Shown here: positions 1-64,000 of the stretch, in pieces | Position numbering within the stretch: position 1 is the first letter of the stretch | Layout of the letters: every line of letters begins with the position of its first letter | DNA from: a virus | Strand: one strand, 5' to 3' | Virus record (IMG/VR): IMGVR_UViG_3300022752_004829 | Location: 19,359 to 83,358 of that record | Length of the DNA stretch: 64,000 nucleotides | Notes under the pieces: generated by a model | Databases searched by the model: none | What the model was told of the DNA's origin: nothing | What the model saw: only the letters and a program-made list of their open reading frames with translations | Position numbers and translations under genes: made by a program

Positions 1-2
1 TA

Positions 3-305
3 GCTTTAGGAAAACATGCAGTTATATTAAATGCTCACGCTTATAAAGATTGGGCTAATGAGAATAATTCTATTTTAATTGAGCCTAATGGTAAAATCGA
101 AGCCTATGATAATATGTTCTTTCATAAAGGCGCGCCATTTAATCAAGGTAGCATTTTTGATTTCAATGTAGATGATTTTATTAGTGGATGTGAAAAAGCA
201 ATTGAAAAAGTATCATCTAATAGACTCAATCAAGAAGGCTTAAAACTTCAAGATAAATTTAATTCTGAATCTTTTTCGAATAAAATATTATCTTATATTG
301 AGTAA
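3..305 (+). CDS. Glycosyltransferase, C-terminal fragment (cut by window edge)
   Basis: The reading frame is open from the first bases of the window, so the gene begins upstream and only about the last 100 residues are seen. An internal ATG at 114 is not the likely start. The segment (a strand ending ILNAH, then IEPNG, then a helix-rich tail with ISGCEKAIE) looks like the end of a GT-B glycosyltransferase, where the second Rossmann domain closes with helices. No catalytic motif is visible. The stop overlaps the next ATG by one base (TAATG), so the genes are translationally coupled. The assignment rests on the fold-like pattern and on the many sugar genes nearby. Confidence 0.5.
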   Translation, partial: ALGKHAVILNAHAYKDWANENNSILIEPNGKIEAYDNMFFHKGAPFNQGSIFDFNVDDFISGCEKAIEKVSSNRLNQEGLKLQDKFNSESFSNKILSYIE

Positions 306-652
306 TGCCAATATATATCTATCAAAATCCAAAAACTGAAGAGATAATTGAATTAGTTCAATCTGTCCATGATAATCATGAATATATTGATTCGTCTGGT
401 TTAAAATGGCATAGAATATTTACTGTACCACAAGTTGGAATAGATACTAAGTTAGATGCATTTAGTACTAGTAAAGATTTTATAGAGAAAACTAAAAATA
501 AGAAAGATAATATTGGCCATTTATGGGATAGAAGTAAAGAACTCTCAGAAAAGAGAAAATCCAAATTTGGAGAAGATAAATTAAAAACTAAATACTTAGA
601 AAATTGGAGTAAAAAAAGAAAGGGTAGAAAACCACCTAATACTCTATTATGA
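305..652 (+). CDS. FmdB-like small protein lacking the zinc-ribbon cysteines
   Basis: This protein has 115 residues. The first 45 or so (MPIYIYQNP, then EELVQS-like and a WHRIFTVP segment) have the layout of the FmdB putative regulatory family, which normally starts MPxYxYxC and carries a CxxC zinc ribbon. Here there is no cysteine at all, so zinc binding is lost. The C-terminal half is lysine-rich and charged and ends KKRKGRKPPN, suggesting a nucleic-acid-binding or unstructured tail. Cysteine-poor FmdB-like proteins are known in other phages, but their role is not established. It overlaps the next start by four bases (ATGA). Confidence 0.4.
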   Translation: MPIYIYQNPKTEEIIELVQSVHDNHEYIDSSGLKWHRIFTVPQVGIDTKLDAFSTSKDFIEKTKNKKDNIGHLWDRSKELSEKRKSKFGEDKLKTKYLENWSKKRKGRKPPNTLL

Positions 653-1083
653 ACTTGGATAAATATTTTTATTCAAATTATCTGTATTTAGAAAGATCTA
701 ATATTAGTGGTTATGGAGTTTTTGCTAAAAAAGATCTTGATGCGAATTCTATTATAGAATGCCCAAGATATATATTAATACCTAATTATTTTATTAAATA
801 TAAAATATATAAAATATTAAATTATATTCTTTCCCCTAGATATCAGAGGAAATTTAGTAAAGAAAACGATATATTTTATTTTAGTACCTATATATTTAAA
901 TCAAAATTCTATATAAAAAATAAAATGAATTTAATTTATTTTATACCCATAACTCAATTAGTATTTTGTAATAGTAGCAATAAACCTAATATTGAAGTTA
1001 GATATAATCCTAATTCTCAAAAAATATACTTTAAAACAATCGATATTATAACAAAAGATACAGAAATTTTACTAAAATATTAA
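649..1083 (+). CDS. SET-domain protein (putative lysine methyltransferase)
   Basis: This is a 144-residue protein. Residues 18-40 (NISGYGVFAKKDLDANSIIE) match the opening SET motif, in which a G-x-G-V-F/A turn binds S-adenosylmethionine. Near residue 107, FCNSSNKPNIEV corresponds to the NHSxxPN motif, with Cys-Asn-Ser in place of Asn-His-Ser. The end (IITKDTEILLKY) matches the D/I-x-x-G-E-E-L-x-x-Y closing motif, though its Gly is Asp. SET proteins of this short type occur sporadically in phages and methylate unknown lysines. With two motif substitutions the activity is uncertain. It is the last gene of the left + strand unit and converges on the nrd operon. Confidence 0.65.
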   Translation: MNLDKYFYSNYLYLERSNISGYGVFAKKDLDANSIIECPRYILIPNYFIKYKIYKILNYILSPRYQRKFSKENDIFYFSTYIFKSKFYIKNKMNLIYFIPITQLVFCNSSNKPNIEVRYNPNSQKIYFKTIDIITKDTEILLKY

Positions 1084-1086
1084 TAA

Positions 1087-1602
1087 TTAAAACCATACCT
1101 CATTATGGATTAATCTGAGTATTTTAATCCAATCATCTAGATGATAAGATATTTCTTCTTTCTCTGAATTTTCAAATCCATTTTTAGCAATATTATAGTA
1201 AATGCTTTCTGATGGATAAGATCTTCTTAATTTTCTTAAATTTTTATAAAAGAATCCAAGAAAAACAGTAATTGATTTTGCAGTATCCTCATTATGCTCT
1301 AATGTAAAGAAATATTTATTTTGCAATGGAGTTTCTATTAGATCGTAGAATTTAGAACCAACTGCCTCTGATATATATTCTTTTTCTTCAAATGGGTATT
1401 TTAGATCTTTACTATATTTTATAATAGTTAGTTCTGCGAAAACTGGAAAACTAATATCAATAATACCATCTATATTTTCTTCTGACACTTTATTTAAAAT
1501 CTCTGGAAGACAATCTGGATCCTGCAGAAGTAGAAAAGTTTTCTCTGGTGATAAATTTAATTTTTTGGCAAAAAAATCTATGTCTCTTTCTGAAACCGTC
1601 AC
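1087..1602 (-). CDS. Hypothetical protein, last gene of the nrd operon
   Basis: I do not recognise this 171-residue protein. It starts with GTG, since no in-frame ATG precedes it, and the start lies 14 bases after the previous stop. The N-terminus (residues 1-40) is helical and resembles a small helix-turn-helix-like bundle (FFAKKLNLSPEKTFLLL). The middle alternates aromatic and acidic residues, and a basic helix (FYKNLRKLRRSYPSES) sits near residue 118. There is no signal peptide or membrane segment. It is the fourth gene after nrdA and nrdB in the same direction, so co-expression with nucleotide reduction is likely, but a function there is not shown. Confidence 0.55.
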   Translation of the reverse strand: MTVSERDIDFFAKKLNLSPEKTFLLLQDPDCLPEILNKVSEENIDGIIDISFPVFAELTIIKYSKDLKYPFEEKEYISEAVGSKFYDLIETPLQNKYFFTLEHNEDTAKSITVFLGFFYKNLRKLRRSYPSESIYYNIAKNGFENSEKEEISYHLDDWIKILRLIHNEVWF

Positions 1603-1616
1603 ATTAACTATTACAG

Positions 1617-1955
1617 TTAATTTTTATTTTTATTCATTAAATAATTTTGTATAGTCTCAAAATTACGATCTAATTTAGCTTCTATCCTATCAAAATAAGC
1701 TTCAAAAGACTCTTTAGTAACATATGTAGTACTAACTTTTAAAGCTAAATCCGCTATCTCTTGTTGATGTTTACGGCTTTCTAGTTCTACTTCTTTTCTT
1801 AAAGCTATAAAATCACTAAATGTTTTATCATTTAGATCTTTGATAAGCTTCTCTTGACGATCTGATATAGAGAATACTCTAGTAAAAAGCCATCCACCAA
1901 GAAATGATAAGGCTCCGATAACAAGGTTAAATACTGTTGTTATATCTAAATTCAC
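1617..1955 (-). CDS. Small membrane-anchored coiled-coil protein
   Basis: This protein has 112 residues. Residues 8-26 (VFNLVIGALSFLGGWLFTRVF) form one hydrophobic transmembrane segment. It is followed by a long charged amphipathic region (about 32-105, with QEKLIKDLNDK and FDRIEAKLDRNFE) that should form a coiled coil on the cytoplasmic or periplasmic face. This architecture resembles phage holin-accessory or XhlA-type membrane proteins, although XhlA has the reverse domain order. The start is GTG, and no other start fits the membrane segment. It lies 28 bases downstream of nrdB. No lysis gene is adjacent, so a lysis role is only a possibility. Confidence 0.5.
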   Translation of the reverse strand: MNLDITTVFNLVIGALSFLGGWLFTRVFSISDRQEKLIKDLNDKTFSDFIALRKEVELESRKHQQEIADLALKVSTTYVTKESFEAYFDRIEAKLDRNFETIQNYLMNKNKN

Positions 1956-1962
1956 ACATATA

Positions 1963-1969
1963 TTTACAC
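1963..1969 (-). promoter_or_regulatory. GTGTAAA motif before the membrane coiled-coil gene
   Basis: GTGTAAA on the - strand lies seven bases before the GTG start at 1955, in the 28-base gap after nrdB. It resembles the late motif before virion genes, so this gene and the next may also be expressed late. A chance match is possible in so AT-rich a sequence. Confidence 0.3.
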
Positions 1970-1983
1970 TTTAATATTAAATA

Positions 1984-3048
1984 TTATAGCTTAAAATCGC
2001 CAAAATCATCATCAGATATATCTGTTTTCCTTGCCCCAATTTTATATGTTGAAATTTCTGTTTCTTGTGGAGCAACTTGGACTTTGCTACTATCAAGATA
2101 GCTATCTAACCATCCAGCAATAGGATTATCTTTTTGATTAAAGATTTTCTTATATCCTAATGATCGCAAACGAGCGTCACAAAGCCACTTAGAATAACCA
2201 GCTAAAACTTCTGCGTTTAAACCTAACAAAGAACCCTTACTAAATAGATATTCAGCCCATTCAATTTCATTTTTAGCAGCTTGTTCATAAAAAGCATATA
2301 TCTTATCTTCACTCTTTTTAACTATAGAAGTAAAACCTTCTTTATCTTCTTCTTTAAGAATCTTAATTAGATTTTGAGTTGTAGCAAAATGAAGAGCTTC
2401 ATCTCTTTGAATAAATTTAATAATCTTAGCATTACCTTCCATCTTACCTCGATATCCAAAATAAAAAGAACAAGCGAATGAGACATAAAATACAAGACCT
2501 TCCATAACATTAACAGAAAGAATACAATCAAAAATCTTTTGTTTTAAATCTTTTTTATCATCATCGCCAAGGATCTTATCAAAATTATTTCTAATTAATT
2601 CTGCACGAGATACTATTTCTTTATCTTCCATAATACTATCAAAAAATTTACTAGCATCTGGATGTACGTTATTAAGTAAGTACGAATAAGAATAACTATG
2701 AATACCTTCAAATCTTTGCCAAGTATTCATGCATATTTCAAGCTCTGGATTACTGACGTAATCTTTTAAAGAATGGATACTTCTAGACAGCATACTATCT
2801 CCAAGGGTTTGGAATTTTAGATTAGTATCAAATACGAATCTTTCTTGACCAGCTAAATCTTTATAATCACTACGATCTTTATTTAGTGCTATCTCATGAG
2901 GCCACCAAAAGAATTCTTCTTGTTTCTTAAATAGTTCAAAAAATATAGGATATTTAAAACGATCATATCTTTGAAGATTAAGATCCTCTCCAAAAAATAA
3001 TGGTTGTTTCGTATGATCTATATTTTTAAGATTTAAAACGCTTTTCAT
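1984..3048 (-). CDS. nrdB: Ribonucleotide reductase class Ia, beta subunit
   Basis: This subunit houses the di-iron centre and tyrosyl radical that start ribonucleotide reduction, working with NrdA to supply dNTPs. It has 354 residues, close to the family's usual length. The metal ligands expected from E. coli NrdB are all present: D84, E114 and H117 (FEGIH), E183, E217 and H220 (RDEALH). The radical tyrosine is Y121, four residues after H117. The conserved IxFxxRDEALH region and a C-terminal tail ending DFGDFKL, which would dock on NrdA, are intact. It starts three bases after the nrdA stop (TAA-ctt-ATG), so the pair is one operon with nrdA first. Confidence 0.96.
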   Translation of the reverse strand: MKSVLNLKNIDHTKQPLFFGEDLNLQRYDRFKYPIFFELFKKQEEFFWWPHEIALNKDRSDYKDLAGQERFVFDTNLKFQTLGDSMLSRSIHSLKDYVSNPELEICMNTWQRFEGIHSYSYSYLLNNVHPDASKFFDSIMEDKEIVSRAELIRNNFDKILGDDDKKDLKQKIFDCILSVNVMEGLVFYVSFACSFYFGYRGKMEGNAKIIKFIQRDEALHFATTQNLIKILKEEDKEGFTSIVKKSEDKIYAFYEQAAKNEIEWAEYLFSKGSLLGLNAEVLAGYSKWLCDARLRSLGYKKIFNQKDNPIAGWLDSYLDSSKVQVAPQETEISTYKIGARKTDISDDDFGDFKL

Positions 3049-3051
3049 AAG

Positions 3052-5313
3052 TTATAATTTACACGCTCCAGAAGAGCAATCTCGATCTTCTTTTTGATTC
3101 ATTAGTTGTTCTTTATCTCCATCGTCTGTATTATTATAATAAAGACTAATTAACCCTAAAGAATAAGCATACATAATTTCCTTCATTACTTTTGCATCTG
3201 GAAGAACATTATTTTCATAATGAGAATAGTTATAGTATACATTAGTTGATATTGCCATGTCAATATATTTTTGAATAACTGCATTTACTTTTAATAAGCC
3301 AGAGTTATCTTTGAAATTATAAGCTAATTCGTAATTATCATCATATTTTCCAACTCCAGGAACTAATACTGGTAACTTACCCATTTTACTCATTTTATAA
3401 GTAATTAAACTACGAATTGGCTCTACTCCATTGGTTGAAGATTGAATTACTGAACTACTTTCGCATGGCATACAAGATGATAAAGTTGAATGCCTTAAAC
3501 CAAATTCCTTAATATCTTTCCTTAGCTTCTCCCAGTCAAGAGATAGTTTCCTTTTACAAAATTCATCTACTTTATCTTTATAAGTATCAATAGGAAGAAT
3601 TCCTTTAGAGTATTTTGTTCTATCAAATTTTTCACACTTGCCTTTTTCTTTAGCAAGTTCTAAACTTGATTTTAAAAGATAGTATTGAAAATGTTCCATC
3701 CATTCATCAAGAACTGGAAGAGCCTTATCGGATGTATATTTTAATTCATTTTTAGCAAGATAGGCTGCTAAATTAGTTATACCTACCCCAAGACTACGAC
3801 GTTTTTTTGCAAAATTTTCAGCAGCAGTATTAAAATAATCTTGAATCTCAATAATTTCATCAAGAAATCTTACAATAAGATCGCAAGTCTTTTCAAGATC
3901 CTGCCAGTTTTTAATTTCTAGCATATTTACTGCGGAAAGAATACACATACCAATTTCACCATTTTTATCATGATAATCATTTAATGGTATTGTGGGATGA
4001 ATAACTTCTGTGCAAAGATTACTCATTGTAACTTTATCTAACCAAGCTCCATGATTATTAGCGTGATCTACATTTAGAATATAAATTCTACCAGTTTCAA
4101 CTCTTTCTTTTATAATTAAAGAAAATAGTTTACGAGCAGATACTTTTTTCTTTATCTTTAGCTTCTTCGTTTCGCATTCTTTATAGACTTTATCGAAATC
4201 TTTTGTTCCCCAAGCTTCATATAATTCTGGAACTTCTGAAGTATTGAATAGAGTAATCTCTTCATCTTTTAAAACTCTATCATAGAATAGTTTACTCATG
4301 CCAACAGTATAATCTAATTTACGGACACGATTATCATCTGTTCCTGCGTTATTTTTTAATACTACAATATCTTCAATTTCGTAGTGCCACCATTGAATAT
4401 TGCAAGTAGCACTTCCGCCACGAAGACCATTTTGTTGCCATGCCTTTACGCTACTCTCATAAATTTTAAGAAATGGAATCAATCCAGTATGAACTACTTC
4501 TCCATTTTTTATAGGAGATCCAATAGCTCTTATCTTTGATACGTCTATACCTATTCCGCACCTACTAGCTGTAGCCATACTTACGGCAGTTGCACTTGCA
4601 GTAATACTTTCTCTACTATCATCAACTCCAATCAAACAGCAACTAGCATAATTTTTACTGGGGGTTCTTACTCCAGCCATTACTGGTGTTGGGAGATTGA
4701 TTTTATGTTTGCTAATAGCATCATAAAATTTACGAACATAATTTAATCTTGTCTCTTGTGGATAGTTTATGAAAGCATAAGCTGCAATTAAAACGTAAGC
4801 GAATTGAGGAGTTTCATAAATTTTTCCTGTTACGCGATCTTTAATAAGATACTTATCGCATAATTGTTTTATTCCAGCGTATGTAAAATTATAATCTCTT
4901 TCATGATCAATAAATTCACCCATCTTATTCATTTCGTCTTCAGAGTATTTTTCTAAAATTATAGAATCATAAATTTTATTTTTTAAACCTTGATTTATAA
5001 ATTCTAATAAACGAGGAGCATGCTTACCTTTCCAAACATCTTTTCTTAGCTGATAATTCAGTAATCTTCCTGCGACATATTGATAATTTGGTTTTTCTAC
5101 AGAAATTAAATTCGCTGAAGACTCAATTAATAATTTATGTATTTCTTTTGTACTAACACCATCTGTCATATTTATCTTCGCATTGATTTCAATATCAGTC
5201 AAACTTACGTTACTCAAATCTTTCGTTGCCCAACTAATAACTCTATGAATTTTTTCTATATTAAATTTTTCAGTTGATCCATTTCTTTTTCTTACGTTTA
5301 TATTCTTACTCAT
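3052..5313 (-). CDS. nrdA: Ribonucleotide reductase class Ia, alpha subunit
   Basis: This is the catalytic subunit, reducing ribonucleoside diphosphates to deoxyribonucleotides. It has 753 residues. Residues 1-95 form an ATP-cone (RKRNGSTEKFNIEKI), so dATP feedback control is expected. The active-site set matches E. coli: C225 in the SCCLIG segment, N432-x-C434-x-E436 (NLCTE) and C457 (GMCIL). The radical-transfer tyrosine pair lies near the end (LYYNNT). The C-terminal DCSSGACKL supplies the cysteine pair that re-reduces the active site. A leader of almost 400 bases containing a structured RNA candidate precedes it, driven by a consensus promoter at 5716-5744. Confidence 0.97.
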   Translation of the reverse strand: MSKNINVRKRNGSTEKFNIEKIHRVISWATKDLSNVSLTDIEINAKINMTDGVSTKEIHKLLIESSANLISVEKPNYQYVAGRLLNYQLRKDVWKGKHAPRLLEFINQGLKNKIYDSIILEKYSEDEMNKMGEFIDHERDYNFTYAGIKQLCDKYLIKDRVTGKIYETPQFAYVLIAAYAFINYPQETRLNYVRKFYDAISKHKINLPTPVMAGVRTPSKNYASCCLIGVDDSRESITASATAVSMATASRCGIGIDVSKIRAIGSPIKNGEVVHTGLIPFLKIYESSVKAWQQNGLRGGSATCNIQWWHYEIEDIVVLKNNAGTDDNRVRKLDYTVGMSKLFYDRVLKDEEITLFNTSEVPELYEAWGTKDFDKVYKECETKKLKIKKKVSARKLFSLIIKERVETGRIYILNVDHANNHGAWLDKVTMSNLCTEVIHPTIPLNDYHDKNGEIGMCILSAVNMLEIKNWQDLEKTCDLIVRFLDEIIEIQDYFNTAAENFAKKRRSLGVGITNLAAYLAKNELKYTSDKALPVLDEWMEHFQYYLLKSSLELAKEKGKCEKFDRTKYSKGILPIDTYKDKVDEFCKRKLSLDWEKLRKDIKEFGLRHSTLSSCMPCESSSVIQSSTNGVEPIRSLITYKMSKMGKLPVLVPGVGKYDDNYELAYNFKDNSGLLKVNAVIQKYIDMAISTNVYYNYSHYENNVLPDAKVMKEIMYAYSLGLISLYYNNTDDGDKEQLMNQKEDRDCSSGACKL

Positions 5314-5429
5314 ATCTTTAGTGTGAATATAAGTTTACAGTATTTTTTTAAAATATAAAAGAAAAAATATTGTGTTATTAACAAATAAATAAATCTTAAT
5401 ACATATAGGTGTACGTAATATTTATTATT

Positions 5430-5709
5430 ATCTTCCCAATGAGCTCCTGCAAAGCGAAGCTTTCCCTGTAATCAGGGTATTTAGAGCTGATTAATTCTTC
5501 TTCCCAATTGAGTCCATAAGCCTTTCGGCTTGCCTAGCACTTATCGGATGTCGGTAGGATCATCCATCGCGCGCTAGCCCTTCCACCTACACTCCCTTAA
5601 TTTCTTAAGGTTCCTCGGGTCGCAAGCTTCGTTAGCGTTGCCCGACGTTTGAATTAATCTAACTCGCTATTTATGTAAATAGCAAAACTTGTGCTTATTT
5701 GGCACTATG
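5430..5709 (-). ncRNA. Structured RNA candidate, 5' leader of nrdA
   Basis: The region 5314-5771 has no ORF. 5430-5680 is clearly richer in G+C (up to 58 percent per 60 bases) than its AT-rich surroundings. Read on the - strand it folds as follows: hairpin 5683-5676/5673-5666; closing helix 5665-5661 plus 5659-5651 with 5497-5484 (14 pairs, one bulged A); stem 5645-5641/5619-5615 with inner 5637-5635/5623-5621; 5610-5605/5600-5595 capped by GAAA; 5577-5571/5540-5534; 5565-5561/5550-5546, whose loop (5558-5554) can pair with 5590-5586 as a pseudoknot; 5531-5527/5522-5518 capped by GAAA; 5477-5473/5468-5464; 5463-5459/5455-5451. GNRA loops appear only on this strand. The segment 5484-5488 can also pair with 5442-5446, which gives a possible switch. 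The stretch 5314-5429 is plain AT-rich sequence. I could not assign it to a known family. Confidence 0.75.
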
Positions 5710-5715
5710 TATAGT

Positions 5716-5744
5716 ATCATACTAACTTATTTTTTATTTGTCAA
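5716..5744 (-). promoter_or_regulatory. Sigma70-type promoter for the structured RNA and nrdA
   Basis: On the - strand TTGACA (5744-5739) and TATGAT (5721-5716) are separated by 17 bases, an almost perfect consensus. The expected start is near 5709, giving a leader of almost 400 bases before nrdA. The -35 box overlaps that of the opposite promoter for the sugar genes. Confidence 0.85.
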
Positions 5745-5765
5745 TTTTATTTTTTGTGGTATAAT
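5738..5765 (+). promoter_or_regulatory. Sigma70-type promoter for the glycan cluster
   Basis: TTGTCA (5738-5743), a 16-base spacer and TATAAT (5760-5765) lie just before the ATG at 5772. Only six bases separate the -10 box from the ATG, so transcription should start at or next to the start codon (leaderless). The -35 box is shared, on the other strand, with the nrdA promoter. Confidence 0.75.
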
Positions 5766-5771
5766 ATTTAA

Positions 5772-6533
5772 ATGTTTAGTATCTATAGTTCGGCCTTTAA
5801 TCTCATTAATAATAATTTTGATTATACTGAATCTATTAATAATTTTTGTAGTTTTGCTGATGAAGTAGTAATAGCAGTAAATAAATCAGAGGATAATACA
5901 TTTGAATCGTTAAAATCATTAAATTTTCATAATTTAAAATTAATTAAAACAAACTTCTCTTATCAAGATCCGTTATTAGATGGTAAAATTAAAAATGAAG
6001 CATTACAGAATACGAAAGAAGAATTTAAGATTGGTCTTGATATGGATGAATATATTCCATTATGGCAAAAAGATATCTGGACAAATTTAGCCTATCAGTT
6101 AAGATTTGATATCTATGATTGCTATATGATACCTTCATTGAATCTCTATAAAGATAGAGACAATTATTTTTCAATAGGACATAAATGGTATTTGCACAAA
6201 GGTAATCTTTTTAGAGGAGCAGTTAATTTTGCCAAAAATAAAGACGGAACAGTTGATACCTCAAGGAGTGATACCTGTGAATTGATAGATCTAAATGGAA
6301 ATTTAGTACAATCTAAAATATTTGACAAAGATATTAATACGCTAAGATCTAAAATAGCTCCATTCGTAGTTCATAAAGGATATTTAGATTTACAGAATAG
6401 AATATTAAGAAACAAAAATTTTTGGAAACAACATTGGAAAATTGAGTCTGGAGGTTTTGAGCCAAAGCATAAAGTCCATGAATCACTGGAAGATTTTAAT
6501 GAGAACTATTATAATCATTTACTAGATATATGA
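5772..6533 (+). CDS. Family-2-like glycosyltransferase
   Basis: The protein has 253 residues. The N-terminus follows the GT-A pattern of family 2 glycosyltransferases: a short strand, a helix (YTESINNFCSFADEVVIAV), then an acidic patch LDMDEYIP near residue 90 that corresponds to the metal- and nucleotide-binding DxD motif. The remainder (HKWYLHKG, FVVHKGYLD) is less typical and would hold acceptor specificity. There is no membrane segment, so it is a soluble transferase, probably using a nucleotide sugar. It is the first gene of the long sugar operon and lies directly behind a promoter with a leaderless start. It overlaps the next ATG by four bases. Confidence 0.65.
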   Translation: MFSIYSSAFNLINNNFDYTESINNFCSFADEVVIAVNKSEDNTFESLKSLNFHNLKLIKTNFSYQDPLLDGKIKNEALQNTKEEFKIGLDMDEYIPLWQKDIWTNLAYQLRFDIYDCYMIPSLNLYKDRDNYFSIGHKWYLHKGNLFRGAVNFAKNKDGTVDTSRSDTCELIDLNGNLVQSKIFDKDINTLRSKIAPFVVHKGYLDLQNRILRNKNFWKQHWKIESGGFEPKHKVHESLEDFNENYYNHLLDI

Positions 6534-7231
6534 AGAAGTTGCCTTTATTTAACGACTCAGAAATAGAAGTAGATGATATAATTTACGATCAGATGATCGA
6601 TCAATGGTATAAGATGGAAGAGTGTATCGAAGAAGCAAAATCATCTTATAATTTTTATGATGGCGGTAACTTTTTTGATATAGGTGCTTTTAATGGCATA
6701 TATAGCTATATATTAGCCCCAAAAGCTAAAAATGATTTCTTTATCTCCTTTGAGCCAGATACAAGATTTCTGGATTTAATTAAATATGCTCTAGAAAATC
6801 TATCTAGGAAATATAGTAATATTTATCATCAACTTATTGCTACCCCAGTTGGAAACGGAGAGAATATAAGTTATAATCTACCTAATCTTGGACCAAATGG
6901 TGAAGTTGGTAATCCGTGTTTTTTTGGAGATTCAAATTCAAAAAATGGCATAAAAACCATAACAATTGATCAATACGTTAATGATACGAATATTATACCT
7001 AATATTATTAAAATTGATGTAGAGGGTGCAGAGCTTAATGTTCTTAATGGCTGTAAAGAGGTACTAACAAAATATAAACCTAAGATAATCCTTGAAATTC
7101 ATAACGATTATTTAAGAAAAAATTTTAATACCGAGCCAGTAGAAGTAATAAATTTCATAGAAAAATTTAATTATAAAGAGAATTTAAATGCAAAAAATCA
7201 AAAAGTACAAAAAATATTATATTTTGAATAA
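6530..7231 (+). CDS. FkbM-family methyltransferase
   Basis: The protein has 233 residues. The S-adenosylmethionine site FDIGAFNG is at residues 49-56, and an acidic residue that would bind the ribose follows in SFEPD. The FkbM family signature KIDVEGAE at 161-168, followed by KPKIILEIH, is complete. FkbM enzymes O-methylate sugars or polyketides. In this operon a sugar hydroxyl on the glycan under construction is the likely target. It overlaps both neighbours by one to four bases. Confidence 0.88.
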   Translation: MKKLPLFNDSEIEVDDIIYDQMIDQWYKMEECIEEAKSSYNFYDGGNFFDIGAFNGIYSYILAPKAKNDFFISFEPDTRFLDLIKYALENLSRKYSNIYHQLIATPVGNGENISYNLPNLGPNGEVGNPCFFGDSNSKNGIKTITIDQYVNDTNIIPNIIKIDVEGAELNVLNGCKEVLTKYKPKIILEIHNDYLRKNFNTEPVEVINFIEKFNYKENLNAKNQKVQKILYFE

Positions 7232-8244
7232 TGAAAATAGCTTTAATAGGTAATGATTATGTTCAGCAATTTCCATTAGAAAATTATGGTGGAATTGAGA
7301 CTTGTGTTGAAAATTTAGCGCAAGGTTTATACGATAATAAAAATGATTTTTTTGTTGTTTGTCCTAAAAGAAAAAATAAGAAAGAATATCCTTTTGATAT
7401 CTATGAGACAGAAGAACAGCCTACATCAATAACGAATAAGAATAGTTCTTATTACGCCTATTCTGTAGCTAAGATTTTAAAAAACTTAGAATTTGATATA
7501 ATTTGGAGTCAAAGTAATTGGAGTATAGATCCATTATTATCATTAAAAAAACCAATTATATGTACGTTTCATGATAGTTGTGAAAAACAATATGGGTGGA
7601 TGAAAGATTTAGATAGAGTAAAATATAGATTTATTTCTAATTTTCAATACAATAACTGGGTCAAAGAAGGATGGGAAAAGCAAAAAAGTTTTATGTGTTA
7701 CACTGGTCTTTCTAATTCAGAATTTAAATTAAATAAATCTAAGAAAGATTATTTCTTATGGTGTGCTGGATTAAACTGGGGTCTAAACGCAAAAGGTTTA
7801 GATGTTTTTATAAAATTATCTGAAATTTTTAAGAATAAAAATTTTATCGCATATGGGGCAGGAAATAAACAGCTGGAAGAATATCTTTTAAATAAAAATC
7901 AAACAAATTCTAATTTTTTATTTAAAGGTAAATTAAATAGAGGAGAAGAACATGAAATAGTTTTCTCGAATGCCAAAGCTTTCTTTTTCCCAACTAGACT
8001 ACCAGAAGCATTCGGAAGAACAATTATCGAAAGCTTTTCTAAAGGAACACCTGTTTATGGATCAAGAAATGGCGCATCAGAAGAATTAATAGAAGATAAT
8101 ATAAATGGACTAAAATTTGATTTAGATAATATCAATATAAATTTAGATATTAATTTCGATTATTCCAATATATTTAATATGTCAAAAAAATTTCATATAG
8201 GAAATGAGATAGAGAAACTTTTACAAGAATCTAGAGACTTATGA
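7231..8244 (+). CDS. GT4-family glycosyltransferase
   Basis: The protein has 337 residues and a GT-B fold. An N-terminal Rossmann strand (MKIALIGND) is followed by the glycine turn YGGIE at 19-23 that contacts the donor phosphate. The second domain contains the E-x7-E signature of family 4 in PEAFGRTIIE (258-267), where the two glutamates bind the nucleotide sugar. Both key residues are intact. No membrane segment is present. The family is retaining, and the donor cannot be read from sequence. Confidence 0.9.
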   Translation: MKIALIGNDYVQQFPLENYGGIETCVENLAQGLYDNKNDFFVVCPKRKNKKEYPFDIYETEEQPTSITNKNSSYYAYSVAKILKNLEFDIIWSQSNWSIDPLLSLKKPIICTFHDSCEKQYGWMKDLDRVKYRFISNFQYNNWVKEGWEKQKSFMCYTGLSNSEFKLNKSKKDYFLWCAGLNWGLNAKGLDVFIKLSEIFKNKNFIAYGAGNKQLEEYLLNKNQTNSNFLFKGKLNRGEEHEIVFSNAKAFFFPTRLPEAFGRTIIESFSKGTPVYGSRNGASEELIEDNINGLKFDLDNININLDINFDYSNIFNMSKKFHIGNEIEKLLQESRDL

Positions 8245-8945
8245 AAATATTAGAAAATGTTACTCTTTTAACAATAATGGGCAATCCAAAGCCATCGTTC
8301 AAAGAAAACTATAATTTGATGGACAAAATAATAGATAGATCATATAGCGAGCTAAGATTTAATAGTATAAAGATACTATCCGCGCAGGATGAAGATTTTG
8401 ATTTTAAAAACAAGAATGTATCAATTATAAAAATTAATCCTATGTCACAAGCAGGATATAATGCTTTTTGCATAAATCATTTATATAAATATGTAGACAC
8501 AGACTTTGTTCTACTTTTTCAGAATGATGGGTTTATTTTAAATCCAAAACATTGGTCAGATGACTTCTTAAATTATGATTATATCGGAGCCCCATGGCCA
8601 AGTTATGAGAATTCTAGAGTAGGAAATGGAGGATTTTCTTTGAGAAGCAAAAAGTTTCTAAATGCGGTTAAAAATTTAGTTTATATAGATGGTATAGGTT
8701 TGTCTGGAGGAGAGTTTACTCCAGAAGATCATCTGCTATGTAGACATTATTATGATTACCTAATTAAATTAGGTATAAAATTTGCACCAATTGATATAGC
8801 TATTAGATTCTCTTTTGAACAAGCAATACAAGAATATCCATTTTGGAATAATGATATGTCTTTAGGATTTCATGGTTTATTTCAAAGTGGATGGGATAAT
8901 GATGAATTTAGAATTAATTTAAAAAAAGAATATAATCTATTATGA
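8241..8945 (+). CDS. DUF5672-family glycosyltransferase-like protein
   Basis: The protein has 234 residues. It shows the DUF5672 pattern: LLFQNDGFILNP near residue 90 (the acidic nucleotide-sugar site), then YDYIGAPWPSYE, then VGNGGFSLRS, and an acidic EDHLLC about residue 172 that would act as base. Members are GT-A-like and found in sugar clusters of bacteria and phages. Its substrate is unknown. It starts four bases inside the previous gene. Confidence 0.8.
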   Translation: MKILENVTLLTIMGNPKPSFKENYNLMDKIIDRSYSELRFNSIKILSAQDEDFDFKNKNVSIIKINPMSQAGYNAFCINHLYKYVDTDFVLLFQNDGFILNPKHWSDDFLNYDYIGAPWPSYENSRVGNGGFSLRSKKFLNAVKNLVYIDGIGLSGGEFTPEDHLLCRHYYDYLIKLGIKFAPIDIAIRFSFEQAIQEYPFWNNDMSLGFHGLFQSGWDNDEFRINLKKEYNLL

Positions 8946-9910
8946 AAGTAGCGTTTTTTAATCATCAATTATGTATAAGAGGATCTACTGTGTCTTTATA
9001 TAATTATGCGTTAGCTAATCAAACACTATTAGGCAATGAATCAATTATTGTATATATGACTGATCCAGATAATCTTCCTCACACAGATTCTACAGTATTA
9101 GAAAAGTTTAATAAAACATTTAAAACTAGGGGGTTTGATAATTGGGAAACATTAGATCAATACCTAAAAGAAGAAAAAGTTGATGTACTCTTTAAGAGTT
9201 GCGGTGGGTGGAACGATGGTAAAGTAAGTAAACATGCAAAAACGTGCGTTCAAGCAATTTTTGATATATATCAACCACACGGAGACGTTTACTCATATCT
9301 TCATGAATATATGTCAAATAAGATGACTAGCGGAAAGGCCCCATATGTTTATGGTATATGCGACTATCTGCCAGAGTCTAATTTAAATTTAAGAAAGATT
9401 TATAATATTCCATCTAGCGCAAAAGTCTTTGGTAGAATTGGAGCGAAAGATTCATTTAATGTAGATTGTGCAAAACATGCAATTATAGATTTAGTCAATA
9501 ATACAGAAGATGTTTATTTTATGTTTTTTGGTACAGATTCTTTTTATGAACATCCTAGAATTATATACTTACCAAAGTCTCATGAATATCAAGATAAATC
9601 AAATTTTGTAAATGCTTGTGATGCAATGCTTCATGCAAGAATAGATGGAGAAATTTTTAGTTTATCTATATCAGAATTTTTATGGTTTGATAAACCAATT
9701 ATTACATATCATATAGGACATCAAACTGGACATTTTGAAATTCTAAAAGATAAAGCTATAATTTATAAAGATAAAGAATCTTTATGCTCTATTATTAAAA
9801 ATTTTAATAAAAATAATTATCCTAAAAATTACTATAAATCAATTATAATAGATAATGGATTTACGACAGAAAAAGTAATGCAAAAATTTAAAGAAGTTTA
9901 TTTAAGTTAA
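8942..9910 (+). CDS. GT-B glycosyltransferase, family 4-like
   Basis: The protein has 322 residues with a GT-B-like layout. The N-terminal domain begins MKVAFFNHQ with a RGSTVSLYNYA loop that resembles the donor-phosphate turn of family 4. The second domain starts about residue 160 (AKVFGRIGAKD) and includes FFGTDS and DGEIFSLSISEFLWFDKPII near residue 240, equivalent to the E-x7-E region (E..SISE). The family signature is weaker than in the gene at 7231, so the donor and linkage are open. It is coupled to both neighbours. Confidence 0.65.
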   Translation: MKVAFFNHQLCIRGSTVSLYNYALANQTLLGNESIIVYMTDPDNLPHTDSTVLEKFNKTFKTRGFDNWETLDQYLKEEKVDVLFKSCGGWNDGKVSKHAKTCVQAIFDIYQPHGDVYSYLHEYMSNKMTSGKAPYVYGICDYLPESNLNLRKIYNIPSSAKVFGRIGAKDSFNVDCAKHAIIDLVNNTEDVYFMFFGTDSFYEHPRIIYLPKSHEYQDKSNFVNACDAMLHARIDGEIFSLSISEFLWFDKPIITYHIGHQTGHFEILKDKAIIYKDKESLCSIIKNFNKNNYPKNYYKSIIIDNGFTTEKVMQKFKEVYLS

Positions 9911-10710
9911 TGAATCTTATAATAGATAGATCAAATCGTTTAGCAAATGAATGGTGCTGGGAATGGCATTATATTATGAATATTTTTAGAGAATTAGAGA
10001 AAAATGAGTCAAATAATTATCAATATATATTTACAGATAATTTAGAAAAACTTCCAGTAGAACCAACTAAAAATACAGTAGTTTTTATTGTTTCCGATGA
10101 ACATTATACTATTCCAAAATATACAGAAAAAGTTAAAGCTATTTTTAAAAATTATGTTTTTCCAGAACAAGAGGGTTTAAGTATATACCCTATTCCCCAA
10201 GGTCATAATAAAGATTTAATTTTTTATCCTTACAAAAATATAGAAGAAAAAACCTATGATATAGGTTTTCAAGGTAATTTTCATACATCTAGACCAATAG
10301 TTATTAAAGGTATTCTTGAAGAAATAAATAAAAGAAATTTAAAATTAAATATTTTATTAAATCAAAGCTCAAATGCATTTGATTATTCTAATAATCTGTG
10401 GAATACAAAAATATCATTATCATTAGATGGCCAAGTAACACCAGAAAATTTTAGATTTTTTGAATCAAGTATCTTAGGATGCGCAATTATTGCTTCAAAT
10501 AATTTACCTAAGAATTGGATATATGATCAGAATCATTATATCAAAGTAGATTGGATGAATCCCAAACAGGTTGTAGATAATATAGAAAATTTATTAAAAA
10601 ACATAGATTTATTAAAAAAATTTTCTAAAGAATCTTATAATGCATGGAATAATATCTATAATCCTAAAAACGTATCGGACTATATAAAGAATAAATTAAA
10701 TCAATTATGA
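9910..10710 (+). CDS. Exostosin-like glycosyltransferase, paralogue 1
   Basis: The protein has 266 residues. The C-terminal half carries SLSLDGQVTPENFRFFESSILGC (in pieces: LDGQ, TPENFRFFE, GCAIIAS), which resembles the donor-binding half of exostosin/GT47-like enzymes, where an Arg and a Glu bind the nucleotide. The protein at 11296-12105 has the same segment and order (LDGKWTPECYRFSES) and the same SDEHYTIP/GDEHYRIP motif, so the two are diverged paralogues separated by one methyltransferase gene. The donor and acceptor are unknown. Confidence 0.55.
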   Translation: MNLIIDRSNRLANEWCWEWHYIMNIFRELEKNESNNYQYIFTDNLEKLPVEPTKNTVVFIVSDEHYTIPKYTEKVKAIFKNYVFPEQEGLSIYPIPQGHNKDLIFYPYKNIEEKTYDIGFQGNFHTSRPIVIKGILEEINKRNLKLNILLNQSSNAFDYSNNLWNTKISLSLDGQVTPENFRFFESSILGCAIIASNNLPKNWIYDQNHYIKVDWMNPKQVVDNIENLLKNIDLLKKFSKESYNAWNNIYNPKNVSDYIKNKLNQL

Positions 10711-11306
10711 AAAATAAAATAAAAGATATATTATTAGAATATGGACATAAAGGTATTTTTACACACGATGGACATTTTCAATGTTTAACAGATAAAGCAG
10801 CAAGATCATCTCAAGTTGGGCATTCATATGATCATGTATACCCAGATTTGTTAAATAAATTTCTTGGATTAGAAAAATTTACTATGTTTGAAATCGGTAT
10901 TCATAAAGGATATAGCTTAGAAATGTGGACAAAAATATTTCCTCAAGCAGATATTTATGGATTGGATATTGATCATTCTTTAATCGATCCTTATGCTAAC
11001 CTAAATCAAAAGAATATTACTATCCTCCCTCAAGCAAGTCAAATAGACACAAATATTTTAAACTTAATACCCAATATGGATCTAATAATAGATGATGCAT
11101 CTCATAGACCCGATCTAACTATGCGCTCATGGGAAATTTTTAAACATAAATTAAATAAAAATGGACTATATATTATTGAAGATGTACCAGATACAATTTT
11201 CAATGAACAAGTTTTCCCGAAATCTTTTAAAGATAATTTTAAATTAATAGATTTAAGATCTGTAAAAAACAGAAGCGATGACATTATTTTATATTATGAG
11301 AATTAA
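10707..11306 (+). CDS. Sugar O-methyltransferase, MycE/cephalosporin-hydroxylase-like
   Basis: The protein has 199 residues. It shows TDKAARSSQVGHSYDHVYPDLL (TDK near residue 28), then FEIGIHKGYSLEMW (SAM-binding glycine turn), IYGLDID (acidic ribose binder), DLIIDDASHRPD (metal-binding Asp pair and His) and GLYIIEDV. This order is that of the macrolide sugar O-methyltransferase MycE and its relatives, which need a divalent metal. Set between two exostosin-like transferases, it probably methylates a sugar hydroxyl. Confidence 0.78.
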   Translation: MKNKIKDILLEYGHKGIFTHDGHFQCLTDKAARSSQVGHSYDHVYPDLLNKFLGLEKFTMFEIGIHKGYSLEMWTKIFPQADIYGLDIDHSLIDPYANLNQKNITILPQASQIDTNILNLIPNMDLIIDDASHRPDLTMRSWEIFKHKLNKNGLYIIEDVPDTIFNEQVFPKSFKDNFKLIDLRSVKNRSDDIILYYEN

Positions 11307-12105
11307 ATACTCAATCCAAGAAAACCCAAAAATTACAAGCCAATTTAATAATTTTCCATTTGGATGTGGAGAAATAAAATACTTCATAGATATATGTAGA
11401 GAAATTCAATCTATAAAAAATATAGATAATACAGTTTGGTATGTTGACCCAGATTATAACTATCAAAATCCACCAGATGGTTTATGTAAAGAAGATATAG
11501 TCTTTTATAAAGGAGACGAACATTATAGAATTCCTTCTTGGTATAAAGACTGCAAATTAATTTTAAAACATACAGTTAGAAATAATTTTCCAGAAAATAT
11601 TATACATATACCATTTTTATATACCTCAGATTTTATAGAATTCCCATATGTTCCATTTAATGATAGAAAAATAGATATATTTTTTACTGGAACTTGTTGG
11701 CCAGAAACAAACAGAAGATTTATTCTAGAATATCTAAAGTCAAAATTAAAAAAAGTAAATTTTATTCTTGGTGATTTTATTAATCCGAAAGAATATTATT
11801 ATATTTTAGCTAATACTAAAATCTCTTTATGCTTAGATGGAAAATGGACTCCAGAGTGCTATAGATTTTCAGAATCCGTACAAGCAGGCTCATTAGCTTT
11901 CTCATCTAATTTATCCTATTCAAGACTATTTGATAATTGTCCATATATAGAAACTAACTGGTCAAATCTTGATCAAGTCATAGATCAAATATATTTTTAT
12001 TTAAATAATAAAAATTCTGAAGAAATTTCAATTCAGGCTCATAACTTTTGGTTGAATAATTGGCATCCTAAAAAATGGGCAGAATTAATTCTAGCTAGGA
12101 TTTAA
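11296..12105 (+). CDS. Exostosin-like glycosyltransferase, paralogue 2
   Basis: The protein has 269 residues from the ATG at 11296. An in-frame ATG at 11278 would add six residues but overlap the previous gene by 29 bases, and the paralogue at 9910 aligns better with the 11296 start. It has GDEHYRIP near residue 75, FTGTCWPETNRR near 130, and LCLDGKWTPECYRFSESVQAG around 180, the nucleotide-binding half of an exostosin-like fold. The final WHPKKWAELI matches YNPKNVSDYI in the paralogue. Its role in the glycan is unknown. Confidence 0.55.
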   Translation: MRIKYSIQENPKITSQFNNFPFGCGEIKYFIDICREIQSIKNIDNTVWYVDPDYNYQNPPDGLCKEDIVFYKGDEHYRIPSWYKDCKLILKHTVRNNFPENIIHIPFLYTSDFIEFPYVPFNDRKIDIFFTGTCWPETNRRFILEYLKSKLKKVNFILGDFINPKEYYYILANTKISLCLDGKWTPECYRFSESVQAGSLAFSSNLSYSRLFDNCPYIETNWSNLDQVIDQIYFYLNNKNSEEISIQAHNFWLNNWHPKKWAELILARI

Positions 12106-13055
12106 TGATAATAGCCAAGACACCATTTAGGATTTCACTGGCTGGAGGATCTACAGATCTTGAATCTTTTTTAGATTTATATGGGCAAGGGTCTGTCATA
12201 AGTTTTCCATGTAATCTTTATACCTATATATCAATTTTTGATGATAAATTAGGTTTTAATTCTTATGATAAGAAATATATAGTTGCATATTCTAAAAGAG
12301 AAGCGACCAATCAAGTAGATAAGATAAAGAATGATATTGCAAGAATTATTCTAAAGAAATATAATATCGCTCCAATTAATGCTACATTTAATTCTGATAT
12401 ATTTAGTTCAAACTGTGGGCTGGCTTCATCTAGTTCTTATACATTATCATTTTTAAATGCTATTTTAAAATTCAAAGGATTAGATTACTCTAATATAGAT
12501 TTATGTAAAGAGGCTTTAGCCATAGAAAGAGAATTCAACCCATTAACTGGACAGCAAGATATTTTTGGATGTGGTATAGGTGGATTCAAAAAGATGGATT
12601 TTTTTAAAGAGAAGAATCCAACATTTAAATATCTCAACGCAGATATGTTTAATAGATATGATTTTAGTTTAATATATACAGGGGTATTGAGATCTTCAAC
12701 TAAAATATTAAAAGAAATAGACCCAAGGAAATCATTTTCTTTACTTAATTTGGTACAGGAAATGGAAATAGCCATAGAAAAAAATAGACATAAAGATTTT
12801 ATCTCTATAATAAAAGAGGGTTGGGTAAAAAAGAAAGAATCAAATCCAAATATTGTATCTAATAAAATAATTAAAAAAATTGATGAAGACCTATCAAATG
12901 ATAAATCTATTTTAGCTCATAGATTATGTGGAGCAGGAAATGGTGGATATTTTTTAGCTATAAAAGAGAAAAGATCAAAAATAAATTTGAATACTAAGTC
13001 TAATATTATTAATATACTTTATGATAAAGAAGGACCAAGGTGCTACAGGATTTAA
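12105..13055 (+). CDS. hddA: Heptose-7-phosphate kinase (GHMP family)
   Basis: The protein has 316 residues. The GHMP kinase motifs are all present: motif 1 TPFRISLAGGSTD at 6-18 (the PxRxxxxGGxTD form typical of HddA and related sugar kinases), motif 2 (phosphate loop) GLASSSS at 105-111, and motif 3 CGAGNGGYFL near 275. HddA phosphorylates D-glycero-D-manno-heptose 7-phosphate at C1 to the alpha-1,7-bisphosphate. A phosphoheptose isomerase gene follows with a 35-base overlap, and a phosphatase/nucleotidyltransferase comes next, which supports this substrate over fucose or galactose. Confidence 0.8.
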   Translation: MIIAKTPFRISLAGGSTDLESFLDLYGQGSVISFPCNLYTYISIFDDKLGFNSYDKKYIVAYSKREATNQVDKIKNDIARIILKKYNIAPINATFNSDIFSSNCGLASSSSYTLSFLNAILKFKGLDYSNIDLCKEALAIEREFNPLTGQQDIFGCGIGGFKKMDFFKEKNPTFKYLNADMFNRYDFSLIYTGVLRSSTKILKEIDPRKSFSLLNLVQEMEIAIEKNRHKDFISIIKEGWVKKKESNPNIVSNKIIKKIDEDLSNDKSILAHRLCGAGNGGYFLAIKEKRSKINLNTKSNIINILYDKEGPRCYRI

Positions 13056-13569
13056 AAATAGCATTGATTTGATTAGTAGACTTATAGCTAAAATAACTAA
13101 TGCAGATTTAGTTAAATTCAGAGAAATAATATTTGATTATGATAATATTATTATTATAGGAAATGGCGGAAGCAATTCAATATCTAGTCATATAGCTGTA
13201 GATTATAATAAATTTCTTAAGAAGAGAACATTAGCATTTACTGATCCATCAATGCTTAGTGCATACTTTAATGATTATGGTTTTGAAAAAGTATACGTTA
13301 AGTTTATCGAGCAGAATTTAACCAAAAAAACATTGGTGATATTAATATCTTCTTCTGGAAATTCTTTAAATATTTTAGAATGTGCTAATTTCTGCGAAAA
13401 AAATAAAATAGGATTCTGCTCTTTTACTGGTTTTAATAAAGATAATAAACTTAAAGTAAAATCAGAAAAATCTAAGAATTGCAAATTTAATTATTGGGTC
13501 GAATCAAAAAGCTATGGAGTAGTAGAAAATTGTCATCAAATATTTTTGCATGCGGTTGTCGTAAATTAA
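13021..13569 (+). CDS. gmhA: Phosphoheptose isomerase-like SIS protein
   Basis: The protein has 182 residues and a SIS domain. IGNGGSNSISSH at 47-58 is the GmhA phosphate- and sugar-binding loop, and VILISSSGNSLNI near 107-118 is the second serine-rich phosphate loop. GmhA converts sedoheptulose 7-phosphate to D-glycero-D-manno-heptose 7-phosphate. The start lies 35 bases inside hddA; later in-frame starts would remove the first helix. The C-terminal His of the family may be represented in ENCHQIFLH. It feeds HddA directly. Confidence 0.75.
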   Translation: MIKKDQGATGFKNSIDLISRLIAKITNADLVKFREIIFDYDNIIIIGNGGSNSISSHIAVDYNKFLKKRTLAFTDPSMLSAYFNDYGFEKVYVKFIEQNLTKKTLVILISSSGNSLNILECANFCEKNKIGFCSFTGFNKDNKLKVKSEKSKNCKFNYWVESKSYGVVENCHQIFLHAVVVN

Positions 13570-13570
13570 T

Positions 13571-14899
13571 ATGAGATATTGCTTAGATTTAGATAATACA
13601 ATTTGTATAACCGAGAAGAGTGATTATAATAACTCGAAATTAATAGAAAAAGCTAAGACCTTAATTAATAAACTATACGATAATGGAAATTATATTATTA
13701 TAAATACAGCAAGAGGTGCGTCTTCTGGTATAGATTGGACGGATTTTACTAAGAAACAATTAATAGATTGGGGAATTAAATATCATGAGCTTATTATGAA
13801 TGCAAAGCCTAATGCAGATATATTCGTTGATGATAAAAATATTTCTATAGAAGAATGGTATAATTCCGATAAATCTCCAAAAGGATTTATAGCTGGCACA
13901 TTCGATCTTATACATAATGGATACATTAAACTTTTTGAATTTGCAAAACAACATTGTAATAAACTAATTGTAGCAATTCATGAAGATCCATCTTTAGAAA
14001 AGAAAGAGAAAAGCAAGCCTATTCATAGTATAGAAGAAAGAATTGAGATTTTAAAGTCAATTAAGTATATAGACGATATCTTAATATATCAAACAGAAGA
14101 AGATTTATACGAATTAATAAAATTAATGAAACCTAGCATAAGATTTTTGGATGAAACATATAAAAATAAGAAAATAACTGGAGAAAATCTATGCCCAATT
14201 ATGTTTCATGAGAGAAAACATAATTATTCTTATACAAATTTAAAAAATAAAATTTTTGGTGATGAAGCTTTATCAAATAAAATTAATCAAATTATTTTAG
14301 ACTTAGTAGAAAAAGATAATGCTAATATTGATCTTCCGAATCCATTACCTAATGAAATTTTAATAAATTCTTTTATAGATACGGCAATTTCTAATATTAC
14401 CATTAAAAATGGTTTAGTATTAGAATTTGGAGTTTATCAAGGAAGAACGATAAACTATATTGCTTCAAAATTCCCAGATAATATAATATATGGATTTGAT
14501 TCATTCGAAGGTCTTCCAGAGCAATGGAATGATAAGAATCCAAAAGGAATATATACATTGGATGGTAACTTGCCTAAAGTCGAAAAAAACGTTAAATTAA
14601 TTAAAGGATGGTTTAACGAAACTTTACCTACTTTTGTAGCGGAGCATAAAGACCCAATTTCCCTACTGCACGTAGATTGTGATATTTATTCTTCTACAGT
14701 ATGCGTTTTAGAATCATTAAAAGATCAAATTATTGATGGAACAGTAGTTATATTCGATGAAATTTGGAAATATCCAAATTATAAAGAACACGAGATAAAG
14801 GCTTTTGCAGAATTTCTTTTGAAATATGATTTTAAATATGAATGCATCAGAACACTTAAATCAAGATACGCAAAAGCTATATTTATATTAAAAAAATGA
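13571..14899 (+). CDS. HAD phosphatase + nucleotidyltransferase + TylF-like methyltransferase fusion
   Basis: The protein has 442 residues with three modules. Residues 1-100: HAD-like phosphatase with DLDNT (nucleophile D6, acid D8), NTARG and a VDDK acidic pair. Residues 106-225: cytidylyltransferase-like nucleotidyltransferase with GTFDLIHNGY, where the second His of HxGH is Tyr, and SIEERIEIL. Residues 235-442: a TylF/MacP-type methyltransferase with LEFGVYQGRTI, GFDSFEGLP, HVDCDIYSST and IFDEIWKYP. The first two modules could do the bisphosphate dephosphorylation (GmhB step) and nucleotide activation (HddC step) of the heptose pathway; the third would methylate the sugar. This role is inferred from gene order. 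Confidence 0.72.
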   Translation: MRYCLDLDNTICITEKSDYNNSKLIEKAKTLINKLYDNGNYIIINTARGASSGIDWTDFTKKQLIDWGIKYHELIMNAKPNADIFVDDKNISIEEWYNSDKSPKGFIAGTFDLIHNGYIKLFEFAKQHCNKLIVAIHEDPSLEKKEKSKPIHSIEERIEILKSIKYIDDILIYQTEEDLYELIKLMKPSIRFLDETYKNKKITGENLCPIMFHERKHNYSYTNLKNKIFGDEALSNKINQIILDLVEKDNANIDLPNPLPNEILINSFIDTAISNITIKNGLVLEFGVYQGRTINYIASKFPDNIIYGFDSFEGLPEQWNDKNPKGIYTLDGNLPKVEKNVKLIKGWFNETLPTFVAEHKDPISLLHVDCDIYSSTVCVLESLKDQIIDGTVVIFDEIWKYPNYKEHEIKAFAEFLLKYDFKYECIRTLKSRYAKAIFILKK

Positions 14900-15786
14900 A
14901 AACTAAAGTAATCGTAACAGGCGGATGTGGCTTTATAGGAAGTCATGTAGTAGATCTATTAATAGAAAAGAATTTCGATGTGCATGTAGTAGATAATATT
15001 TCTACTTCAAAAAATAATAAATATATACATCAAGATGCTGTGTACTTGAACCTAGATATAACTCAAAATGTTGAAAAATTAAAAGAAGTATTTAACGGAG
15101 CTAAGTATATATTTCATTTAGCAGCTTTTGCGAGAGTAATTCCATCTATACACGATCCAGTTACTTTTCATAATATAAACGTTAATGGATCTTTAAATGT
15201 TTTCTTAGCGGCGAAAGAAGTTGGGGCAAAAATTATATTTTCTTCTTCATCATCAGTATATGGAAATCCAATAGAATTACCAGTAAAAGAAACTCATAGA
15301 CTAGACCCAATGTGTCCATATGCACTTCATAAGCAAATAGGCGAAGAATATCTTCAATTATTTAATAAAATCTATTCTCTAAATAGTGTTTCTTTACGAT
15401 ATTTTAATGTCTTTGGAGAGAGAGCCCCAAGAGAAGGAGCTTATGTTCCAGTAGTTGGAATATTTTTAAGGCAAAAAGAAGCTGGTGAATCACTAACTAT
15501 AGTTGGTGATGGACTCCAAAATAGAGACTTCGTTCACGCAAAAGATGTAGCTAGAGCAAATTTAGCCGCAGCTTTAGATGAAAGAAGCGGGGCATTTGCA
15601 TATAATGTTGGTTCTGGTAAATCATTATCGGTAATAGAAATAGCAGATAAAATATCAAAAAATATAGTCCATATACCAGAAAGATTTGAATACAAAAGCG
15701 CAAGAAGCGATGTTACTAAAATTAAAAAAGAATTAGGCTGGGAATATGAAATTGAATTAATGCAATGGCTTGAGAAATACGTATGA
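14896..15786 (+). CDS. NAD-dependent nucleotide-sugar epimerase/dehydratase
   Basis: The protein has 296 residues, an extended short-chain dehydrogenase. The NAD-binding GGCGFIG is at 9-15, HLAAFA near 74, the active-site serines (SSSS) at 116-120, and Y142-x3-K146 (YALHK) is the catalytic pair. It most resembles UDP-glucose/UDP-GlcNAc 4-epimerases (RYFNVFGERAP, NRDFVHAKDVA). Alternatives in the family are decarboxylases and dehydratases. The partner mutase at 18218 uses UDP-galactose, so making UDP-Gal is a plausible role. Confidence 0.83.
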   Translation: MKTKVIVTGGCGFIGSHVVDLLIEKNFDVHVVDNISTSKNNKYIHQDAVYLNLDITQNVEKLKEVFNGAKYIFHLAAFARVIPSIHDPVTFHNINVNGSLNVFLAAKEVGAKIIFSSSSSVYGNPIELPVKETHRLDPMCPYALHKQIGEEYLQLFNKIYSLNSVSLRYFNVFGERAPREGAYVPVVGIFLRQKEAGESLTIVGDGLQNRDFVHAKDVARANLAAALDERSGAFAYNVGSGKSLSVIEIADKISKNIVHIPERFEYKSARSDVTKIKKELGWEYEIELMQWLEKYV

Positions 15787-16556
15787 AAATAATTGATTGT
15801 TTTCTTTTCTCAAATGAATTAGATATACTTGAGATTCGTCTAAATGAATTAAATGATAAAGTAGATAAATTCCTTATCTGTGAATCAAAAGAGACTTTTG
15901 CAGGAAATTCGAAAGAACTTATATATGAAAAAAATAAAAATAGATTCTATCAATTTAATGAAAAGATTATTCATATAATAGTTGATAAATTTCCGCAAAA
16001 TATTTCAGCCGAAAATAGAGAATATTTTAATAGAAATTATATTTTAAATGGTATACCAAACTCATTTACTGATGAAGATATAATTATATTCTCAGATGTA
16101 GATGAAATTCCTAAAATAAACAATCTCAATAAATCCTTAGATCTTTCTGTTTTTAGGCAAGATATGTATTATTTTAATTTCAATACTAAATTTATAGAAC
16201 CAAATGATCACGCTAATTGGCATGGCTCAATAGCATTCAAAGCTAAATTTAAAAGTCAAGTAAATTTACAAAACCTTAGATTTAATAGATACAATATAAA
16301 TACAGTAGTACAAGATGGTGGATGGCATTTTTCTTACTTTAGTAATCCACAGAATGTTATCAATAAAATTAAAAATGGAGGGCATACGGAAATGTTTGAT
16401 TTAAGTCTAAACGAGAATATAATTGCGGAAAGAATTGAGAAAAGAATTGATGTTCTTGGCAGAACTGGTTATATATTAAAAGGAATAGAAAATAATAAAG
16501 ATTTACCAAAATATGTCTTAGACAATAAAGAAAAGTATAGACATCTATTTTACTAA
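15783..16556 (+). CDS. GT17-family glycosyltransferase
   Basis: The protein has 257 residues. It opens IIDCFLFSNELDILEIRL, the hallmark of family 17 (the beta-1,4-N-acetylglucosaminyltransferase type). The donor-binding FSDVDEIPK lies near residue 105, and WHGSIAFKA and GGWHFSYFSNP (near 180) complete the family pattern. Bacterial and phage members probably add a sugar to a polysaccharide or protein glycan. The acidic DVDE motif is intact. Confidence 0.88.
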   Translation: MKIIDCFLFSNELDILEIRLNELNDKVDKFLICESKETFAGNSKELIYEKNKNRFYQFNEKIIHIIVDKFPQNISAENREYFNRNYILNGIPNSFTDEDIIIFSDVDEIPKINNLNKSLDLSVFRQDMYYFNFNTKFIEPNDHANWHGSIAFKAKFKSQVNLQNLRFNRYNINTVVQDGGWHFSYFSNPQNVINKIKNGGHTEMFDLSLNENIIAERIEKRIDVLGRTGYILKGIENNKDLPKYVLDNKEKYRHLFY

Positions 16557-16577
16557 TAGATATTATATTAAATAAAA

Positions 16578-17576
16578 ATGAATAAAAAACTTTTAATAAC
16601 TGGCGGTGCAGGAATGATAGGATCGGTATTAGCTAGATTTTTTATTGATAAAAAATATCAAGTTATTGTTCTGGACGATTTAAGCGGTGGGTTTATAGAG
16701 AATATTCCCCAACAAGCAAAATTTTATTTAGGTAATATTTGTGACCAAAATTTTATTAATAAAATCTTTGAAATTGAAAAACCACATTTTGTAATTCATT
16801 GCGCGGCTTATGCAGCTGAAATACTTAGCCCTTTTATAAGAAACTATAATTATCAAAATAATCTAATTGGATCAATAAATATTATCAATGCATGCATTAA
16901 TAATGATGTTGACAAAATTATTAATTTTTCTAGTTTTGCTACTTATGGAGAAGGTAAACCGCCATTCAAGGAATCAGATCAAAGAGATCCGAAAGATTGT
17001 TATGGAATAGCTAAATTAGCCGTAGAGATGGACTTGAAAGAGGCGCATGAGCATTTTGGATTAAGGTATTCGACAATACTCCCGCATAATGTAGTTTCTA
17101 AATATCAAAATTATTGGGATAGGTATAGGAATGCAATAGCTATATGGATTAGACAATGTTCACTTGGCGAAGATATAACTATATATGGAGATGGTTTACA
17201 AACAAGAGCTTTTTCTGATTGTAAATATTTATGCGAACCAATTGAAAAATTACTTTATTCTTTTGATAATAATTTTTACAATATTGGATCAGATAATCCA
17301 ATTACAATTAAAGACGCAGCGGAGTTAGTATTAAAAGTGGGAACAGAGTTTGGGTTCAATAAATCTAAGTTAGTTTTTCTTGAGAAAAGGAAAGAAGTAA
17401 TCCATGCATATTGCGACCATGAAAAAGCCAAAAAAGATTTAAATTTCGATGATCATACCAATTTAGAATCTCTGATAAAGGATATGTATAGTCATTATCT
17501 CATTTTTCCAGAAAAAAAAGTTGAATATATGAAATATGAAATAGAAAAAAATATGTATAGTTTTTGGAAAAAATAA
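16578..17576 (+). CDS. NAD-dependent epimerase/dehydratase
   Basis: The protein has 332 residues. GGAGMIG at 9-15 binds NAD; INFSSFATYGEG around 115 carries the active-site Ser and Thr/Tyr region; Y142-x3-K146 (YGIAK) is the catalytic pair. The substrate loop (ILPHNVVSKYQNYWDRYRN) differs from that of the epimerase at 14896, so the two act on different nucleotide sugars. It is preceded by a 21-base AT-rich gap (16557-16577) with no recognisable Shine-Dalgarno sequence. Confidence 0.82.
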   Translation: MNKKLLITGGAGMIGSVLARFFIDKKYQVIVLDDLSGGFIENIPQQAKFYLGNICDQNFINKIFEIEKPHFVIHCAAYAAEILSPFIRNYNYQNNLIGSINIINACINNDVDKIINFSSFATYGEGKPPFKESDQRDPKDCYGIAKLAVEMDLKEAHEHFGLRYSTILPHNVVSKYQNYWDRYRNAIAIWIRQCSLGEDITIYGDGLQTRAFSDCKYLCEPIEKLLYSFDNNFYNIGSDNPITIKDAAELVLKVGTEFGFNKSKLVFLEKRKEVIHAYCDHEKAKKDLNFDDHTNLESLIKDMYSHYLIFPEKKVEYMKYEIEKNMYSFWKK

Positions 17577-17577
17577 T

Positions 17578-18228
17578 ATGAAATTTGAAAATACAGATCT
17601 TGTCATTGCTAGATACAATGAAGATGTAGATTGGATTAAATCTGAATATTCTAGGATTTTTATTTATAATAAAGGACAACATCTAAACAGAAAGGATGAA
17701 ATATCTTTACCTAATATAGGAAGAGAATCTCAAACATATTTGCATCATATTGTAGAAAATTTTAATAACTTAAATAATATAACAATATTTACCCAAGGAA
17801 ATCCAGATGTTCATTATTTTCATAATAGACATTATAATGAAGAATATTTTTTTGAAATGAAAAAACAAGCAGAAATATATGGCTATTCTTTAAATAAAGA
17901 TTACTATCCAAATGTTATGTTTGGTGGATACAAAGATGGAAATTATAGAGATCATCACCCAACGCTTAGAGATCCAAATATACCGTTATCTAGATTTGCG
18001 ACTATAGGTAAATTTCACGAATATATTTTTGGAAAATCATTTGATCAGTATAAATGGTATGCGAATGGAATATTCGCTATATCGAAAGAAAAAATTTTAT
18101 CAAGAAGCATAGATTTTTATAAAAAAATTCTACTAGACGAAGAACAATTTTATATATCAGGAGAACTAGGCTCTTACTTAGAGAGGACTTGGACCTTAAT
18201 ATTCAATATTCCAGACAATGAAGTATGA
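17578..18228 (+). CDS. DUF3431-family protein (glycosyltransferase-like)
   Basis: The protein has 216 residues. The DUF3431 pattern is clear: LVIARYNEDVDWIK at the N-terminus, then NIGRESQTYLHHIVENF near residue 55 and IFTQGNPD near residue 75, and a C-terminal YANGIFAISKEKIL. Members are found in sugar clusters of bacteria, fungi and phages and are thought to be GT-A-like, but no reaction is proven. It starts one base after the previous stop and overlaps glf by 11 bases. Confidence 0.78.
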   Translation: MKFENTDLVIARYNEDVDWIKSEYSRIFIYNKGQHLNRKDEISLPNIGRESQTYLHHIVENFNNLNNITIFTQGNPDVHYFHNRHYNEEYFFEMKKQAEIYGYSLNKDYYPNVMFGGYKDGNYRDHHPTLRDPNIPLSRFATIGKFHEYIFGKSFDQYKWYANGIFAISKEKILSRSIDFYKKILLDEEQFYISGELGSYLERTWTLIFNIPDNEV

Positions 18229-19309
18229 TTTTCTAATAGTTGGATGTGGTCTATTTGGAGTAACATTCGCCCAGCAAGCAAAAGAAAAGGGCAAGAGATC
18301 CTTAATCATTGATTCCAGAAACCATATTGGTGGAAATGTTTACACAGAGAATAAAGATGGTATTAATATTCATACTTATGGCGCACATATATTTCATACG
18401 AATAATGATGAAATATGGAATTATATAAATAAATTTACAAAATTTAACCACTTTGTCAACAGGCCTAAAGTAAACTACAAAGATAAAATTTATTCATTTC
18501 CAATTAACTTATTTACCTTATATCAACTCTGGGGAGTAAAAAATCCAGAAGAAGCCAAAATAAAATTAGAGTCTGTAAAAGTAAAGATTCAAGAGCCAAA
18601 GAATCTCGAAGAATGGATACTATCGCAAGTCGGAGAAGAGATTTATTATACCTTTATTTATGGATACACAAAAAAGCAATGGAATAAAGAACCCAAAGAT
18701 CTTCCTTCCTTTATTATAAAAAGATTACCGATTAGATTGAATTTTGATGATAATTACTTTTTTGATAAATATCAAGGTATTCCAATTGGAGGATATACAA
18801 AAATTATAGAAAATATGACAGAAGGAATAGAAGTAATATTAAATGAAAATTATTTTGATAGGAGAGATTACTGGGATCAAAAAGCTAAAAAAATTATTTT
18901 TACTGGTAAGATAGATGAATTTTATAATTATAAATATGGAGAATTAGAGTATAGATCTTTAAAATTTGAGGAAATTAGATTAGATATAAAAGACTATCAA
19001 GGTAATTCATGCGTTAACTATACAGACGAAAATATCCCATACACAAGAATAATAGAACATAAACATTTTGAGTTCGGACAACAAGACCTGACCTATATCA
19101 CTAAAGAATATCCAGCAAATTATATTAAAGAATTAAATACGCCATACTATCCGATAAATAATGATGTAAATAATGATTTATATAAAAAATATAGACAAAT
19201 GAGCGAAAAGGAGAATAATATATTATTCGGAGGTAGATTAGCTGAATATAGATATTATGATATGCACCAAATCATCGGATCAGCATTACAAAAAAGCAAA
19301 ATCATATAA
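18218..19309 (+). CDS. glf: UDP-galactopyranose mutase
   Basis: This flavoenzyme converts UDP-galactopyranose to UDP-galactofuranose. It has 363 residues. The FAD-binding GCGLFG at 9-14 and the acidic end of the second strand (IIDSRNHIGGN) are followed by YGAHIFHTNND near 55, the Glf signature containing the substrate-contacting His and Phe. IYGYTKKQWN near 145, the mobile-loop Arg region and YPINN...LFGGRLAEYRYYDMHQ at the C-terminus are all present. Galactofuranose occurs in bacterial surface polysaccharides, so this gene points to a glycan with Galf residues. Confidence 0.95.
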   Translation: MKYDFLIVGCGLFGVTFAQQAKEKGKRSLIIDSRNHIGGNVYTENKDGINIHTYGAHIFHTNNDEIWNYINKFTKFNHFVNRPKVNYKDKIYSFPINLFTLYQLWGVKNPEEAKIKLESVKVKIQEPKNLEEWILSQVGEEIYYTFIYGYTKKQWNKEPKDLPSFIIKRLPIRLNFDDNYFFDKYQGIPIGGYTKIIENMTEGIEVILNENYFDRRDYWDQKAKKIIFTGKIDEFYNYKYGELEYRSLKFEEIRLDIKDYQGNSCVNYTDENIPYTRIIEHKHFEFGQQDLTYITKEYPANYIKELNTPYYPINNDVNNDLYKKYRQMSEKENNILFGGRLAEYRYYDMHQIIGSALQKSKII

Positions 19310-20454
19310 TGAATATAAATCTTATGGAAACATATCATGGTAAAAAAATAGACACAGCCAATATCTTAAATATTGAAGATGCGAGTAGACTTATAAAAGG
19401 AAGAAAAACTGTAGTTATAACTGGAGTCACAGGTCAAGATGGTAGTCATATGGCCGACTTTCTTTTAAAGAATACCGATTTACTAATTTTTGGAGGAGTA
19501 AGAAGATTAAGCGTATATAATCATGAGAATATTAAGCATATTCAATCTGATAGATTCCATTTAATTAATTTTGATTTAACAGATTCTCATGCTATAGCGC
19601 GTACAGTAGAAAAACTGCAGCCAGATTATTTTATTAATTTTGCAGCTCAAAGTTTTGTGGCTAGTAGTTGGGACTTTGCAAAACAAACATGGGCGACAAA
19701 TTCTACCAGTGTTTTAGATATACTTGAAGCGATTAGACTTTATAAACCATCTTGTAGATTATATCAAGCAGGATCTAGCGAAGAATTTGGTAATGTATTG
19801 TATAGCCCACAAGATGAGAAGCACCCACTAAGGCCAAGGAGTCCATATGGAGCAAGCAAAGCGGCCTCTAGGCAATTAATTAAAGTATATAGAGACTCTT
19901 ACAATCTTTACGCAATTCAAGGCTGGTTATTTAATCACGAAGGGACAAGAAGAGGTGAAGAATTTGTTACGAGAAAAATTACCAAGAATATAGCAAGAAT
20001 ACATAATGCTTTAAAAAATAATCAAGAATTTAAGCCTATGGAGCTTGGAAATATGGAAGCAAAAAGAGATTGGAGTGATGCAGAAGATTTCATAGAAGGA
20101 GTTTGGAGAATGTTAAATCAAGATGAATACAATACAGAATATAATGGAATACCAGAGGAATATGTATTTTCATCTAATGAAACTCATACTATTAAGGAAT
20201 TTGTAGAAAAAGCTTTTAGTGTGGCTGGTATTAAAGGAAGTTGGATAGGTGAAAATGAGCATACTATGTATATATCAAATGATAATAAAATCCTAGTGCA
20301 AGTTAATCCTAAATTCTATAGACCAGCCGAAGTAGAATTATTGTTGGGAAATTCGAATAAAGCAAGAAAAGAGCTTAATTGGAAACCTAAAATTTCATTT
20401 GACAATCTTGTTGAAAAGATGGTAGAATGTGATATTGAAAAATATAAATCATAA
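19309..20454 (+). CDS. GDP-mannose 4,6-dehydratase-like enzyme
   Basis: The protein has 381 residues and is Gmd-like. NADP-binding GVTGQDGSH is at 39-47, active-site SSE at 156-158 (Ser in place of the usual Thr) and Y180-x3-K184 (YGASK). GWLFNHEGTRRG and RDWSDAEDF are Gmd signatures. About 30 residues precede the Rossmann strand; a second in-frame ATG at 19324 is possible. Gmd makes GDP-4-keto-6-deoxymannose. The related DmhA/WcbK enzymes act on GDP-manno-heptose, and since this operon holds heptose-activating genes the heptose substrate is a real alternative. Confidence 0.87.
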   Translation: MNINLMETYHGKKIDTANILNIEDASRLIKGRKTVVITGVTGQDGSHMADFLLKNTDLLIFGGVRRLSVYNHENIKHIQSDRFHLINFDLTDSHAIARTVEKLQPDYFINFAAQSFVASSWDFAKQTWATNSTSVLDILEAIRLYKPSCRLYQAGSSEEFGNVLYSPQDEKHPLRPRSPYGASKAASRQLIKVYRDSYNLYAIQGWLFNHEGTRRGEEFVTRKITKNIARIHNALKNNQEFKPMELGNMEAKRDWSDAEDFIEGVWRMLNQDEYNTEYNGIPEEYVFSSNETHTIKEFVEKAFSVAGIKGSWIGENEHTMYISNDNKILVQVNPKFYRPAEVELLLGNSNKARKELNWKPKISFDNLVEKMVECDIEKYKS

Positions 20455-20779
20455 ACTTTGTCAATTCATAGTTAAAAAATATATAAAAGTAAATATAAAT
20501 TGGCCAAGAGAAATTAAAATAGCTCAAAGATTAATTAAAAGATTTAAAGAGTTCGAATTTTGGGACAATCTTCAAGAACTTAAAAGCCCACCTCCATCTC
20601 TAGCTTGGTTTCTTAAACCAGAAGGTAAAGCTTTTTTATTAGCTGAATATGAAAAATTTAAATTAAATTTAAATCAAAAAGAAATAAAAATAGAAAAATA
20701 TAAAATAAATGAAGATAAAAAGATTTGCCAAAAGCCTAAAACTCTGTTAGAATTTATAAGATATGGGAAGAAAACCTAA
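20429..20779 (+). CDS. Hypothetical protein before the RecA-like gene
   Basis: I do not recognise this 116-residue protein. It starts with GTG, 26 bases inside the preceding gene, and overlaps the next by 17 bases. The sequence is basic and helical, with a conserved-looking core NWPREIKIAQRLIKRF around residue 24 and a SLAWFLKPEGKAFL segment near residue 57. The tail is lysine-rich. Its place between sugar genes and recombination genes, and the promoter for the next gene lying inside it (20725-20753), suggest that it belongs to the end of the sugar transcript or bridges both units. Confidence 0.55.
   Translation: MILKNINHKLCQFIVKKYIKVNINWPREIKIAQRLIKRFKEFEFWDNLQELKSPPPSLAWFLKPEGKAFLLAEYEKFKLNLNQKEIKIEKYKINEDKKICQKPKTLLEFIRYGKKT
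20725..20753 (+). promoter_or_regulatory. Sigma70-type promoter for the RecA-like gene
   Basis: TTGCCA (20725-20730), a 17-base spacer and TAGAAT (20748-20753) lie nine bases before the ATG at 20763, inside the preceding reading frame. The position predicts a leaderless or near-leaderless transcript that starts the replication module. Confidence 0.55.
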
Positions 20780-21905
20780 AGAAGAAGTAGTTCAATCTAT
20801 CGGTCCATCAGCATCGGATAGATTATTATCATTTTTAAAGGATAATAAAGAAGATCATTATAACTTTGAAGAAGAAATTTATTATAAAGTATCTACTGGT
20901 AGTCTTAATCTGGATATAGCTACAAGCGGTGGTCTATCTCCTGGTCTTCATAGATTTATAGGCATGAATGAAGGTGGTAAAACTTCAGAGGCGCTAGAAG
21001 TTGCTAAAAATTTTCTCAAAACAGTAGAGAATTCAAGAGCTTTACTTTTTAAAGCAGAAGGTCGCCTAAGTAAAGAGATCAAGGAAAGATCAGGAATTAA
21101 ATTCGTTACAGATCCTAAAGAATGGGTAGATGGAACATGTTTCGTATTTGAATGTAATATTTTTGAAACAGTATCTGAATTAATGAAAGACTTAGTTCAA
21201 TCAAATGACGAAAACAAAAGATATATGTTCATACTTGATTCTGTTGATGGCCTTATTACAAAAGGTGATAAAGATAAAACTTTAAGTGAAGCAACTAAAG
21301 TTGCAGGAGGAGCAGTTATATCTTCTATGCTTATGAAGAAAATTTCATTAGCACTATCAAAGCGCGGTCATATGGCAATTTTTATCAGTCAAGTTCGTTC
21401 TGATATTAAACTTGATCCTTACGCAGCAAATAAAGAAGTAAGACAAACTACAGCGACTGGCGGAAATGCATTATTACATTTTGCAAATTGGATTCTTGAA
21501 TTCGAACCTCGTTACAATAAAGATCTTATTCTTGAGAAACCAAATGAAAAATATGATCCAGTGAAAAATAAAATTATTGGACATAATGTAAAAATTGCAA
21601 TTAAAAAATCTACAAATGAATCAACAAACTCCAAGATTCAATATCCAATCAAATACGGAAGAAAAGAAGGTTCTTCTGTATGGAAAGAATACGAAGTAAT
21701 TGATCAAATTCTTGCTTGGGAATTTGCAACAGCTAAAGGGGCATGGGTTACTTTCTCTGATGAAATTATAGAAGAACTCAAAAAATCAAATATTGAACTT
21801 AAAAAACAACATCAAGGCGTAGATAATCTTCGACTTTATCTTGAAGAAAATAAATTAATAGTTGATTATTTTTATAATAAGTTTATTCAAACATTAGCGT
21901 CATGA
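20763..21905 (+). CDS. RecA/UvsX-like recombinase
   Basis: This is a strand-exchange ATPase for recombination and repair. It has 380 residues. SLNLDIATSGGLSPGLHRFIG precedes Walker A G67-x4-G72-K73-T74 (GMNEGGKT), followed by AEGRLSKE (with the catalytic glutamate region), Walker B YMFILDSVDGL near 155, FISQVRSD near 205 and TATGGNAL near 232, which match loop L1/L2 and DNA-binding positions of RecA/UvsX. The length and spacing are nearer to T4 UvsX than to bacterial RecA. Its own promoter ends nine bases before the ATG. Confidence 0.88.
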   Translation: MGRKPKEEVVQSIGPSASDRLLSFLKDNKEDHYNFEEEIYYKVSTGSLNLDIATSGGLSPGLHRFIGMNEGGKTSEALEVAKNFLKTVENSRALLFKAEGRLSKEIKERSGIKFVTDPKEWVDGTCFVFECNIFETVSELMKDLVQSNDENKRYMFILDSVDGLITKGDKDKTLSEATKVAGGAVISSMLMKKISLALSKRGHMAIFISQVRSDIKLDPYAANKEVRQTTATGGNALLHFANWILEFEPRYNKDLILEKPNEKYDPVKNKIIGHNVKIAIKKSTNESTNSKIQYPIKYGRKEGSSVWKEYEVIDQILAWEFATAKGAWVTFSDEIIEELKKSNIELKKQHQGVDNLRLYLEENKLIVDYFYNKFIQTLAS

Positions 21906-22321
21906 GATTGTTAAATATTAACGGGAAACTCGTTAATAAAAATGTAAGAAATAATCTGGTAGACTGGCAGGGTAAAAGCCGCAGTAAATTACAATTTAAA
22001 TTTAAACAATTTTTTTATCCATATTGGAAAAATCATATAGTCTACGAAGAGTTTCCTGTTTATGGCACTATGCTTAAAGTAGACATATTAAATGCAACAA
22101 AACGAATAGCAATAGAGGTGCAAGGTAATCAACACGAATCATTTAATCAATTTTTTCATGATAATTCTCGTCTTAAATACCTTGAGAGTATAAAAAGGGA
22201 CGTTAAAAAAGAAAAATGGTTAGAAATGAATGGATTTAAATTCTTAGAACTATATGAAAGTGATTTAAAAAGTTTATCACCACAATATATAGAAGAAAAA
22301 TTTGGAATTTTAATCATTTAA
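21902..22321 (+). CDS. Vsr-like PD-(D/E)XK endonuclease
   Basis: The protein has 139 residues. RSKLQFKFKQFFYPYWKNHIVYEEFPV is a helix and strand typical of the Vsr/DUF559 fold, followed by KVDILNATKRIAIEVQGNQH (Asp near residue 60, then E-V-Q-G-x-Q-H), the catalytic core of that group. EKWLEMNGFKFLELYESDL matches the closing strand-helix. Such proteins nick DNA or process recombination intermediates. The start overlaps the recombinase stop by four bases, which suggests joint function in recombination. The target is unknown. Confidence 0.65.
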   Translation: MRLLNINGKLVNKNVRNNLVDWQGKSRSKLQFKFKQFFYPYWKNHIVYEEFPVYGTMLKVDILNATKRIAIEVQGNQHESFNQFFHDNSRLKYLESIKRDVKKEKWLEMNGFKFLELYESDLKSLSPQYIEEKFGILII

Positions 22322-22336
22322 GTGTAAAAGTTTTAG

Positions 22337-22612
22337 GTGACAAACAAGAAAAAAACTTTTAAAATTCCCGATTCGCTACTAAAGCAGATTGATGAATGTA
22401 GTTTTGGTGGATATATTATGTTTAATTTTTCAAGCAAAGGGGAGCCTCAAGTCTTTACTAAATTCGATAATCAGATAAATGCTATGGCACTCTTATATTA
22501 TGTTAATACTTGGAGTCAAAGTGTAGATCAATTAAATTTGGAAGCAACGACAGATCAAATAGCTCGCACAAATCAAGAAGATGATTTTGATGAGCCAGAA
22601 GATAAAGATTAA
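22337..22612 (+). CDS. Hypothetical small acidic-tailed protein
   Basis: I do not recognise this 91-residue protein. It starts with GTG and has no visible Shine-Dalgarno sequence. Residues 1-60 have a short basic start and alternating hydrophobic strands (GGYIMFNFSSKGEPQVF), then a helix (INAMALLYYVNTWSQSV). The C-terminus (EDDFDEPEDKD) is strongly acidic, as in proteins that contact replication factors. It lies between the recombination nuclease and the helicase promoter. Confidence 0.5.
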   Translation: MTNKKKTFKIPDSLLKQIDECSFGGYIMFNFSSKGEPQVFTKFDNQINAMALLYYVNTWSQSVDQLNLEATTDQIARTNQEDDFDEPEDKD

Positions 22613-22615
22613 AAC

Positions 22616-22644
22616 TTGACTTTTAATTTCTAGTTTGGTATCAT
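22616..22644 (+). promoter_or_regulatory. Sigma70-type promoter for the helicase gene
   Basis: TTGACT (22616-22621), a 17-base spacer and TATCAT (22639-22644), followed nine bases later by the ATG at 22654. The promoter sits in the short gap after the previous stop. The same -35 and -10 words recur at 35060-35088. Confidence 0.8.
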
Positions 22645-22653
22645 ATATAAAGG

Positions 22654-24138
22654 ATGATTTATTCTTTACAAGTAGAAAGACATGTATTAAGTGGTTTATT
22701 AAAACATCAAGATTTATTTGCAGATATTGATGTATTTTTAACTGAAAATGATTTTTATAATGATGTTCACTCATCAATATATACTGTATTTAAAAATATA
22801 AAACATAAAGGTGAAAAAGTAGATAAAGTACTTCTAGCTGAAAAGATTAAAAATCTTGGAATAACATTTAAGGATGAGATTAATATTTTCGATTATATTG
22901 ATAATCTAAGCTTTTCTCAGATTACAGAAGAAGCAACAATGAATGCTTGTAAGGAATTAATTAAATTAAGAATTCGAAGGGAGATATCTCAAACTGCCGA
23001 CAAACTAAAAGAATATATAAATAAGAATTCAGAAGATTCTATAGATGATATTATAGGTAAGATAGATCAAATATATAATAAAAAAATTTCAGCATATTCA
23101 GAAAATGATATGCCAGTTAATATCTTTGCGGAAGTCGAAGATCTTATTGAAGAAATTGGTAATTCTCCAAAAGAAGATACTGGATTAATTACTCCATATT
23201 CTGAATTTAATAGAATGTACGGTGGTCTAAAGAATGCGAATATTTACGCTATCGCAAGTAGACCTGGTCAAGGAAAATCTACATGGTTAAACGATATTTG
23301 TTTTAAAACTTCTATTAATCCTAAAAATAAAACTAAGACGCTTATTCTTGATACAGAAATGCAAACTGTAGATATTCAATTAAGAATGGTCGCATCATTA
23401 ACTGATGTACCTGTATGGTATCTTGAAACAGGAAATTGGCGTAAAAATGAAGAAATGACTAAAAAAGTCCGAGCTGCTTGGGCAAAAGTTAAAACATATG
23501 AATATTTTCATTATCATGTAGGTAATAAAAATATAGATCAAGTCTGCTCTCTTATTAGAAGATGGTATCTTTCAAAAGTTGGAAGAGGCAATCAAGCGAT
23601 GATCGCGTATGATTATATCAAATTAACTGGTGAGAAGGTTGGTCAAAATTGGGCAGAGCATCAAGCTATTGGAGAAAAAATTGATAAACTAAAAAGAATA
23701 TCTGAAGAAATACATTGCCCAATCATTACTGCTATGCAATTAAATAGAACTGGAGAGAACTTTAATAGAAATTCAAATAACGTTGTAGATGATAGTTCAG
23801 TTATTTCTTTATCAGATAGACTTCAATGGTTTGCTTCATTTGTAGCAATTTTCAGAAGAAAAACTCTTGATGAAGTGACACTTGATGGACAAGCGTTTGG
23901 GACACATAAATTAATTCCAACAAAAACAAGATTCCAAGGGAAAGATGCAGCTGGACATCAAGATCTAGTTAGAAGACTAGATTCAACAGGCAAAGAAATA
24001 TGGGCCCAAAATTATCTTAATTATCAGGTTACAAATTTTAATATTGAAGAAAGAGGATCTTTGAGAGATGTCGCAGAAAGACAAAGAGAGCAATACGAAC
24101 TCACCGATCAAAATGCAAATGATGGAGAATTACTATGA
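22654..24138 (+). CDS. DnaB-like replicative helicase
   Basis: The protein has 494 residues. An N-terminal primase-interacting helical domain (1-150) precedes a RecA-type ATPase. Walker A ASRPGQGKST is at 201-210. The catalytic glutamate region LILDTEMQ, Walker B MIAYDYIKLTG near 320, and AMQLNRTGE near 365 (the glutamine sensor and arginine finger region of DnaB H3/H4) are all visible. It unwinds DNA at the fork as a hexamer and would recruit the primase encoded at 24779. Confidence 0.93.
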   Translation: MIYSLQVERHVLSGLLKHQDLFADIDVFLTENDFYNDVHSSIYTVFKNIKHKGEKVDKVLLAEKIKNLGITFKDEINIFDYIDNLSFSQITEEATMNACKELIKLRIRREISQTADKLKEYINKNSEDSIDDIIGKIDQIYNKKISAYSENDMPVNIFAEVEDLIEEIGNSPKEDTGLITPYSEFNRMYGGLKNANIYAIASRPGQGKSTWLNDICFKTSINPKNKTKTLILDTEMQTVDIQLRMVASLTDVPVWYLETGNWRKNEEMTKKVRAAWAKVKTYEYFHYHVGNKNIDQVCSLIRRWYLSKVGRGNQAMIAYDYIKLTGEKVGQNWAEHQAIGEKIDKLKRISEEIHCPIITAMQLNRTGENFNRNSNNVVDDSSVISLSDRLQWFASFVAIFRRKTLDEVTLDGQAFGTHKLIPTKTRFQGKDAAGHQDLVRRLDSTGKEIWAQNYLNYQVTNFNIEERGSLRDVAERQREQYELTDQNANDGELL

Positions 24139-24791
24139 ATGTCGAATTAGTTTCAATTACAAAACCAGAAATAAAAAACTTACAGAAAGCTGAAGATCTT
24201 GTAGCGTACTGCGCTAGAGTCAGCAATCCTTCTAATCAATTAAATACAGAGACTGCTCCAAAACTATTAAAATTTTTAATTAAAAATAAACATTGGAGTC
24301 CATTTGAATTAGTAGATATGTGTGTTGAGATAAAAACCAGTAGAGCAATCGCAGCGCAAATTCTACGTCATAGATCATTTTCATTTCAAGAATTTAGTCA
24401 AAGATATAGTTTAGCTAACGAATATGAAGATGTAGAACTAAGATTACAAGGCGACAAAAACAGGCAAGTGGGAGAGAAACTTTTACCAACAAATACGGAT
24501 GCTTATGATGATATATCGCATCTCGTAGCAGAATCTATATCATTAGCCCAGCATTGTTATGATACAATGATAGAAAATGGAGTAGCAAAAGAAGTGGCAA
24601 GAATGATTCTACCGCTAACTACTCAAACTACAATGTATATGAAAGGTTCTTTAAGAAGTTGGATACATTATATAGAGTTGAGAACTGAACAGAATACTCA
24701 GAAAGAACATCGAGAAATTGCAGAAAGATGTAGAAAAATTTTTGTAAAAGAATTTCCAATTATAAGTGAGGCTTTGGAATGGAACAGATAA
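24135..24791 (+). CDS. thyX: Flavin-dependent thymidylate synthase
   Basis: This enzyme makes dTMP from dUMP with FAD, NADPH and methylene-tetrahydrofolate. It has 218 residues. The ThyX signature is present as RHRSFSFQEFSQRY near residue 78, with Q replacing the usual N. The dUMP-binding region RMILPLTTQTTMYMKGSLRSWIHYIELR near 155 is complete. With nrdAB it shows that the phage reshapes the host nucleotide pool for its own AT-rich DNA. It overlaps the helicase by four bases. Confidence 0.96.
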   Translation: MNVELVSITKPEIKNLQKAEDLVAYCARVSNPSNQLNTETAPKLLKFLIKNKHWSPFELVDMCVEIKTSRAIAAQILRHRSFSFQEFSQRYSLANEYEDVELRLQGDKNRQVGEKLLPTNTDAYDDISHLVAESISLAQHCYDTMIENGVAKEVARMILPLTTQTTMYMKGSLRSWIHYIELRTEQNTQKEHREIAERCRKIFVKEFPIISEALEWNR

Positions 24792-25684
24792 GCGTTTACG
24801 AAATTCTTACAGAATTAGGCTATAAGCTTAAAGACTATGGTAAAGAGTTTAGAACAAAACCTCTATATAGAGATAGCGATAATGATACAGTATTAAGAAT
24901 CTATAAAGATACTGGTAAGTGGTTTGATTTTAAGCAGAACATTAGTGGAGACATAAATTCATTAATAAGACTCACTTTAAAAATTGATGATCCAGAGAAA
25001 GCTCAAGAATGGTTAAAGAATAAAAACTTTCATGTTAATTACAATATTGAATATGTAAAACCGATTTTAAAGTCAACTCAAAAATTTGATATTAATTTAT
25101 TAGAGAATCTTGAGAATAATAATTCATACTGGAATAAAAGAGGTATCACGGACGATATCTTACTACAATTCAAAGGTGGAGTCGGAAAAGCTGGCAAAAT
25201 GAAAAATAGATATGTATTTCCAATATTTGATGCAAAAGGCGATATAATAGGATTCTCTGGAAGAGATATCACAAATCTATCTAAAATTAAATGGAAACAT
25301 TTAGGAGAAAAGAATGATTTTGTTTATCCATTGTTCTTAAATAATAAATCAATTGAAGAACAAAAAGAAGTGATCTTAGTTGAAAGTATTGGGGATATGC
25401 TAAGTCTTTACCAAGCTGAAATAAAAAATGTTTTAGTTACATTTGGGACAAATCTAAGTCTATCAATTTTAAATTATTGTTTAAAGATGGATATTCGTAA
25501 AATCTTTATAAGTTTAAATAATGATATAGAAAAGAATATGGCTGGAAATATTGGTGCAGAAAAAATATATTCAAGACTTAAAAGATATTTTGATGATAAA
25601 CAATTAAAAATAGCACTGCCAACGAAAAAAGATTTTGGCGAAATGACGGAAGAAGAGATTTTACAATGGAAAGCAAATCTTTAA
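24779..25684 (+). CDS. DnaG-type primase with degenerate zinc domain
   Basis: The protein has 301 residues. Residues 1-65 keep the order of the DnaG CHC2 zinc domain (YRDSDNDTVLRIYKDTGKWFDF) but lack all zinc-binding cysteines and histidines. From residue 115 it has the RNA-polymerase domain: YWNKRGITDDILLQF, RYVFPIFDAKGDIIGFSGR, and a Toprim fold with VILVESIGDMLSL (catalytic Glu) and FISLNNDIEKNMAG (Asn-Asn-Asp in place of Asp-x-Asp). It should make primers with the DnaB-like helicase. It overlaps thyX by 13 bases and the next gene by 19. Confidence 0.83.
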   Translation: MEQISVYEILTELGYKLKDYGKEFRTKPLYRDSDNDTVLRIYKDTGKWFDFKQNISGDINSLIRLTLKIDDPEKAQEWLKNKNFHVNYNIEYVKPILKSTQKFDINLLENLENNNSYWNKRGITDDILLQFKGGVGKAGKMKNRYVFPIFDAKGDIIGFSGRDITNLSKIKWKHLGEKNDFVYPLFLNNKSIEEQKEVILVESIGDMLSLYQAEIKNVLVTFGTNLSLSILNYCLKMDIRKIFISLNNDIEKNMAGNIGAEKIYSRLKRYFDDKQLKIALPTKKDFGEMTEEEILQWKANL

Positions 25685-26631
25685 AAGTATTATCCGCTTC
25701 CAGAATAAAAACTCTTGAGACTTGTTCTTGGGTCTATTGGAATAACTATCACACCAAAGTCCCTCAGACTCAAAATGATGGCGCTCTTAGAGGCACAATC
25801 TGTCATACAGTTTTTGAACTACTTTTAAATCCAAAGCATAAAAATCATTTTAATAAAATAATAAAAAAGAATTCTATTAAAGGAAGTAAAGCAATTACAA
25901 GATTAGTCAAGAGATTAAAAGCTAAAGTTGGGCTAGATGAGTCAAATTTTGATATTTTAGATCAAATGATTATGGTTGGTCTAAAACATGACTTTTTTGG
26001 CGAGAAAGATGGCGAGATTGTTTCTCCAGAATACGCCTTTGAAATCAAAAATGATACGCCTAAATATCATATTAAGGGATTCATTGACAAGCCCATTAAA
26101 TCAAAGAATAAAATGGTTATAATTGACTACAAAAGCTCAAAGGCTAAATTTAGAGGAGATGATCTTGAGGCAAATATCCAAGCAATGATGTATAGTCTTG
26201 CTAGTAAAAAATTGTGGCCAAAACTTAAACCTATTGTAAGATTTTTATTTCTTAGATTTCCAAAGCAGCCCATACAAGAACTTCAATTTACAGAAGATCA
26301 AATAAATGGTTTTGAGCATTACCTAGAGCATATAAATGATTATATTAATAAATTTGATTATAATGCAGCTAAAGCTAATTTTGCTATAGATAATGACAAA
26401 AGCAAATGGATGTGTGGAGTTGGCAATTGGAGATGTCCTTATAGAGATCCTTATGAATATTACGTTAAATTAAACGAAAAAGGCGAAATCCTAGAATCTA
26501 GTCTGGATGGTAAATTTAAAGATATAAAAGGATTCCAGATAGAAAAAAGAAAATATGAGGGATGTCCAAAATTTAATACCTTTAATAAAGATAAATTTTT
26601 AGATAAAAAAGAAGACGAATTTTTAGATTGA
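25666..26631 (+). CDS. RecB/Cas4-like nuclease with iron-sulphur cysteines
   Basis: The protein has 321 residues. The PD-(D/E)XK core has H47 (GTICHTVFE), D141 (GFIDKP), D154-x-K156 (IIDYKSS) and Q172 (ANIQAMMYSL), the standard RecB/Cas4 order. Cysteines C20, C250, C257 and C300 fit the split four-cysteine site that holds a 4Fe-4S cluster in Cas4, AddB and Dna2 nucleases. No cas1, cas2 or repeat array is nearby, so a role in replication or recombination end-processing is likelier than CRISPR adaptation. Confidence 0.85.
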   Translation: MESKSLKVLSASRIKTLETCSWVYWNNYHTKVPQTQNDGALRGTICHTVFELLLNPKHKNHFNKIIKKNSIKGSKAITRLVKRLKAKVGLDESNFDILDQMIMVGLKHDFFGEKDGEIVSPEYAFEIKNDTPKYHIKGFIDKPIKSKNKMVIIDYKSSKAKFRGDDLEANIQAMMYSLASKKLWPKLKPIVRFLFLRFPKQPIQELQFTEDQINGFEHYLEHINDYINKFDYNAAKANFAIDNDKSKWMCGVGNWRCPYRDPYEYYVKLNEKGEILESSLDGKFKDIKGFQIEKRKYEGCPKFNTFNKDKFLDKKEDEFLD

Positions 26632-26656
26632 TTGTCAATAAAATCTAAGTTATAAT
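26628..26656 (+). promoter_or_regulatory. Sigma70-type promoter for the polymerase III unit
   Basis: TTGATT (26628-26633), a 17-base spacer and TATAAT (26651-26656), followed after seven bases by the ATG at 26664. The expected start is at the ATG itself. The -35 overlaps the end of the previous gene. Confidence 0.7.
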
Positions 26657-26663
26657 ACATAAA

Positions 26664-27413
26664 ATGATACCCTTATTTAAGTCTCATTATTCATTAGGCA
26701 GGTCTATACTTACCCTTGAAGACAAAGAAGAGAGGGATGACTATCCAGACTCTATAATTCAAATAGCTAAAGAAAATAATCTGAAACAAGTACATATTGT
26801 GGAAGATAACATGTCATCATTTTTAGAGGCATATACAAATACAAAAAATAACAATATTAGTCTCAATTATGGATTGAGAATCTCTATAACAGAATCTATA
26901 GAAGATAAAACCGAAGAGTCTAGAGCCAAAACATCCAAGATTGTTATTTTTATAAAAAATAAACAAGGATATGAATCATTAATTAAACTATTTAGTATCG
27001 CCGCAAAAGCAGGATTCTATTATGAGCCAAGGCTAGATTATCAAACTTTAAAAAATAATTGGTCTAATAATTTAATACTTTGTATACCATTTTATGATTC
27101 ATTTATATTTAATAACACATTAAAGAATTTTATATGTATACCACAATTTGATTTCGCAAAACCAATATTTCTTCTAGAGGATAATGATTTACCTTTTGAT
27201 TTTATTATAAAAGATAAGATCAATAAATATATAAAAGAAAACAATTACGAACTTTACAAAGCAAAAAGTATCTATTATAATAAGAGAAATGATTTTAAGA
27301 CATATCTTACATTTAGATGTATCAATAACAGAACTATTTTAAATAAACCAGAGCTTGAGCATATGAGTAGCAACGAATTTTCTTTTGAGAGTTGGAAGGA
27401 GATGGATAAATGA
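26664..27413 (+). CDS. DNA polymerase III alpha, separate PHP-like N-terminal domain
   Basis: The protein has 249 residues. It begins PLFKSHYSLGRSILTLED, the first strand-loop of the DnaE PHP domain (usually HxHSxYS; here only one His remains). IIQIAKENNLKQVHIVEDNMSS and NYGLRISI follow the same fold, as do IVIFIKNKQGYESLIKLFSIA and ILCIPFYDSF. The catalytic polymerase lies 1.4 kb downstream (28788) and lacks this domain, so the alpha subunit is split. The loss of metal-binding histidines suggests a structural role only. It has its own promoter with a leaderless start. Confidence 0.75.
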   Translation: MIPLFKSHYSLGRSILTLEDKEERDDYPDSIIQIAKENNLKQVHIVEDNMSSFLEAYTNTKNNNISLNYGLRISITESIEDKTEESRAKTSKIVIFIKNKQGYESLIKLFSIAAKAGFYYEPRLDYQTLKNNWSNNLILCIPFYDSFIFNNTLKNFICIPQFDFAKPIFLLEDNDLPFDFIIKDKINKYIKENNYELYKAKSIYYNKRNDFKTYLTFRCINNRTILNKPELEHMSSNEFSFESWKEMDK

Positions 27414-27973
27414 AACTTCAAGATCCACAAAAAATTGTAAATAAATATGCACAAAAAGTGAATGATTATGGCCAAAAAGATAAGCAGCGATTAGATGACG
27501 AAGATAGATCTGCGGGCTATAGAAGAATGATATATAAAGAAAATGGGCTATACTCGACTGATGTAGATTTAATGTGTATAAAAGAGCAAAGAAATAAACA
27601 AGCCGAAGTTGTAGCTGGATTAGAGCTTACTATGATAAGTGATCATACCTCAAGACCACATAATAATTATTTTGCTAGCATTATGGCTAGATATAGAAAA
27701 GATGGCCAAGGTAAGTACAGCATAATGATAACAGGCTTCTGCAAAGCTCCATCTATAATAGTAGCTTTCTCTAGAGATCTTATGAATTTCTATTTATATA
27801 ATTTAACAAAAGATAATGGCATGTGGTATTACCAAAATAAACTAAGACATCTAGAATGGCATTATAAAATTAGAGATGTAGCACCACCAGAAGATTTATA
27901 TACAAAAAATAAAATGGACTCTTATCAAGAAAAATTTTTAGTCGAGGTCCCATCATGGATGATCACTTACTAA
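27410..27973 (+). CDS. Unknown protein in the polymerase III operon, possible nuclease fold
   Basis: The protein has 187 residues, and I do not recognise it with confidence. Around residue 45, GLYSTDVDLMCIKE followed by VVAGLELTMIS resembles the D and E-x-K strands of PD-(D/E)XK nucleases of the Mrr/VRR type, but the lysine is Thr. The C-terminal half is rich in aromatic and basic residues (RKDGQGKYSIMI, LRHLEWHYKI). It overlaps the PHP gene by four bases and the proofreading exonuclease by 19, so it is co-translated with the replicase parts. Confidence 0.5.
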   Translation: MKLQDPQKIVNKYAQKVNDYGQKDKQRLDDEDRSAGYRRMIYKENGLYSTDVDLMCIKEQRNKQAEVVAGLELTMISDHTSRPHNNYFASIMARYRKDGQGKYSIMITGFCKAPSIIVAFSRDLMNFYLYNLTKDNGMWYYQNKLRHLEWHYKIRDVAPPEDLYTKNKMDSYQEKFLVEVPSWMITY

Positions 27974-28593
27974 GGTACAATAATAAAAAGAACTTAGTCT
28001 TCGTGGACTGCGAGACTTTTAATCTTTGCTTAAATTTCTGCCATAATCTTCCATGGCAGATCGCTATGATTAAAGTGCAGGGAGATAAAAAAATTGATGA
28101 AAAGAATTACTATCTTAAATGGCAAACCGAATTAAAAATAAGCCAAGACGCAGCAAGAATTACGAGGTATGATCATAAAAAAGTACAGAAAGAAGGCCAT
28201 GACCCAAAAGAAATATTTCCCACAATTAAAGATTGGCTAGATCATGCAGATTATATAATTGGTCACAATACTATAGGATTTGACATTTATCTTATAAAAG
28301 AGTATTATAAGTATATGGGTTGTAATTGGCGACATTTAACAAATAAATTTATTGATACAAATGCGATAGCTCGTGGAATTAAATATGGCATGCCTTATAA
28401 TTCAAAGGAAAGCTTAATAGAATATCAATATAAGATATATCATACAAGAAAGAAAAATGTTAAAAGCTCTTTAACAACACTAGGTAAAGAAAATGGTATA
28501 GACCATGACTATGATAAGTTGCATGATGCTATAAATGATCTTGACTTAAACTTAAAAGTATGGAATAAATTAAAGTGGCAGGCAGAGGTATAA
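27955..28593 (+). CDS. DnaQ-like 3'-5' proofreading exonuclease
   Basis: The protein has 212 residues and is of the DEDDh type: D18 and E20 (VDCETF), D110 (GHNTIGFD), H190 and D195 (HDAINDLD). All five catalytic positions are present. It is the likely proofreading subunit of the phage polymerase III, acting on mispaired 3' ends. It starts 19 bases inside the preceding gene, directly upstream of the polymerase catalytic gene. Confidence 0.9.
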   Translation: MDDHLLRYNNKKNLVFVDCETFNLCLNFCHNLPWQIAMIKVQGDKKIDEKNYYLKWQTELKISQDAARITRYDHKKVQKEGHDPKEIFPTIKDWLDHADYIIGHNTIGFDIYLIKEYYKYMGCNWRHLTNKFIDTNAIARGIKYGMPYNSKESLIEYQYKIYHTRKKNVKSSLTTLGKENGIDHDYDKLHDAINDLDLNLKVWNKLKWQAEV

Positions 28594-28594
28594 A

Positions 28595-28810
28595 ATGGCA
28601 TCATTAGATGATATTTATGATATGGTTCAAAAATTAGATGATTCTAATATAGAATATCTTTTAATTACAATCCAAAAAGGTAAAAAGAATGGTAAGGCGG
28701 ATGTCTTTTATTCTTTAAAAGATAAAAATTCAATGAAAATACTAACTCATGGATTAAATCAATTTAGTAAAGAAGTAGATAGGTTAGATGATGAAGGAAA
28801 ATTTGAATAA
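28595..28810 (+). CDS. Small hypothetical protein in the polymerase III operon
   Basis: The protein has 71 residues and is not recognised. It is helical and charged, with a strand pair in the middle (IEYLLITIQKGKKNGKADVFYSL). A ribosome-binding site (GAGG, about six bases before the ATG at 28595) is unusually clear for this part of the window. It overlaps the start of the polymerase gene by 23 bases. Its size and place suggest an accessory of the replicase, but nothing proves it. Confidence 0.5.
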   Translation: MASLDDIYDMVQKLDDSNIEYLLITIQKGKKNGKADVFYSLKDKNSMKILTHGLNQFSKEVDRLDDEGKFE

Positions 28811-31385
28811 TATTTTAGACGATAAAGATTTTTTTTCTAAATTCGAAGATTTAGATTTAGGTTTGCATGGAGTAAGACTTCCAGAATTTGATATTGAGTC
28901 TTCGGCTAAAAGACATCTTAATGTTAGTGAAGATGTATCCAACTATGATTTTCTTAGAGCCTTAGCTTTAAATGGCTTCAAAGATTTAAAAATAGATAAA
29001 AATTTACCAGAATATAAAAAATATGTAGATCGTGCTAAGTATGAACTTGAAACCTTAAAAGAACTTGGTTTTATTGACTACATTTTGCTTGTATGGGATG
29101 TTATTAATTTCTGTAAAACAAATAATATTCCAGTTGGCCTTGGTAGAGGTTCAGCCGCTGGATCTTTGATTCTCTATTTGATAGGAGTAACAAGAATCGA
29201 TCCAGTTAAATATAATCTTTATTTTGAAAGATTTATATCTAAGATTCGAGCTAAAAAGCAGGTTGTTGATGGGATAACATATCTAGATGGTAGTTTGATG
29301 TGTGACGTAGATCTTGATATTTGTTATTATAATCGCCATAAAGTATTGGAATATCTAGAAACTAAATTCAAGGGTAAAACAAGTAAGATTTTAACACTTA
29401 ATACCTTAAGCGGAAAACTTTTGATTAAAGAATGCGGAAAAATTGTTGGTGAAAAAACAGAAGAGGAGATGACCACAATTTCTTCTTTAATTCCTAAGAT
29501 CTTTGGTCAAGTCAAAGATATTACAACCGCTTATCAGGATGTATCTAAATTTAAAGAATGGTGTGATGAAAATATAGAGGTATACAAGATCGCTTTAAAA
29601 TTAAGAGATTTAATTAAAAATAAAGGGGTACATCCATCTGGAGTCTTGTTATCTTGCAATGATCTAGAAAAAACTTGCCCAACTGAATTTTCATCTGATA
29701 AAGAATCAGTATCAAGTTTTGACATGAATTGGGTTAGTTTATTTAATATAAAACTAGACATTTTAGGTTTAAGAAGCGTCTCCGTTGTTGATGATGTCTG
29801 TAAAAATATTGGAATCAAAGTCCAGGATATTGATTTAAATAATTTATCAATTTATCAAAATCTTCAAGATTTAAAATCTCCACATGGGTTATTTCAAATC
29901 GAAGCAGATACAAACTTTAAAGTATGCCAAAAGGTAAAGCCTAAGAATCTAGAAGAACTTAGCGGAGTTCTAGCTCTAGCAAGACCAGGCGCTTTACAAT
30001 TCGTTGATAAATATGCTAAATATACAAACACTGGTGATTATGAAGGTATTCATCCATTTTTCGATGATATCTTAAAACAAACTGGTGGAGTCGCACTTTA
30101 CCAAGAGCAATTAATGCAAATGGCGCATAAAATTGGATTTAATCTTGATGAAGCAGAAATCTTAAGAAGAATTGTGGGTAAAAAAAAGATTGACGAAATT
30201 AAAGCTTGGCAAAAGAAAATTGATACAAAAATAAAACAGAATAAATTACCCAAAGAAGTCGGTGAAATTTTATGGAAAATTATGGAAGATTCCGCTAACT
30301 ATTCTTTTAATAAATCCCATTCATTAGCTTATGCAGCCTTAGCTGCAGTTACAATATATCTCAAATTCAATTACCCACAGCAGTTTTTCCTTTCTTTACT
30401 TAAAATGAGCAGAAATGAACCAGATCCAATCGGAGAGATTTCTAAAATCCAAAAAGAAATGTATGAATTTAATATCAAACTACTACCCCCACATATAATA
30501 AAGTCTGATATGGATTTCTCTATTGAAGATAAAGACATTAGATTTGGTCTTTTATCAATAAAGGGAATTTCTGATAAATCAATAGAGAAACTAAACAGTT
30601 TTAGAAATAAATATTCAAATAAATTTGAGATATTTCAAGCCGCAGAAGAAGCAGGCTTAAACATAGGAGTTCTTTCCGCATTAATTCAAGCGGGAGCATT
30701 AAGTGGTTTTAACCAATCAAGATCAAAGATCGTATTGGAGGCTCAACTTTGGAATATATTAACCTCTAAAGAAAAGAAATATGCCATATCATTTGCTGAA
30801 AAATTTGAATATGATTTAATTAGGATTATTAAACATTTAAATAAGTTTACTGATGAAAAAAATAATATTGTTATCAAAAATACAAGGCTAGATACAATCA
30901 AATCAAAATATGAGCCTTATTTAAAAATTTATAACCAAAACAGTAAAAGTGAAACATTTGCGAATTGGTATTATGAGAAGAAACTTCTTGGATATACCTA
31001 CAATAAAAATCTAAAAGAAATATTTACTGAAAAAAGAGAAAATTTAAAATATATATCAGATATTGCAGATGAACCAATTAACTCTAAAGTAGTATTTGTT
31101 GGACAAATTGACGATGTATATTCTGGAATATCTAAAAATCAGAAGAAAACAAGATATCTAAGATTAAAAATATCAGACGAAACTGGGATAGCTACAGCAT
31201 TAATATTTAATGATAATATTGAAAATAATAAATTATTAAATAATAAATCTTTTGAAAAAGGTAATATAGTTATTGTTAAAGGATTAAAGAAAGATGATTG
31301 TATATTTGCAGATCTAATAGCTATACAAGATCAAGATATTTATATGAAATTAAATGATTTAAAGAAAAATGATAAAAATAGTTGA
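28788..31385 (+). CDS. dnaE: DNA polymerase III alpha, catalytic part without PHP domain
   Basis: The protein has 865 residues, against about 1,160 for E. coli DnaE. Palm motifs are GLGRGSAAGS at 117-126 and the aspartate set D173, D175, D177 (CDVDLD); the third catalytic Asp is in KLDILGLRS near 325. Fingers (ALARPGALQFVDKY, YQEQLMQMAHKIGF, EILRRIVGKKK, FNKSHSLAYA) are complete. A helix-hairpin region and an OB fold (VVFVGQIDDVYSG) close it. The missing PHP part is encoded at 26664. An exonuclease gene sits between, a PolC-like set of parts in DnaE-type form. Confidence 0.93.
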   Translation: MMKENLNNILDDKDFFSKFEDLDLGLHGVRLPEFDIESSAKRHLNVSEDVSNYDFLRALALNGFKDLKIDKNLPEYKKYVDRAKYELETLKELGFIDYILLVWDVINFCKTNNIPVGLGRGSAAGSLILYLIGVTRIDPVKYNLYFERFISKIRAKKQVVDGITYLDGSLMCDVDLDICYYNRHKVLEYLETKFKGKTSKILTLNTLSGKLLIKECGKIVGEKTEEEMTTISSLIPKIFGQVKDITTAYQDVSKFKEWCDENIEVYKIALKLRDLIKNKGVHPSGVLLSCNDLEKTCPTEFSSDKESVSSFDMNWVSLFNIKLDILGLRSVSVVDDVCKNIGIKVQDIDLNNLSIYQNLQDLKSPHGLFQIEADTNFKVCQKVKPKNLEELSGVLALARPGALQFVDKYAKYTNTGDYEGIHPFFDDILKQTGGVALYQEQLMQMAHKIGFNLDEAEILRRIVGKKKIDEIKAWQKKIDTKIKQNKLPKEVGEILWKIMEDSANYSFNKSHSLAYAALAAVTIYLKFNYPQQFFLSLLKMSRNEPDPIGEISKIQKEMYEFNIKLLPPHIIKSDMDFSIEDKDIRFGLLSIKGISDKSIEKLNSFRNKYSNKFEIFQAAEEAGLNIGVLSALIQAGALSGFNQSRSKIVLEAQLWNILTSKEKKYAISFAEKFEYDLIRIIKHLNKFTDEKNNIVIKNTRLDTIKSKYEPYLKIYNQNSKSETFANWYYEKKLLGYTYNKNLKEIFTEKRENLKYISDIADEPINSKVVFVGQIDDVYSGISKNQKKTRYLRLKISDETGIATALIFNDNIENNKLLNNKSFEKGNIVIVKGLKKDDCIFADLIAIQDQDIYMKLNDLKKNDKNS

Positions 31386-31410
31386 CATTTATTCATACTT
31401 AATATAATAT
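31382..31410 (+). promoter_or_regulatory. Sigma70-type promoter for the ssDNA-binding candidate
   Basis: TTGACA (31382-31387), a 17-base spacer and TAATAT (31405-31410) lie seven bases before the ATG at 31418. The -35 box overlaps the polymerase stop codon. The -35 is a perfect match and the transcript should be leaderless. Confidence 0.8.
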
Positions 31411-31417
31411 AAGCTAT

Positions 31418-31966
31418 ATGATTTCATTTTATAAACCAAATAGTAAAAATACTGGAACTGCTTGCAGTTTCACGGTAAATGCAAAGGATGCCTCAATATG
31501 GGGATCTTTAATAAAACAATCTTCATGGAACGAAGTAAAAAAGATAGGTTCATTTTCAGAAAATCAAAATAATCCAAATAAAAGCGTAAAAATTAAATTT
31601 TCTTTAACAGAAGCCGCTGGTATATTAGACGCAATAGAGAGGAATGTCGAATTTTCGGCATACCACACTTCAGAAAAACAAACAACTAGAATAAAATTCT
31701 GTCCTTATATTAAAGAAGAAAAGCAAGTGGGATATTCATACTCTGTAAATAAAGAGGATAAGCAAAATAGCGAAAATAAACAATCTTATTTAATTGGATT
31801 TTATTTTAATGAGGCTACTCTTATAAGAGAATTTTTAAAATTTGCATTGAATAATATATTTCATCAACAAGAAATAGAAAATATTAAAAAATTAAAAAAT
31901 AGAAAGATTGAAGCTAAACCTCCAACCGAATCTAATCAAGAAGATGGAGATGGCGAAATTTGGTGA
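31418..31966 (+). CDS. Putative single-stranded DNA-binding protein
   Basis: The protein has 182 residues. Residues 1-130 alternate strands with aromatic and basic residues (SFYKPNSKNTGTACSFTVN, IKFSLTEAAGILDAIERN, YSYSVNKED, YLIGFYFNEATLIREFLKFAL), a layout like the PC4/whirly type of ssDNA-binding fold. The tail (NQEDGDGEIW) is acidic and ends with a hydrophobic residue, as in SSB proteins that recruit partners. It has its own strong promoter and follows the replicase genes. The fold call is by pattern only, and the next gene starts seven bases before its end. Confidence 0.45.
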   Translation: MISFYKPNSKNTGTACSFTVNAKDASIWGSLIKQSSWNEVKKIGSFSENQNNPNKSVKIKFSLTEAAGILDAIERNVEFSAYHTSEKQTTRIKFCPYIKEEKQVGYSYSVNKEDKQNSENKQSYLIGFYFNEATLIREFLKFALNNIFHQQEIENIKKLKNRKIEAKPPTESNQEDGDGEIW

Positions 31967-33879
31967 AAAAGAAAAAAGTTTTAATACAAACAGATTTTGC
32001 CTTAGCGAAAACAGGCTTCGGTAGAAATGCGAAAGCATTATTAAAATATCTATATAATTTAAATAAATATGATATCACACATTACTGCTGTGGTATGCCA
32101 TGGAGTCATCCAGAATTAAAAAGAACTCCATGGAAATCCTTTGGGTCACTACCAGACACACAACAAGAATTGGAATTATTAAATAGAGATCCTAATCTAG
32201 CTAGAATGGCTAGTTATGGCGCGCACTTTTTAGATAGAATAATTGAACAAGAAAAGCCAGATATATACATTGCGATCCAAGATATTTGGGGGGTTGATTT
32301 TGCAATAGATAAACCTTGGTTTAATAAAATAAACTCAGTTATTTGGACTACGTTAGATTCTTTGCCTATATTAGATTCTGCGATATCATGCGCTCCTAAA
32401 GTTAAAAATTATTGGATATGGAGTAATTTCGCAACTAAAGCTCTAAATAATATGGGATTTGGTCATGTCAAAACTGTTCATGGATGTCTAGAAACTAAAG
32501 ATTTTTATAAACTATCAGATTTTGATAGAAAAAAGCTAAGAAATAAATATAACTTGCCTCAAGATGCATTCATAATTGGGTATGTATTTAGAAATCAATT
32601 AAGGAAAAGCGTTCCTAATTTATTAGAGGGATACGCTTTATGGAAAAAGGAAAATCCAAATATAAAAAATACTTTTTTACTTTTGCATACTCACTGGGGA
32701 GAAGGCTGGAATATTCCAAAGCTTTGTAGTGAACTTGGAGTAAATATTCAAGAAGTTTTAACAACTTACGTATGTAGAAATTGTGGCGAATATGAAATTA
32801 AGAATTTTGCTGGACAGGATCTAAATTGTAAATACTGCGGAGCAGAAAAGAGTCAAACAACCACAAACGTTAGCATCGGAGTATCAGAAGAACAACTTAA
32901 TGAAGTATATAACCTTATGGATGTTTATTGCCATCCATTTACTAGTGGTGGTCAAGAAATTCCTATTCAAGAAGCTAAATTAACAGAACTCATTACTTTA
33001 GTTACAAATTATTCTTGTGGCGAAGAAATGTGTGAAAAAGACGCGTATTCTATTCCATTAGAATGGTCAGAATATAGAGAGCATGGAACAGAATTTAGAA
33101 AAGCTTCAACCTGTCCAAAATCTATAGCAAAAAACTTAAATAAAGTATATAAGATGTCTAAAACGGAAAAGATTGAAATGGGTAAGAATGCTAGAGATTG
33201 GACTATAAAAAATTTCTCAGTAGAATCTGTAGGATCATTTATATCAAATTTCATCGATAATTGTGAATATGTAGATCTTGATTTATCTCAAAGTCATATC
33301 GAAAGAAATCCTAATGTAGTAATTCCAGATATAAAAGATAATAAAGAATGGATATTATACTTATATCATAATGTTTTATGTCTTAAGAATATAAATGAAA
33401 AAGACTCTGGATTTATATACTGGATGGATCAAATTTCCAAAGGAATGCCTAGGAATGAAATAGAAACTTACTTTAGGAAAGTCGCCTCAGAAGATTTAAA
33501 TAAAAATAAACAAATCCCATTCGAAGAAATCTTAGATAAAGATGATAATGGTAAAAGAATCTTAGTTGTTATGCCAGAAAGCGCTGGAGATGTTTTCATG
33601 ATCACTAGCCTATTGCCATCCATAAAAAATATATATCCAGAATATAATATATACTTTGCTACAAAACCAGAATATTTTTCAATTTTAAATGGAAATAAAT
33701 ATATTCATAAAACTATACCATACATTCCTCAAATGGACAATTTAATGTGGTTAGAAGGAGCTGGCGACCATAAAGGTTTTTTTGAAATAGCATTCCTACC
33801 TCACATAGGAACACAGAGAATTTTAAATTATTTGCATAATGGCAAAGATAAAATAGAATTTAAAATTAAAAATTTTTAA
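31960..33879 (+). CDS. GT4 glycosyltransferase with zinc-ribbon insertion and start of a GT9 domain
   Basis: The protein has 639 residues from a GTG start. Residues 5-430 are GT-B family 4: GFGRNAKALLKYL, VFRNQLRKSVPNLLEGY, then a zinc ribbon (CRNC and CKYC, near 273-295) inserted before YCHPFTSGGQEIPIQEA (donor-site glutamates). From about 540 a second domain begins (KRILVVMPESAGDVFMITSLLPSI), the N-half of a GT9/heptosyltransferase-type fold, and the frame stops within it. The next gene carries the missing half in the same frame. The stop at 33877-33879 is TAA. It may act on the glycan built by the upstream operon. Confidence 0.75.
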   Translation: MVKKKKVLIQTDFALAKTGFGRNAKALLKYLYNLNKYDITHYCCGMPWSHPELKRTPWKSFGSLPDTQQELELLNRDPNLARMASYGAHFLDRIIEQEKPDIYIAIQDIWGVDFAIDKPWFNKINSVIWTTLDSLPILDSAISCAPKVKNYWIWSNFATKALNNMGFGHVKTVHGCLETKDFYKLSDFDRKKLRNKYNLPQDAFIIGYVFRNQLRKSVPNLLEGYALWKKENPNIKNTFLLLHTHWGEGWNIPKLCSELGVNIQEVLTTYVCRNCGEYEIKNFAGQDLNCKYCGAEKSQTTTNVSIGVSEEQLNEVYNLMDVYCHPFTSGGQEIPIQEAKLTELITLVTNYSCGEEMCEKDAYSIPLEWSEYREHGTEFRKASTCPKSIAKNLNKVYKMSKTEKIEMGKNARDWTIKNFSVESVGSFISNFIDNCEYVDLDLSQSHIERNPNVVIPDIKDNKEWILYLYHNVLCLKNINEKDSGFIYWMDQISKGMPRNEIETYFRKVASEDLNKNKQIPFEEILDKDDNGKRILVVMPESAGDVFMITSLLPSIKNIYPEYNIYFATKPEYFSILNGNKYIHKTIPYIPQMDNLMWLEGAGDHKGFFEIAFLPHIGTQRILNYLHNGKDKIEFKIKNF

Positions 33880-33888
33880 TATAAATAT

Positions 33889-35067
33889 ATGCATATATTA
33901 GAACAATACGCATTAAATTGTGGGGTATCTATATCCAAGCCATTTATAAATGAAGAATTTTTTCCATTACCATTTGAAAAGTATATAACCCTACATCCAA
34001 AAGGAAAATTCCATTCCAGAGAATATGATTATTGGGAGGAAGTAACTACTAATCTTTATCCGATCCTAAATAAGCATAATATTAAAATTGTTCAAATTGG
34101 AAATAAAGAGGATAATCTTATCCCCTTCTGTTATTCAATAAACGGTCAGACTAACTTGAATAATTTAGCTTATATAATAAAGAATTCGCTTTTGCATCTA
34201 GGAATAGATAGCCTTCCAATTCATTTAGCTTCTGCTTATGATAAAAAAATAGTTGGATTATATTGCAACATGTATCCAAATCAATCTAAACCATATTGGT
34301 CAGATTCAAATGATTACGAGATTTTATTTGCAGATCTAAAAGATAAAAAGCCTTCATACGCAGCTATAGAAAATCCAAAAACAATAAATACCATAAAACC
34401 AGAATCTATAGTTAACGCAGTTTTAAAAAAATTAAATATAAATGAAAAAATTACTAATAAAACAATTTATAATGGTGAATCAAGTCATTTAAGATCTATT
34501 GAGATAATACCAGATCATGTTCCAAACTTGTCTTCTTTTAATATAAATATTGCTAATATAAGAATGGATTATCATTTTGACGAACAATTTTTATTTAATA
34601 TTCTTAGCGTATATCAAAGCAATATATTAACAAATAAAGCTATTAATATAAATCAACTAATTAAATTTAAGAAGAATATATTAAATATTTTCTTTATCAT
34701 AGATAGTGAATCAAATTTTGATATTAAATTTATAAAGAATTTAAAAGCAAATGGAATAAAATTCTCCATTATATCTTTTATATCAGAAGAAAAGATTGAA
34801 AAATTTAAAATTGATACAATGGATTTCTCTAACATTATAATTAAGAATTTAGAAAAAAACAAAGATACAATAAAATCATTCTATAAAGATAATCTTAAGT
34901 TTAAATCAAGTAAGCTTCTCCTAAGTCAGGGTAAAATGTACCCATCTTTTGGAAGCTTTAAATCAAATATACATTATAAAGAATCCCTCCATGAATATTT
35001 TGATTTTGATAATAAAGACGATCTTTATAAAGAATTGGAAAATTTTTATATTTTTAGCATTGACTAA
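33889..35067 (+). CDS. GT9-type C-terminal half plus unknown domain
   Basis: The protein has 392 residues. Residues 30-145 (YITLHPKGKFHSREYDYW, IVQIGNKED, NLNNLAYIIKNSLLHLGIDSLPIHLASAYDKKIVGLY) are the donor-binding second half of a GT9-like glycosyltransferase, whose first half ends the preceding gene. Residues 195-390 are a separate charged region I do not recognise. The ATG at 33889 is in frame with the upstream gene and nine bases after its TAA, without a Shine-Dalgarno sequence, so it depends on re-initiation or stop-codon readthrough. Confidence 0.65.
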   Translation: MHILEQYALNCGVSISKPFINEEFFPLPFEKYITLHPKGKFHSREYDYWEEVTTNLYPILNKHNIKIVQIGNKEDNLIPFCYSINGQTNLNNLAYIIKNSLLHLGIDSLPIHLASAYDKKIVGLYCNMYPNQSKPYWSDSNDYEILFADLKDKKPSYAAIENPKTINTIKPESIVNAVLKKLNINEKITNKTIYNGESSHLRSIEIIPDHVPNLSSFNINIANIRMDYHFDEQFLFNILSVYQSNILTNKAININQLIKFKKNILNIFFIIDSESNFDIKFIKNLKANGIKFSIISFISEEKIEKFKIDTMDFSNIIIKNLEKNKDTIKSFYKDNLKFKSSKLLLSQGKMYPSFGSFKSNIHYKESLHEYFDFDNKDDLYKELENFYIFSID

Positions 35068-35088
35068 TATAATAATTTCGGATATCAT
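35060..35088 (+). promoter_or_regulatory. Sigma70-type promoter for the annealing-protein candidate
   Basis: TTGACT (35060-35065), a 17-base spacer and TATCAT (35083-35088), six bases before the ATG at 35095. It uses the same hexamers as the helicase promoter at 22616-22644 and again predicts a leaderless mRNA. Confidence 0.8.
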
Positions 35089-35094
35089 ATATAA

Positions 35095-35910
35095 ATGAAT
35101 CCAAAAAACAAGAAAGAAGAGAATACAATTTCTATTGGTAGCTCAGAACTTTCAAATTTCATTTCTCAAAAAATTGAAATTAATTCAATTGATGCAGTCG
35201 AATCAATAACTCAAATTCCACCAAATATTATTTCAAGAAACAAATATGGTCTTTTAGAAAATTCAAACGTAAATTATATCTATAATGAAGATGGTACAAT
35301 TAATTGGCGAAAAATGGTAAAGACAGAGTACCTAGTTCCAAATCGTCAAAAGACACAAGAGACGGACGTATCTAAATTAGAAGATAAAGATCTATTAATT
35401 TTACTTGGAGGAATTAAAGAGCTCGCTCAAATACGTGGATATACAAGCGTTGAGTATAAAGTTATTTCAGCTTCAGAAAACTATTTCGCTACTTCATGTA
35501 AGATTAAATGGATTCCAAATTACGAAACAGATAATCGAGCTATAGAATTTGAAGCGCTTGCGGATGCTACAAGTAATAATACAAAGTCTTTTGCTCGTTT
35601 CTTTTTGGCTGCAATCGCAGAAAATAGGGCTTTTGTAAGATGTGTCCGTAATTTTCTTAAGATTAATATTGTATCTCAAGAGGAACTTGGAGATGTAAAG
35701 CTACTAGAAGATTCTTCAGCAAATCAAGACAATCCTACATCTCCACACACATTACTTGATAAAGTAATGAAACATAAATCTATTTCCTTCGAGCAGCTAA
35801 AAAAGAAATTAATTAAAGAAAATTTCGAAAATGCAGAAGGTATAAATGAATTATCCGATATTCCAAAAGCAAAAATTTTTGAACTTATTGAAAGAATTAA
35901 GAAATCTTAA
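35095..35910 (+). CDS. Putative Rad52-like single-strand annealing protein
   Basis: The protein has 271 residues. The middle (IRGYTSVEYKVISASENYFATSCKIKWIPN) is a strand-rich stretch, followed by EFEALADATSNN and a helix FFLAAIAENRAFVRCVRNFLKI around residue 175. This strand-strand-helix order with A-x-x-RAxxRxxRN resembles Rad52/Sak-type annealing proteins. The C-terminus (200-271) is a helical tail like a SAP or helix-turn-helix end. It has its own strong promoter. Alternative: a phage protein of unknown fold. It ends four bases inside the convergent gene. Confidence 0.4.
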   Translation: MNPKNKKEENTISIGSSELSNFISQKIEINSIDAVESITQIPPNIISRNKYGLLENSNVNYIYNEDGTINWRKMVKTEYLVPNRQKTQETDVSKLEDKDLLILLGGIKELAQIRGYTSVEYKVISASENYFATSCKIKWIPNYETDNRAIEFEALADATSNNTKSFARFFLAAIAENRAFVRCVRNFLKINIVSQEELGDVKLLEDSSANQDNPTSPHTLLDKVMKHKSISFEQLKKKLIKENFENAEGINELSDIPKAKIFELIERIKKS

Positions 35911-36704
35911 CTTAAAATATAAGTTGAAAAGTTTATAGAAACCTTACCATTTTCACTAACATTTAAATTTAAATCCTCATTATTTTTAATAATATTATTA
36001 AATGTAAAAGATAAAATATTTTCTAGAGTAGAATATTTTTTAAAATTTACCTGCATAGATTGTATCTGTCCGTTTAGCAAAAAAGATCGCATATTAGACA
36101 TCATAAAGTTATCTATATCTAAATCAAAAGAAAAATTAATTTTTATTGGATAGCTTACTAATACTTGATTAGGATAATACTCTCCAATATCATATTGAGG
36201 TATACGATCTGTTGATATCGTCATCTCAAAAGAGCTTAATCGATTCGATGTTGCCTCATTGAATATTATTTCAGTATAACATATATCATAAGGATCTATA
36301 TTATAATTTAAAGGCGCATTTACACTAATACCAGTATTCTCTGCAAAAGCTCCATAGACATCTATATTTGCTCGACATACCACTGGATTCTCTATAGAAC
36401 TCTTTATATTATATCTAGTTAAATATCCGCTCGTAAAATTTACATATTTATTTGCATATCCAAAAGTACCACTTATAGGAGCTTCTCCCGTAAAAGAAAG
36501 TAAGGGATCAATATTAGAAGGAATGTATTCAATAGATAATGAAGATTTATTTTGATCGGTTACTAAATAATTGAATCCTGTATCCTCTAAAGCTAAAGAT
36601 GGAAATATATTGGTATCATATGATACACCAAAAGATTGAACTCCAGATACAAACTGGTTATTTAGATAAATATTTTGATTTTGTTTAGAAGAAAAGATAG
36701 GCAT
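35907..36704 (-). CDS. Virion protein, tail-tube-like
   Basis: The protein has 265 residues. It is strand-rich, with many Asn, Ser and Tyr, typical of a virion protein. LVTDQNKSSLSIEYIPSNIDPLLSFTG and FSFDLDIDNFMMSNMRSFLLNGQI follow a pattern seen in tail tube and tube-like proteins, but similarity to the main tail protein at 54790 is only general. It lies alone on the - strand, divergent from the tail-tip operon, with a GTGTAAT motif just before the start, so it is probably expressed with the late genes. Confidence 0.5.
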   Translation of the reverse strand: MPIFSSKQNQNIYLNNQFVSGVQSFGVSYDTNIFPSLALEDTGFNYLVTDQNKSSLSIEYIPSNIDPLLSFTGEAPISGTFGYANKYVNFTSGYLTRYNIKSSIENPVVCRANIDVYGAFAENTGISVNAPLNYNIDPYDICYTEIIFNEATSNRLSSFEMTISTDRIPQYDIGEYYPNQVLVSYPIKINFSFDLDIDNFMMSNMRSFLLNGQIQSMQVNFKKYSTLENILSFTFNNIIKNNEDLNLNVSENGKVSINFSTYILS

Positions 36705-36709
36705 TTAAT

Positions 36710-36740
36710 ATAATTACACCATTAAAACAAGTGTAATTAT
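36710..36740. promoter_or_regulatory. Inverted repeat holding two divergent late-promoter motifs
   Basis: ATAATTACAC at 36710-36719 and GTGTAATTAT at 36731-36740 form a perfect 10-base inverted repeat around an 11-base centre, in the 53-base gap between divergent virion genes. GTGTAAT is read on the - strand at 36719-36713 (towards 36704) and on the + strand at 36731-36737 (towards 36758). It could be two back-to-back promoters or an operator for a dimeric regulator. Confidence 0.6.
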
Positions 36741-36757
36741 TTAAAAGGTATAAGGTC

Positions 36758-37300
36758 ATGGCAAGTATATACGATACAGTTTCTGGCTGGTCTAGCGCTG
36801 TTAACTATATTAAATACAATATAGTTTCTGGATCAGATTCTAGATATTATTATTCTATTATAAATAATAATAGTGGAGCAGGAAATAATCCAACTTCGCT
36901 GGCCAATCTTCAAACTCAATGGGATGGATATATAAATATTAATGGAACGCTAATGCCTAATTTCTTCTGGAAACCATCCTATACAAGTACATTGAATATT
37001 AATCCATATACAAATGTTATTCAATTTGGTAATGGATATCAGCAAAGAATTAATCAAACAATTAACCCTAATCTATCTGAATTTGAAGCGCAATTTGATA
37101 ATAGAACTGAGTTTGAATCTGTCTCTCTACTTCATTTTTTAAATGCTAGATCTGCAAAAGAAGCTTTTATATATAATGTTCCAACAATATTTAGGAAATC
37201 TACTTTTTCCACTAAATTTATATCACCAAATTGGTCAGTTACATATAATTCATATAATAATTATTCAATAAAAGTTAAACTTCAAGAGGTCTCTGCATAA
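36758..37300 (+). CDS. Lambda gpM-like minor tail protein with N-terminal carbohydrate-binding module
   Basis: The protein has 180 residues. Residues 65-178 (FFWKPSYTSTLNINP, IQFGNGYQQRINQTINPNLSEF, EFESVSLLHFLNARSAKEAFIYNVP) match the lambda tail-tip protein M family (Phage_min_tail). Lambda gpM has about 109 residues; the extra N-terminal 55 residues (WSSAVNYIKYNIVSGSDSRYYYSI, then W at 55) look like a small carbohydrate-binding module of the CBM5/12 type. It opens the tail-tip operon behind an AAGG ribosome-binding site, and its stop overlaps the next ATG by one base. Confidence 0.8.
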   Translation: MASIYDTVSGWSSAVNYIKYNIVSGSDSRYYYSIINNNSGAGNNPTSLANLQTQWDGYININGTLMPNFFWKPSYTSTLNINPYTNVIQFGNGYQQRINQTINPNLSEFEAQFDNRTEFESVSLLHFLNARSAKEAFIYNVPTIFRKSTFSTKFISPNWSVTYNSYNNYSIKVKLQEVSA

Positions 37301-39108
37301 TGCCAACTCAACAAGAAGTATTTAATGAAATTGTAAGTGGATATAAATCTTTAAATGCAGAACTATCCAAATTAGAACCAAGTACTCCAATCTCTTTCTA
37401 CGAAATAGATCTTAACGAAATCTATCCCAAGGCAAATTATGCTCAATCAGATCAGCCCATTGTAAATGGTATTCTAAGAATATATAATGATTACAATTTA
37501 TTTAACATTTCATCTAATCCTTATGGGACAATAAATTGGCAAGGTAATTATTATTATCCATTTCCTATATACGCAGAAGGATTTGACCTAACCTCTTCTA
37601 CTACATTACCGACACCCATGGTTTCTTTTTCTAATTTTTCGCCAGATTTATCTAATAATTCATTTTATAAATATATTAGAATGCAAGTAGAATCATTAGG
37701 TGATATTGTAGGCTGTAAATTTACTAGAATAAGAAGTTTCTTAAAATATCTAAGATCTAGTAATTTTTCAAATAATATAAATCCTTACAATACCGATCCT
37801 TCAATTGTAGAAATAGAATTACCAAGAGATATATATTATATTGATAGAAAAAATTTAGAAACAAGATCAAAATTAGAATTTACATTGTCTTCTATATTAG
37901 ATGTAGAAAATGTAAATCTACCTGGAAGAATGATTTTAGGAACAAGATGCCCCTATCAATATAGAGGTGAAGGTTGTTTATATGAATATGAAAAAAGAAA
38001 AACTTATATTCACAGCGGAATATATGGACAAGTGGTTAATCCAGATATTAATATTACGTTACCATTAGAAGCACCACCAGTTGCAACAGATAATGATGAA
38101 TTATTTATTGGAACAATATTTACTGGAAATTCTGAAGCAGCAAGGTTTAGCGGACTAGATTATAAAAGAGTTGGTACTGGTAATTATGGAAATTTAAGTC
38201 AATGGACTTTTACAAATTATACTCGTGGTGGAGCTGGAACAGATTTAGCTGCAGCAACAATTTTGAATGATGGAAACGGAGCAGTTGCAGGAATTACTTC
38301 TCAGGCTTCAATTGGAGTTGTACAATTAAATCTAAATACTGGAGCCGAAATTACAAGAATTAGATTGACATCAATTACGACTATTAATAATAATTATCAA
38401 GTTCAATTTTCAATGAATAATGGATCATGGAATACAGTTAGAAATGTTAGTGGTTTAGATTTAACATGGCCATTAAATGGTAGTGCATCAGGAACATATC
38501 AACTTGATTTTCCATCTAGAGGAATACATACTGGGTGGAGATTAATAACGACTAATTCTTCTGCTGGCACGCAAATCTCCGAATTAAATTTTAGTGGTCA
38601 GTATAGGGTCGGAGACGAAGGATTATGGAACACGGGTATTGCGTATGAAAAAGGAGATTATGTATATTTAGAAAAAGAAGGAATAAAATACTACTTTGTT
38701 TCAATTACTGGTCATACATCTGATGTTTTTAATAATCCACCAAATAGAAATTATTGGGGTTCAGATAATTGTAGTAAAACAATATATGGTTGTAATCTTA
38801 GATGGCTAAAGAATCCTTATTTCAGACCAGTCTTATGGCCAACTACAAGAGAAGGTTGGGATCAAGATGGTTTTATACGTAGGTATCAAATTACGGGTAC
38901 TGGAGGACTTAATTCAAATACAAATATTAGAAGACTAATTACTCCTCCTTGGTATAGGACTGGAATAAATGATGGTTGGCCAAGAAGACCTGATGTTCAT
39001 GACCCAAATAGTAATTATGCACATGGATTACCAAAAGATATTAGTGGAGAATATCTAAATGGATTTATTCCATTCGGAGGATTTCCAGGAGTAGAAAAAT
39101 TACAATGA
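37300..39108 (+). CDS. Lambda gpL-like tail-tip protein with large lectin-like insertion
   Basis: The protein has 602 residues, against 232 in lambda. The gpL iron-sulphur cysteines are C217 and C226 (RCPYQYRGEGC) and C491 and C498 (NCSKTIYGC). The final FGGFPG is also the gpL signature. Between C226 and C491 lie about 265 residues, where the family normally has some tens. The insert contains a jelly-roll-like part near 275-435 (LDYKRVGTG, GVVQLNLNTGAEITRI, WRLITTNSS) and a CBM5/12-like part near 440-490 (GLWNTGIAYEKGDYVYL). The protein probably sits at the tail tip and may touch surface sugars. Confidence 0.83.
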   Translation: MPTQQEVFNEIVSGYKSLNAELSKLEPSTPISFYEIDLNEIYPKANYAQSDQPIVNGILRIYNDYNLFNISSNPYGTINWQGNYYYPFPIYAEGFDLTSSTTLPTPMVSFSNFSPDLSNNSFYKYIRMQVESLGDIVGCKFTRIRSFLKYLRSSNFSNNINPYNTDPSIVEIELPRDIYYIDRKNLETRSKLEFTLSSILDVENVNLPGRMILGTRCPYQYRGEGCLYEYEKRKTYIHSGIYGQVVNPDINITLPLEAPPVATDNDELFIGTIFTGNSEAARFSGLDYKRVGTGNYGNLSQWTFTNYTRGGAGTDLAAATILNDGNGAVAGITSQASIGVVQLNLNTGAEITRIRLTSITTINNNYQVQFSMNNGSWNTVRNVSGLDLTWPLNGSASGTYQLDFPSRGIHTGWRLITTNSSAGTQISELNFSGQYRVGDEGLWNTGIAYEKGDYVYLEKEGIKYYFVSITGHTSDVFNNPPNRNYWGSDNCSKTIYGCNLRWLKNPYFRPVLWPTTREGWDQDGFIRRYQITGTGGLNSNTNIRRLITPPWYRTGINDGWPRRPDVHDPNSNYAHGLPKDISGEYLNGFIPFGGFPGVEKLQ

Positions 39109-39839
39109 AACTTAATAAAATTAAAAAATTTATTAAAAATCATGCTTTAGAAGAATTTCCTAAAGAATGTTGTGGTTTTATAGTAGAAAAAGAAAATGAC
39201 TTCTATTGCATTAAATCAGATAATATAGCTAAAATACCAACTAGAGACTTTAAAATAAAAATCTCTGATTATCTAAATATAAAAAATCAATATAATATAT
39301 TATATATATATCATAGTCATTGCGATGAAAAGTATACAGAATTTTCTGGAAAAGATATTTTAAGTTCCGATGGAATAGGAATTAATTATCTATTACATGT
39401 AGTAAATACTGATATATTTAAAACATATGAAGCAAATAGTTTTTCTAAAAAATATATTGGAAGAATTTATGAATATAAAAAATATGATTGTATGACTTTA
39501 ATTTTAGATTTCTTAAAAAATGAATTTAATCTTTCTATAAATGTTGATTCACTATATGATTTCTTTGAGAAAAATGGATATATGCATGCAGATGTAACGA
39601 ATCTCGTAGAAAAGGTTTTTCTTGAATCTAAAAAATTAGAAAAGATAAATGATTTAGAAAATATTAAAAAAAATGATATATTCTTAATGAAAAACCATCT
39701 AAATAAAGCTTGTCATTTTTCAATTTATATGGGAGATGATAAAGTGCTTCATCATACACCAGATCGCTTTTCTAGAATAGAAGATTATTCTAGTGGATGG
39801 AAAAAAAAGACAGTCTTAGCATTTAGGGTTAATAATTAA
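39105..39839 (+). CDS. Lambda gpK-like tail protein: JAMM protease + NlpC/P60 hydrolase
   Basis: The protein has 244 residues in two domains. Domain 1 is a JAB/MPN metalloprotease: E21 (KECCGFI), H70 and H72 (YHSH), S81 and D84 (FSGKD). Domain 2 is an NlpC/P60 peptidoglycan hydrolase with catalytic C129 (KYDCMTL) and H204 (CHFSIYMGD). In lambda the protein helps build the tail tip and can cut the cell wall during entry. All catalytic residues are visible. It overlaps the gpL-like gene by four bases. Confidence 0.88.
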   Translation: MKLNKIKKFIKNHALEEFPKECCGFIVEKENDFYCIKSDNIAKIPTRDFKIKISDYLNIKNQYNILYIYHSHCDEKYTEFSGKDILSSDGIGINYLLHVVNTDIFKTYEANSFSKKYIGRIYEYKKYDCMTLILDFLKNEFNLSINVDSLYDFFEKNGYMHADVTNLVEKVFLESKKLEKINDLENIKKNDIFLMKNHLNKACHFSIYMGDDKVLHHTPDRFSRIEDYSSGWKKKTVLAFRVNN

Positions 39840-39840
39840 T

Positions 39841-40620
39841 ATGGTAAAAGTAACTTTACATGGAAAATTAGGTGAAGACATAGGTCCTGAATGGGATCTA
39901 GATGTCAAAAGCGTACAGGAAGCATTTCGGGCAATTGAGGCTAATACTAGAAAATTAAAAAAATGGATGTTTAATCAAGGCTCTCAATATTCTTTGTCTA
40001 TCTTTATAAATAAAAAACCAATTGATCTTAGTAATCAAAAAAATATTAAATCTTCCGAGATATTTTTTATTTTTAATAATCAATTAAAATCTATAGATGT
40101 TATTCCAGATATAGAAGGATCTATAACATTACCAAGTTGGGCAGAGAGGTGGGCTTCTCCAGTTTTAGGAATAGTGGGTGGTGCAGCTAGTATCGGCGCG
40201 GGAGTTTGGTTAGACAATGATTTTTCTCCATACTTAGTAACTGCAGGAGTAGGCCTAATAAGCGCTGGCGTAACCTCATTATTAGCTAAACCTCCACCAA
40301 ATATACCTTATCAAGCTCAACAGGCCACAACTCAAACTCAAGGAGCAATCGGGCAAAATGGAGGTCCACAATCTTACCTGTTTAATGGCCCAGTAAATAT
40401 TGTTGGAGAAGGTGGTCCAGTTCCAGTAGGTTATGGGCAATTGATGGTTGGAAGTAATGCTGTTAATGTCTTTTATGAAAATCTTTATCTTACAAATAGG
40501 AGGAGTGTATATACTGATCCGACGGATGTTAGATATCTACAAGATACAAATCAAGGTTATCAATATCCATTTAATGAGCAAATGATGCTTATTAGTCAAA
40601 AAGCAGGATATAACGTTTAA
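39841..40620 (+). CDS. Lambda gpI-like tail assembly protein
   Basis: The protein has 259 residues. An N-terminal ubiquitin-like beta-grasp part (VKVTLHGKLGEDIG to about 85) is followed by a small hydrophobic glycine-rich stretch (GIVGGAASIGAGVWL, LVTAGVGLISAGVTSLLA, 110-150). A C-terminal signature is GPVNIVGEGGPVPVGYGQLMVGS. These are the three parts of the lambda tail-tip protein I. It starts one base after the gpK stop and precedes the J homologue, as in lambda. Confidence 0.84.
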   Translation: MVKVTLHGKLGEDIGPEWDLDVKSVQEAFRAIEANTRKLKKWMFNQGSQYSLSIFINKKPIDLSNQKNIKSSEIFFIFNNQLKSIDVIPDIEGSITLPSWAERWASPVLGIVGGAASIGAGVWLDNDFSPYLVTAGVGLISAGVTSLLAKPPPNIPYQAQQATTQTQGAIGQNGGPQSYLFNGPVNIVGEGGPVPVGYGQLMVGSNAVNVFYENLYLTNRRSVYTDPTDVRYLQDTNQGYQYPFNEQMMLISQKAGYNV

Positions 40621-40623
40621 TTT

Positions 40624-43600
40624 ATGCCTGGAAATCCAAATCTTTTTAGTGAGGGGTATGAAGGCATAGATTATGTCAGTAATATGGGAATCATGTGGGG
40701 TAATTCTGATATTCCAGATTCATATGCAGCAAGGCATTTTGGTGGAGGTCATACTCTAATTTTTAGTGGTTATGATTGGTGGGGAGCTAATGCTTTTAAT
40801 ACTACTTTATCTTATGCATGGAGTGGTATAGTAGGACCAAGATCACCAATTATAGATTTAACTGGCTCAATGTGGAATGGAAGTGGTACATCAAATATTT
40901 GGCCAAATAATATATTTTTCCAAACAGGAAATACTAGAATACATTGGGATACTCGAAGAGGAGTAGGAGTAGTTACAGATGAAGTTGGAAGATTTTGGAC
41001 TGTTCCACCAGATCCAGATTTTCAAAGACTTTATCATACGGGTGCGCCTAGTTTAAGAACATTATATACTATTCCAAATAGAGTTGGATATAGAGAATTT
41101 TATAATGTTCGTCCATCAGAATCAGGATACTATGATGTCTCAATATCTACATCTCAAAATGTTCACATTTTAGATTTAATATCCGAAGGACCAATTGAAG
41201 GGCTTGTAACAGGATTATATACATATAATGTAAGTGGTAAATCTGCTGGAGATATTGGTTATACATCTTATACTTTTAACCCATTTACTTCACAGAATGC
41301 AGGAGTAGTTTCATCTATATTGGATCCTAGTATAACTATTCCACCAGAAGCTAGATCAATATATTGGAATGATACCCCAGTAGCTACAAATGACGGACTT
41401 TTAAATTTTAGATATACAAACTATAAATTTGATTATGGATCAACAAATATACATACCGTTTCTCAACCATATGTTTATCTATACGAAGATAGATTTCATT
41501 ACGATGGTTACCAAGTTGATAAAAATAAAGTTCCAGTATTGACCGCAAATACTACTCAAGTAAATGAAAGATTATATGGACCATTTTTCTATAGTGGTAT
41601 TGTCTCAGGTTTAATACCTCAGAAAAAATATTATGTATATAATACAGACGCGGACGCAATTAAAATTATTTATAATGTTAATGCTTTATATTCAAATATT
41701 GTTTCTGGAGAATACGCTGGTACATCACTAAGAGACCAAATAAAAATGGGTGTTAAATTATATAGAGTATTTTCTGATAGAAGAGAATCTTTAGCTACTA
41801 CAAGATATATTCAATCAAATCCAGAAAAATGGGCAAGCGATAGCTTTCTTATAAAAGGAAAAATTACTCAACCAGCTTTGATGCATTATACTTTTTGGCT
41901 AAGGCCTTATGCAGATAATGGATTTTTAGTTGAAGTTTTACCAGATCAAATTGGTTGGGCAATTGAAGTACAGAAAATTACAGAAGAATTTTCTCAAAGC
42001 GCAAGATCAAATGCGACTTTCGTTAATAGTATTACAGAAGTATACGCGAATAGATTTACATATCCAAACTCAGCAATGATGTATAATGTATTTAATTCAA
42101 AGTATTTCTCTGAAATTCCAACTAGAAAATATAAAGTACGGCTTTTAAAAGTTAAAGTCCCAATAAATTATGATCCAATAGGCAAAACATATAGTGGGGC
42201 ATGGAATGGACAATTTAAATTAGCCTGGACAGATAATCCAGCCTGGTGTTTTTATGATATAGTAACGAGCAATAGATTTGGATTAGGAAAATATATAAAT
42301 AGTGCTTTGGTTGATAAATGGTCTCTATATGAAATTTCTCAATATTGTGATCAATTAGTTCCAGATGGATATGGAGGATTAGAGCCTAGATTTACATGTA
42401 ATTTACTTATGACAGCTAGAGAAGAAGCCTATAAAGTATTAAATGATATGGCTTCTATTTTTAATGGTTTAGTTTATTATAATGCTGGTTTAATTTTCGT
42501 TAGTCAAGATCGCCCAAAAGATCCAATTTATACTTTTAACTCAAGTAATGTTGTTAATGGTGAATTTAGATATTCAAATAGCTCAAAAAGAGTGCGCAGA
42601 TCTGTTGCCCTTGTTAGATTTAATGATGAATATAATAATTATTTACCTGCAGTTGAATATGTAGAAGATAGAAATAGCGTATTAAAATATGGCATTAGAG
42701 AAGTAGAAGTTACAGCATTTGGATGCACAAAAAGAAGTCAAGCGAGAAGATTAGGAAAATGGTATTTGACTAGTGAAAATCTAGAAACAGAAACGGTAAA
42801 CTTTGATGTTGGTTTAGATGGAAATTTTCTAAGACCAGGAGATATCATAGATCTATATGATGAAAATAGAAAGAATAGGGTCTTCGCAGGTAGGACTTTA
42901 ACGTTTAATAGTAGTGAAGCAATACTAGACGTACCGTATAATAATTCAAATTTATTTGCTTTTACTGGAGTTGTGAATCCAATTTCTATTAATTTTTTAA
43001 CACCAACATATAATTTAAATTTTGGAACTTATTTGGGAGATTTATATATAACTGGATTTCCAAATTCTACCAGTTCTAGCGGAATTTCAGGAATTAATTC
43101 TAATTTTATAAGAAGATCGCAAATTCAAAAATTAACAATAACAGACCCAAAAAATTACGCTTCTCAAGGCACTGGTAATTATACAGGATTTTTAAGAATA
43201 ACATTTCCTTCTGGTCTTAATAGCACAGATTATATTCTTCCAAATAATACAGTCTGGACCATAGACTATAATGCGGCAATTTATTCTGGAAGTAATTTAG
43301 GATTGAATAATAGATATAATATAAATAGTCAAAAAGATCAAAATTTACTTTATCCTGGTTGGTACTTAGAGGGTTACCTAAATGATATAAAACCTTATAG
43401 AATAGTAGATGTAAGGCATAAAGAAGATTCGATATATTCCGTAACAGCGCTTGAGTATACTCCACAGAAATATACAGATATTGTTACTGGCGAATCTTTA
43501 ATTTCTGTTCCTACTAAAATACCTGCTCCAGATTCGCCATCTCTTTCTCTTTCTATTTTATATAGAGATCCAGCTGGAAATTATGGGCCAAATGGAAGTT

Positions 43601-44004
43601 CGCCAGCTTATACAATTGATAAAACTGGAGTTAATTCTGTAGCTTATTCAATAACTCCTCCTTCAAATTCTGGCGTAGTTTCATTTTATAATATATATAG
43701 AAGATTAGGATCTAATTTTAATACCCCAATTCAAGCAGGAGACTTATTTGATGTTCAATCCGCGAATCTAAGAGGCCAAACTTTAGTATTACCTATAGCT
43801 AGCATTTCTGGAAATACTCCACCATTTTTCACGCCAACAGGCATTGGTACTTGGTATATAGGTTTAGAAGCAGTAAATGCATATGGAGAAAAATCTCCAT
43901 TTGTAAGCGGAACAATAACACTAAGTTCTCAAGCTCCATTAGCTACTGTATTAGCTTCTGGATTTAATATTGTTGGTGGTAATAATTTACCAGATAATAT
44001 ATAA
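40624..44004 (+). CDS. Lambda gpJ-like central tail-tip / host-specificity protein
   Basis: The protein has 1,126 residues, against 1,132 in lambda J. N-terminal hub parts (DLISEGPIEGLVTG, SIYWNDTPV) and the PAWCFYDIVTSNRFGLGKYI segment (near 540), LNDMASIFNGLVYYNAG and RPGDIIDLYDENR follow the J order. C-terminal fibronectin-III-like parts (from about 960, PDSPSLSLSILY) form the distal receptor-binding end. The baseplate hub is expected to carry the tape measure before DNA release. The protein ends three bases before the next gene, on the same strand. Confidence 0.92.
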   Translation: MPGNPNLFSEGYEGIDYVSNMGIMWGNSDIPDSYAARHFGGGHTLIFSGYDWWGANAFNTTLSYAWSGIVGPRSPIIDLTGSMWNGSGTSNIWPNNIFFQTGNTRIHWDTRRGVGVVTDEVGRFWTVPPDPDFQRLYHTGAPSLRTLYTIPNRVGYREFYNVRPSESGYYDVSISTSQNVHILDLISEGPIEGLVTGLYTYNVSGKSAGDIGYTSYTFNPFTSQNAGVVSSILDPSITIPPEARSIYWNDTPVATNDGLLNFRYTNYKFDYGSTNIHTVSQPYVYLYEDRFHYDGYQVDKNKVPVLTANTTQVNERLYGPFFYSGIVSGLIPQKKYYVYNTDADAIKIIYNVNALYSNIVSGEYAGTSLRDQIKMGVKLYRVFSDRRESLATTRYIQSNPEKWASDSFLIKGKITQPALMHYTFWLRPYADNGFLVEVLPDQIGWAIEVQKITEEFSQSARSNATFVNSITEVYANRFTYPNSAMMYNVFNSKYFSEIPTRKYKVRLLKVKVPINYDPIGKTYSGAWNGQFKLAWTDNPAWCFYDIVTSNRFGLGKYINSALVDKWSLYEISQYCDQLVPDGYGGLEPRFTCNLLMTAREEAYKVLNDMASIFNGLVYYNAGLIFVSQDRPKDPIYTFNSSNVVNGEFRYSNSSKRVRRSVALVRFNDEYNNYLPAVEYVEDRNSVLKYGIREVEVTAFGCTKRSQARRLGKWYLTSENLETETVNFDVGLDGNFLRPGDIIDLYDENRKNRVFAGRTLTFNSSEAILDVPYNNSNLFAFTGVVNPISINFLTPTYNLNFGTYLGDLYITGFPNSTSSSGISGINSNFIRRSQIQKLTITDPKNYASQGTGNYTGFLRITFPSGLNSTDYILPNNTVWTIDYNAAIYSGSNLGLNNRYNINSQKDQNLLYPGWYLEGYLNDIKPYRIVDVRHKEDSIYSVTALEYTPQKYTDIVTGESLISVPTKIPAPDSPSLSLSILYRDPAGNYGPNGSSPAYTIDKTGVNSVAYSITPPSNSGVVSFYNIYRRLGSNFNTPIQAGDLFDVQSANLRGQTLVLPIASISGNTPPFFTPTGIGTWYIGLEAVNAYGEKSPFVSGTITLSSQAPLATVLASGFNIVGGNNLPDNI

Positions 44005-44006
44005 TT

Positions 44007-44843
44007 ATGAATAAGATATTCTCAAAAGATATAGAAATTAAATGGAATATATATCCTAATATTCCAGCATATATTAGTAAAGAATTAGATTTTTTCAACA
44101 TGTTATCTTTTAATGTTTCTATTATTAATCCAGATGGTATTATGCTGGACAGAAAAAATCAAGTATTATCTATCAATAATGAATTTATCATAGATGCAGA
44201 TAGCTTAAATGAATATTTTGATGGAAATAGACCAGTTTTGTATGAATATGCTTCGGGAAATACTCGCGGATTATATGAGATTACAGAAGTAAAAAAGATA
44301 CTGCCTCAGAATTTTATATATACATTAGAAGATAATTATAATCACTTTTTAAAATTATATAATAAAAAAGGATTTTTTAAATCACTTTCTTTTGAAATTA
44401 AATATGATAATTTTGATATTTATAAAAAATTAGATATAGAATATGATATTTTTAAAATAGAAGATTTTAATAAAATTTTCTTAAATATCTATAAAAATTC
44501 TGATGATTTATCATTAAAATTTAAGATAAATAAAAAAGAATATTTCAATTCAAAATCTAATGGACTCTATATTATTCCTTATGATTTAAAGACAAATAAA
44601 CAGTTAAATACAATTTATATAAATAATATACATGATAAATGGCTTAATACATCCGAAGAAATAAAAATTCTAACGACTCCATTTAATGATAATTCAATTA
44701 TTGAAAGCAATTTTCTAAAATTAGATATATTTTATTTTAATGAATCTCAATCTAAAATTTTAGATTTTTTTAAAGATAAAATGTCTGATATAGAGTTTCA
44801 AGATTTTAAAAAGAATATTTTAAAGATCAAACTTATAATATAG
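44007..44843 (+). CDS. Hypothetical protein downstream of gpJ
   Basis: The protein has 278 residues and is unrecognised. It is rich in Asn, Asp, Lys and Phe and predicted strand-rich (ISIINPDGIMLD, GLYEITEVKKILP), suggesting a structural protein. No signal or membrane segment is present. Being the gene directly after the J homologue in the tail-tip operon, it could be an accessory tip or fibre protein. It overlaps nothing; the next gene starts after a two-base gap. Confidence 0.55.
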   Translation: MNKIFSKDIEIKWNIYPNIPAYISKELDFFNMLSFNVSIINPDGIMLDRKNQVLSINNEFIIDADSLNEYFDGNRPVLYEYASGNTRGLYEITEVKKILPQNFIYTLEDNYNHFLKLYNKKGFFKSLSFEIKYDNFDIYKKLDIEYDIFKIEDFNKIFLNIYKNSDDLSLKFKINKKEYFNSKSNGLYIIPYDLKTNKQLNTIYINNIHDKWLNTSEEIKILTTPFNDNSIIESNFLKLDIFYFNESQSKILDFFKDKMSDIEFQDFKKNILKIKLII

Positions 44844-44845
44844 GA

Positions 44846-45490
44846 ATGGTCTATAAAGAAAATCTTATAAATCAGACTATTTCTTATTTTCAAGCACCAT
44901 TATATCTATTTAATTCTGAAAGTTTATCTAATATTTCTTGGCCTACAGAAGAAGTTGATGTTTTTGGATGTAACTTTAAGAACTATTTCCCAATCTCTAA
45001 TAAAGAATCAGACAATTTTACATTTTCGTTATCCAAGATACTTAGCATTGAAGATTCTACGGCTAATGATTACAAAAATTCTGAAAATATACCTAATAAT
45101 TTATTAGGGTTTTTTATAAAGAATGAAAACAATCAATTTATATATAAAGATATAAATTCAGATCTACCATATTTTAAATATTCAAATATAAGAAATGCTT
45201 CGATCTTAAAGATAGAAAAAACAGAGTCTATTACAAGAATTTATATTGAATTTGTCACTTTATTCCCTAACTATAATTCAATATACATAGAAAATATAAG
45301 CCAAAATTTATATTTCTTACAGAAATATTATAAATCATTTAGTGAAAATACTTATGCAACCTTTTTATTCTATTATGAATATGACAATAAATTAACCCAA
45401 GATTATTTAACTAGTAATCCACAAGATGCAAATAGAATTATACAAGATTCAAAACTAATTAATTTTAGTTTAAAGTTACTTCCTCAATAA
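44846..45490 (+). CDS. Hypothetical protein, last gene of tail-tip operon
   Basis: The protein has 214 residues and is unrecognised. It is aromatic-rich (YFQAPLYLF, WPTEEVDVFGCNFKNYFP, YLFLQKYYKSF-like region), probably a structural protein. Its end overlaps the tape measure gene on the opposite strand by 15 bases, so the two transcription units converge with no room for a terminator. No catalytic motif is visible. Confidence 0.55.
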   Translation: MVYKENLINQTISYFQAPLYLFNSESLSNISWPTEEVDVFGCNFKNYFPISNKESDNFTFSLSKILSIEDSTANDYKNSENIPNNLLGFFIKNENNQFIYKDINSDLPYFKYSNIRNASILKIEKTESITRIYIEFVTLFPNYNSIYIENISQNLYFLQKYYKSFSENTYATFLFYYEYDNKLTQDYLTSNPQDANRIIQDSKLINFSLKLLPQ

Positions 45491-48400
45491 TCCACCTGGT
45501 CTTTGCTGCTCAGTTATTACTTTTATAACTTCGTTTCTTATCTTATTAGATAACTCTTTCGCTTTTGTGGCATAATCTGAGGAAGAAGTTTCTTGATTAT
45601 TATTGTCCATATTAGTTGCGGTTGCCGAACTATCTCCCAGATTAACAGAGATAGATATATTATTAACAAGTGAAGGCTCAATATTTGTTGCTCGTGAATT
45701 ATCTTTAATGTCCATGTTAGTGCCATCATTTGCTACATATCCACCATCAGCAAATTTTCTTATCTTGCCATTATTTAAGTTTTCAAAGAATTTTTTACCG
45801 TAAGTATTAACTGCGTCTTTCCTTATAACATATTCTCCACCCATTAACATTGCTGGAATATCATCCTTACCACTAGGCCCACCTTCTGCGAATTTAATAA
45901 ATCCTCCATCTTTAACATATTTAGCATATTTATAAGGATCAAAATCACCTGTCGCACTTCGATTTGCTGGGGTTGCTCTTCTAACCTGATTAGATCCAAA
46001 TAAGCTATAGAGACCTTCTCTAATTTTTGGTGCTCCGTATTTTTGAAAAGCTCCAGCGCCAATTGAGCCAGCTGCTCCTAAAAGACCACCTAATAAAGTG
46101 TTTTGTTGTTGATTACGAAAATTCTCTCTATTTTGTCTATTAATTTCATCTACCCTTATTCTTTCTTGGCGATTTCTTTCTATAGTATCAAGTATCGCCT
46201 GTTTATTGCTTTCATATAATGATAATCCTTCAGCAAGATAACTAATTAAAGCTTCTCTTTTTTCTATTGCAGATCTATTTTGTGGATCATTTTCATTTAA
46301 AATAGCATAGCTTGATAATAAAGGATCAAGTACGTATTCTCCAGCGCTTGGAAATCCTGGATTATCATATCTGTAAAATCCAGCTAGATTCGCTCTAAAT
46401 TCTCCAACAGAGGATACAAAATCAGAATATTGGCTAGTAATATTTATATCTTTATATTCTTCTATTGCTTTTAAGGCGCTTTCTAATTTATTCTTTGTAT
46501 TTAAATCTATTACTCTTCCATCTCCTTCTTTTGTAGAGTCTCTCAACATTTGAGCAAGCACTTGTTCTTGTTGGCTTAATTTAGATTCATCTACAGCAGG
46601 AATATCTAATTGTTGGGAAATATTCTTAGTCGTCTTGCTTTCGCTTAAATCAAAAGACCTTCCTCCACCGCCACCCATAGAAGGATAAAAGTCACGATCT
46701 ATTCCTGTTTCTGGATCAAATTCTCCACCATTAGCCATCTTTATTCCACCACCTTGATTTAATGCATGTAAGAAATTTTCCCCATATTTTCGGACTGAAG
46801 ATTTTTTAATAACATACTCGCCTTGACTCAACATCGCTGGTACATCGTCTTTTGTTCCTGAACCGCCTAATACTTTTCCTCCATTTGAAAATCTTTGTAT
46901 TCTATTGCTAGTTACATAACCACCTCCAGCGCCACCTAAAGGATTTTTGAAAAAGCTTGGGATTCCACCGATACTACTAAATAAAGAATTAGTTATTGCA
47001 TTAGTCGTCATCTCTAAAGCTAATTGCTGAATTCTTCTGCTAACATTTAAGGCCATGCTTTGGAATGCGTCTCCAACATTTTGAGTTCCATCTATAATAG
47101 ATTGGAATGCTTCATTAAACTGAGATTTCATTGTTCGAGCTGTATCAGAAGCAATATTATTTAAATCCCTAAATGCATCTTGAGTACCATATGTCATTTC
47201 ATCACTAAAAGCTCCAAATATATCAGTGACGCTACCTTGACCACTTCTAATCTTCTTCTCGCGTGCTGCATTTTGTAATTGTTTATATTCATCAGCAAAT
47301 AAAGTACCTTCTTTAAACCCAGCAATAGCTTTAAGACTATCAACTGCCGCAGATGTTGCATAATTTAATTTTATAATATTATCTCCAAGTTCTTTTTTCA
47401 ATTCGGATTCTCTTGCCGTATATATATTTAAAACTTCTGTTCTTAATGCAGCATCTCCAATAGAACTTCCTAGATCAACTGCATTCTTAGTAGTCATTGC
47501 TGCTGAATTAGCACTATTTTGCAAATTAATTTGTAAATTAGCAAATGCAAGATCTACGCTCCCACCTTTAGCTACAGTACTAGCAAAAGCTTTAAAAGCT
47601 GCTTCCCTTTCCTTGTCACCTTGAAGTCTTTTCTTCTCATCCAAAGTCGCTGCGCCAACTGCGCCAACATTTCCAGCATATAAATCTTTTAAAATTTGAC
47701 CTGGCTGAAGATCTGGTCTTCCTCTCATATATTCTTGATATAAATTATTAAAATCAGAAGATTGAATATTTTCTAATGCAAAATTTTTAATAGATTCATC
47801 TGGAGAAAATAGCTGATTAAATCTTGTAGCGAAATTTGTTAAATTTAATTCTGCTTTTTTTAATTCTTTTAATTGTTGCGTTACTAAAGCGCTTGCATTC
47901 TGAACATCTCCAAATACTTTTTGTAATATTTTTATTTTCTCTGTTAATGGTACAGTCTCATCTTTGAGTAAACGATCCAATTCATTTGCTAGTGAATTGG
48001 CTTTTTCTGGCTCAAGTTCTCCAATTTTACCTAAATTTAACACAAAAGATTTTAATTCAAGAGTTGAATTTTCAAATGCAGATGCTAAATCTTTTTCGTA
48101 AGCAAGTCTTTCTTTTTCGATTTGATAGACTCTTTGTTGTCTTTCTTCTGGATTTAATTCATATATATTTTTTGGAGGATTATTGGGATTAAAAGGATAA
48201 GGCGTTGTTCCAAATCCTCTTGGTTGATTATCTCCAAAATTTAATAATCCCCTAGTATTAAAACCAAATAAATCATTATCGGTAAATTCATTAATACTCA
48301 TTGTAGCTCTATCCGCAGCAACAGATGCAGCTTCAATAGATTCTGCGACTTGATTATTTAAATTATAATATTTTTCAGAAGCATTTGCTAGAATATCAAA

Positions 48401-51400
48401 TGACCCAAATAAATTTTTTTGTTCTATTAATAAATCTCCAATGTATTTACCACTAGTAGTTCGTATAGAAGTAAATTGTCTTAATAAATCTGTAAGATCT
48501 AAATTTTTTGCTCCATTTTTTAAATCTTTATCTACTCTCTCAATGAATTGATTAACAAAGTTTGCAGAAGCAATTTCATCTTGGGCAGCTTGAAGTGCAG
48601 CTTGTAACCCTTGCTCATTTGAATTAATATAAGCTTCTTCTAAAGCTTTCTGAACTTTTGGACTTACAGAGCTATAAATTCTTGCTAAAGCAGAGTCTCT
48701 TTCAGATTCAATTTTAGCCAAATCTGTAGGTGTTCCAGTTATATTTCCACTTTCAATACCAGCAGCTTTTTCTCTAGAAATTAAAAATGATTGAACATCT
48801 TCAGAAAATCTAGATACACGATTAGCAGAATCTCTAGAGTTTCTAGCTAATAATTCTGCATTATCATTTAAATTTTTAAACGCTTTAGTTAAACCAATTG
48901 TAACACCAATTAATCCTCCTATTGCTGCCCCGTAGGGACCAAATAAAGCTCCAGTTCCAGCAAATGCAGCAGTATCCCCTAAAACTGTCGTTCCAAATTT
49001 AACGGCTTTATTCTCTGGAAAAAATTCCTGCGCAATTTGACTAGTTATTGGAACTGCGATACTCGCTCCTATACCAATTCCTTGCAATCGAGAAGCAGCA
49101 GCCGATCTAGCGGCTCTACCTTGTTCAAGTCCTCCTCTAGCTAATTCTCCCGCTACACCACCTTGAGCAGCCCTTCTTTCTAATTGTTCTAGAGCTCTTC
49201 TTCCAGTAAAAATTCTTCCAGATTGTGATACTAAAGCTTCAGTTTCTGTTACTAATCTTCTATTAACTAAATCTGCCTGTCTTAAAGAATTATTTAATCT
49301 TGATAAAGAAGGTTCAGCAATATCAAACTGTCTAGAAAGTTGATCAATATTGAGTTTAGCTTCGCTAAAAGACTTTGATCCGTTTAAAACACTTTTAATT
49401 AAAGAACTAACTGCTACTTCTAATTCTTTTGATCCTTGACTTAAAATCGGACCCTGCTCCGCTTGGGAAGCGGTATATATTGCATAATTAGGTATAAATC
49501 CATTAGAAGCCCCAGCTTGTCTAGCATCTTGAAGAGAACTAAAACGGCTTATGCCTTGAGATAAACCCCTTGGTTCGTCTTTTGTGTTGTAAACTCCAAG
49601 TCCCATTGGATTTTTATTAGACATTAATAGTCTACTTTTACCAATTCTAATTGATTCCGCTGGAATACCTGCTTCAAGTTCTCTTCCTATAGAGGAAGCT
49701 AAAGCAGAAAAATTAGGTATATAACCTACAGAGGCTTTTGTTTTTACTCCACTTTTTAATTTATATCCCTTGGAAGAAGCGATTTTATTAGCCATACTTT
49801 CTGCATTTGAATCGTTTAAAGCATTTTTTACTTCTCCAATTGTAAATTTCCCTAAACCTTTTGCTCCTTTAAATGTTCGACTAAGTTTAGCTAATTCTGA
49901 TTGAGACAAATCTAGCGGAGCATTTGGATCATCAACAGCGCTAAAAATAGCAGATTTTAACCCTGCTTCAAAAACACCTCCAAGAGCAGATTCAATTGTA
50001 GATCTATTAACATTTGTATTTACATAATTCTCAAATCTTGCATCATCAAATAAATCTTTTGGCGTTAATGCTGCGTCATTTATAAATTTATATACAGATT
50101 GTTTTAATTTTCCTTGAATATCGTTATATAATTCTTCTCCAAGTCCAGCTGTTTGACCAGGAAATCCGAATGTTGAAAATAGAAAAGATGGAGATTCACC
50201 ACTATTTCGACTTACATATTTATTTGCTCTAGCAGATGTTGAACCAAGTCCTCCTCCTCCAAATGAAGGGTATACTAAAACTGCGCCAGTCCTTTCTATA
50301 TCTCCATCGCTTAATACTCCTCGCCCTCTACCAAGCAATCTAGATTCAGTTTTTAATTTATAAGCTTTTAGAGCTCTATCTTCAACAGATGAATCTAAGA
50401 AGAATCCACTAGTAGCACTGCCTCTAATATATTTTGAAAACTCTATATCTTTAGATAAGACTTCTGCCTGCTCATTGCTTATTTTTTTGAAACCTTGATT
50501 GACCAAACTGGCAGTAGAGACAAAATTAGGAATAAATCCTCGATTAGAATATGGATTAAAACCATATATAGAAGAAAAATTATTTTTATAGTTTGATCCT
50601 GCTCGACTATTCGAAGGAGGCATGATTGCTGGCTGAGAAAAACCAGGAAATCTTTTTACTTTTTCTGCTGAATTATAAATTGTTCTGCCCATTCCTGGTA
50701 TGTTCATTTCTTTAATTTTACCAGGCTTATAACCTCCAGCGAGAGCTCCATAGATTTCATCCATTACAAAATTAGGTATAAAACCACTAGACTTAGTTGT
50801 TATTTGCCCACCTTTTACAGTAACTCCTTTTCCTAATAATCCTCCTGTAATTGTAGATGATAATGTAGCAGCTTGTTGACGCAATAAATTTTGTTCTCTT
50901 AAAATATTTAAAATTTTATTTTCAACATCTAGAACAGTAATTTGCTTTGCATTGATTGCAGCTAAAAGCTGTGGCTCTTGAGCTAAGATTGATGAAATTT
51001 TGCCTTCAATTTGAGCTCTTTGCTCTGCTTGTTTACCTATTCCTAATAAAGTTTTTGCAGAAGTTGCTGCGAATTTTGTTAAATCTAAGAATAATTTTCC
51101 TATTACTGCTGTAACTAAAAGTAGACCTGGCCCAGATATAAATGTAGATAAACCTCCTAGTATTCCTTGTCCTATTTTTGTACCAACGCTCTCTGTATCT
51201 TGATTTGATACTATTTCTAATACATTATTTATATTTTTTAAAGTACTTTCTAAAGCAGGTTGAAATGCGCCAGCACCTATTTTTGCACCAAGTTGAGTAA
51301 AGTTTGTTAAAGTTCTATTAACTAAAGCTGATAACGTCTCATTTAGAGCTTCGTTTCTTTTTATAGCTTGATCAGTTGCGCTTCTTGAAGTATTTAAAGC

Positions 51401-52402
51401 ATTATTATATACAGAATACTCTTTACCTAAATCTCCTAAAGCTGCTTTTAAAATATTAATTTGGAAAACACCGCCAACGCTCTCAGCTACTTGAGACCTT
51501 TGAGAATCAGATAATGTATCGAATGTTGAGGCTAATTCTTGTAAAATAGAAATTGCTGGACGTGTACTGCCATCGAGATCTCTTACCCTTAACCCTAAAT
51601 TTTCTAATTGATCGAGTACATCTGTTCTTTGAATTCTTGTAAAGATTGTTTTTAATGAGTTACCAATAACTGCACCACCTCTAGCAGTTGTTTGTTGAAC
51701 GCTTGTAACGATAGCTAATAATTCATCAAAATTTACCCCTGCATCTTGAGCAGAACTACCTACTCGTTGTATTGCATTTGCTAAATCGCCAGAACTAACA
51801 GCAAAAGCTGCATCAACATTCGCTAATTTATTAATAATCTGTGTTGAATCTAGCGCAGCTTTACTAAAACTGTTAATTGTAGCCGTCAATGCTTCTACGG
51901 AACTAACAGTATCTAATCCACTTAATCTAGTTAGAATTAGTGCATCTCTTGTTCTTTTTAATGTTTCTTCGACTCCTAAACCTTGACGCGCTAATTCTGT
52001 AGCCGCCCCAGCTACTGCATCAAATGATTGACCAGTACTCTTAGCAATATTGAATAAATCCCCTCCAAATTTCTGTAGACCTTTAGATGTAGTATTTAAT
52101 ATAACATTAATATCTGTAAGGGATTTCTCTACATTTATAGTACTTTTAATTAAATCTATAAAAGCCCTTTCTACTGCAAAAATTGCTCCAGCACTTGCTC
52201 CGAATGCGATAACACGAGCATTTGAAGCATCTAATGATTTTTGAAATTCATTAGAAGCTCCTGTTATACGACCTAATGGCTGAGTAAATGCTTTTTCATT
52301 AAGTCCTTTAAATTTAAAATCGCGAGATAATGCATTTTGAATATCTCTTTCTAATTGCCTTGTATCTGCACCAACCGATATTTGAGCGGTAGTTCTAGCC
52401 AT
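45476..52402 (-). CDS. Tape measure protein
   Basis: The protein has 2,308 residues and sets the tail length. Residues 1-400 are the usual TP901-type region (FGASAGAIFAVERAF, ATELARQGLGVEETLKRTRDAL, TIFTRIQRTDVLDQL). Hydrophobic helices lie near 430-470 and 1,120-1,180 (GASIAVPITSQIAQ, GALFGPYGAAIGGLIGVTIG). Four copies of G-F/Y-IPN-F/Y occur in the middle, and two copies of a KDDxPAMLxxGEYVIxK segment near the C-terminus. A good ribosome-binding site (AAAGG/AAGGA) precedes the ATG. Assuming about 1.5 angstrom per residue of helix, the tail would be very long. Confidence 0.93.
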   Translation of the reverse strand: MARTTAQISVGADTRQLERDIQNALSRDFKFKGLNEKAFTQPLGRITGASNEFQKSLDASNARVIAFGASAGAIFAVERAFIDLIKSTINVEKSLTDINVILNTTSKGLQKFGGDLFNIAKSTGQSFDAVAGAATELARQGLGVEETLKRTRDALILTRLSGLDTVSSVEALTATINSFSKAALDSTQIINKLANVDAAFAVSSGDLANAIQRVGSSAQDAGVNFDELLAIVTSVQQTTARGGAVIGNSLKTIFTRIQRTDVLDQLENLGLRVRDLDGSTRPAISILQELASTFDTLSDSQRSQVAESVGGVFQINILKAALGDLGKEYSVYNNALNTSRSATDQAIKRNEALNETLSALVNRTLTNFTQLGAKIGAGAFQPALESTLKNINNVLEIVSNQDTESVGTKIGQGILGGLSTFISGPGLLLVTAVIGKLFLDLTKFAATSAKTLLGIGKQAEQRAQIEGKISSILAQEPQLLAAINAKQITVLDVENKILNILREQNLLRQQAATLSSTITGGLLGKGVTVKGGQITTKSSGFIPNFVMDEIYGALAGGYKPGKIKEMNIPGMGRTIYNSAEKVKRFPGFSQPAIMPPSNSRAGSNYKNNFSSIYGFNPYSNRGFIPNFVSTASLVNQGFKKISNEQAEVLSKDIEFSKYIRGSATSGFFLDSSVEDRALKAYKLKTESRLLGRGRGVLSDGDIERTGAVLVYPSFGGGGLGSTSARANKYVSRNSGESPSFLFSTFGFPGQTAGLGEELYNDIQGKLKQSVYKFINDAALTPKDLFDDARFENYVNTNVNRSTIESALGGVFEAGLKSAIFSAVDDPNAPLDLSQSELAKLSRTFKGAKGLGKFTIGEVKNALNDSNAESMANKIASSKGYKLKSGVKTKASVGYIPNFSALASSIGRELEAGIPAESIRIGKSRLLMSNKNPMGLGVYNTKDEPRGLSQGISRFSSLQDARQAGASNGFIPNYAIYTASQAEQGPILSQGSKELEVAVSSLIKSVLNGSKSFSEAKLNIDQLSRQFDIAEPSLSRLNNSLRQADLVNRRLVTETEALVSQSGRIFTGRRALEQLERRAAQGGVAGELARGGLEQGRAARSAAASRLQGIGIGASIAVPITSQIAQEFFPENKAVKFGTTVLGDTAAFAGTGALFGPYGAAIGGLIGVTIGLTKAFKNLNDNAELLARNSRDSANRVSRFSEDVQSFLISREKAAGIESGNITGTPTDLAKIESERDSALARIYSSVSPKVQKALEEAYINSNEQGLQAALQAAQDEIASANFVNQFIERVDKDLKNGAKNLDLTDLLRQFTSIRTTSGKYIGDLLIEQKNLFGSFDILANASEKYYNLNNQVAESIEAASVAADRATMSINEFTDNDLFGFNTRGLLNFGDNQPRGFGTTPYPFNPNNPPKNIYELNPEERQQRVYQIEKERLAYEKDLASAFENSTLELKSFVLNLGKIGELEPEKANSLANELDRLLKDETVPLTEKIKILQKVFGDVQNASALVTQQLKELKKAELNLTNFATRFNQLFSPDESIKNFALENIQSSDFNNLYQEYMRGRPDLQPGQILKDLYAGNVGAVGAATLDEKKRLQGDKEREAAFKAFASTVAKGGSVDLAFANLQINLQNSANSAAMTTKNAVDLGSSIGDAALRTEVLNIYTARESELKKELGDNIIKLNYATSAAVDSLKAIAGFKEGTLFADEYKQLQNAAREKKIRSGQGSVTDIFGAFSDEMTYGTQDAFRDLNNIASDTARTMKSQFNEAFQSIIDGTQNVGDAFQSMALNVSRRIQQLALEMTTNAITNSLFSSIGGIPSFFKNPLGGAGGGYVTSNRIQRFSNGGKVLGGSGTKDDVPAMLSQGEYVIKKSSVRKYGENFLHALNQGGGIKMANGGEFDPETGIDRDFYPSMGGGGGRSFDLSESKTTKNISQQLDIPAVDESKLSQQEQVLAQMLRDSTKEGDGRVIDLNTKNKLESALKAIEEYKDINITSQYSDFVSSVGEFRANLAGFYRYDNPGFPSAGEYVLDPLLSSYAILNENDPQNRSAIEKREALISYLAEGLSLYESNKQAILDTIERNRQERIRVDEINRQNRENFRNQQQNTLLGGLLGAAGSIGAGAFQKYGAPKIREGLYSLFGSNQVRRATPANRSATGDFDPYKYAKYVKDGGFIKFAEGGPSGKDDIPAMLMGGEYVIRKDAVNTYGKKFFENLNNGKIRKFADGGYVANDGTNMDIKDNSRATNIEPSLVNNISISVNLGDSSATATNMDNNNQETSSSDYATKAKELSNKIRNEVIKVITEQQRPGGLLRK

Positions 52403-52425
52403 TCCTTTTACCTTTCCTATTATAG

Positions 52426-52432
52426 ATTACAC
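52426..52432 (-). promoter_or_regulatory. Late-promoter motif candidate before the tape measure
   Basis: GTGTAAT on the - strand, 24 bases before the ATG of the tape measure gene, with AAAGG and AAGGA between. No -35 box lies at the usual distance. It is one of the shared motifs before virion genes. Confidence 0.45.
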
Positions 52433-52473
52433 GAAATATAACTTAATTTTCTATTCGATAAGGTTATTTTGTC

Positions 52474-53478
52474 CTAAATTCCATGTAATTTTAAAAGGTC
52501 TTGCATATTTAATGTGCCACCCCTTTTCTTAGCTTCTTCATCTAAACTAATATTTTTAGTTTTCTGATCTAAACCTGCTTTCTGTAAATCTTCCTTAGAT
52601 GCACCTACTATTGAAGTCGCAACAGTATCACCCTTATTTTTGCTTTTTTCTAGTAATTCTTCAGCATTCTTACTACTTTCAAGCCATTCAATCAATTTAT
52701 CTGGATCTTCAAAATATTCATCTGAAGGTTTATGTTTCGCATAACTTAATTGATTCTTAAAGAATTTAGCGTAAGAGAACGTCTCTATTTGATAAAATGT
52801 TAGATTTATTATACTTTTACCATACATATGATATGGGTTATCATCGGAAGCATTAAATAAAGTTAGATGACTATTTAGTAAAGAAATTTTTTTTAAATTT
52901 TTCTCATTAAAATTAGATAGCGTATTATTATATAATTCTACAAGATTTGTAATATCTAGATTTTCTAGCTCTTCAAATTCAGACTCAGAGAAGAAATTCT
53001 TCTTCAATTCTTCGTCTTTATATATTGATATATACATATAATATTCATTTATTTTTTTATTGGCATAATCTTCGGCAGTAAAACCTATTAATTCTTTTTT
53101 TTCTAAATTTAACTTAAGAAGTTTAGTGCTTTCCTGTTTAATCTGATTATTTATAACTTCTAAATCTGCATTTCTAAATAATTTAGATTTAGTCTTCTTA
53201 AGACCAATAAGATATTCTTTTATTTTTTCTATTTCTTTATTTTTTTCTTCGGACCAAAGATTCTCTTTTAAAATATATTCTTCCTGATCTTTTAATGAAG
53301 GTAATTTTTTACTAATAGCTTTATCATAAAATTCTTGTTTTTTTAAGTCAATTTCACCAGATGATAATGAATCCATATGTTTAATATATATGGATTGGTT
53401 ATTGAATAAAGCTTTAGAATACCCTTTTAAAATATCTACTAAATATAGTCTTAAGAAATTTTTATTCTGGCTTTCCAC
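52474..53478 (-). CDS. Hypothetical protein before the tape measure, chaperone position
   Basis: The protein has 334 residues, all helical and charged, with long coiled-coil segments (KEIEKIKEYLIGLKKTKSKL, NQIKQESTKLLKLNLEKKEL). It is unrecognised. Its place between tail tube and tape measure is that of tail assembly chaperones, which bind the tape measure. The start is GTG, inside the previous gene (17-base overlap in another frame), with no Shine-Dalgarno sequence, so coupled initiation or ribosomal frameshifting is possible. The C-terminus NMQDLLKLHGI may bind a partner. Confidence 0.55.
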   Translation of the reverse strand: MESQNKNFLRLYLVDILKGYSKALFNNQSIYIKHMDSLSSGEIDLKKQEFYDKAISKKLPSLKDQEEYILKENLWSEEKNKEIEKIKEYLIGLKKTKSKLFRNADLEVINNQIKQESTKLLKLNLEKKELIGFTAEDYANKKINEYYMYISIYKDEELKKNFFSESEFEELENLDITNLVELYNNTLSNFNEKNLKKISLLNSHLTLFNASDDNPYHMYGKSIINLTFYQIETFSYAKFFKNQLSYAKHKPSDEYFEDPDKLIEWLESSKNAEELLEKSKNKGDTVATSIVGASKEDLQKAGLDQKTKNISLDEEAKKRGGTLNMQDLLKLHGI

Positions 53479-54214
53479 TCTTCGTTTCTTCTAGATTAAA
53501 TAATTTTTCAAATTCTTCTTGAGTAGAAGCTCTACCCATATACCAGAAACTAATTAATAAAACTAATTTTTGGCACAATTTTTCAAAAAATGAATCACTT
53601 GTTTCTTCAAGACGATCATATTCTTTTAATTTTTCTTCAAAAGATCCGTCCCCAAAAATAGCCTTTAAGGAACCATCTTCTTGTCTTTCGTAAGAAAGAT
53701 TTAATACCCAGAACATAATAGTTTTATTTCTAGCTCTATTCTCTGCGGTTTGATCAAAAAGACTAGCTTGGGCAAATTCATAATCTTGAATTTTTTCTCT
53801 AACTTGAGTAATCTCTTTAATTAAAGATTCATATTCATCTTTTTCTTCTTGAGTCTTATCTTCTTTTATTGAGATTCTTTGAAAATCATTTTGGAGTTGA
53901 AATAGTTTTAAATATAAACGAGTATATTCTTCTTTATCTATTTCACTAAATATACCACCATCATTTGTAAATCTTTTTGCTAATAGCGCTCTTGTTAATA
54001 AACCTGCTTTAATACCTTCAGACAAGCGAACTCCATAGAATAATTCCGCTTCATCAAACATACTCCTTGTGGGTTTTTTTATCAAAAAGTATTTTGCTAC
54101 TTCTTTTTTTACATTTTTAGAGATTTGAATTTCTTCGCCCTTTTCATTCTTTTCTACATTAGTTTCTTTAACTTCTATTTGTTTATTTAAAGAGAATTCG
54201 TACAGTTTTTTCAT
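53462..54214 (-). CDS. Hypothetical protein, tail assembly chaperone candidate
   Basis: The protein has 250 residues. It is acidic and helical, with VAKYFLIKKPTRSMFDEAELFYGVRLSEGIKAGLLTRALLAKRF in its first third, a middle coiled coil (FQLQNDFQRISIKEDKTQEEKDEYESLI) and a C-terminal FFEKLCQKLVLLISFWYMGRAS helix. No known family was recognised, but its position between tail tube and tape measure and its charged helical form fit an assembly chaperone. It overlaps neighbours on both sides. Confidence 0.55.
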   Translation of the reverse strand: MKKLYEFSLNKQIEVKETNVEKNEKGEEIQISKNVKKEVAKYFLIKKPTRSMFDEAELFYGVRLSEGIKAGLLTRALLAKRFTNDGGIFSEIDKEEYTRLYLKLFQLQNDFQRISIKEDKTQEEKDEYESLIKEITQVREKIQDYEFAQASLFDQTAENRARNKTIMFWVLNLSYERQEDGSLKAIFGDGSFEEKLKEYDRLEETSDSFFEKLCQKLVLLISFWYMGRASTQEEFEKLFNLEETKSGKPE

Positions 54215-54480
54215 AATTTATTTCTTTCTAGATTTTCTAAGAATCTTTTTACTTTAGAAAAGTATACAACACCACCAATAGTTTTAATAAATTTATTTCT
54301 TTTTTCCTCATTCCATGAATCATAAAATTTTAAAAAATTTAAACTTGTAAGATTTGTATAATTTGGATTTTTAACTCCAAATTCATTAACTAAAGTTCGT
54401 TGAATAGTCTGTAGAGATAAATTATTCTCTATAATTTTCTCTATTGGGATAGATTGATAAAAATTTATTTTCTTTTTCAT
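54211..54480 (-). CDS. Hypothetical small helical protein, tail operon
   Basis: The protein has 89 residues. It is basic and helical (IPIEKIIENNLSLQTIQRTLVNEFGV, then WNEEKRNKFIKTI). It is not recognised. It sits between two coupled genes (four-base overlaps at both ends) in the tail tube to tape measure interval. The length and helical content agree with a chaperone or adaptor. Confidence 0.5.
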   Translation of the reverse strand: MKKKINFYQSIPIEKIIENNLSLQTIQRTLVNEFGVKNPNYTNLTSLNFLKFYDSWNEEKRNKFIKTIGGVVYFSKVKRFLENLERNKL

Positions 54481-54698
54481 TTTAGATTTACGTCTATTGT
54501 TTCGAAATGTTCTTCTATTTCTCTTATTGCATCATTTGCATTATCAAGTATTCTTTTGCGTATTTTTTGATAAGTTTCATCAGGTATATTATATCCAGAA
54601 TCTGACAAATCTTCTAGAATAAAAAAGAAATTCTTATATGTATTAATGATTTTTCGCTTTATTTGAAATAAAGTTATTTCTTTAATTTTATGCTCCAT
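54477..54698 (-). CDS. Hypothetical small protein, first gene after the terminator
   Basis: The protein has 73 residues, mainly helical (KIKEITLFQIKRKIINTYKNFFFILEDL, then QKIRKRILDNANDAIREIEEHF). It is not recognised. It starts a new operon segment behind the terminator at 54736-54767 and a GTGTAAA motif at 54736-54730, with AAAGG sequences ahead of the ATG. It overlaps the next gene by four bases. Confidence 0.5.
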   Translation of the reverse strand: MEHKIKEITLFQIKRKIINTYKNFFFILEDLSDSGYNIPDETYQKIRKRILDNANDAIREIEEHFETIDVNLK

Positions 54699-54729
54699 AT
54701 ACCTTTAACCAACCTTTACCTTAATACTA

Positions 54730-54736
54730 TTTACAC
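54730..54736 (-). promoter_or_regulatory. Late-promoter motif candidate behind the terminator
   Basis: GTGTAAA on the - strand directly follows the terminator U-tract and lies about 32 bases before the ATG at 54698. It would re-start transcription for the chaperone and tape-measure genes after the tail tube terminator. Confidence 0.4.
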
Positions 54737-54767
54737 AAAAAATAACCCCCGTAGAAACGGGGGTTAT
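54736..54767 (-). terminator. Rho-independent terminator after the tail tube gene
   Basis: On the - strand an 11-base stem (54767-54757 with 54752-54742, mostly C and G) encloses a four-base loop (TTCT) and is followed by a run of T. It lies 23 bases after the tail tube stop, so the abundant tail tube mRNA ends here. The opposite strand has only a short T run, so it works in one direction. Confidence 0.9.
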
Positions 54768-54789
54768 CTTTATAATTTATTCTTAATTA

Positions 54790-55929
54790 TTAGGCTTGAC
54801 CGCTGATGAATAATCCGCGAACTGTATCTTGAGGTCCACCGATTTGTGCGCTAAACGTAAGAGTAACCGTTTTATTACTACCAATATCTGAACTATATTC
54901 TTGACTATCAAGTTTAGCACCTTTAAGGGTATATTTAGCCACAACATTATTATTTCCACAGGCTGGATTTTTGATGGATATTGATGGATTATATGTGTTC
55001 GTGTCATTACAAATTAGATCATTGATGCTTCCTTCATTAAGATCTGTTACTTGAGCATCAACGCTTAGAGTTACAGTTAATGGGAAATCAATTGGTCTAG
55101 AGAATGCAAATTTACTACCAAGTTTTTGAATTGGGGTACGAGCCAAATCAAAACTTAATGTATAGCTTTGAACATTCATTGTAGTAGTATTTACTCCACC
55201 ACCAGATGTTTGAGGAATTGTTATAGTTATATCTCCTGGGCGCAATGCGCTTACTCCACTAGCTAAACCAGTAGAAGAAGTCATTGCTGCGGTTGGAAGA
55301 GTATAATAATTTGATACTGAAGTTCCATCGGCAGGATTTATAGCAGGAATATAATTTCCAGTTGTTCCTTTTTGGAAATTCATATTTAGTCCTTCAACAT
55401 TAATAGTTGTTGTTGGGAAGTTACCTACAGAACCTTCTGTAGAATAAGAGCTAATAAAACCGTTTCCGATTCCAATAACTCCGTTATCTGCGGCGGTAGT
55501 ACTATCATAATTTACAGCATCATTACCTTCTGGAACAGTACGGATAAAATAATTTCTTTCGTCTTGGGTTCCATTTAGGAATCCAGATATTGCAGAAACT
55601 TCTGTTGTATCGCCAGATTTATTTAATGTAAATCCTAAAGCTGATTCATTAGCAAGATTTGCTAAAAGATAGCTAAAATCTAATGAAACTGTTGGATTGG
55701 TCAATATTACTCGATCAATAGCTGCTAATTGACCAAATTGATTAACGTCTGTGCGATTTACTGTAAAGCTATAATTGGCTGTTTGAATTCTTTGAAGTTG
55801 TTTAACTAAAGAATTTCCAGTTGGTCCGACCCAAGGAGTGTTAGCTCCAGAAGTTAAGTGAAAACCTGTGGCTGGTGCTGGACCAGCATATAAAGCTTCA
55901 GATTGATAAATTATACGATTTCTTGCCAT
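54790..55929 (-). CDS. Major tail tube protein
   Basis: The protein has 379 residues. Low charge, many Gly, Ser, Thr and Asn, and long strands (NRTDVNQFGQLAAIDRVIL, TVSLDFSYLLANLANESALGF, YTLSFDLARTPIQKLGSKFAFSRPI, TVTLSVDAQ) are typical of siphovirus tail tube monomers. A GGAGA ribosome-binding site and a GTGTAAT motif precede the gene, and a strong terminator follows, which fits a highly expressed single-gene transcript. Its order (neck, tube, chaperones, tape measure) supports this call. Confidence 0.8.
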   Translation of the reverse strand: MARNRIIYQSEALYAGPAPATGFHLTSGANTPWVGPTGNSLVKQLQRIQTANYSFTVNRTDVNQFGQLAAIDRVILTNPTVSLDFSYLLANLANESALGFTLNKSGDTTEVSAISGFLNGTQDERNYFIRTVPEGNDAVNYDSTTAADNGVIGIGNGFISSYSTEGSVGNFPTTTINVEGLNMNFQKGTTGNYIPAINPADGTSVSNYYTLPTAAMTSSTGLASGVSALRPGDITITIPQTSGGGVNTTTMNVQSYTLSFDLARTPIQKLGSKFAFSRPIDFPLTVTLSVDAQVTDLNEGSINDLICNDTNTYNPSISIKNPACGNNNVVAKYTLKGAKLDSQEYSSDIGSNKTVTLTFSAQIGGPQDTVRGLFISGQA

Positions 55930-55953
55930 ATTATTGTTTCTCCATTTACTGTT

Positions 55954-55960
55954 ATTACAC
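55954..55960 (-). promoter_or_regulatory. Late-promoter motif candidate before the tail tube
   Basis: GTGTAAT on the - strand preceded by TATA, with a GGAGA ribosome-binding site between it and the ATG at 55929. With the terminator at 54736 it would define a single-gene transcript. Confidence 0.5.
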
Positions 55961-55986
55961 TATATTTTTTATTTTTTCCACTTTTT

Positions 55987-56853
55987 TTATGATAATCTTG
56001 GATATCTATTAGAAGATAGTTCAAAATCAATAAACGCAGTAAATAAATTAGGATTTAACTTATTATAGGTATTGCTAAGCCTGCTGTCAACTTTAGATAT
56101 ATTTACTTCATCTATGAAAAGATAATCCTTATCTACAACCTTATTTTGAGTTATTTCAACATAATTAAAGCACGTTCCAGTGCAACTTCCGAGTGAATTA
56201 AATGGCATTTCATTAGAATATATTAATGGCATTAATGTCCTTGATGTATCTCTAAATATACTAGCTACAGCATCTAATTTAAATATATCATCTGATAAAA
56301 CAATAGCCCTTATTCTATATATAGTTTGATCTAAACCTCCAAAAGCTAATGGTTCATTAATGCTTCCTTGGTTTTTTAGATATACCGCTGGATATGTTTC
56401 AGCGTTAGTAGGAAGACCAGTAGGATTCTGATAAGTCTTTGGATTTATCTGAAATTGAGTCTCGAACAATAAATCCTCCTCGGTTTCGCTCGTTAAAAAT
56501 ATATTAAAATCTTTTACCGCATAATTACCACTTATAGATGTTGATGGATTCTGTATGATGCTACTGAAATATAGTTGACCTTGAGAAGCATTAATTCCAC
56601 TTAAAGTTCCCTGCCCTGGCATAGTAAATACTCCGCTAACATATACCCCACTAATAATATTCGCGCCGCTTATAGACTCGTCAATAACTAACTGTTTAAA
56701 TGGTGCACCATAGGTATTATATCCATAATATAAATTATTTAATGGATAAAAATAACTAGAGTAATTAGTAAAAGCTTCTCCTTTAGTTAATAGTTTATTA
56801 TCAAACCAAAATAACATACTGCTCATTACTATATTATCTAATTGAGGTTTCAT
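55987..56853 (-). CDS. Virion structural protein (neck or tail terminator region)
   Basis: The protein has 288 residues, strand-rich and with few charges (FYPLNNLYYGYNTYGAPFKQL, GVYVSGVFTMPGQGTLSGI). It is not assigned to a family. Two cysteines (CTGTC near 228) lie close together. It is located between neck proteins and the tail tube, where tail-terminator or neck proteins are usual. It overlaps the next gene upstream by one base. Confidence 0.6.
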   Translation of the reverse strand: MKPQLDNIVMSSMLFWFDNKLLTKGEAFTNYSSYFYPLNNLYYGYNTYGAPFKQLVIDESISGANIISGVYVSGVFTMPGQGTLSGINASQGQLYFSSIIQNPSTSISGNYAVKDFNIFLTSETEEDLLFETQFQINPKTYQNPTGLPTNAETYPAVYLKNQGSINEPLAFGGLDQTIYRIRAIVLSDDIFKLDAVASIFRDTSRTLMPLIYSNEMPFNSLGSCTGTCFNYVEITQNKVVDKDYLFIDEVNISKVDSRLSNTYNKLNPNLFTAFIDFELSSNRYPRLS

Positions 56854-57434
56854 TATTTGAAGCTCCCTATGAATTTATTATATAAAAAAGAAAAATATTT
56901 TACAGGTTTATAGTTACCACGGCGAATACGATTCTCTGTTTGTATACCAGTTCCAGATCGGCTTCTTGGAAATATTAATCCAAATAAATAATTACTAAAT
57001 CCAGATATTCCCCTTTCAATTCCTTTCAACCAACTATTTCCGCCTTCAAATGGCATAGGAGTAATAGATTTTAATTCATCTAAGGATGGAGTTAAAACTT
57101 GAAATTTAAATATACCATCTTTAGAAGAGATTTCTTTTAGCTCTGTATTAGTCTTTATGTATCCAACTACTTCTCCAATAGGATCGTTACCTTGATCAAA
57201 ACCTATAAAACTAAATAAGTTTCCTTGTCCATTTAATGTTCTTGAAATATTTTCTGATTCAGAACCGTTTTTTAATTCTACGGAAACAGGATGATTTTCA
57301 ATCTCATTTAGATAGATTTGCTTTTTCTCTTCTAAAATAGAATTAGCAAAATTAAAAGCTTCTTTTCTTATCGCTTCAGTTTGAGCGGCTAAAGTTTCTT
57401 TTCTTAATAAATCTTTATTTATCCTTGAAGCCAT
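56853..57434 (-). CDS. Neck/head-tail joining protein candidate
   Basis: The protein has 193 residues. A helical N-terminus (RKETLAAQTEAIRKEAFNFANSILEEKKQIYLNEIENHPVSVEL, as in HK97 gp10-type joining proteins with their first helix) is followed by strands and a loop with RSGTGIQTENRIRRG. It is weakly similar to known families by pattern only. One-base overlaps tie it to both neighbours. It probably helps join head and tail. Confidence 0.55.
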   Translation of the reverse strand: MASRINKDLLRKETLAAQTEAIRKEAFNFANSILEEKKQIYLNEIENHPVSVELKNGSESENISRTLNGQGNLFSFIGFDQGNDPIGEVVGYIKTNTELKEISSKDGIFKFQVLTPSLDELKSITPMPFEGGNSWLKGIERGISGFSNYLFGLIFPRSRSGTGIQTENRIRRGNYKPVKYFSFLYNKFIGSFK

Positions 57435-57871
57435 TACTTTGTTTCCTCCAAAAAGTATTGATAATATGTATTATTAAGATATTTTCTTACTGCATAAGTT
57501 GAAATAGAATTGTAGGTTTTTCCATCAAATTCTATTTTTATAGTTTTGCCTTCTGATATAAAATCTTTAGCGGCTTCTTTTACTATTATAGAAGTTTTGC
57601 CTTGCGGTATGTTTACCCTCAAATCGGCTAACAGATCTTCGACTTGATTCTTCTGGTAAGATATTCTAGCCATAAAAACCCCAGTAACAGGAATATAGGT
57701 ATAATTAGTATCGTTTGATTGACTATTATAGCCATATAAATTTGTTTGTTGTACTTGATTTATTACTTGTATAGGCTCCTTATGAACAACAATTGGCCTT
57801 GCAAAATAATCAAAAAAGCTTTCAAATTCTGCCGAAAAACTTGCCGCAACTCCTGAGTCTATAAAGCTCAT
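57434..57871 (-). CDS. Head closure/neck protein candidate
   Basis: The protein has 145 residues. Strands dominate (RPIVVHKEPIQVINQ, YIPVTGVFMARISYQ, LADLRVNIPQGKTSIIVKEAAKDFI, TIKIEFDGKTYN), as in small beta-barrel head-closure proteins of siphoviruses. Its size and place fit. There is no catalytic motif. It begins nine bases after the preceding stop (57880). Confidence 0.55.
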   Translation of the reverse strand: MSFIDSGVAASFSAEFESFFDYFARPIVVHKEPIQVINQVQQTNLYGYNSQSNDTNYTYIPVTGVFMARISYQKNQVEDLLADLRVNIPQGKTSIIVKEAAKDFISEGKTIKIEFDGKTYNSISTYAVRKYLNNTYYQYFLEETK

Positions 57872-57879
57872 AAACCAAT

Positions 57880-58380
57880 TTATGGATTATAATATCCACG
57901 ATATCCTGGGTCTCCAATATAATGTCTATAAGAACCTGGAATAGTGTCATCGCCAGCCACTTGTATTGGACGTATCTCATTTATTCCATATTGATCTACT
58001 AAAGATTTTAGCTCATCATACTCTTGTTTTCTAATAGATAAATAATTTTTTAAAACTTCATTTTTATTTATTTTTTGTACGGAACCGTAATCATCTTTTA
58101 TAGATGTAAAATCAGAAATAGCTAAGCTCCCAGTACTTTTAATTTTTAGGTCATAATAGTATATATTATACATCTTTTTAAAGATATATTTTTGAGTATC
58201 ATTAAGAGCGGGAGCTATTTCTAATCCTTGATCATTAATTGAAAAGGACTCATTTAAAATATTATTCAAACCGCCAATATTTCTTCTTAACCAAGCTGAA
58301 ATAGCGGCTATACTAAAATCTGAAGGCTCGCCTAATTCTTCAAATATCTCTTGAGCTATAGAAGCAACATAATTAGTCAT
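57880..58380 (-). CDS. Head-tail connector candidate
   Basis: The protein has 166 residues. A helical N-terminus (VASIAQEIFEELGEPSDFSIAAISAWLRRNIGGLNNILNESF) resembles phage connector/adaptor proteins of the gp6 kind, which have a bundle of helices. The C-terminus (RHYIGDPGYRGYYNP) is rich in Gly, Tyr and Pro. It is the first gene of the neck set, with a GTGTAAT motif seven bases before the ATG. It is not assigned to a named family. Confidence 0.55.
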   Translation of the reverse strand: MTNYVASIAQEIFEELGEPSDFSIAAISAWLRRNIGGLNNILNESFSINDQGLEIAPALNDTQKYIFKKMYNIYYYDLKIKSTGSLAISDFTSIKDDYGSVQKINKNEVLKNYLSIRKQEYDELKSLVDQYGINEIRPIQVAGDDTIPGSYRHYIGDPGYRGYYNP

Positions 58381-58387
58381 ACACTAA

Positions 58388-58394
58388 ATTACAC
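58388..58394 (-). promoter_or_regulatory. Late-promoter motif candidate before the neck genes
   Basis: GTGTAAT on the - strand, preceded by TATTATA, seven bases before the ATG at 58380. It is the only motif copy so near a start, leaving no room for a normal leader. Confidence 0.45.
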
Positions 58395-58420
58395 TATAAT
58401 ATAGCTTTTCAAATATTAAT

Positions 58421-59290
58421 TTAAGATAAACTCTTTAGGATTTCTTCTTTATTAAAAGCTTGAGATAAGTTAAAGTTGCATTGATGTGGAAGCCCAGCAA
58501 ACTCTTTCTCCATTATAATTCCATCTATATTATGAGAAAATATCTTTGCCTGATCATTAGCAATGATATTTTTATGTATATTATACCCTAATTTTTGAGG
58601 AGATGTGCCAATCCAGCATACCGTTGAAGGAAGCATAAGAGCTGCGGCTGCATGTTGAGCGAATGAATCTATTAATAGTCTTTTTTCAGTTAAGGCAAGC
58701 AAAGAGAAAAGTTCTCTAAAATGCGTATCGATTTTTTCAGTATTTTCATAACTAATCTGATCTCTTCTAGCAATATGAAATATATGATAGTCATTTTTTA
58801 ATGAATCAATTAGATCTTTTACTAAGAAATCTGGTAAGTCTCTTGCCCAATTATAATTTACTCCCTCATTACCACCCCCATTCGTTTGAATAATTAAACA
58901 TTTTTTATTTCTATTATATTTTCTTGCCGTATCGATTATTTCTGCGTAATTTAAAAATAGCCTTGGGTTTTCTCCTCCATATTTTAAACCAAACATATTG
59001 CACCATGATTCAATCAAATGCTTATTTTCTGCGACATATTGATGACTTTGATAAACTTCATTACCTAAGAATATAGTATCTTTATCTTTTATAAAATCTT
59101 CATAAAAATATTGCACACCATTCGATTTGTAAATTCTATATACAAATGGATTATTCAAAAAAACTTCTGGATAAGGACAAACTACTATTAATTTTCTATC
59201 TGGAAAATTTTTGGAAATATTTTCAGCTACTGCAGTCGCAGCAATATGCTTACCAATTCCACCCTGCAAAAAGAATACTACAGTTTTCAA
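58421..59290 (-). CDS. GT9-like glycosyltransferase in the virion operon
   Basis: The protein has 289 residues with a GT-B layout. The N-terminal VVFFLQGGIGKHIAATAVAENI resembles the first glycine turn of ADP-heptose heptosyltransferases (GT9). LIIQTNGGGNEGVNYNWARDL starts the second half, and LLALTEKRLLIDSFAQHAAAALMLPSTVCWIGTSP near 200 is the GT9 donor-binding segment. The start is TTG; no ATG fits. A glycosyltransferase placed among neck and fibre genes may decorate virion proteins, possibly with the sugar made in the 5.8-20.5 kb operon. That link is inference. Confidence 0.7.
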   Translation of the reverse strand: MKTVVFFLQGGIGKHIAATAVAENISKNFPDRKLIVVCPYPEVFLNNPFVYRIYKSNGVQYFYEDFIKDKDTIFLGNEVYQSHQYVAENKHLIESWCNMFGLKYGGENPRLFLNYAEIIDTARKYNRNKKCLIIQTNGGGNEGVNYNWARDLPDFLVKDLIDSLKNDYHIFHIARRDQISYENTEKIDTHFRELFSLLALTEKRLLIDSFAQHAAAALMLPSTVCWIGTSPQKLGYNIHKNIIANDQAKIFSHNIDGIIMEKEFAGLPHQCNFNLSQAFNKEEILKSLS

Positions 59291-59324
59291 CTTACTATAT
59301 TATATTGATATATTTAAAAATTAT

Positions 59325-60047
59325 CTATAAATTATACTTTAATTTTAAACTATTATAATTTTGCAAAATTTCTATATCAGATAAACCACGATTATATATA
59401 AGATATTCATATATTATTAATCCAGGATATGTTTGGATTCTAGATCCAGCTACAATGGTATTTGAGAAATCTACATTTTGTACTATAGTAGCTTGAGTTT
59501 GAGTAACTCCATTAACCAATATTTTTATACTATTATCTGCGTTTCTAGCCATTCCTAAACAAATTTTTTTTGGTAATTCAATTGTAGGAAAATTATATCC
59601 CAAGCTATTACCAAGACCATCTGGTTGAGTAATTGCCCAATATATTGTAATTTGATTTGGAGAACCACTGCTTCTAGTAAACCATACATCATATCCTGCT
59701 AATAGTGGTCCGCTTGTAGACCCAAGAATATCATAACCATTATCTAAAGGATATGATACATTTGGAAATTCTAGTACAATAAAAAATGTACATTCATTAT
59801 TTGAGCTATTAAAATTTTTATTAAATGTAATACTAGAGTCTACATCCTGCATTTCAAACCCTTTATTATTTAAAAAAGAAACTTCAGATAATGTTCCATT
59901 CAAGTTTATATTTGTTAAATCTTTAATTGTTGATCCAGAACCAGAGTAGCAATTAATATTACTACCATCAACACGTAAAACTAAATTTTGTGGAATAAAA
60001 AAATTAGAATTTTGAACGCCACAACTAACGCTTGGAAAATTTATCAT
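59325..60047 (-). CDS. LamG-like (concanavalin-fold) virion protein
   Basis: The protein has 240 residues. It shows the LamG jelly-roll order: NLVLRVDGSNINCYSGSGSTIKDLTN, then FEMQDVDSSITFNKNF, ECTFFIVLEFPN, IYWAITQPDG, KKICLGMARNADNSIKILVNGV and a YEYLIYNRGLSDIEI ending. Such domains bind sugars or receptors at tail fibres. It follows the long fibre gene (four-base overlap) and may be a fibre tip or decoration protein. It carries no catalytic residues. Confidence 0.7.
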   Translation of the reverse strand: MINFPSVSCGVQNSNFFIPQNLVLRVDGSNINCYSGSGSTIKDLTNINLNGTLSEVSFLNNKGFEMQDVDSSITFNKNFNSSNNECTFFIVLEFPNVSYPLDNGYDILGSTSGPLLAGYDVWFTRSSGSPNQITIYWAITQPDGLGNSLGYNFPTIELPKKICLGMARNADNSIKILVNGVTQTQATIVQNVDFSNTIVAGSRIQTYPGLIIYEYLIYNRGLSDIEILQNYNSLKLKYNL

Positions 60048-63000
60048 AAAGACGTATTACCATACATAATATATCCATTATTTCCAGTATGAAGAAGTGA
60101 AATTGAAGCAAATTGACCTGCTGTTTTATATTGATTGTTATAACTATTAATTGATACTCCAATTCCTAGGCCAGTAATTTGAATTTGTCCTGCACCTATT
60201 TGTATGATTGAAGCATTGAATCCTGTAGGATTTCCACTTATTAAAGTTCCAGTTATTTGAGATGAATTCGCGGCTAAAATCATTCTGCTATTATAATTAC
60301 CAGATATATTAAAATTAGAATTTACATTAATTATTTCTGGAGTCATTCCAAACACTTTTTTATCTGAGAAATAAACTCCACTAGAGAAATCTAATGTTAA
60401 TGAATTTGAACTATATGATCTATGTATTCTATCTTCTGCATCAGATATGACAATAGAGCCACTATGATTATTTAATATGCTAATTAATTTACCACCGATA
60501 GCAGTATTATAATTTCCGCTTATAGTATGATTTTCGCCATTTATAATAGAATTATAATTGCCAGATTGTATATGATTAACAATTCCATTAATAATAGAAT
60601 TATTAGAAAAATTTATTAAATTAAAAGAAGACGAAGAAGTAAGACTTCCAGTTAAAATTGGTCCGATTGCATTTCCAGAACCATTAATAATAGATGATTG
60701 ACGCCCGATCATCCTATTATTTTTTCCATTTAGAATAACGCTATGACATCCCATGGATTGATTATTTGAACCATTACCAATAAGCTGATTAATTCCGTAT
60801 CCAACAGGTTGACCAACAGTTATATCTAATCTTCCATATATTGCATTTGATGATCCTCCTAAAATAACCGATTCATTAGACAAGCCTGCGCCAGTTCCAA
60901 CTATGTTTGAATATCCACCTAAAATAATCCCATAAGGAGCATTTACTATATAATTATTTTGTCCACCAAGTATATTTGTACAACTTGAACTAGCAGTATT
61001 AGAATCTCCACCAAGTATAATAGAGCTGGATGCATTTATTGTATTATTAGATCCTCCTCCTATAAACGAATTGTAAGCATTAGAAACTATAGCGTTAGAT
61101 GCTCCTGCACCTATAAAACTTCCAAAACTACCTATATTATTATTTTGTCCGCCACCAATAAAACTCCAACATACTGGAATAGGTATTGGCCCTGGTATGA
61201 CACCATTAATATAATTACTGCTTCCACCGCCAATAAAAGAAGCTTGTCCATAATTTATATTGTTATTGCCACCGCCTACAAATGTTCTAAATCCAGCAGC
61301 AATATTTTCTCTACCACCAACAACAATTGAACTTGTTTCTAAACCTGAATTACAAATTCCTCCAGCAACTAGACTATATGGTTTGGCAGCAGTATTACAT
61401 TGACCACCAAGAACACTCGCGTATGCGTCTAAACTTCTATTACATAATCCTCCTAGAACCAAAGAACTCTGTCCTGTAGCACAATTACTATTTCCTCCAA
61501 ACACAGAAGCGTAACTCGCTGTTGATTGATTTAAAAATCCACCAACTACAGTAGATCTATAGTCAGTAGATATATTTTGTTCTCCACCAAAAATCGAAGC
61601 TCCTTCTCCAGATGCATAATTTTTATATCCTCCACCTATAAAAGATCTTAATCCTATACCTGTATTAACTTCTCCACCTACTATGATTGAGCTTAAACCA
61701 GAAGTATAATTACGTGTGCCACCTACAATTATACTATAATTTCCATCCACTGAATTATATTGACCACCTCCAATAAATGTATCATTTCCTACGCCTGAGT
61801 TACTATTTCCACCCACAATAATCGAACGATTTCCAGATATCATATTATTCGTTCCACCAGCTAAAACTATATTGTTGCCGCTATAAGAATTTTGATTTCC
61901 AAATATTTTTAATCCTGATATATATTGTATACCCGATGTATATACAATATTTTCTCCAGTCACATTAAATGATCCTCCTCCTATACCAGTTGATACTGGA
62001 TTTCCAGATATATATATCCATCCTCCACTTACGTAAACATTACCATCAATTAAATTTATATTTGCGCCAGAAAGTTGAAATTCGCTAATATTACTTAAAT
62101 CTAAATCATTGAAAATACCAGTTCCTTGAACTTCAATATTATTTATAAAACTTTTATTTCCACTAATAGTCTGATTTCCAGTTGTATAGACTATTGTAGT
62201 TGGTAATCCAGCGGCCTCTCCACTAAGTAATACTCCAGTCCCATTAACTGTTGGTCTAGAAGAGAAATCTTTAACTCCACTAACAGTCTGATTTCCTGTT
62301 GTAGAGACAAAAATATTATTATTCTTTAAATAAGATATAGTTGGTGAATTTGCATCTATTTTTTCCCAAGTTTTTCTTGCTGCTCCATATAATCTATTAG
62401 TATAAATATATGATACAGAATTTTTATAATATACTGTTTCTGATAAATCTGGATCTATAACCATTGACTCAGGAATGTTGGTGGTATCAAGCTCATAACC
62501 AGAAATTTTTATAAATTCTTGAGGCATATCATTTATTCTAGTAAAATCAATTGTAATCTGGTCTCCAACTCTTTGATTTCCACTAGATAATATTAAATTT
62601 ATATCTCCCGTGGGATTAAAGCTTATTACTCTAATAATTGCATTTCTATATCCTGTTGGTAAATAGTACATTCCGCTATTTGGTGATTGATAAGATACTG
62701 AATATTCAAAAATACTTGGTGTTGCGACGGCTTCTCCACTAAGAAGCACTCCAGTATTATTTACGGTTGGACGAGAATAAAAGTTTTTAACTCCAGAGAC
62801 ATTTTGATTTCCAGTATTATAGATTAAATTAGAGGCAATTGCATCTCCTTCTACTTTTAGATTGCCACCGCTAATATGAACTTTTTCTGTTGGAAACAAT
62901 GTTCCAATACCTACTTTACTTTCGATTTTTTCAGATATTAAAACTCCAGACGCGCCAATTCTAACGAATGGACCATCACTGAAAGCGGTAGAAAGTCCAC

Positions 63001-64000
63001 CAGTTTCCCAAATTTTTATTTCTCTTTTCCCATATAATGAATTTATTGATTCACCTAAAATACCTGTTTCAGGTCCTATAGAAATTCTAGTATTAGTAAA
63101 TGGTTGAGTTAGTAAGTTTATATCAACATCTTGCGTATTTAAAAGCGTTCTATAAAATGTAATTCCAGAATTGAAAGTTAAATTATTATTAAATGTTTTT
63201 TCATCTGATATAGTCTGATTTCCAGTTGTAAAAACAACATAATTATTTAAATTATTAATTTCAGTTTGCAGAGTATTTCCTGTCGCAATTAAATTAGTTA
63301 TTGTTGCAAATTTACTATCTGCTACCCCACTATAAGCAATAATATTTTGTACAGATGCTATATCATCTAATGGACTTAGGTCACTATTTCTTGTGCTTAT
63401 GCCAAATTTAAATTTATTGCTATGATCAAATCCTATAATTGGTCCAGGATCATTTAAACCAGTTAATCCAGATCCAGTAACAAAGAAAATTCCACCATCA
63501 TTTGCTCCACCAGTAAGATTTAAAAGAATATAAGGGCTAGATACATTAAATTGAGTTGTATTTACTATAGTTTGAGTTCCAGTAACAACTAAATTATTAA
63601 TTGTTGTATTTCCATTAAAAGTTTTATTTCCTAATATAAGTTGATCACCATAAGTAAGCACAGATACTCCGCTAAGATCATCTATTTTTTTACTTAAATC
63701 ATTCCCCGTAGAAATAAGATTCGTTGAAAGCGTATTCCCTGTCGTAATTAAATTCGTTGCAAGCGTATTGATATTCGTTTGGAGCGTAGTTCCAGTCGTA
63801 GTTAAGTTCGTTTGTAACGTAGTTCCAGTCGTAGCAAGATTCGTTGAAAGCGTATTCCCTGTCGTAATTAAATTCGTTGCAAGCGTATTGATATTCGTTT
63901 GGAGCGTAGTTCCAGTCGTAGTTAAGTTCGTTTGTAACGTAGTTCCAGTCGTAGCAAGATTCGTTGAAAGCGTATTCCCTGTCGTAATTAAATTCGTTGC
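60044..64000 (-). CDS. Tail fibre protein with YadA-head-like repeats and hendecad stalk (5' end outside window)
   Basis: The frame stays open from 63661 (a GTG codon, not the true start) to the window edge, so at least 1,318 residues are seen and the N-terminus is missing. From the edge: a threonine-rich stalk of perfect 40-residue repeats with an 11-residue sub-pattern (TLQTNLTTTGT), then strand-rich modules with repeated SGVKxFxSRPTVNxTGVLLSGEA (two copies) and TGNQTISG. A run of about 25 units follows, each with a GG-x-x-N turn (SIIVGG, SFIGGG, ASVLGGQCN), like the Hep_Hag/YadA head beta-helix. The C-terminus is a new strand-rich domain. It should be a trimer that binds host surface. Confidence 0.85.
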   Translation of the reverse strand, partial: ATNLITTGNTLSTNLATTGTTLQTNLTTTGTTLQTNINTLATNLITTGNTLSTNLATTGTTLQTNLTTTGTTLQTNINTLATNLITTGNTLSTNLISTGNDLSKKIDDLSGVSVLTYGDQLILGNKTFNGNTTINNLVVTGTQTIVNTTQFNVSSPYILLNLTGGANDGGIFFVTGSGLTGLNDPGPIIGFDHSNKFKFGISTRNSDLSPLDDIASVQNIIAYSGVADSKFATITNLIATGNTLQTEINNLNNYVVFTTGNQTISDEKTFNNNLTFNSGITFYRTLLNTQDVDINLLTQPFTNTRISIGPETGILGESINSLYGKREIKIWETGGLSTAFSDGPFVRIGASGVLISEKIESKVGIGTLFPTEKVHISGGNLKVEGDAIASNLIYNTGNQNVSGVKNFYSRPTVNNTGVLLSGEAVATPSIFEYSVSYQSPNSGMYYLPTGYRNAIIRVISFNPTGDINLILSSGNQRVGDQITIDFTRINDMPQEFIKISGYELDTTNIPESMVIDPDLSETVYYKNSVSYIYTNRLYGAARKTWEKIDANSPTISYLKNNNIFVSTTGNQTVSGVKDFSSRPTVNGTGVLLSGEAAGLPTTIVYTTGNQTISGNKSFINNIEVQGTGIFNDLDLSNISEFQLSGANINLIDGNVYVSGGWIYISGNPVSTGIGGGSFNVTGENIVYTSGIQYISGLKIFGNQNSYSGNNIVLAGGTNNMISGNRSIIVGGNSNSGVGNDTFIGGGQYNSVDGNYSIIVGGTRNYTSGLSSIIVGGEVNTGIGLRSFIGGGYKNYASGEGASIFGGEQNISTDYRSTVVGGFLNQSTASYASVFGGNSNCATGQSSLVLGGLCNRSLDAYASVLGGQCNTAAKPYSLVAGGICNSGLETSSIVVGGRENIAAGFRTFVGGGNNNINYGQASFIGGGSSNYINGVIPGPIPIPVCWSFIGGGQNNNIGSFGSFIGAGASNAIVSNAYNSFIGGGSNNTINASSSIILGGDSNTASSSCTNILGGQNNYIVNAPYGIILGGYSNIVGTGAGLSNESVILGGSSNAIYGRLDITVGQPVGYGINQLIGNGSNNQSMGCHSVILNGKNNRMIGRQSSIINGSGNAIGPILTGSLTSSSSFNLINFSNNSIINGIVNHIQSGNYNSIINGENHTISGNYNTAIGGKLISILNNHSGSIVISDAEDRIHRSYSSNSLTLDFSSGVYFSDKKVFGMTPEIINVNSNFNISGNYNSRMILAANSSQITGTLISGNPTGFNASIIQIGAGQIQITGLGIGVSINSYNNQYKTAGQFASISLLHTGNNGYIMYGNTSL
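63716..64000 (-). repeat. Perfect 120-base tandem repeat in the fibre gene
   Basis: Blocks 63721-63840 and 63841-63960 are identical base for base, and the array continues to the window edge; the left border is near 63716. Each unit codes for 40 residues made of four sub-units of 11, 11, 7 and 11 residues, with Leu every 11 positions and Thr coded nearly always by ACG. The repeat is richer in G+C than its neighbours, which suggests recent amplification. Confidence 0.9.

Follow-up and report, generated by a model that had tools for sequence, protein, structure and literature searches.

A base-identical tandem array in the stalk of a phage fibre gene and the CpG content of related arrays

Both repeat-bearing phage tail proteins and coiled-coil stalks have been described before, and several known systems come close to the fibre gene examined here. 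The trimeric autotransporter adhesins UspA1 and YadA resemble it in combining a repetitive, UspA1-like head with a coiled-coil stalk, and a head-on-rod function is likely in both cases. Unlike these adhesins, the fibre is encoded among phage structural genes, lacks a YadA-type anchor in Pfam searches, and has a stalk array that is identical base for base. The lower baseplate protein BppL of a lactococcal phage has an N-terminal domain, PF18338, that is also present in the fibre, but in this protein, which exceeds 1318 residues, it makes up no more than a short module, and the remainder is dissimilar to BppL. In the passages of the crAssphage paper that deal with BACON domains (PMC6949934), tail-associated tandem repeats that grew by duplication are described; those domains are diverged, kept in a conserved order, and reported from one lineage, whereas the fibre carries base-identical helical stalk units. 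The sections that define PARCEL (PMC2996958) describe intragenic coding repeats that encode amphipathic segments and have a DNA-level signature beyond that of the protein. In-gene tandem repetition, amphipathic coding, and a DNA signature are shared with the fibre array, but the PARCEL unit as described there is 25 residues long (75 bases), has palindromes, and is mostly unique, whereas the fibre units, of 40 or 29 residues, are identical and bear a CpG mark. Among the papers listed in the literature searches, none dealt with this array, with the CpG regularity reported below, or with base-identical, CpG-marked stalk arrays of this make-up at which assemblies break; this does not prove that no such paper exists.

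The window analyzed is a stretch of 64,000 nucleotides, positions 19359-83358 of an IMG/VR record of 83,358 bases (IMGVR_UViG_3300022752_004829), and both window and record end at window base 64000. The array at this end is probably the coding sequence for a coiled-coil stalk in a receptor-binding fibre of the virion, and recombination between its copies would have amplified it and kept them identical.

The fibre gene and its terminal array

The phage has the marks of a lambda-type siphovirus (a match to central tail fibre J, a tail protein L, and a tape-measure-like protein of 2308 residues) and also encodes a DnaB-type helicase, a Pol III alpha-type polymerase, and a ribonucleotide reductase. 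The fibre gene shares its strand with the tail genes in the window, and its frame is open at the 5' end (Table 1).

Table 1. Window positions of the fibre gene, its parts, and the candidate recombinase gene
Feature	Position	Strand	Basis
RecA-family protein, putative recombinase acting on the array	20763..21905	+	PF00154
Fibre gene lacking its 5' end, 1318 residues present	60044..64000	-	open frame to record end; BppL_N domain
UspA1-head-like segment, fragment residues 701-865	61406..61900	-	phmmer vs PDB
Conserved small domain right after the array (LSGVSVLT...LLNLTGG...), anchor A2	63290..63676	-	relatives at 56 loci
Diverged stalk edge between array and next domain, LISTGNDLSKKID region	63677..63715	-	sequence, frame
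Perfect 120-base tandem array, coiled-coil stalk	63716..64000	-	TRF 100% match; helix prediction
Array copies, 2.375 in all	63716-63835, 63836-63955, 63956-64000 (last cut by contig end)	-	

TRF reported the array as 2.4 copies with a period of 120 bases, a 100% match, no indels, and a score of 570, compared with a best score of 62 outside the array locus, and the whole array lies in a single minus-strand frame. An earlier sequence-only reading of the window had proposed at least two identical 120-base copies within a coding region and a GC content above that of the surroundings, and both points were borne out (GC 0.40, against 0.31 in the rest of the fibre gene). It had also noted a partial third copy; 45 bases of this copy are present but, because the end of the window is the end of the record, the contig breaks within the array and the copy is truncated by the contig rather than by the gene. 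The array holds 26 CG pairs in 285 bases and is the CpG-densest stretch of the record, where sliding windows have a mean of 4.15 (sd 2.44). At the diverged stalk edge, TRF gave a further row with a 33-base period (63701-63769, 83% match).

The repeat unit is not the purely 11-residue pattern that had been put forward, because its 40 residues divide as 11+11+11+7. As read from the sequence, each 11-residue block has core positions Gly3, Leu6, and Leu10 in a 3-4-4 spacing. The 40-residue unit corresponds to 11 turns at 3.636 residues per turn and the 29-residue units of relatives to 3.625, values near the approximately 3.63 residues per turn of an undistorted helix, so an almost straight rod is expected instead of the right-handed coil predicted earlier. 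AlphaFold2, run with a five-sequence alignment, returned a single helix over fragment residues 2-109, with a block-mean pLDDT of 91-98 for residues 1-100 and 76 for residues 101-110, whereas the model was unreliable for residues 112-310. UspA1 is trimeric, and the likeness of the fibre to the UspA1 head gives indirect support for a trimer, the probable assembly of the stalk helices.

That likeness was seen in phmmer, in which the UspA1-head-like segment matched PDB chain 3pr7_A (E 1.8e-11). BppL_N (PF18338) was found in the fibre fragment above the Pfam cut-off (E 2.3e-17), with BppL_N-like segments downstream of the small domain. The C-terminus of the protein is present, and a Pfam search at E 0.01 returned just BppL_N and a weak ApoLp-III match, with no C-terminal membrane anchor barrel and no BACON domain in the fragment. 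Nothing useful was obtained from a PDB search with the tip of the related fibre at locus L040. The identity of the copies argues against the array being the target of a diversity-generating retroelement.

Several other genes of the record were noted (positions outside the window carry the prefix L051). A tmRNA gene (Rfam RF00023, 111.9 bits; ARAGORN tag peptide) and a tRNA-Ser gene lie upstream of the window at L051:13011-13402. Purine metabolism genes are located at L051:11527-12519 and L051:14909-16015; the former encodes an adenylosuccinate-synthase-like protein of 330 aa that is nearer to PurA than to PurZ models, all matches being below cut-off, and the product of the latter is IMP dehydrogenase/GMP reductase-like. 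At L051:9400-10176 is a leucine-rich-repeat protein with IPNSVTSIGxxAFxxC-type repeats and a weak likeness to surface adhesin models, and at L051:6288-7181 a homologue, under the curated cut-off, of the UV damage endonuclease UvsE/UvdE. Sugar-handling genes in the window (13571-14899, 31960-33879, and 33889-35067) encode a fusion of a cytidylyltransferase and a methyltransferase, a glycosyltransferase, and a heptosyltransferase-like protein.

Related fibres and their gene neighborhood

A scan with the fibre found 26 loci, a scan of viral_contigs with the domain that follows the array found 56, and a DNA pattern found 23, 7 of which are an array of this type. Searches of the phages collection at the DNA and protein levels returned no match to the fibre, which also had, as regards a link to a host, no relative in the genome_contigs scan. 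A CG-marked array together with the conserved domain occurs in eight fibres, namely that of the window and those on contigs 3300023179_000070 (A; N-side half, _000152), 3300032282_005862 (B; N-side half, _005158), 3300046009_013981 (D), 3300023179_000392 (E), 3300011113_000738 (F, locus L149), 3300007735_000571 (G, locus L150), and 3300042691_039309 (H). A ninth, C (3300023179_000204), is represented by its N-side half only. An array of the same type follows the conserved domain at locus L144, likewise at a contig end. In about 25 related fibres the stalk repeats are diverged, the longest exact repeats being of 25 bases or less, so homogenization is not general to these stalks.

The roles of the genes in relatives were read mostly from sequence and order, capsid and portal being without a telling family match. 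The probable order before the fibre is portal, beta-roll proteins, lysis genes, protease/scaffold, and capsid; the capsid is followed by a beta-roll protein in some relatives, a small phrog_1084 protein, the fibre, and then probable connector genes. Given this place between probable capsid and connector genes, the fibre could be either a tail fibre or a head/neck fibre. The RecA-family protein in the window is a remote match, above the cut-off of PF00154 (E 5.5e-13) and with an NCBIfam RecA match (E 1.3e-15) that is nevertheless far under the cut-off of that model. A RecA-family gene was found in 5 of 13 records, including that of the window, and an ERF recombinase in none of the 13.

Codon positions and CpG content

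The strict use of ACG for Thr that had been claimed for the array was not observed: its 39 Thr codons comprise 26 ACG, 10 ACT, and 3 ACA. In the rest of the gene, 93 Thr codons comprise 6 ACG, 49 ACT, 34 ACA, and 4 ACC, and across 66 ORFs of the record 84 of 1156 Thr codons are ACG. What holds instead is a positional usage, seen in eight array pieces, with ACG mostly at block positions 1, 5, and 8 and ACT or ACA at position 2. Of the 23 distinct blocks, 19, 15, and 19 have G as third base at positions 1, 5, and 8, respectively, and all 23 encode the position-2 Thr by ACT or ACA; of the 39 codons at positions 1/5/8 in the 13 core blocks, which come from six phages, 36 are NCG. Between phages, third bases at these positions agree in all 178 NCN comparisons (124 with the same first base and 54 with a different one, as among ACG, GCG, and TCG; one Gly GGT pair was excluded and 31 non-NCN comparisons were not comparable), whereas they agree in 100 of 175 comparisons at other fourfold sites of the same blocks and in 43-89% per pair at flank fourfold sites in five phages. 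This test covered 13 of the 23 distinct blocks, array edges and near-duplicates being left out and F, G, and H not included; in H, ACT occurs at position 8 at least once. All 5 blocks with Gly at position 5 use AGC for the Ser before it, giving a CG across codons (AGC GGT), and in the blocks without Gly at position 5 the Ser at position 4 is AGT in 10, AGC in 1, and TCA in 1. F and G form a CG across codons as TAC GTT.

A search pattern with ACG at all three positions occurred at 6 viral_contigs loci, every one of them this array. The same pattern with ACA or ACT occurred at 58 and 6 viral_contigs loci, none of them a stalk array; 11 and 2 of these loci lie in an open frame, 12 of the 13 belonging to one unrelated TFSGP-type family and L114 being without a repeat. 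An overlapping sense frame was rejected as the cause of the ACG usage, the one extra sense frame that is open in the window array being open in just L040 among the seven other pieces. One stop-free antisense frame is found in each of the eight pieces and is put down to amino acid make-up. RNA structure was unsupported as a cause (folding z +1.67, -1.28, and -0.44 for three units; a fourth folded sequence lay mostly beyond the array).

To place these arrays among others, 81 distinct tandem arrays were scored across all contigs analyzed. The median ratio of CpG to that of the flank is 3.21 in the 18 near-perfect arrays (match of at least 93%) and 0.99 in the 63 others (p 2e-5); with the clade contigs removed it is 2.47 (12 arrays) against 0.97 (54 arrays; p 0.0025). 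The 93% cut-off was picked after earlier tables had been seen, and the cut-free Spearman correlation is 0.30 (p 0.007). A codon-based control, covering the 77 of 81 arrays with a long open frame, gave NCG/NCN in near-perfect arrays of 115/197 in the clade and 104/279 in others; the corresponding values are 50/892 and 210/2247 for the rest of the same ORFs and 24/129 and 111/1134 for diverged arrays. Neither the GC step nor the non-CpG GC content is changed in near-perfect arrays, and general GC-biased conversion and duplex stability were rejected on this ground. CpG-rich near-perfect arrays encoding different peptides also lie within genes at L144:4404-4530 (unit 54 bases), L183:3515-3656 and 4670-4855 (both 54), L010:9967-10074 (33), and L154:4350-4504 (84). 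Because most near-perfect arrays come from fibre-homology contigs, the regularity may hold just for this phage group, within which the mark is firm as a correlation; among arrays of at least 91% match in loci obtained by chance pattern hits, L090, L036, and L072 show no enrichment and L129 a slight one. The mark may reflect a role of the DNA itself in recombination, a repair bias that acts during conversion, or an origin from CG-rich founders, in which case it would decay once homogenization stops; none of the three is rated above unlikely.

Under the first of these, the CG-dense arrays would be a recombination or protein-binding element in their own right, and the Thr/Ser/Ala outer face of the stalk would follow from it. 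The uniform third base across phages, the restriction of enrichment to near-perfect arrays, and the CG pairs formed across codons all point this way. However, three near-perfect arrays are without enrichment (L090, L159, and, with a ratio near 1, L019 9935-10207). The spacing of CG at about 11 bases, considered as a helical phasing, holds in this clade but not in other arrays, and was rejected. CGAAT is present in 10 of 11 units (2.9 expected) and AGCGG in 7 of 11 (1.3 expected), an excess that may be explained by shared peptides (TN and SG). Thr at positions 2 and 7 remains ACT, ACA, or ACC, no cytosine (C5) methylase was found in the 13 records, all of them fragments, and all of the phages compared are related. 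We know of no binding protein for such an element, and consider it possible but unlikely. The related proposal that CpG-dense coding sequence is the signal or substrate that keeps stalk repeats recombining, so that segments bearing the mark would be amplified and homogenized and those losing it would drift and freeze, is tentative and is also judged unlikely to hold. If it were true, the Thr/Ser/Ala outer face would derive partly from the keeping of NCG codons, and the phages would hold a DNA-marked, tunable length switch within a structural gene.

Alternatively, repair during gene conversion could be biased toward CpG, with mismatches of CG against TG or CA mended to CG. Such a bias would raise CG and lower CA/TG, which is 0.66 in near-perfect arrays against 1.01 in the others, while leaving the GC step and non-CpG GC content flat, as was found. 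It would not be expected to spare the synonymously convertible NCA that persists at position 7, or the ACA at position 2, in several homogenized blocks, and CC falls as well (0.59 against 0.85, p 0.004), with a slight shift in AA. On balance, this repair bias appears quite unlikely.

Assembly, translation, and stalk length

The contig runs out inside the array in 6 of the 8 CG-marked fibres (5 of 7 without the window itself), compared with 2 of 49 other domain loci, 7 of which are flagged duplicates (Fisher p 2e-5). The two contigs of A come from one sample, and the last 127 bases of one are identical to the first 127 of the other; the perfect array on the C-side of A is 214 bases long, or 87+127, and that of G is 475, or 4x87+127, whereas the contigs of B overlap by 109 bases at 100%. 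A length of 127 is typical of assembler k-mers, and the recurring 127s look like graph loops at k = 127; a loop in a de Bruijn graph could create both the perfection and the number of copies from a true array that is shorter or less regular. A loop of this kind nevertheless requires real reads whose identical stretch is about one period plus k bases long, so that roughly two identical copies must exist if k was indeed 127. Arrays of the same type also lie inside contigs in L040 and L149, and the identical break recurs in phages of several samples. That the array owes its regularity to assembly is therefore judged very unlikely, but the concern about an artefact was justified in one respect: the contig end is an assembly break, and thus the assembled number of copies is no measurement. 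In a separate observation (ends of L055-L059; G000:1-2334 against the end of G003), the far ends of the record and of contig G003 fall at homologous positions, with 2,316 bases aligned at 77% identity, and both contigs may also break at a second shared point. A codon or tRNA effect, by which ACG would be favored for translation in a Thr-rich stretch, fits the excess of ACG in the array over the ORFs of the record but is scarcely credible, given that position-2 Thr of the same blocks is never ACG, that the positional pattern contradicts it, that Ala and Ser use GCG and TCG at the ACG positions, that other arrays put CG across codons, and that the record yielded a single tRNA gene, annotated as tRNA-Ser.

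The comparison of the sister phages A and B bears on recombination between copies. Their N-side flanks are 94.6% identical over 7.2 kb and their C-side flanks 95.1% identical over 5.8 kb (92.4% over the 1.1 kb from the array edge), whereas their arrays are 84-86% identical (short alignments of 111-122 bases) and the copies within the array of A 99-100% identical to one another, in support of the recent amplification or gene conversion proposed in the sequence-only reading. Stalk segments next to the array differ too, with 165 residues in A and 88 in B between a shared N anchor and the contig end, and 108 and 63 between the contig start and the C anchor; the shortest stalks computed via the overlaps, between the same anchors, are 232 and 115 residues. 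The sister phages thus differ in both array and stalk length, which is concerted evolution combined with length variation.

In eight homologous genes, the stretch between the frame start, near the N-terminus, and the shared anchor ranges from 347 to 1024 residues (L040, 347; L009, 471; L007, 524; L004, 591; L005, 604; L018, 679; L010, 719, open at the 3' end; L006, 1024), and outside these eight, in fibres with other N-termini, it is 430 in L016, 447 in L019, 331 in L011, and 258 in L024. F and G share 4,897 identical bases, of which 409 are array, and their arrays measure 409 and at least 475 bases; this is suggestive of copy-number change between isolates, the latter length being itself an assembly signature. 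The expected variability of stalk length therefore stands between relatives, whereas between isolates of one phage it is suggestive. Against the expectation, a fixed copy number with diverged repeats in relatives had been named as the contrary outcome, and although many relatives are diverged, their length is not fixed.

Both the stalk and its variability have good support. If the array is maintained by recombination, its 40-residue units would pack as a nearly straight rod, most likely trimeric, ahead of the small domains and the UspA1-like head. The DNA unit would be amplified and kept identical via unequal crossing over or gene conversion between copies, perhaps driven by the phage's own RecA-family protein, and the CpG richness would be tied to whatever maintains copy identity. 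Stalk length and sequence would then change fast, with the anchor and tip domains retained or exchanged in modular fashion, and selection would presumably act on the reach of the fibre to its putative receptor.

Fibre length and tip help to decide which hosts a phage reaches, and here the length appears to evolve by the copying of one stalk unit. Contigs repeatedly break at the array, so this variation stays hidden and each genome ends up in two pieces. Recently homogenized repeats could be spotted by the CpG regularity, which also raises the testable question of whether a dinucleotide mark accompanies or drives repeat recombination in phages.
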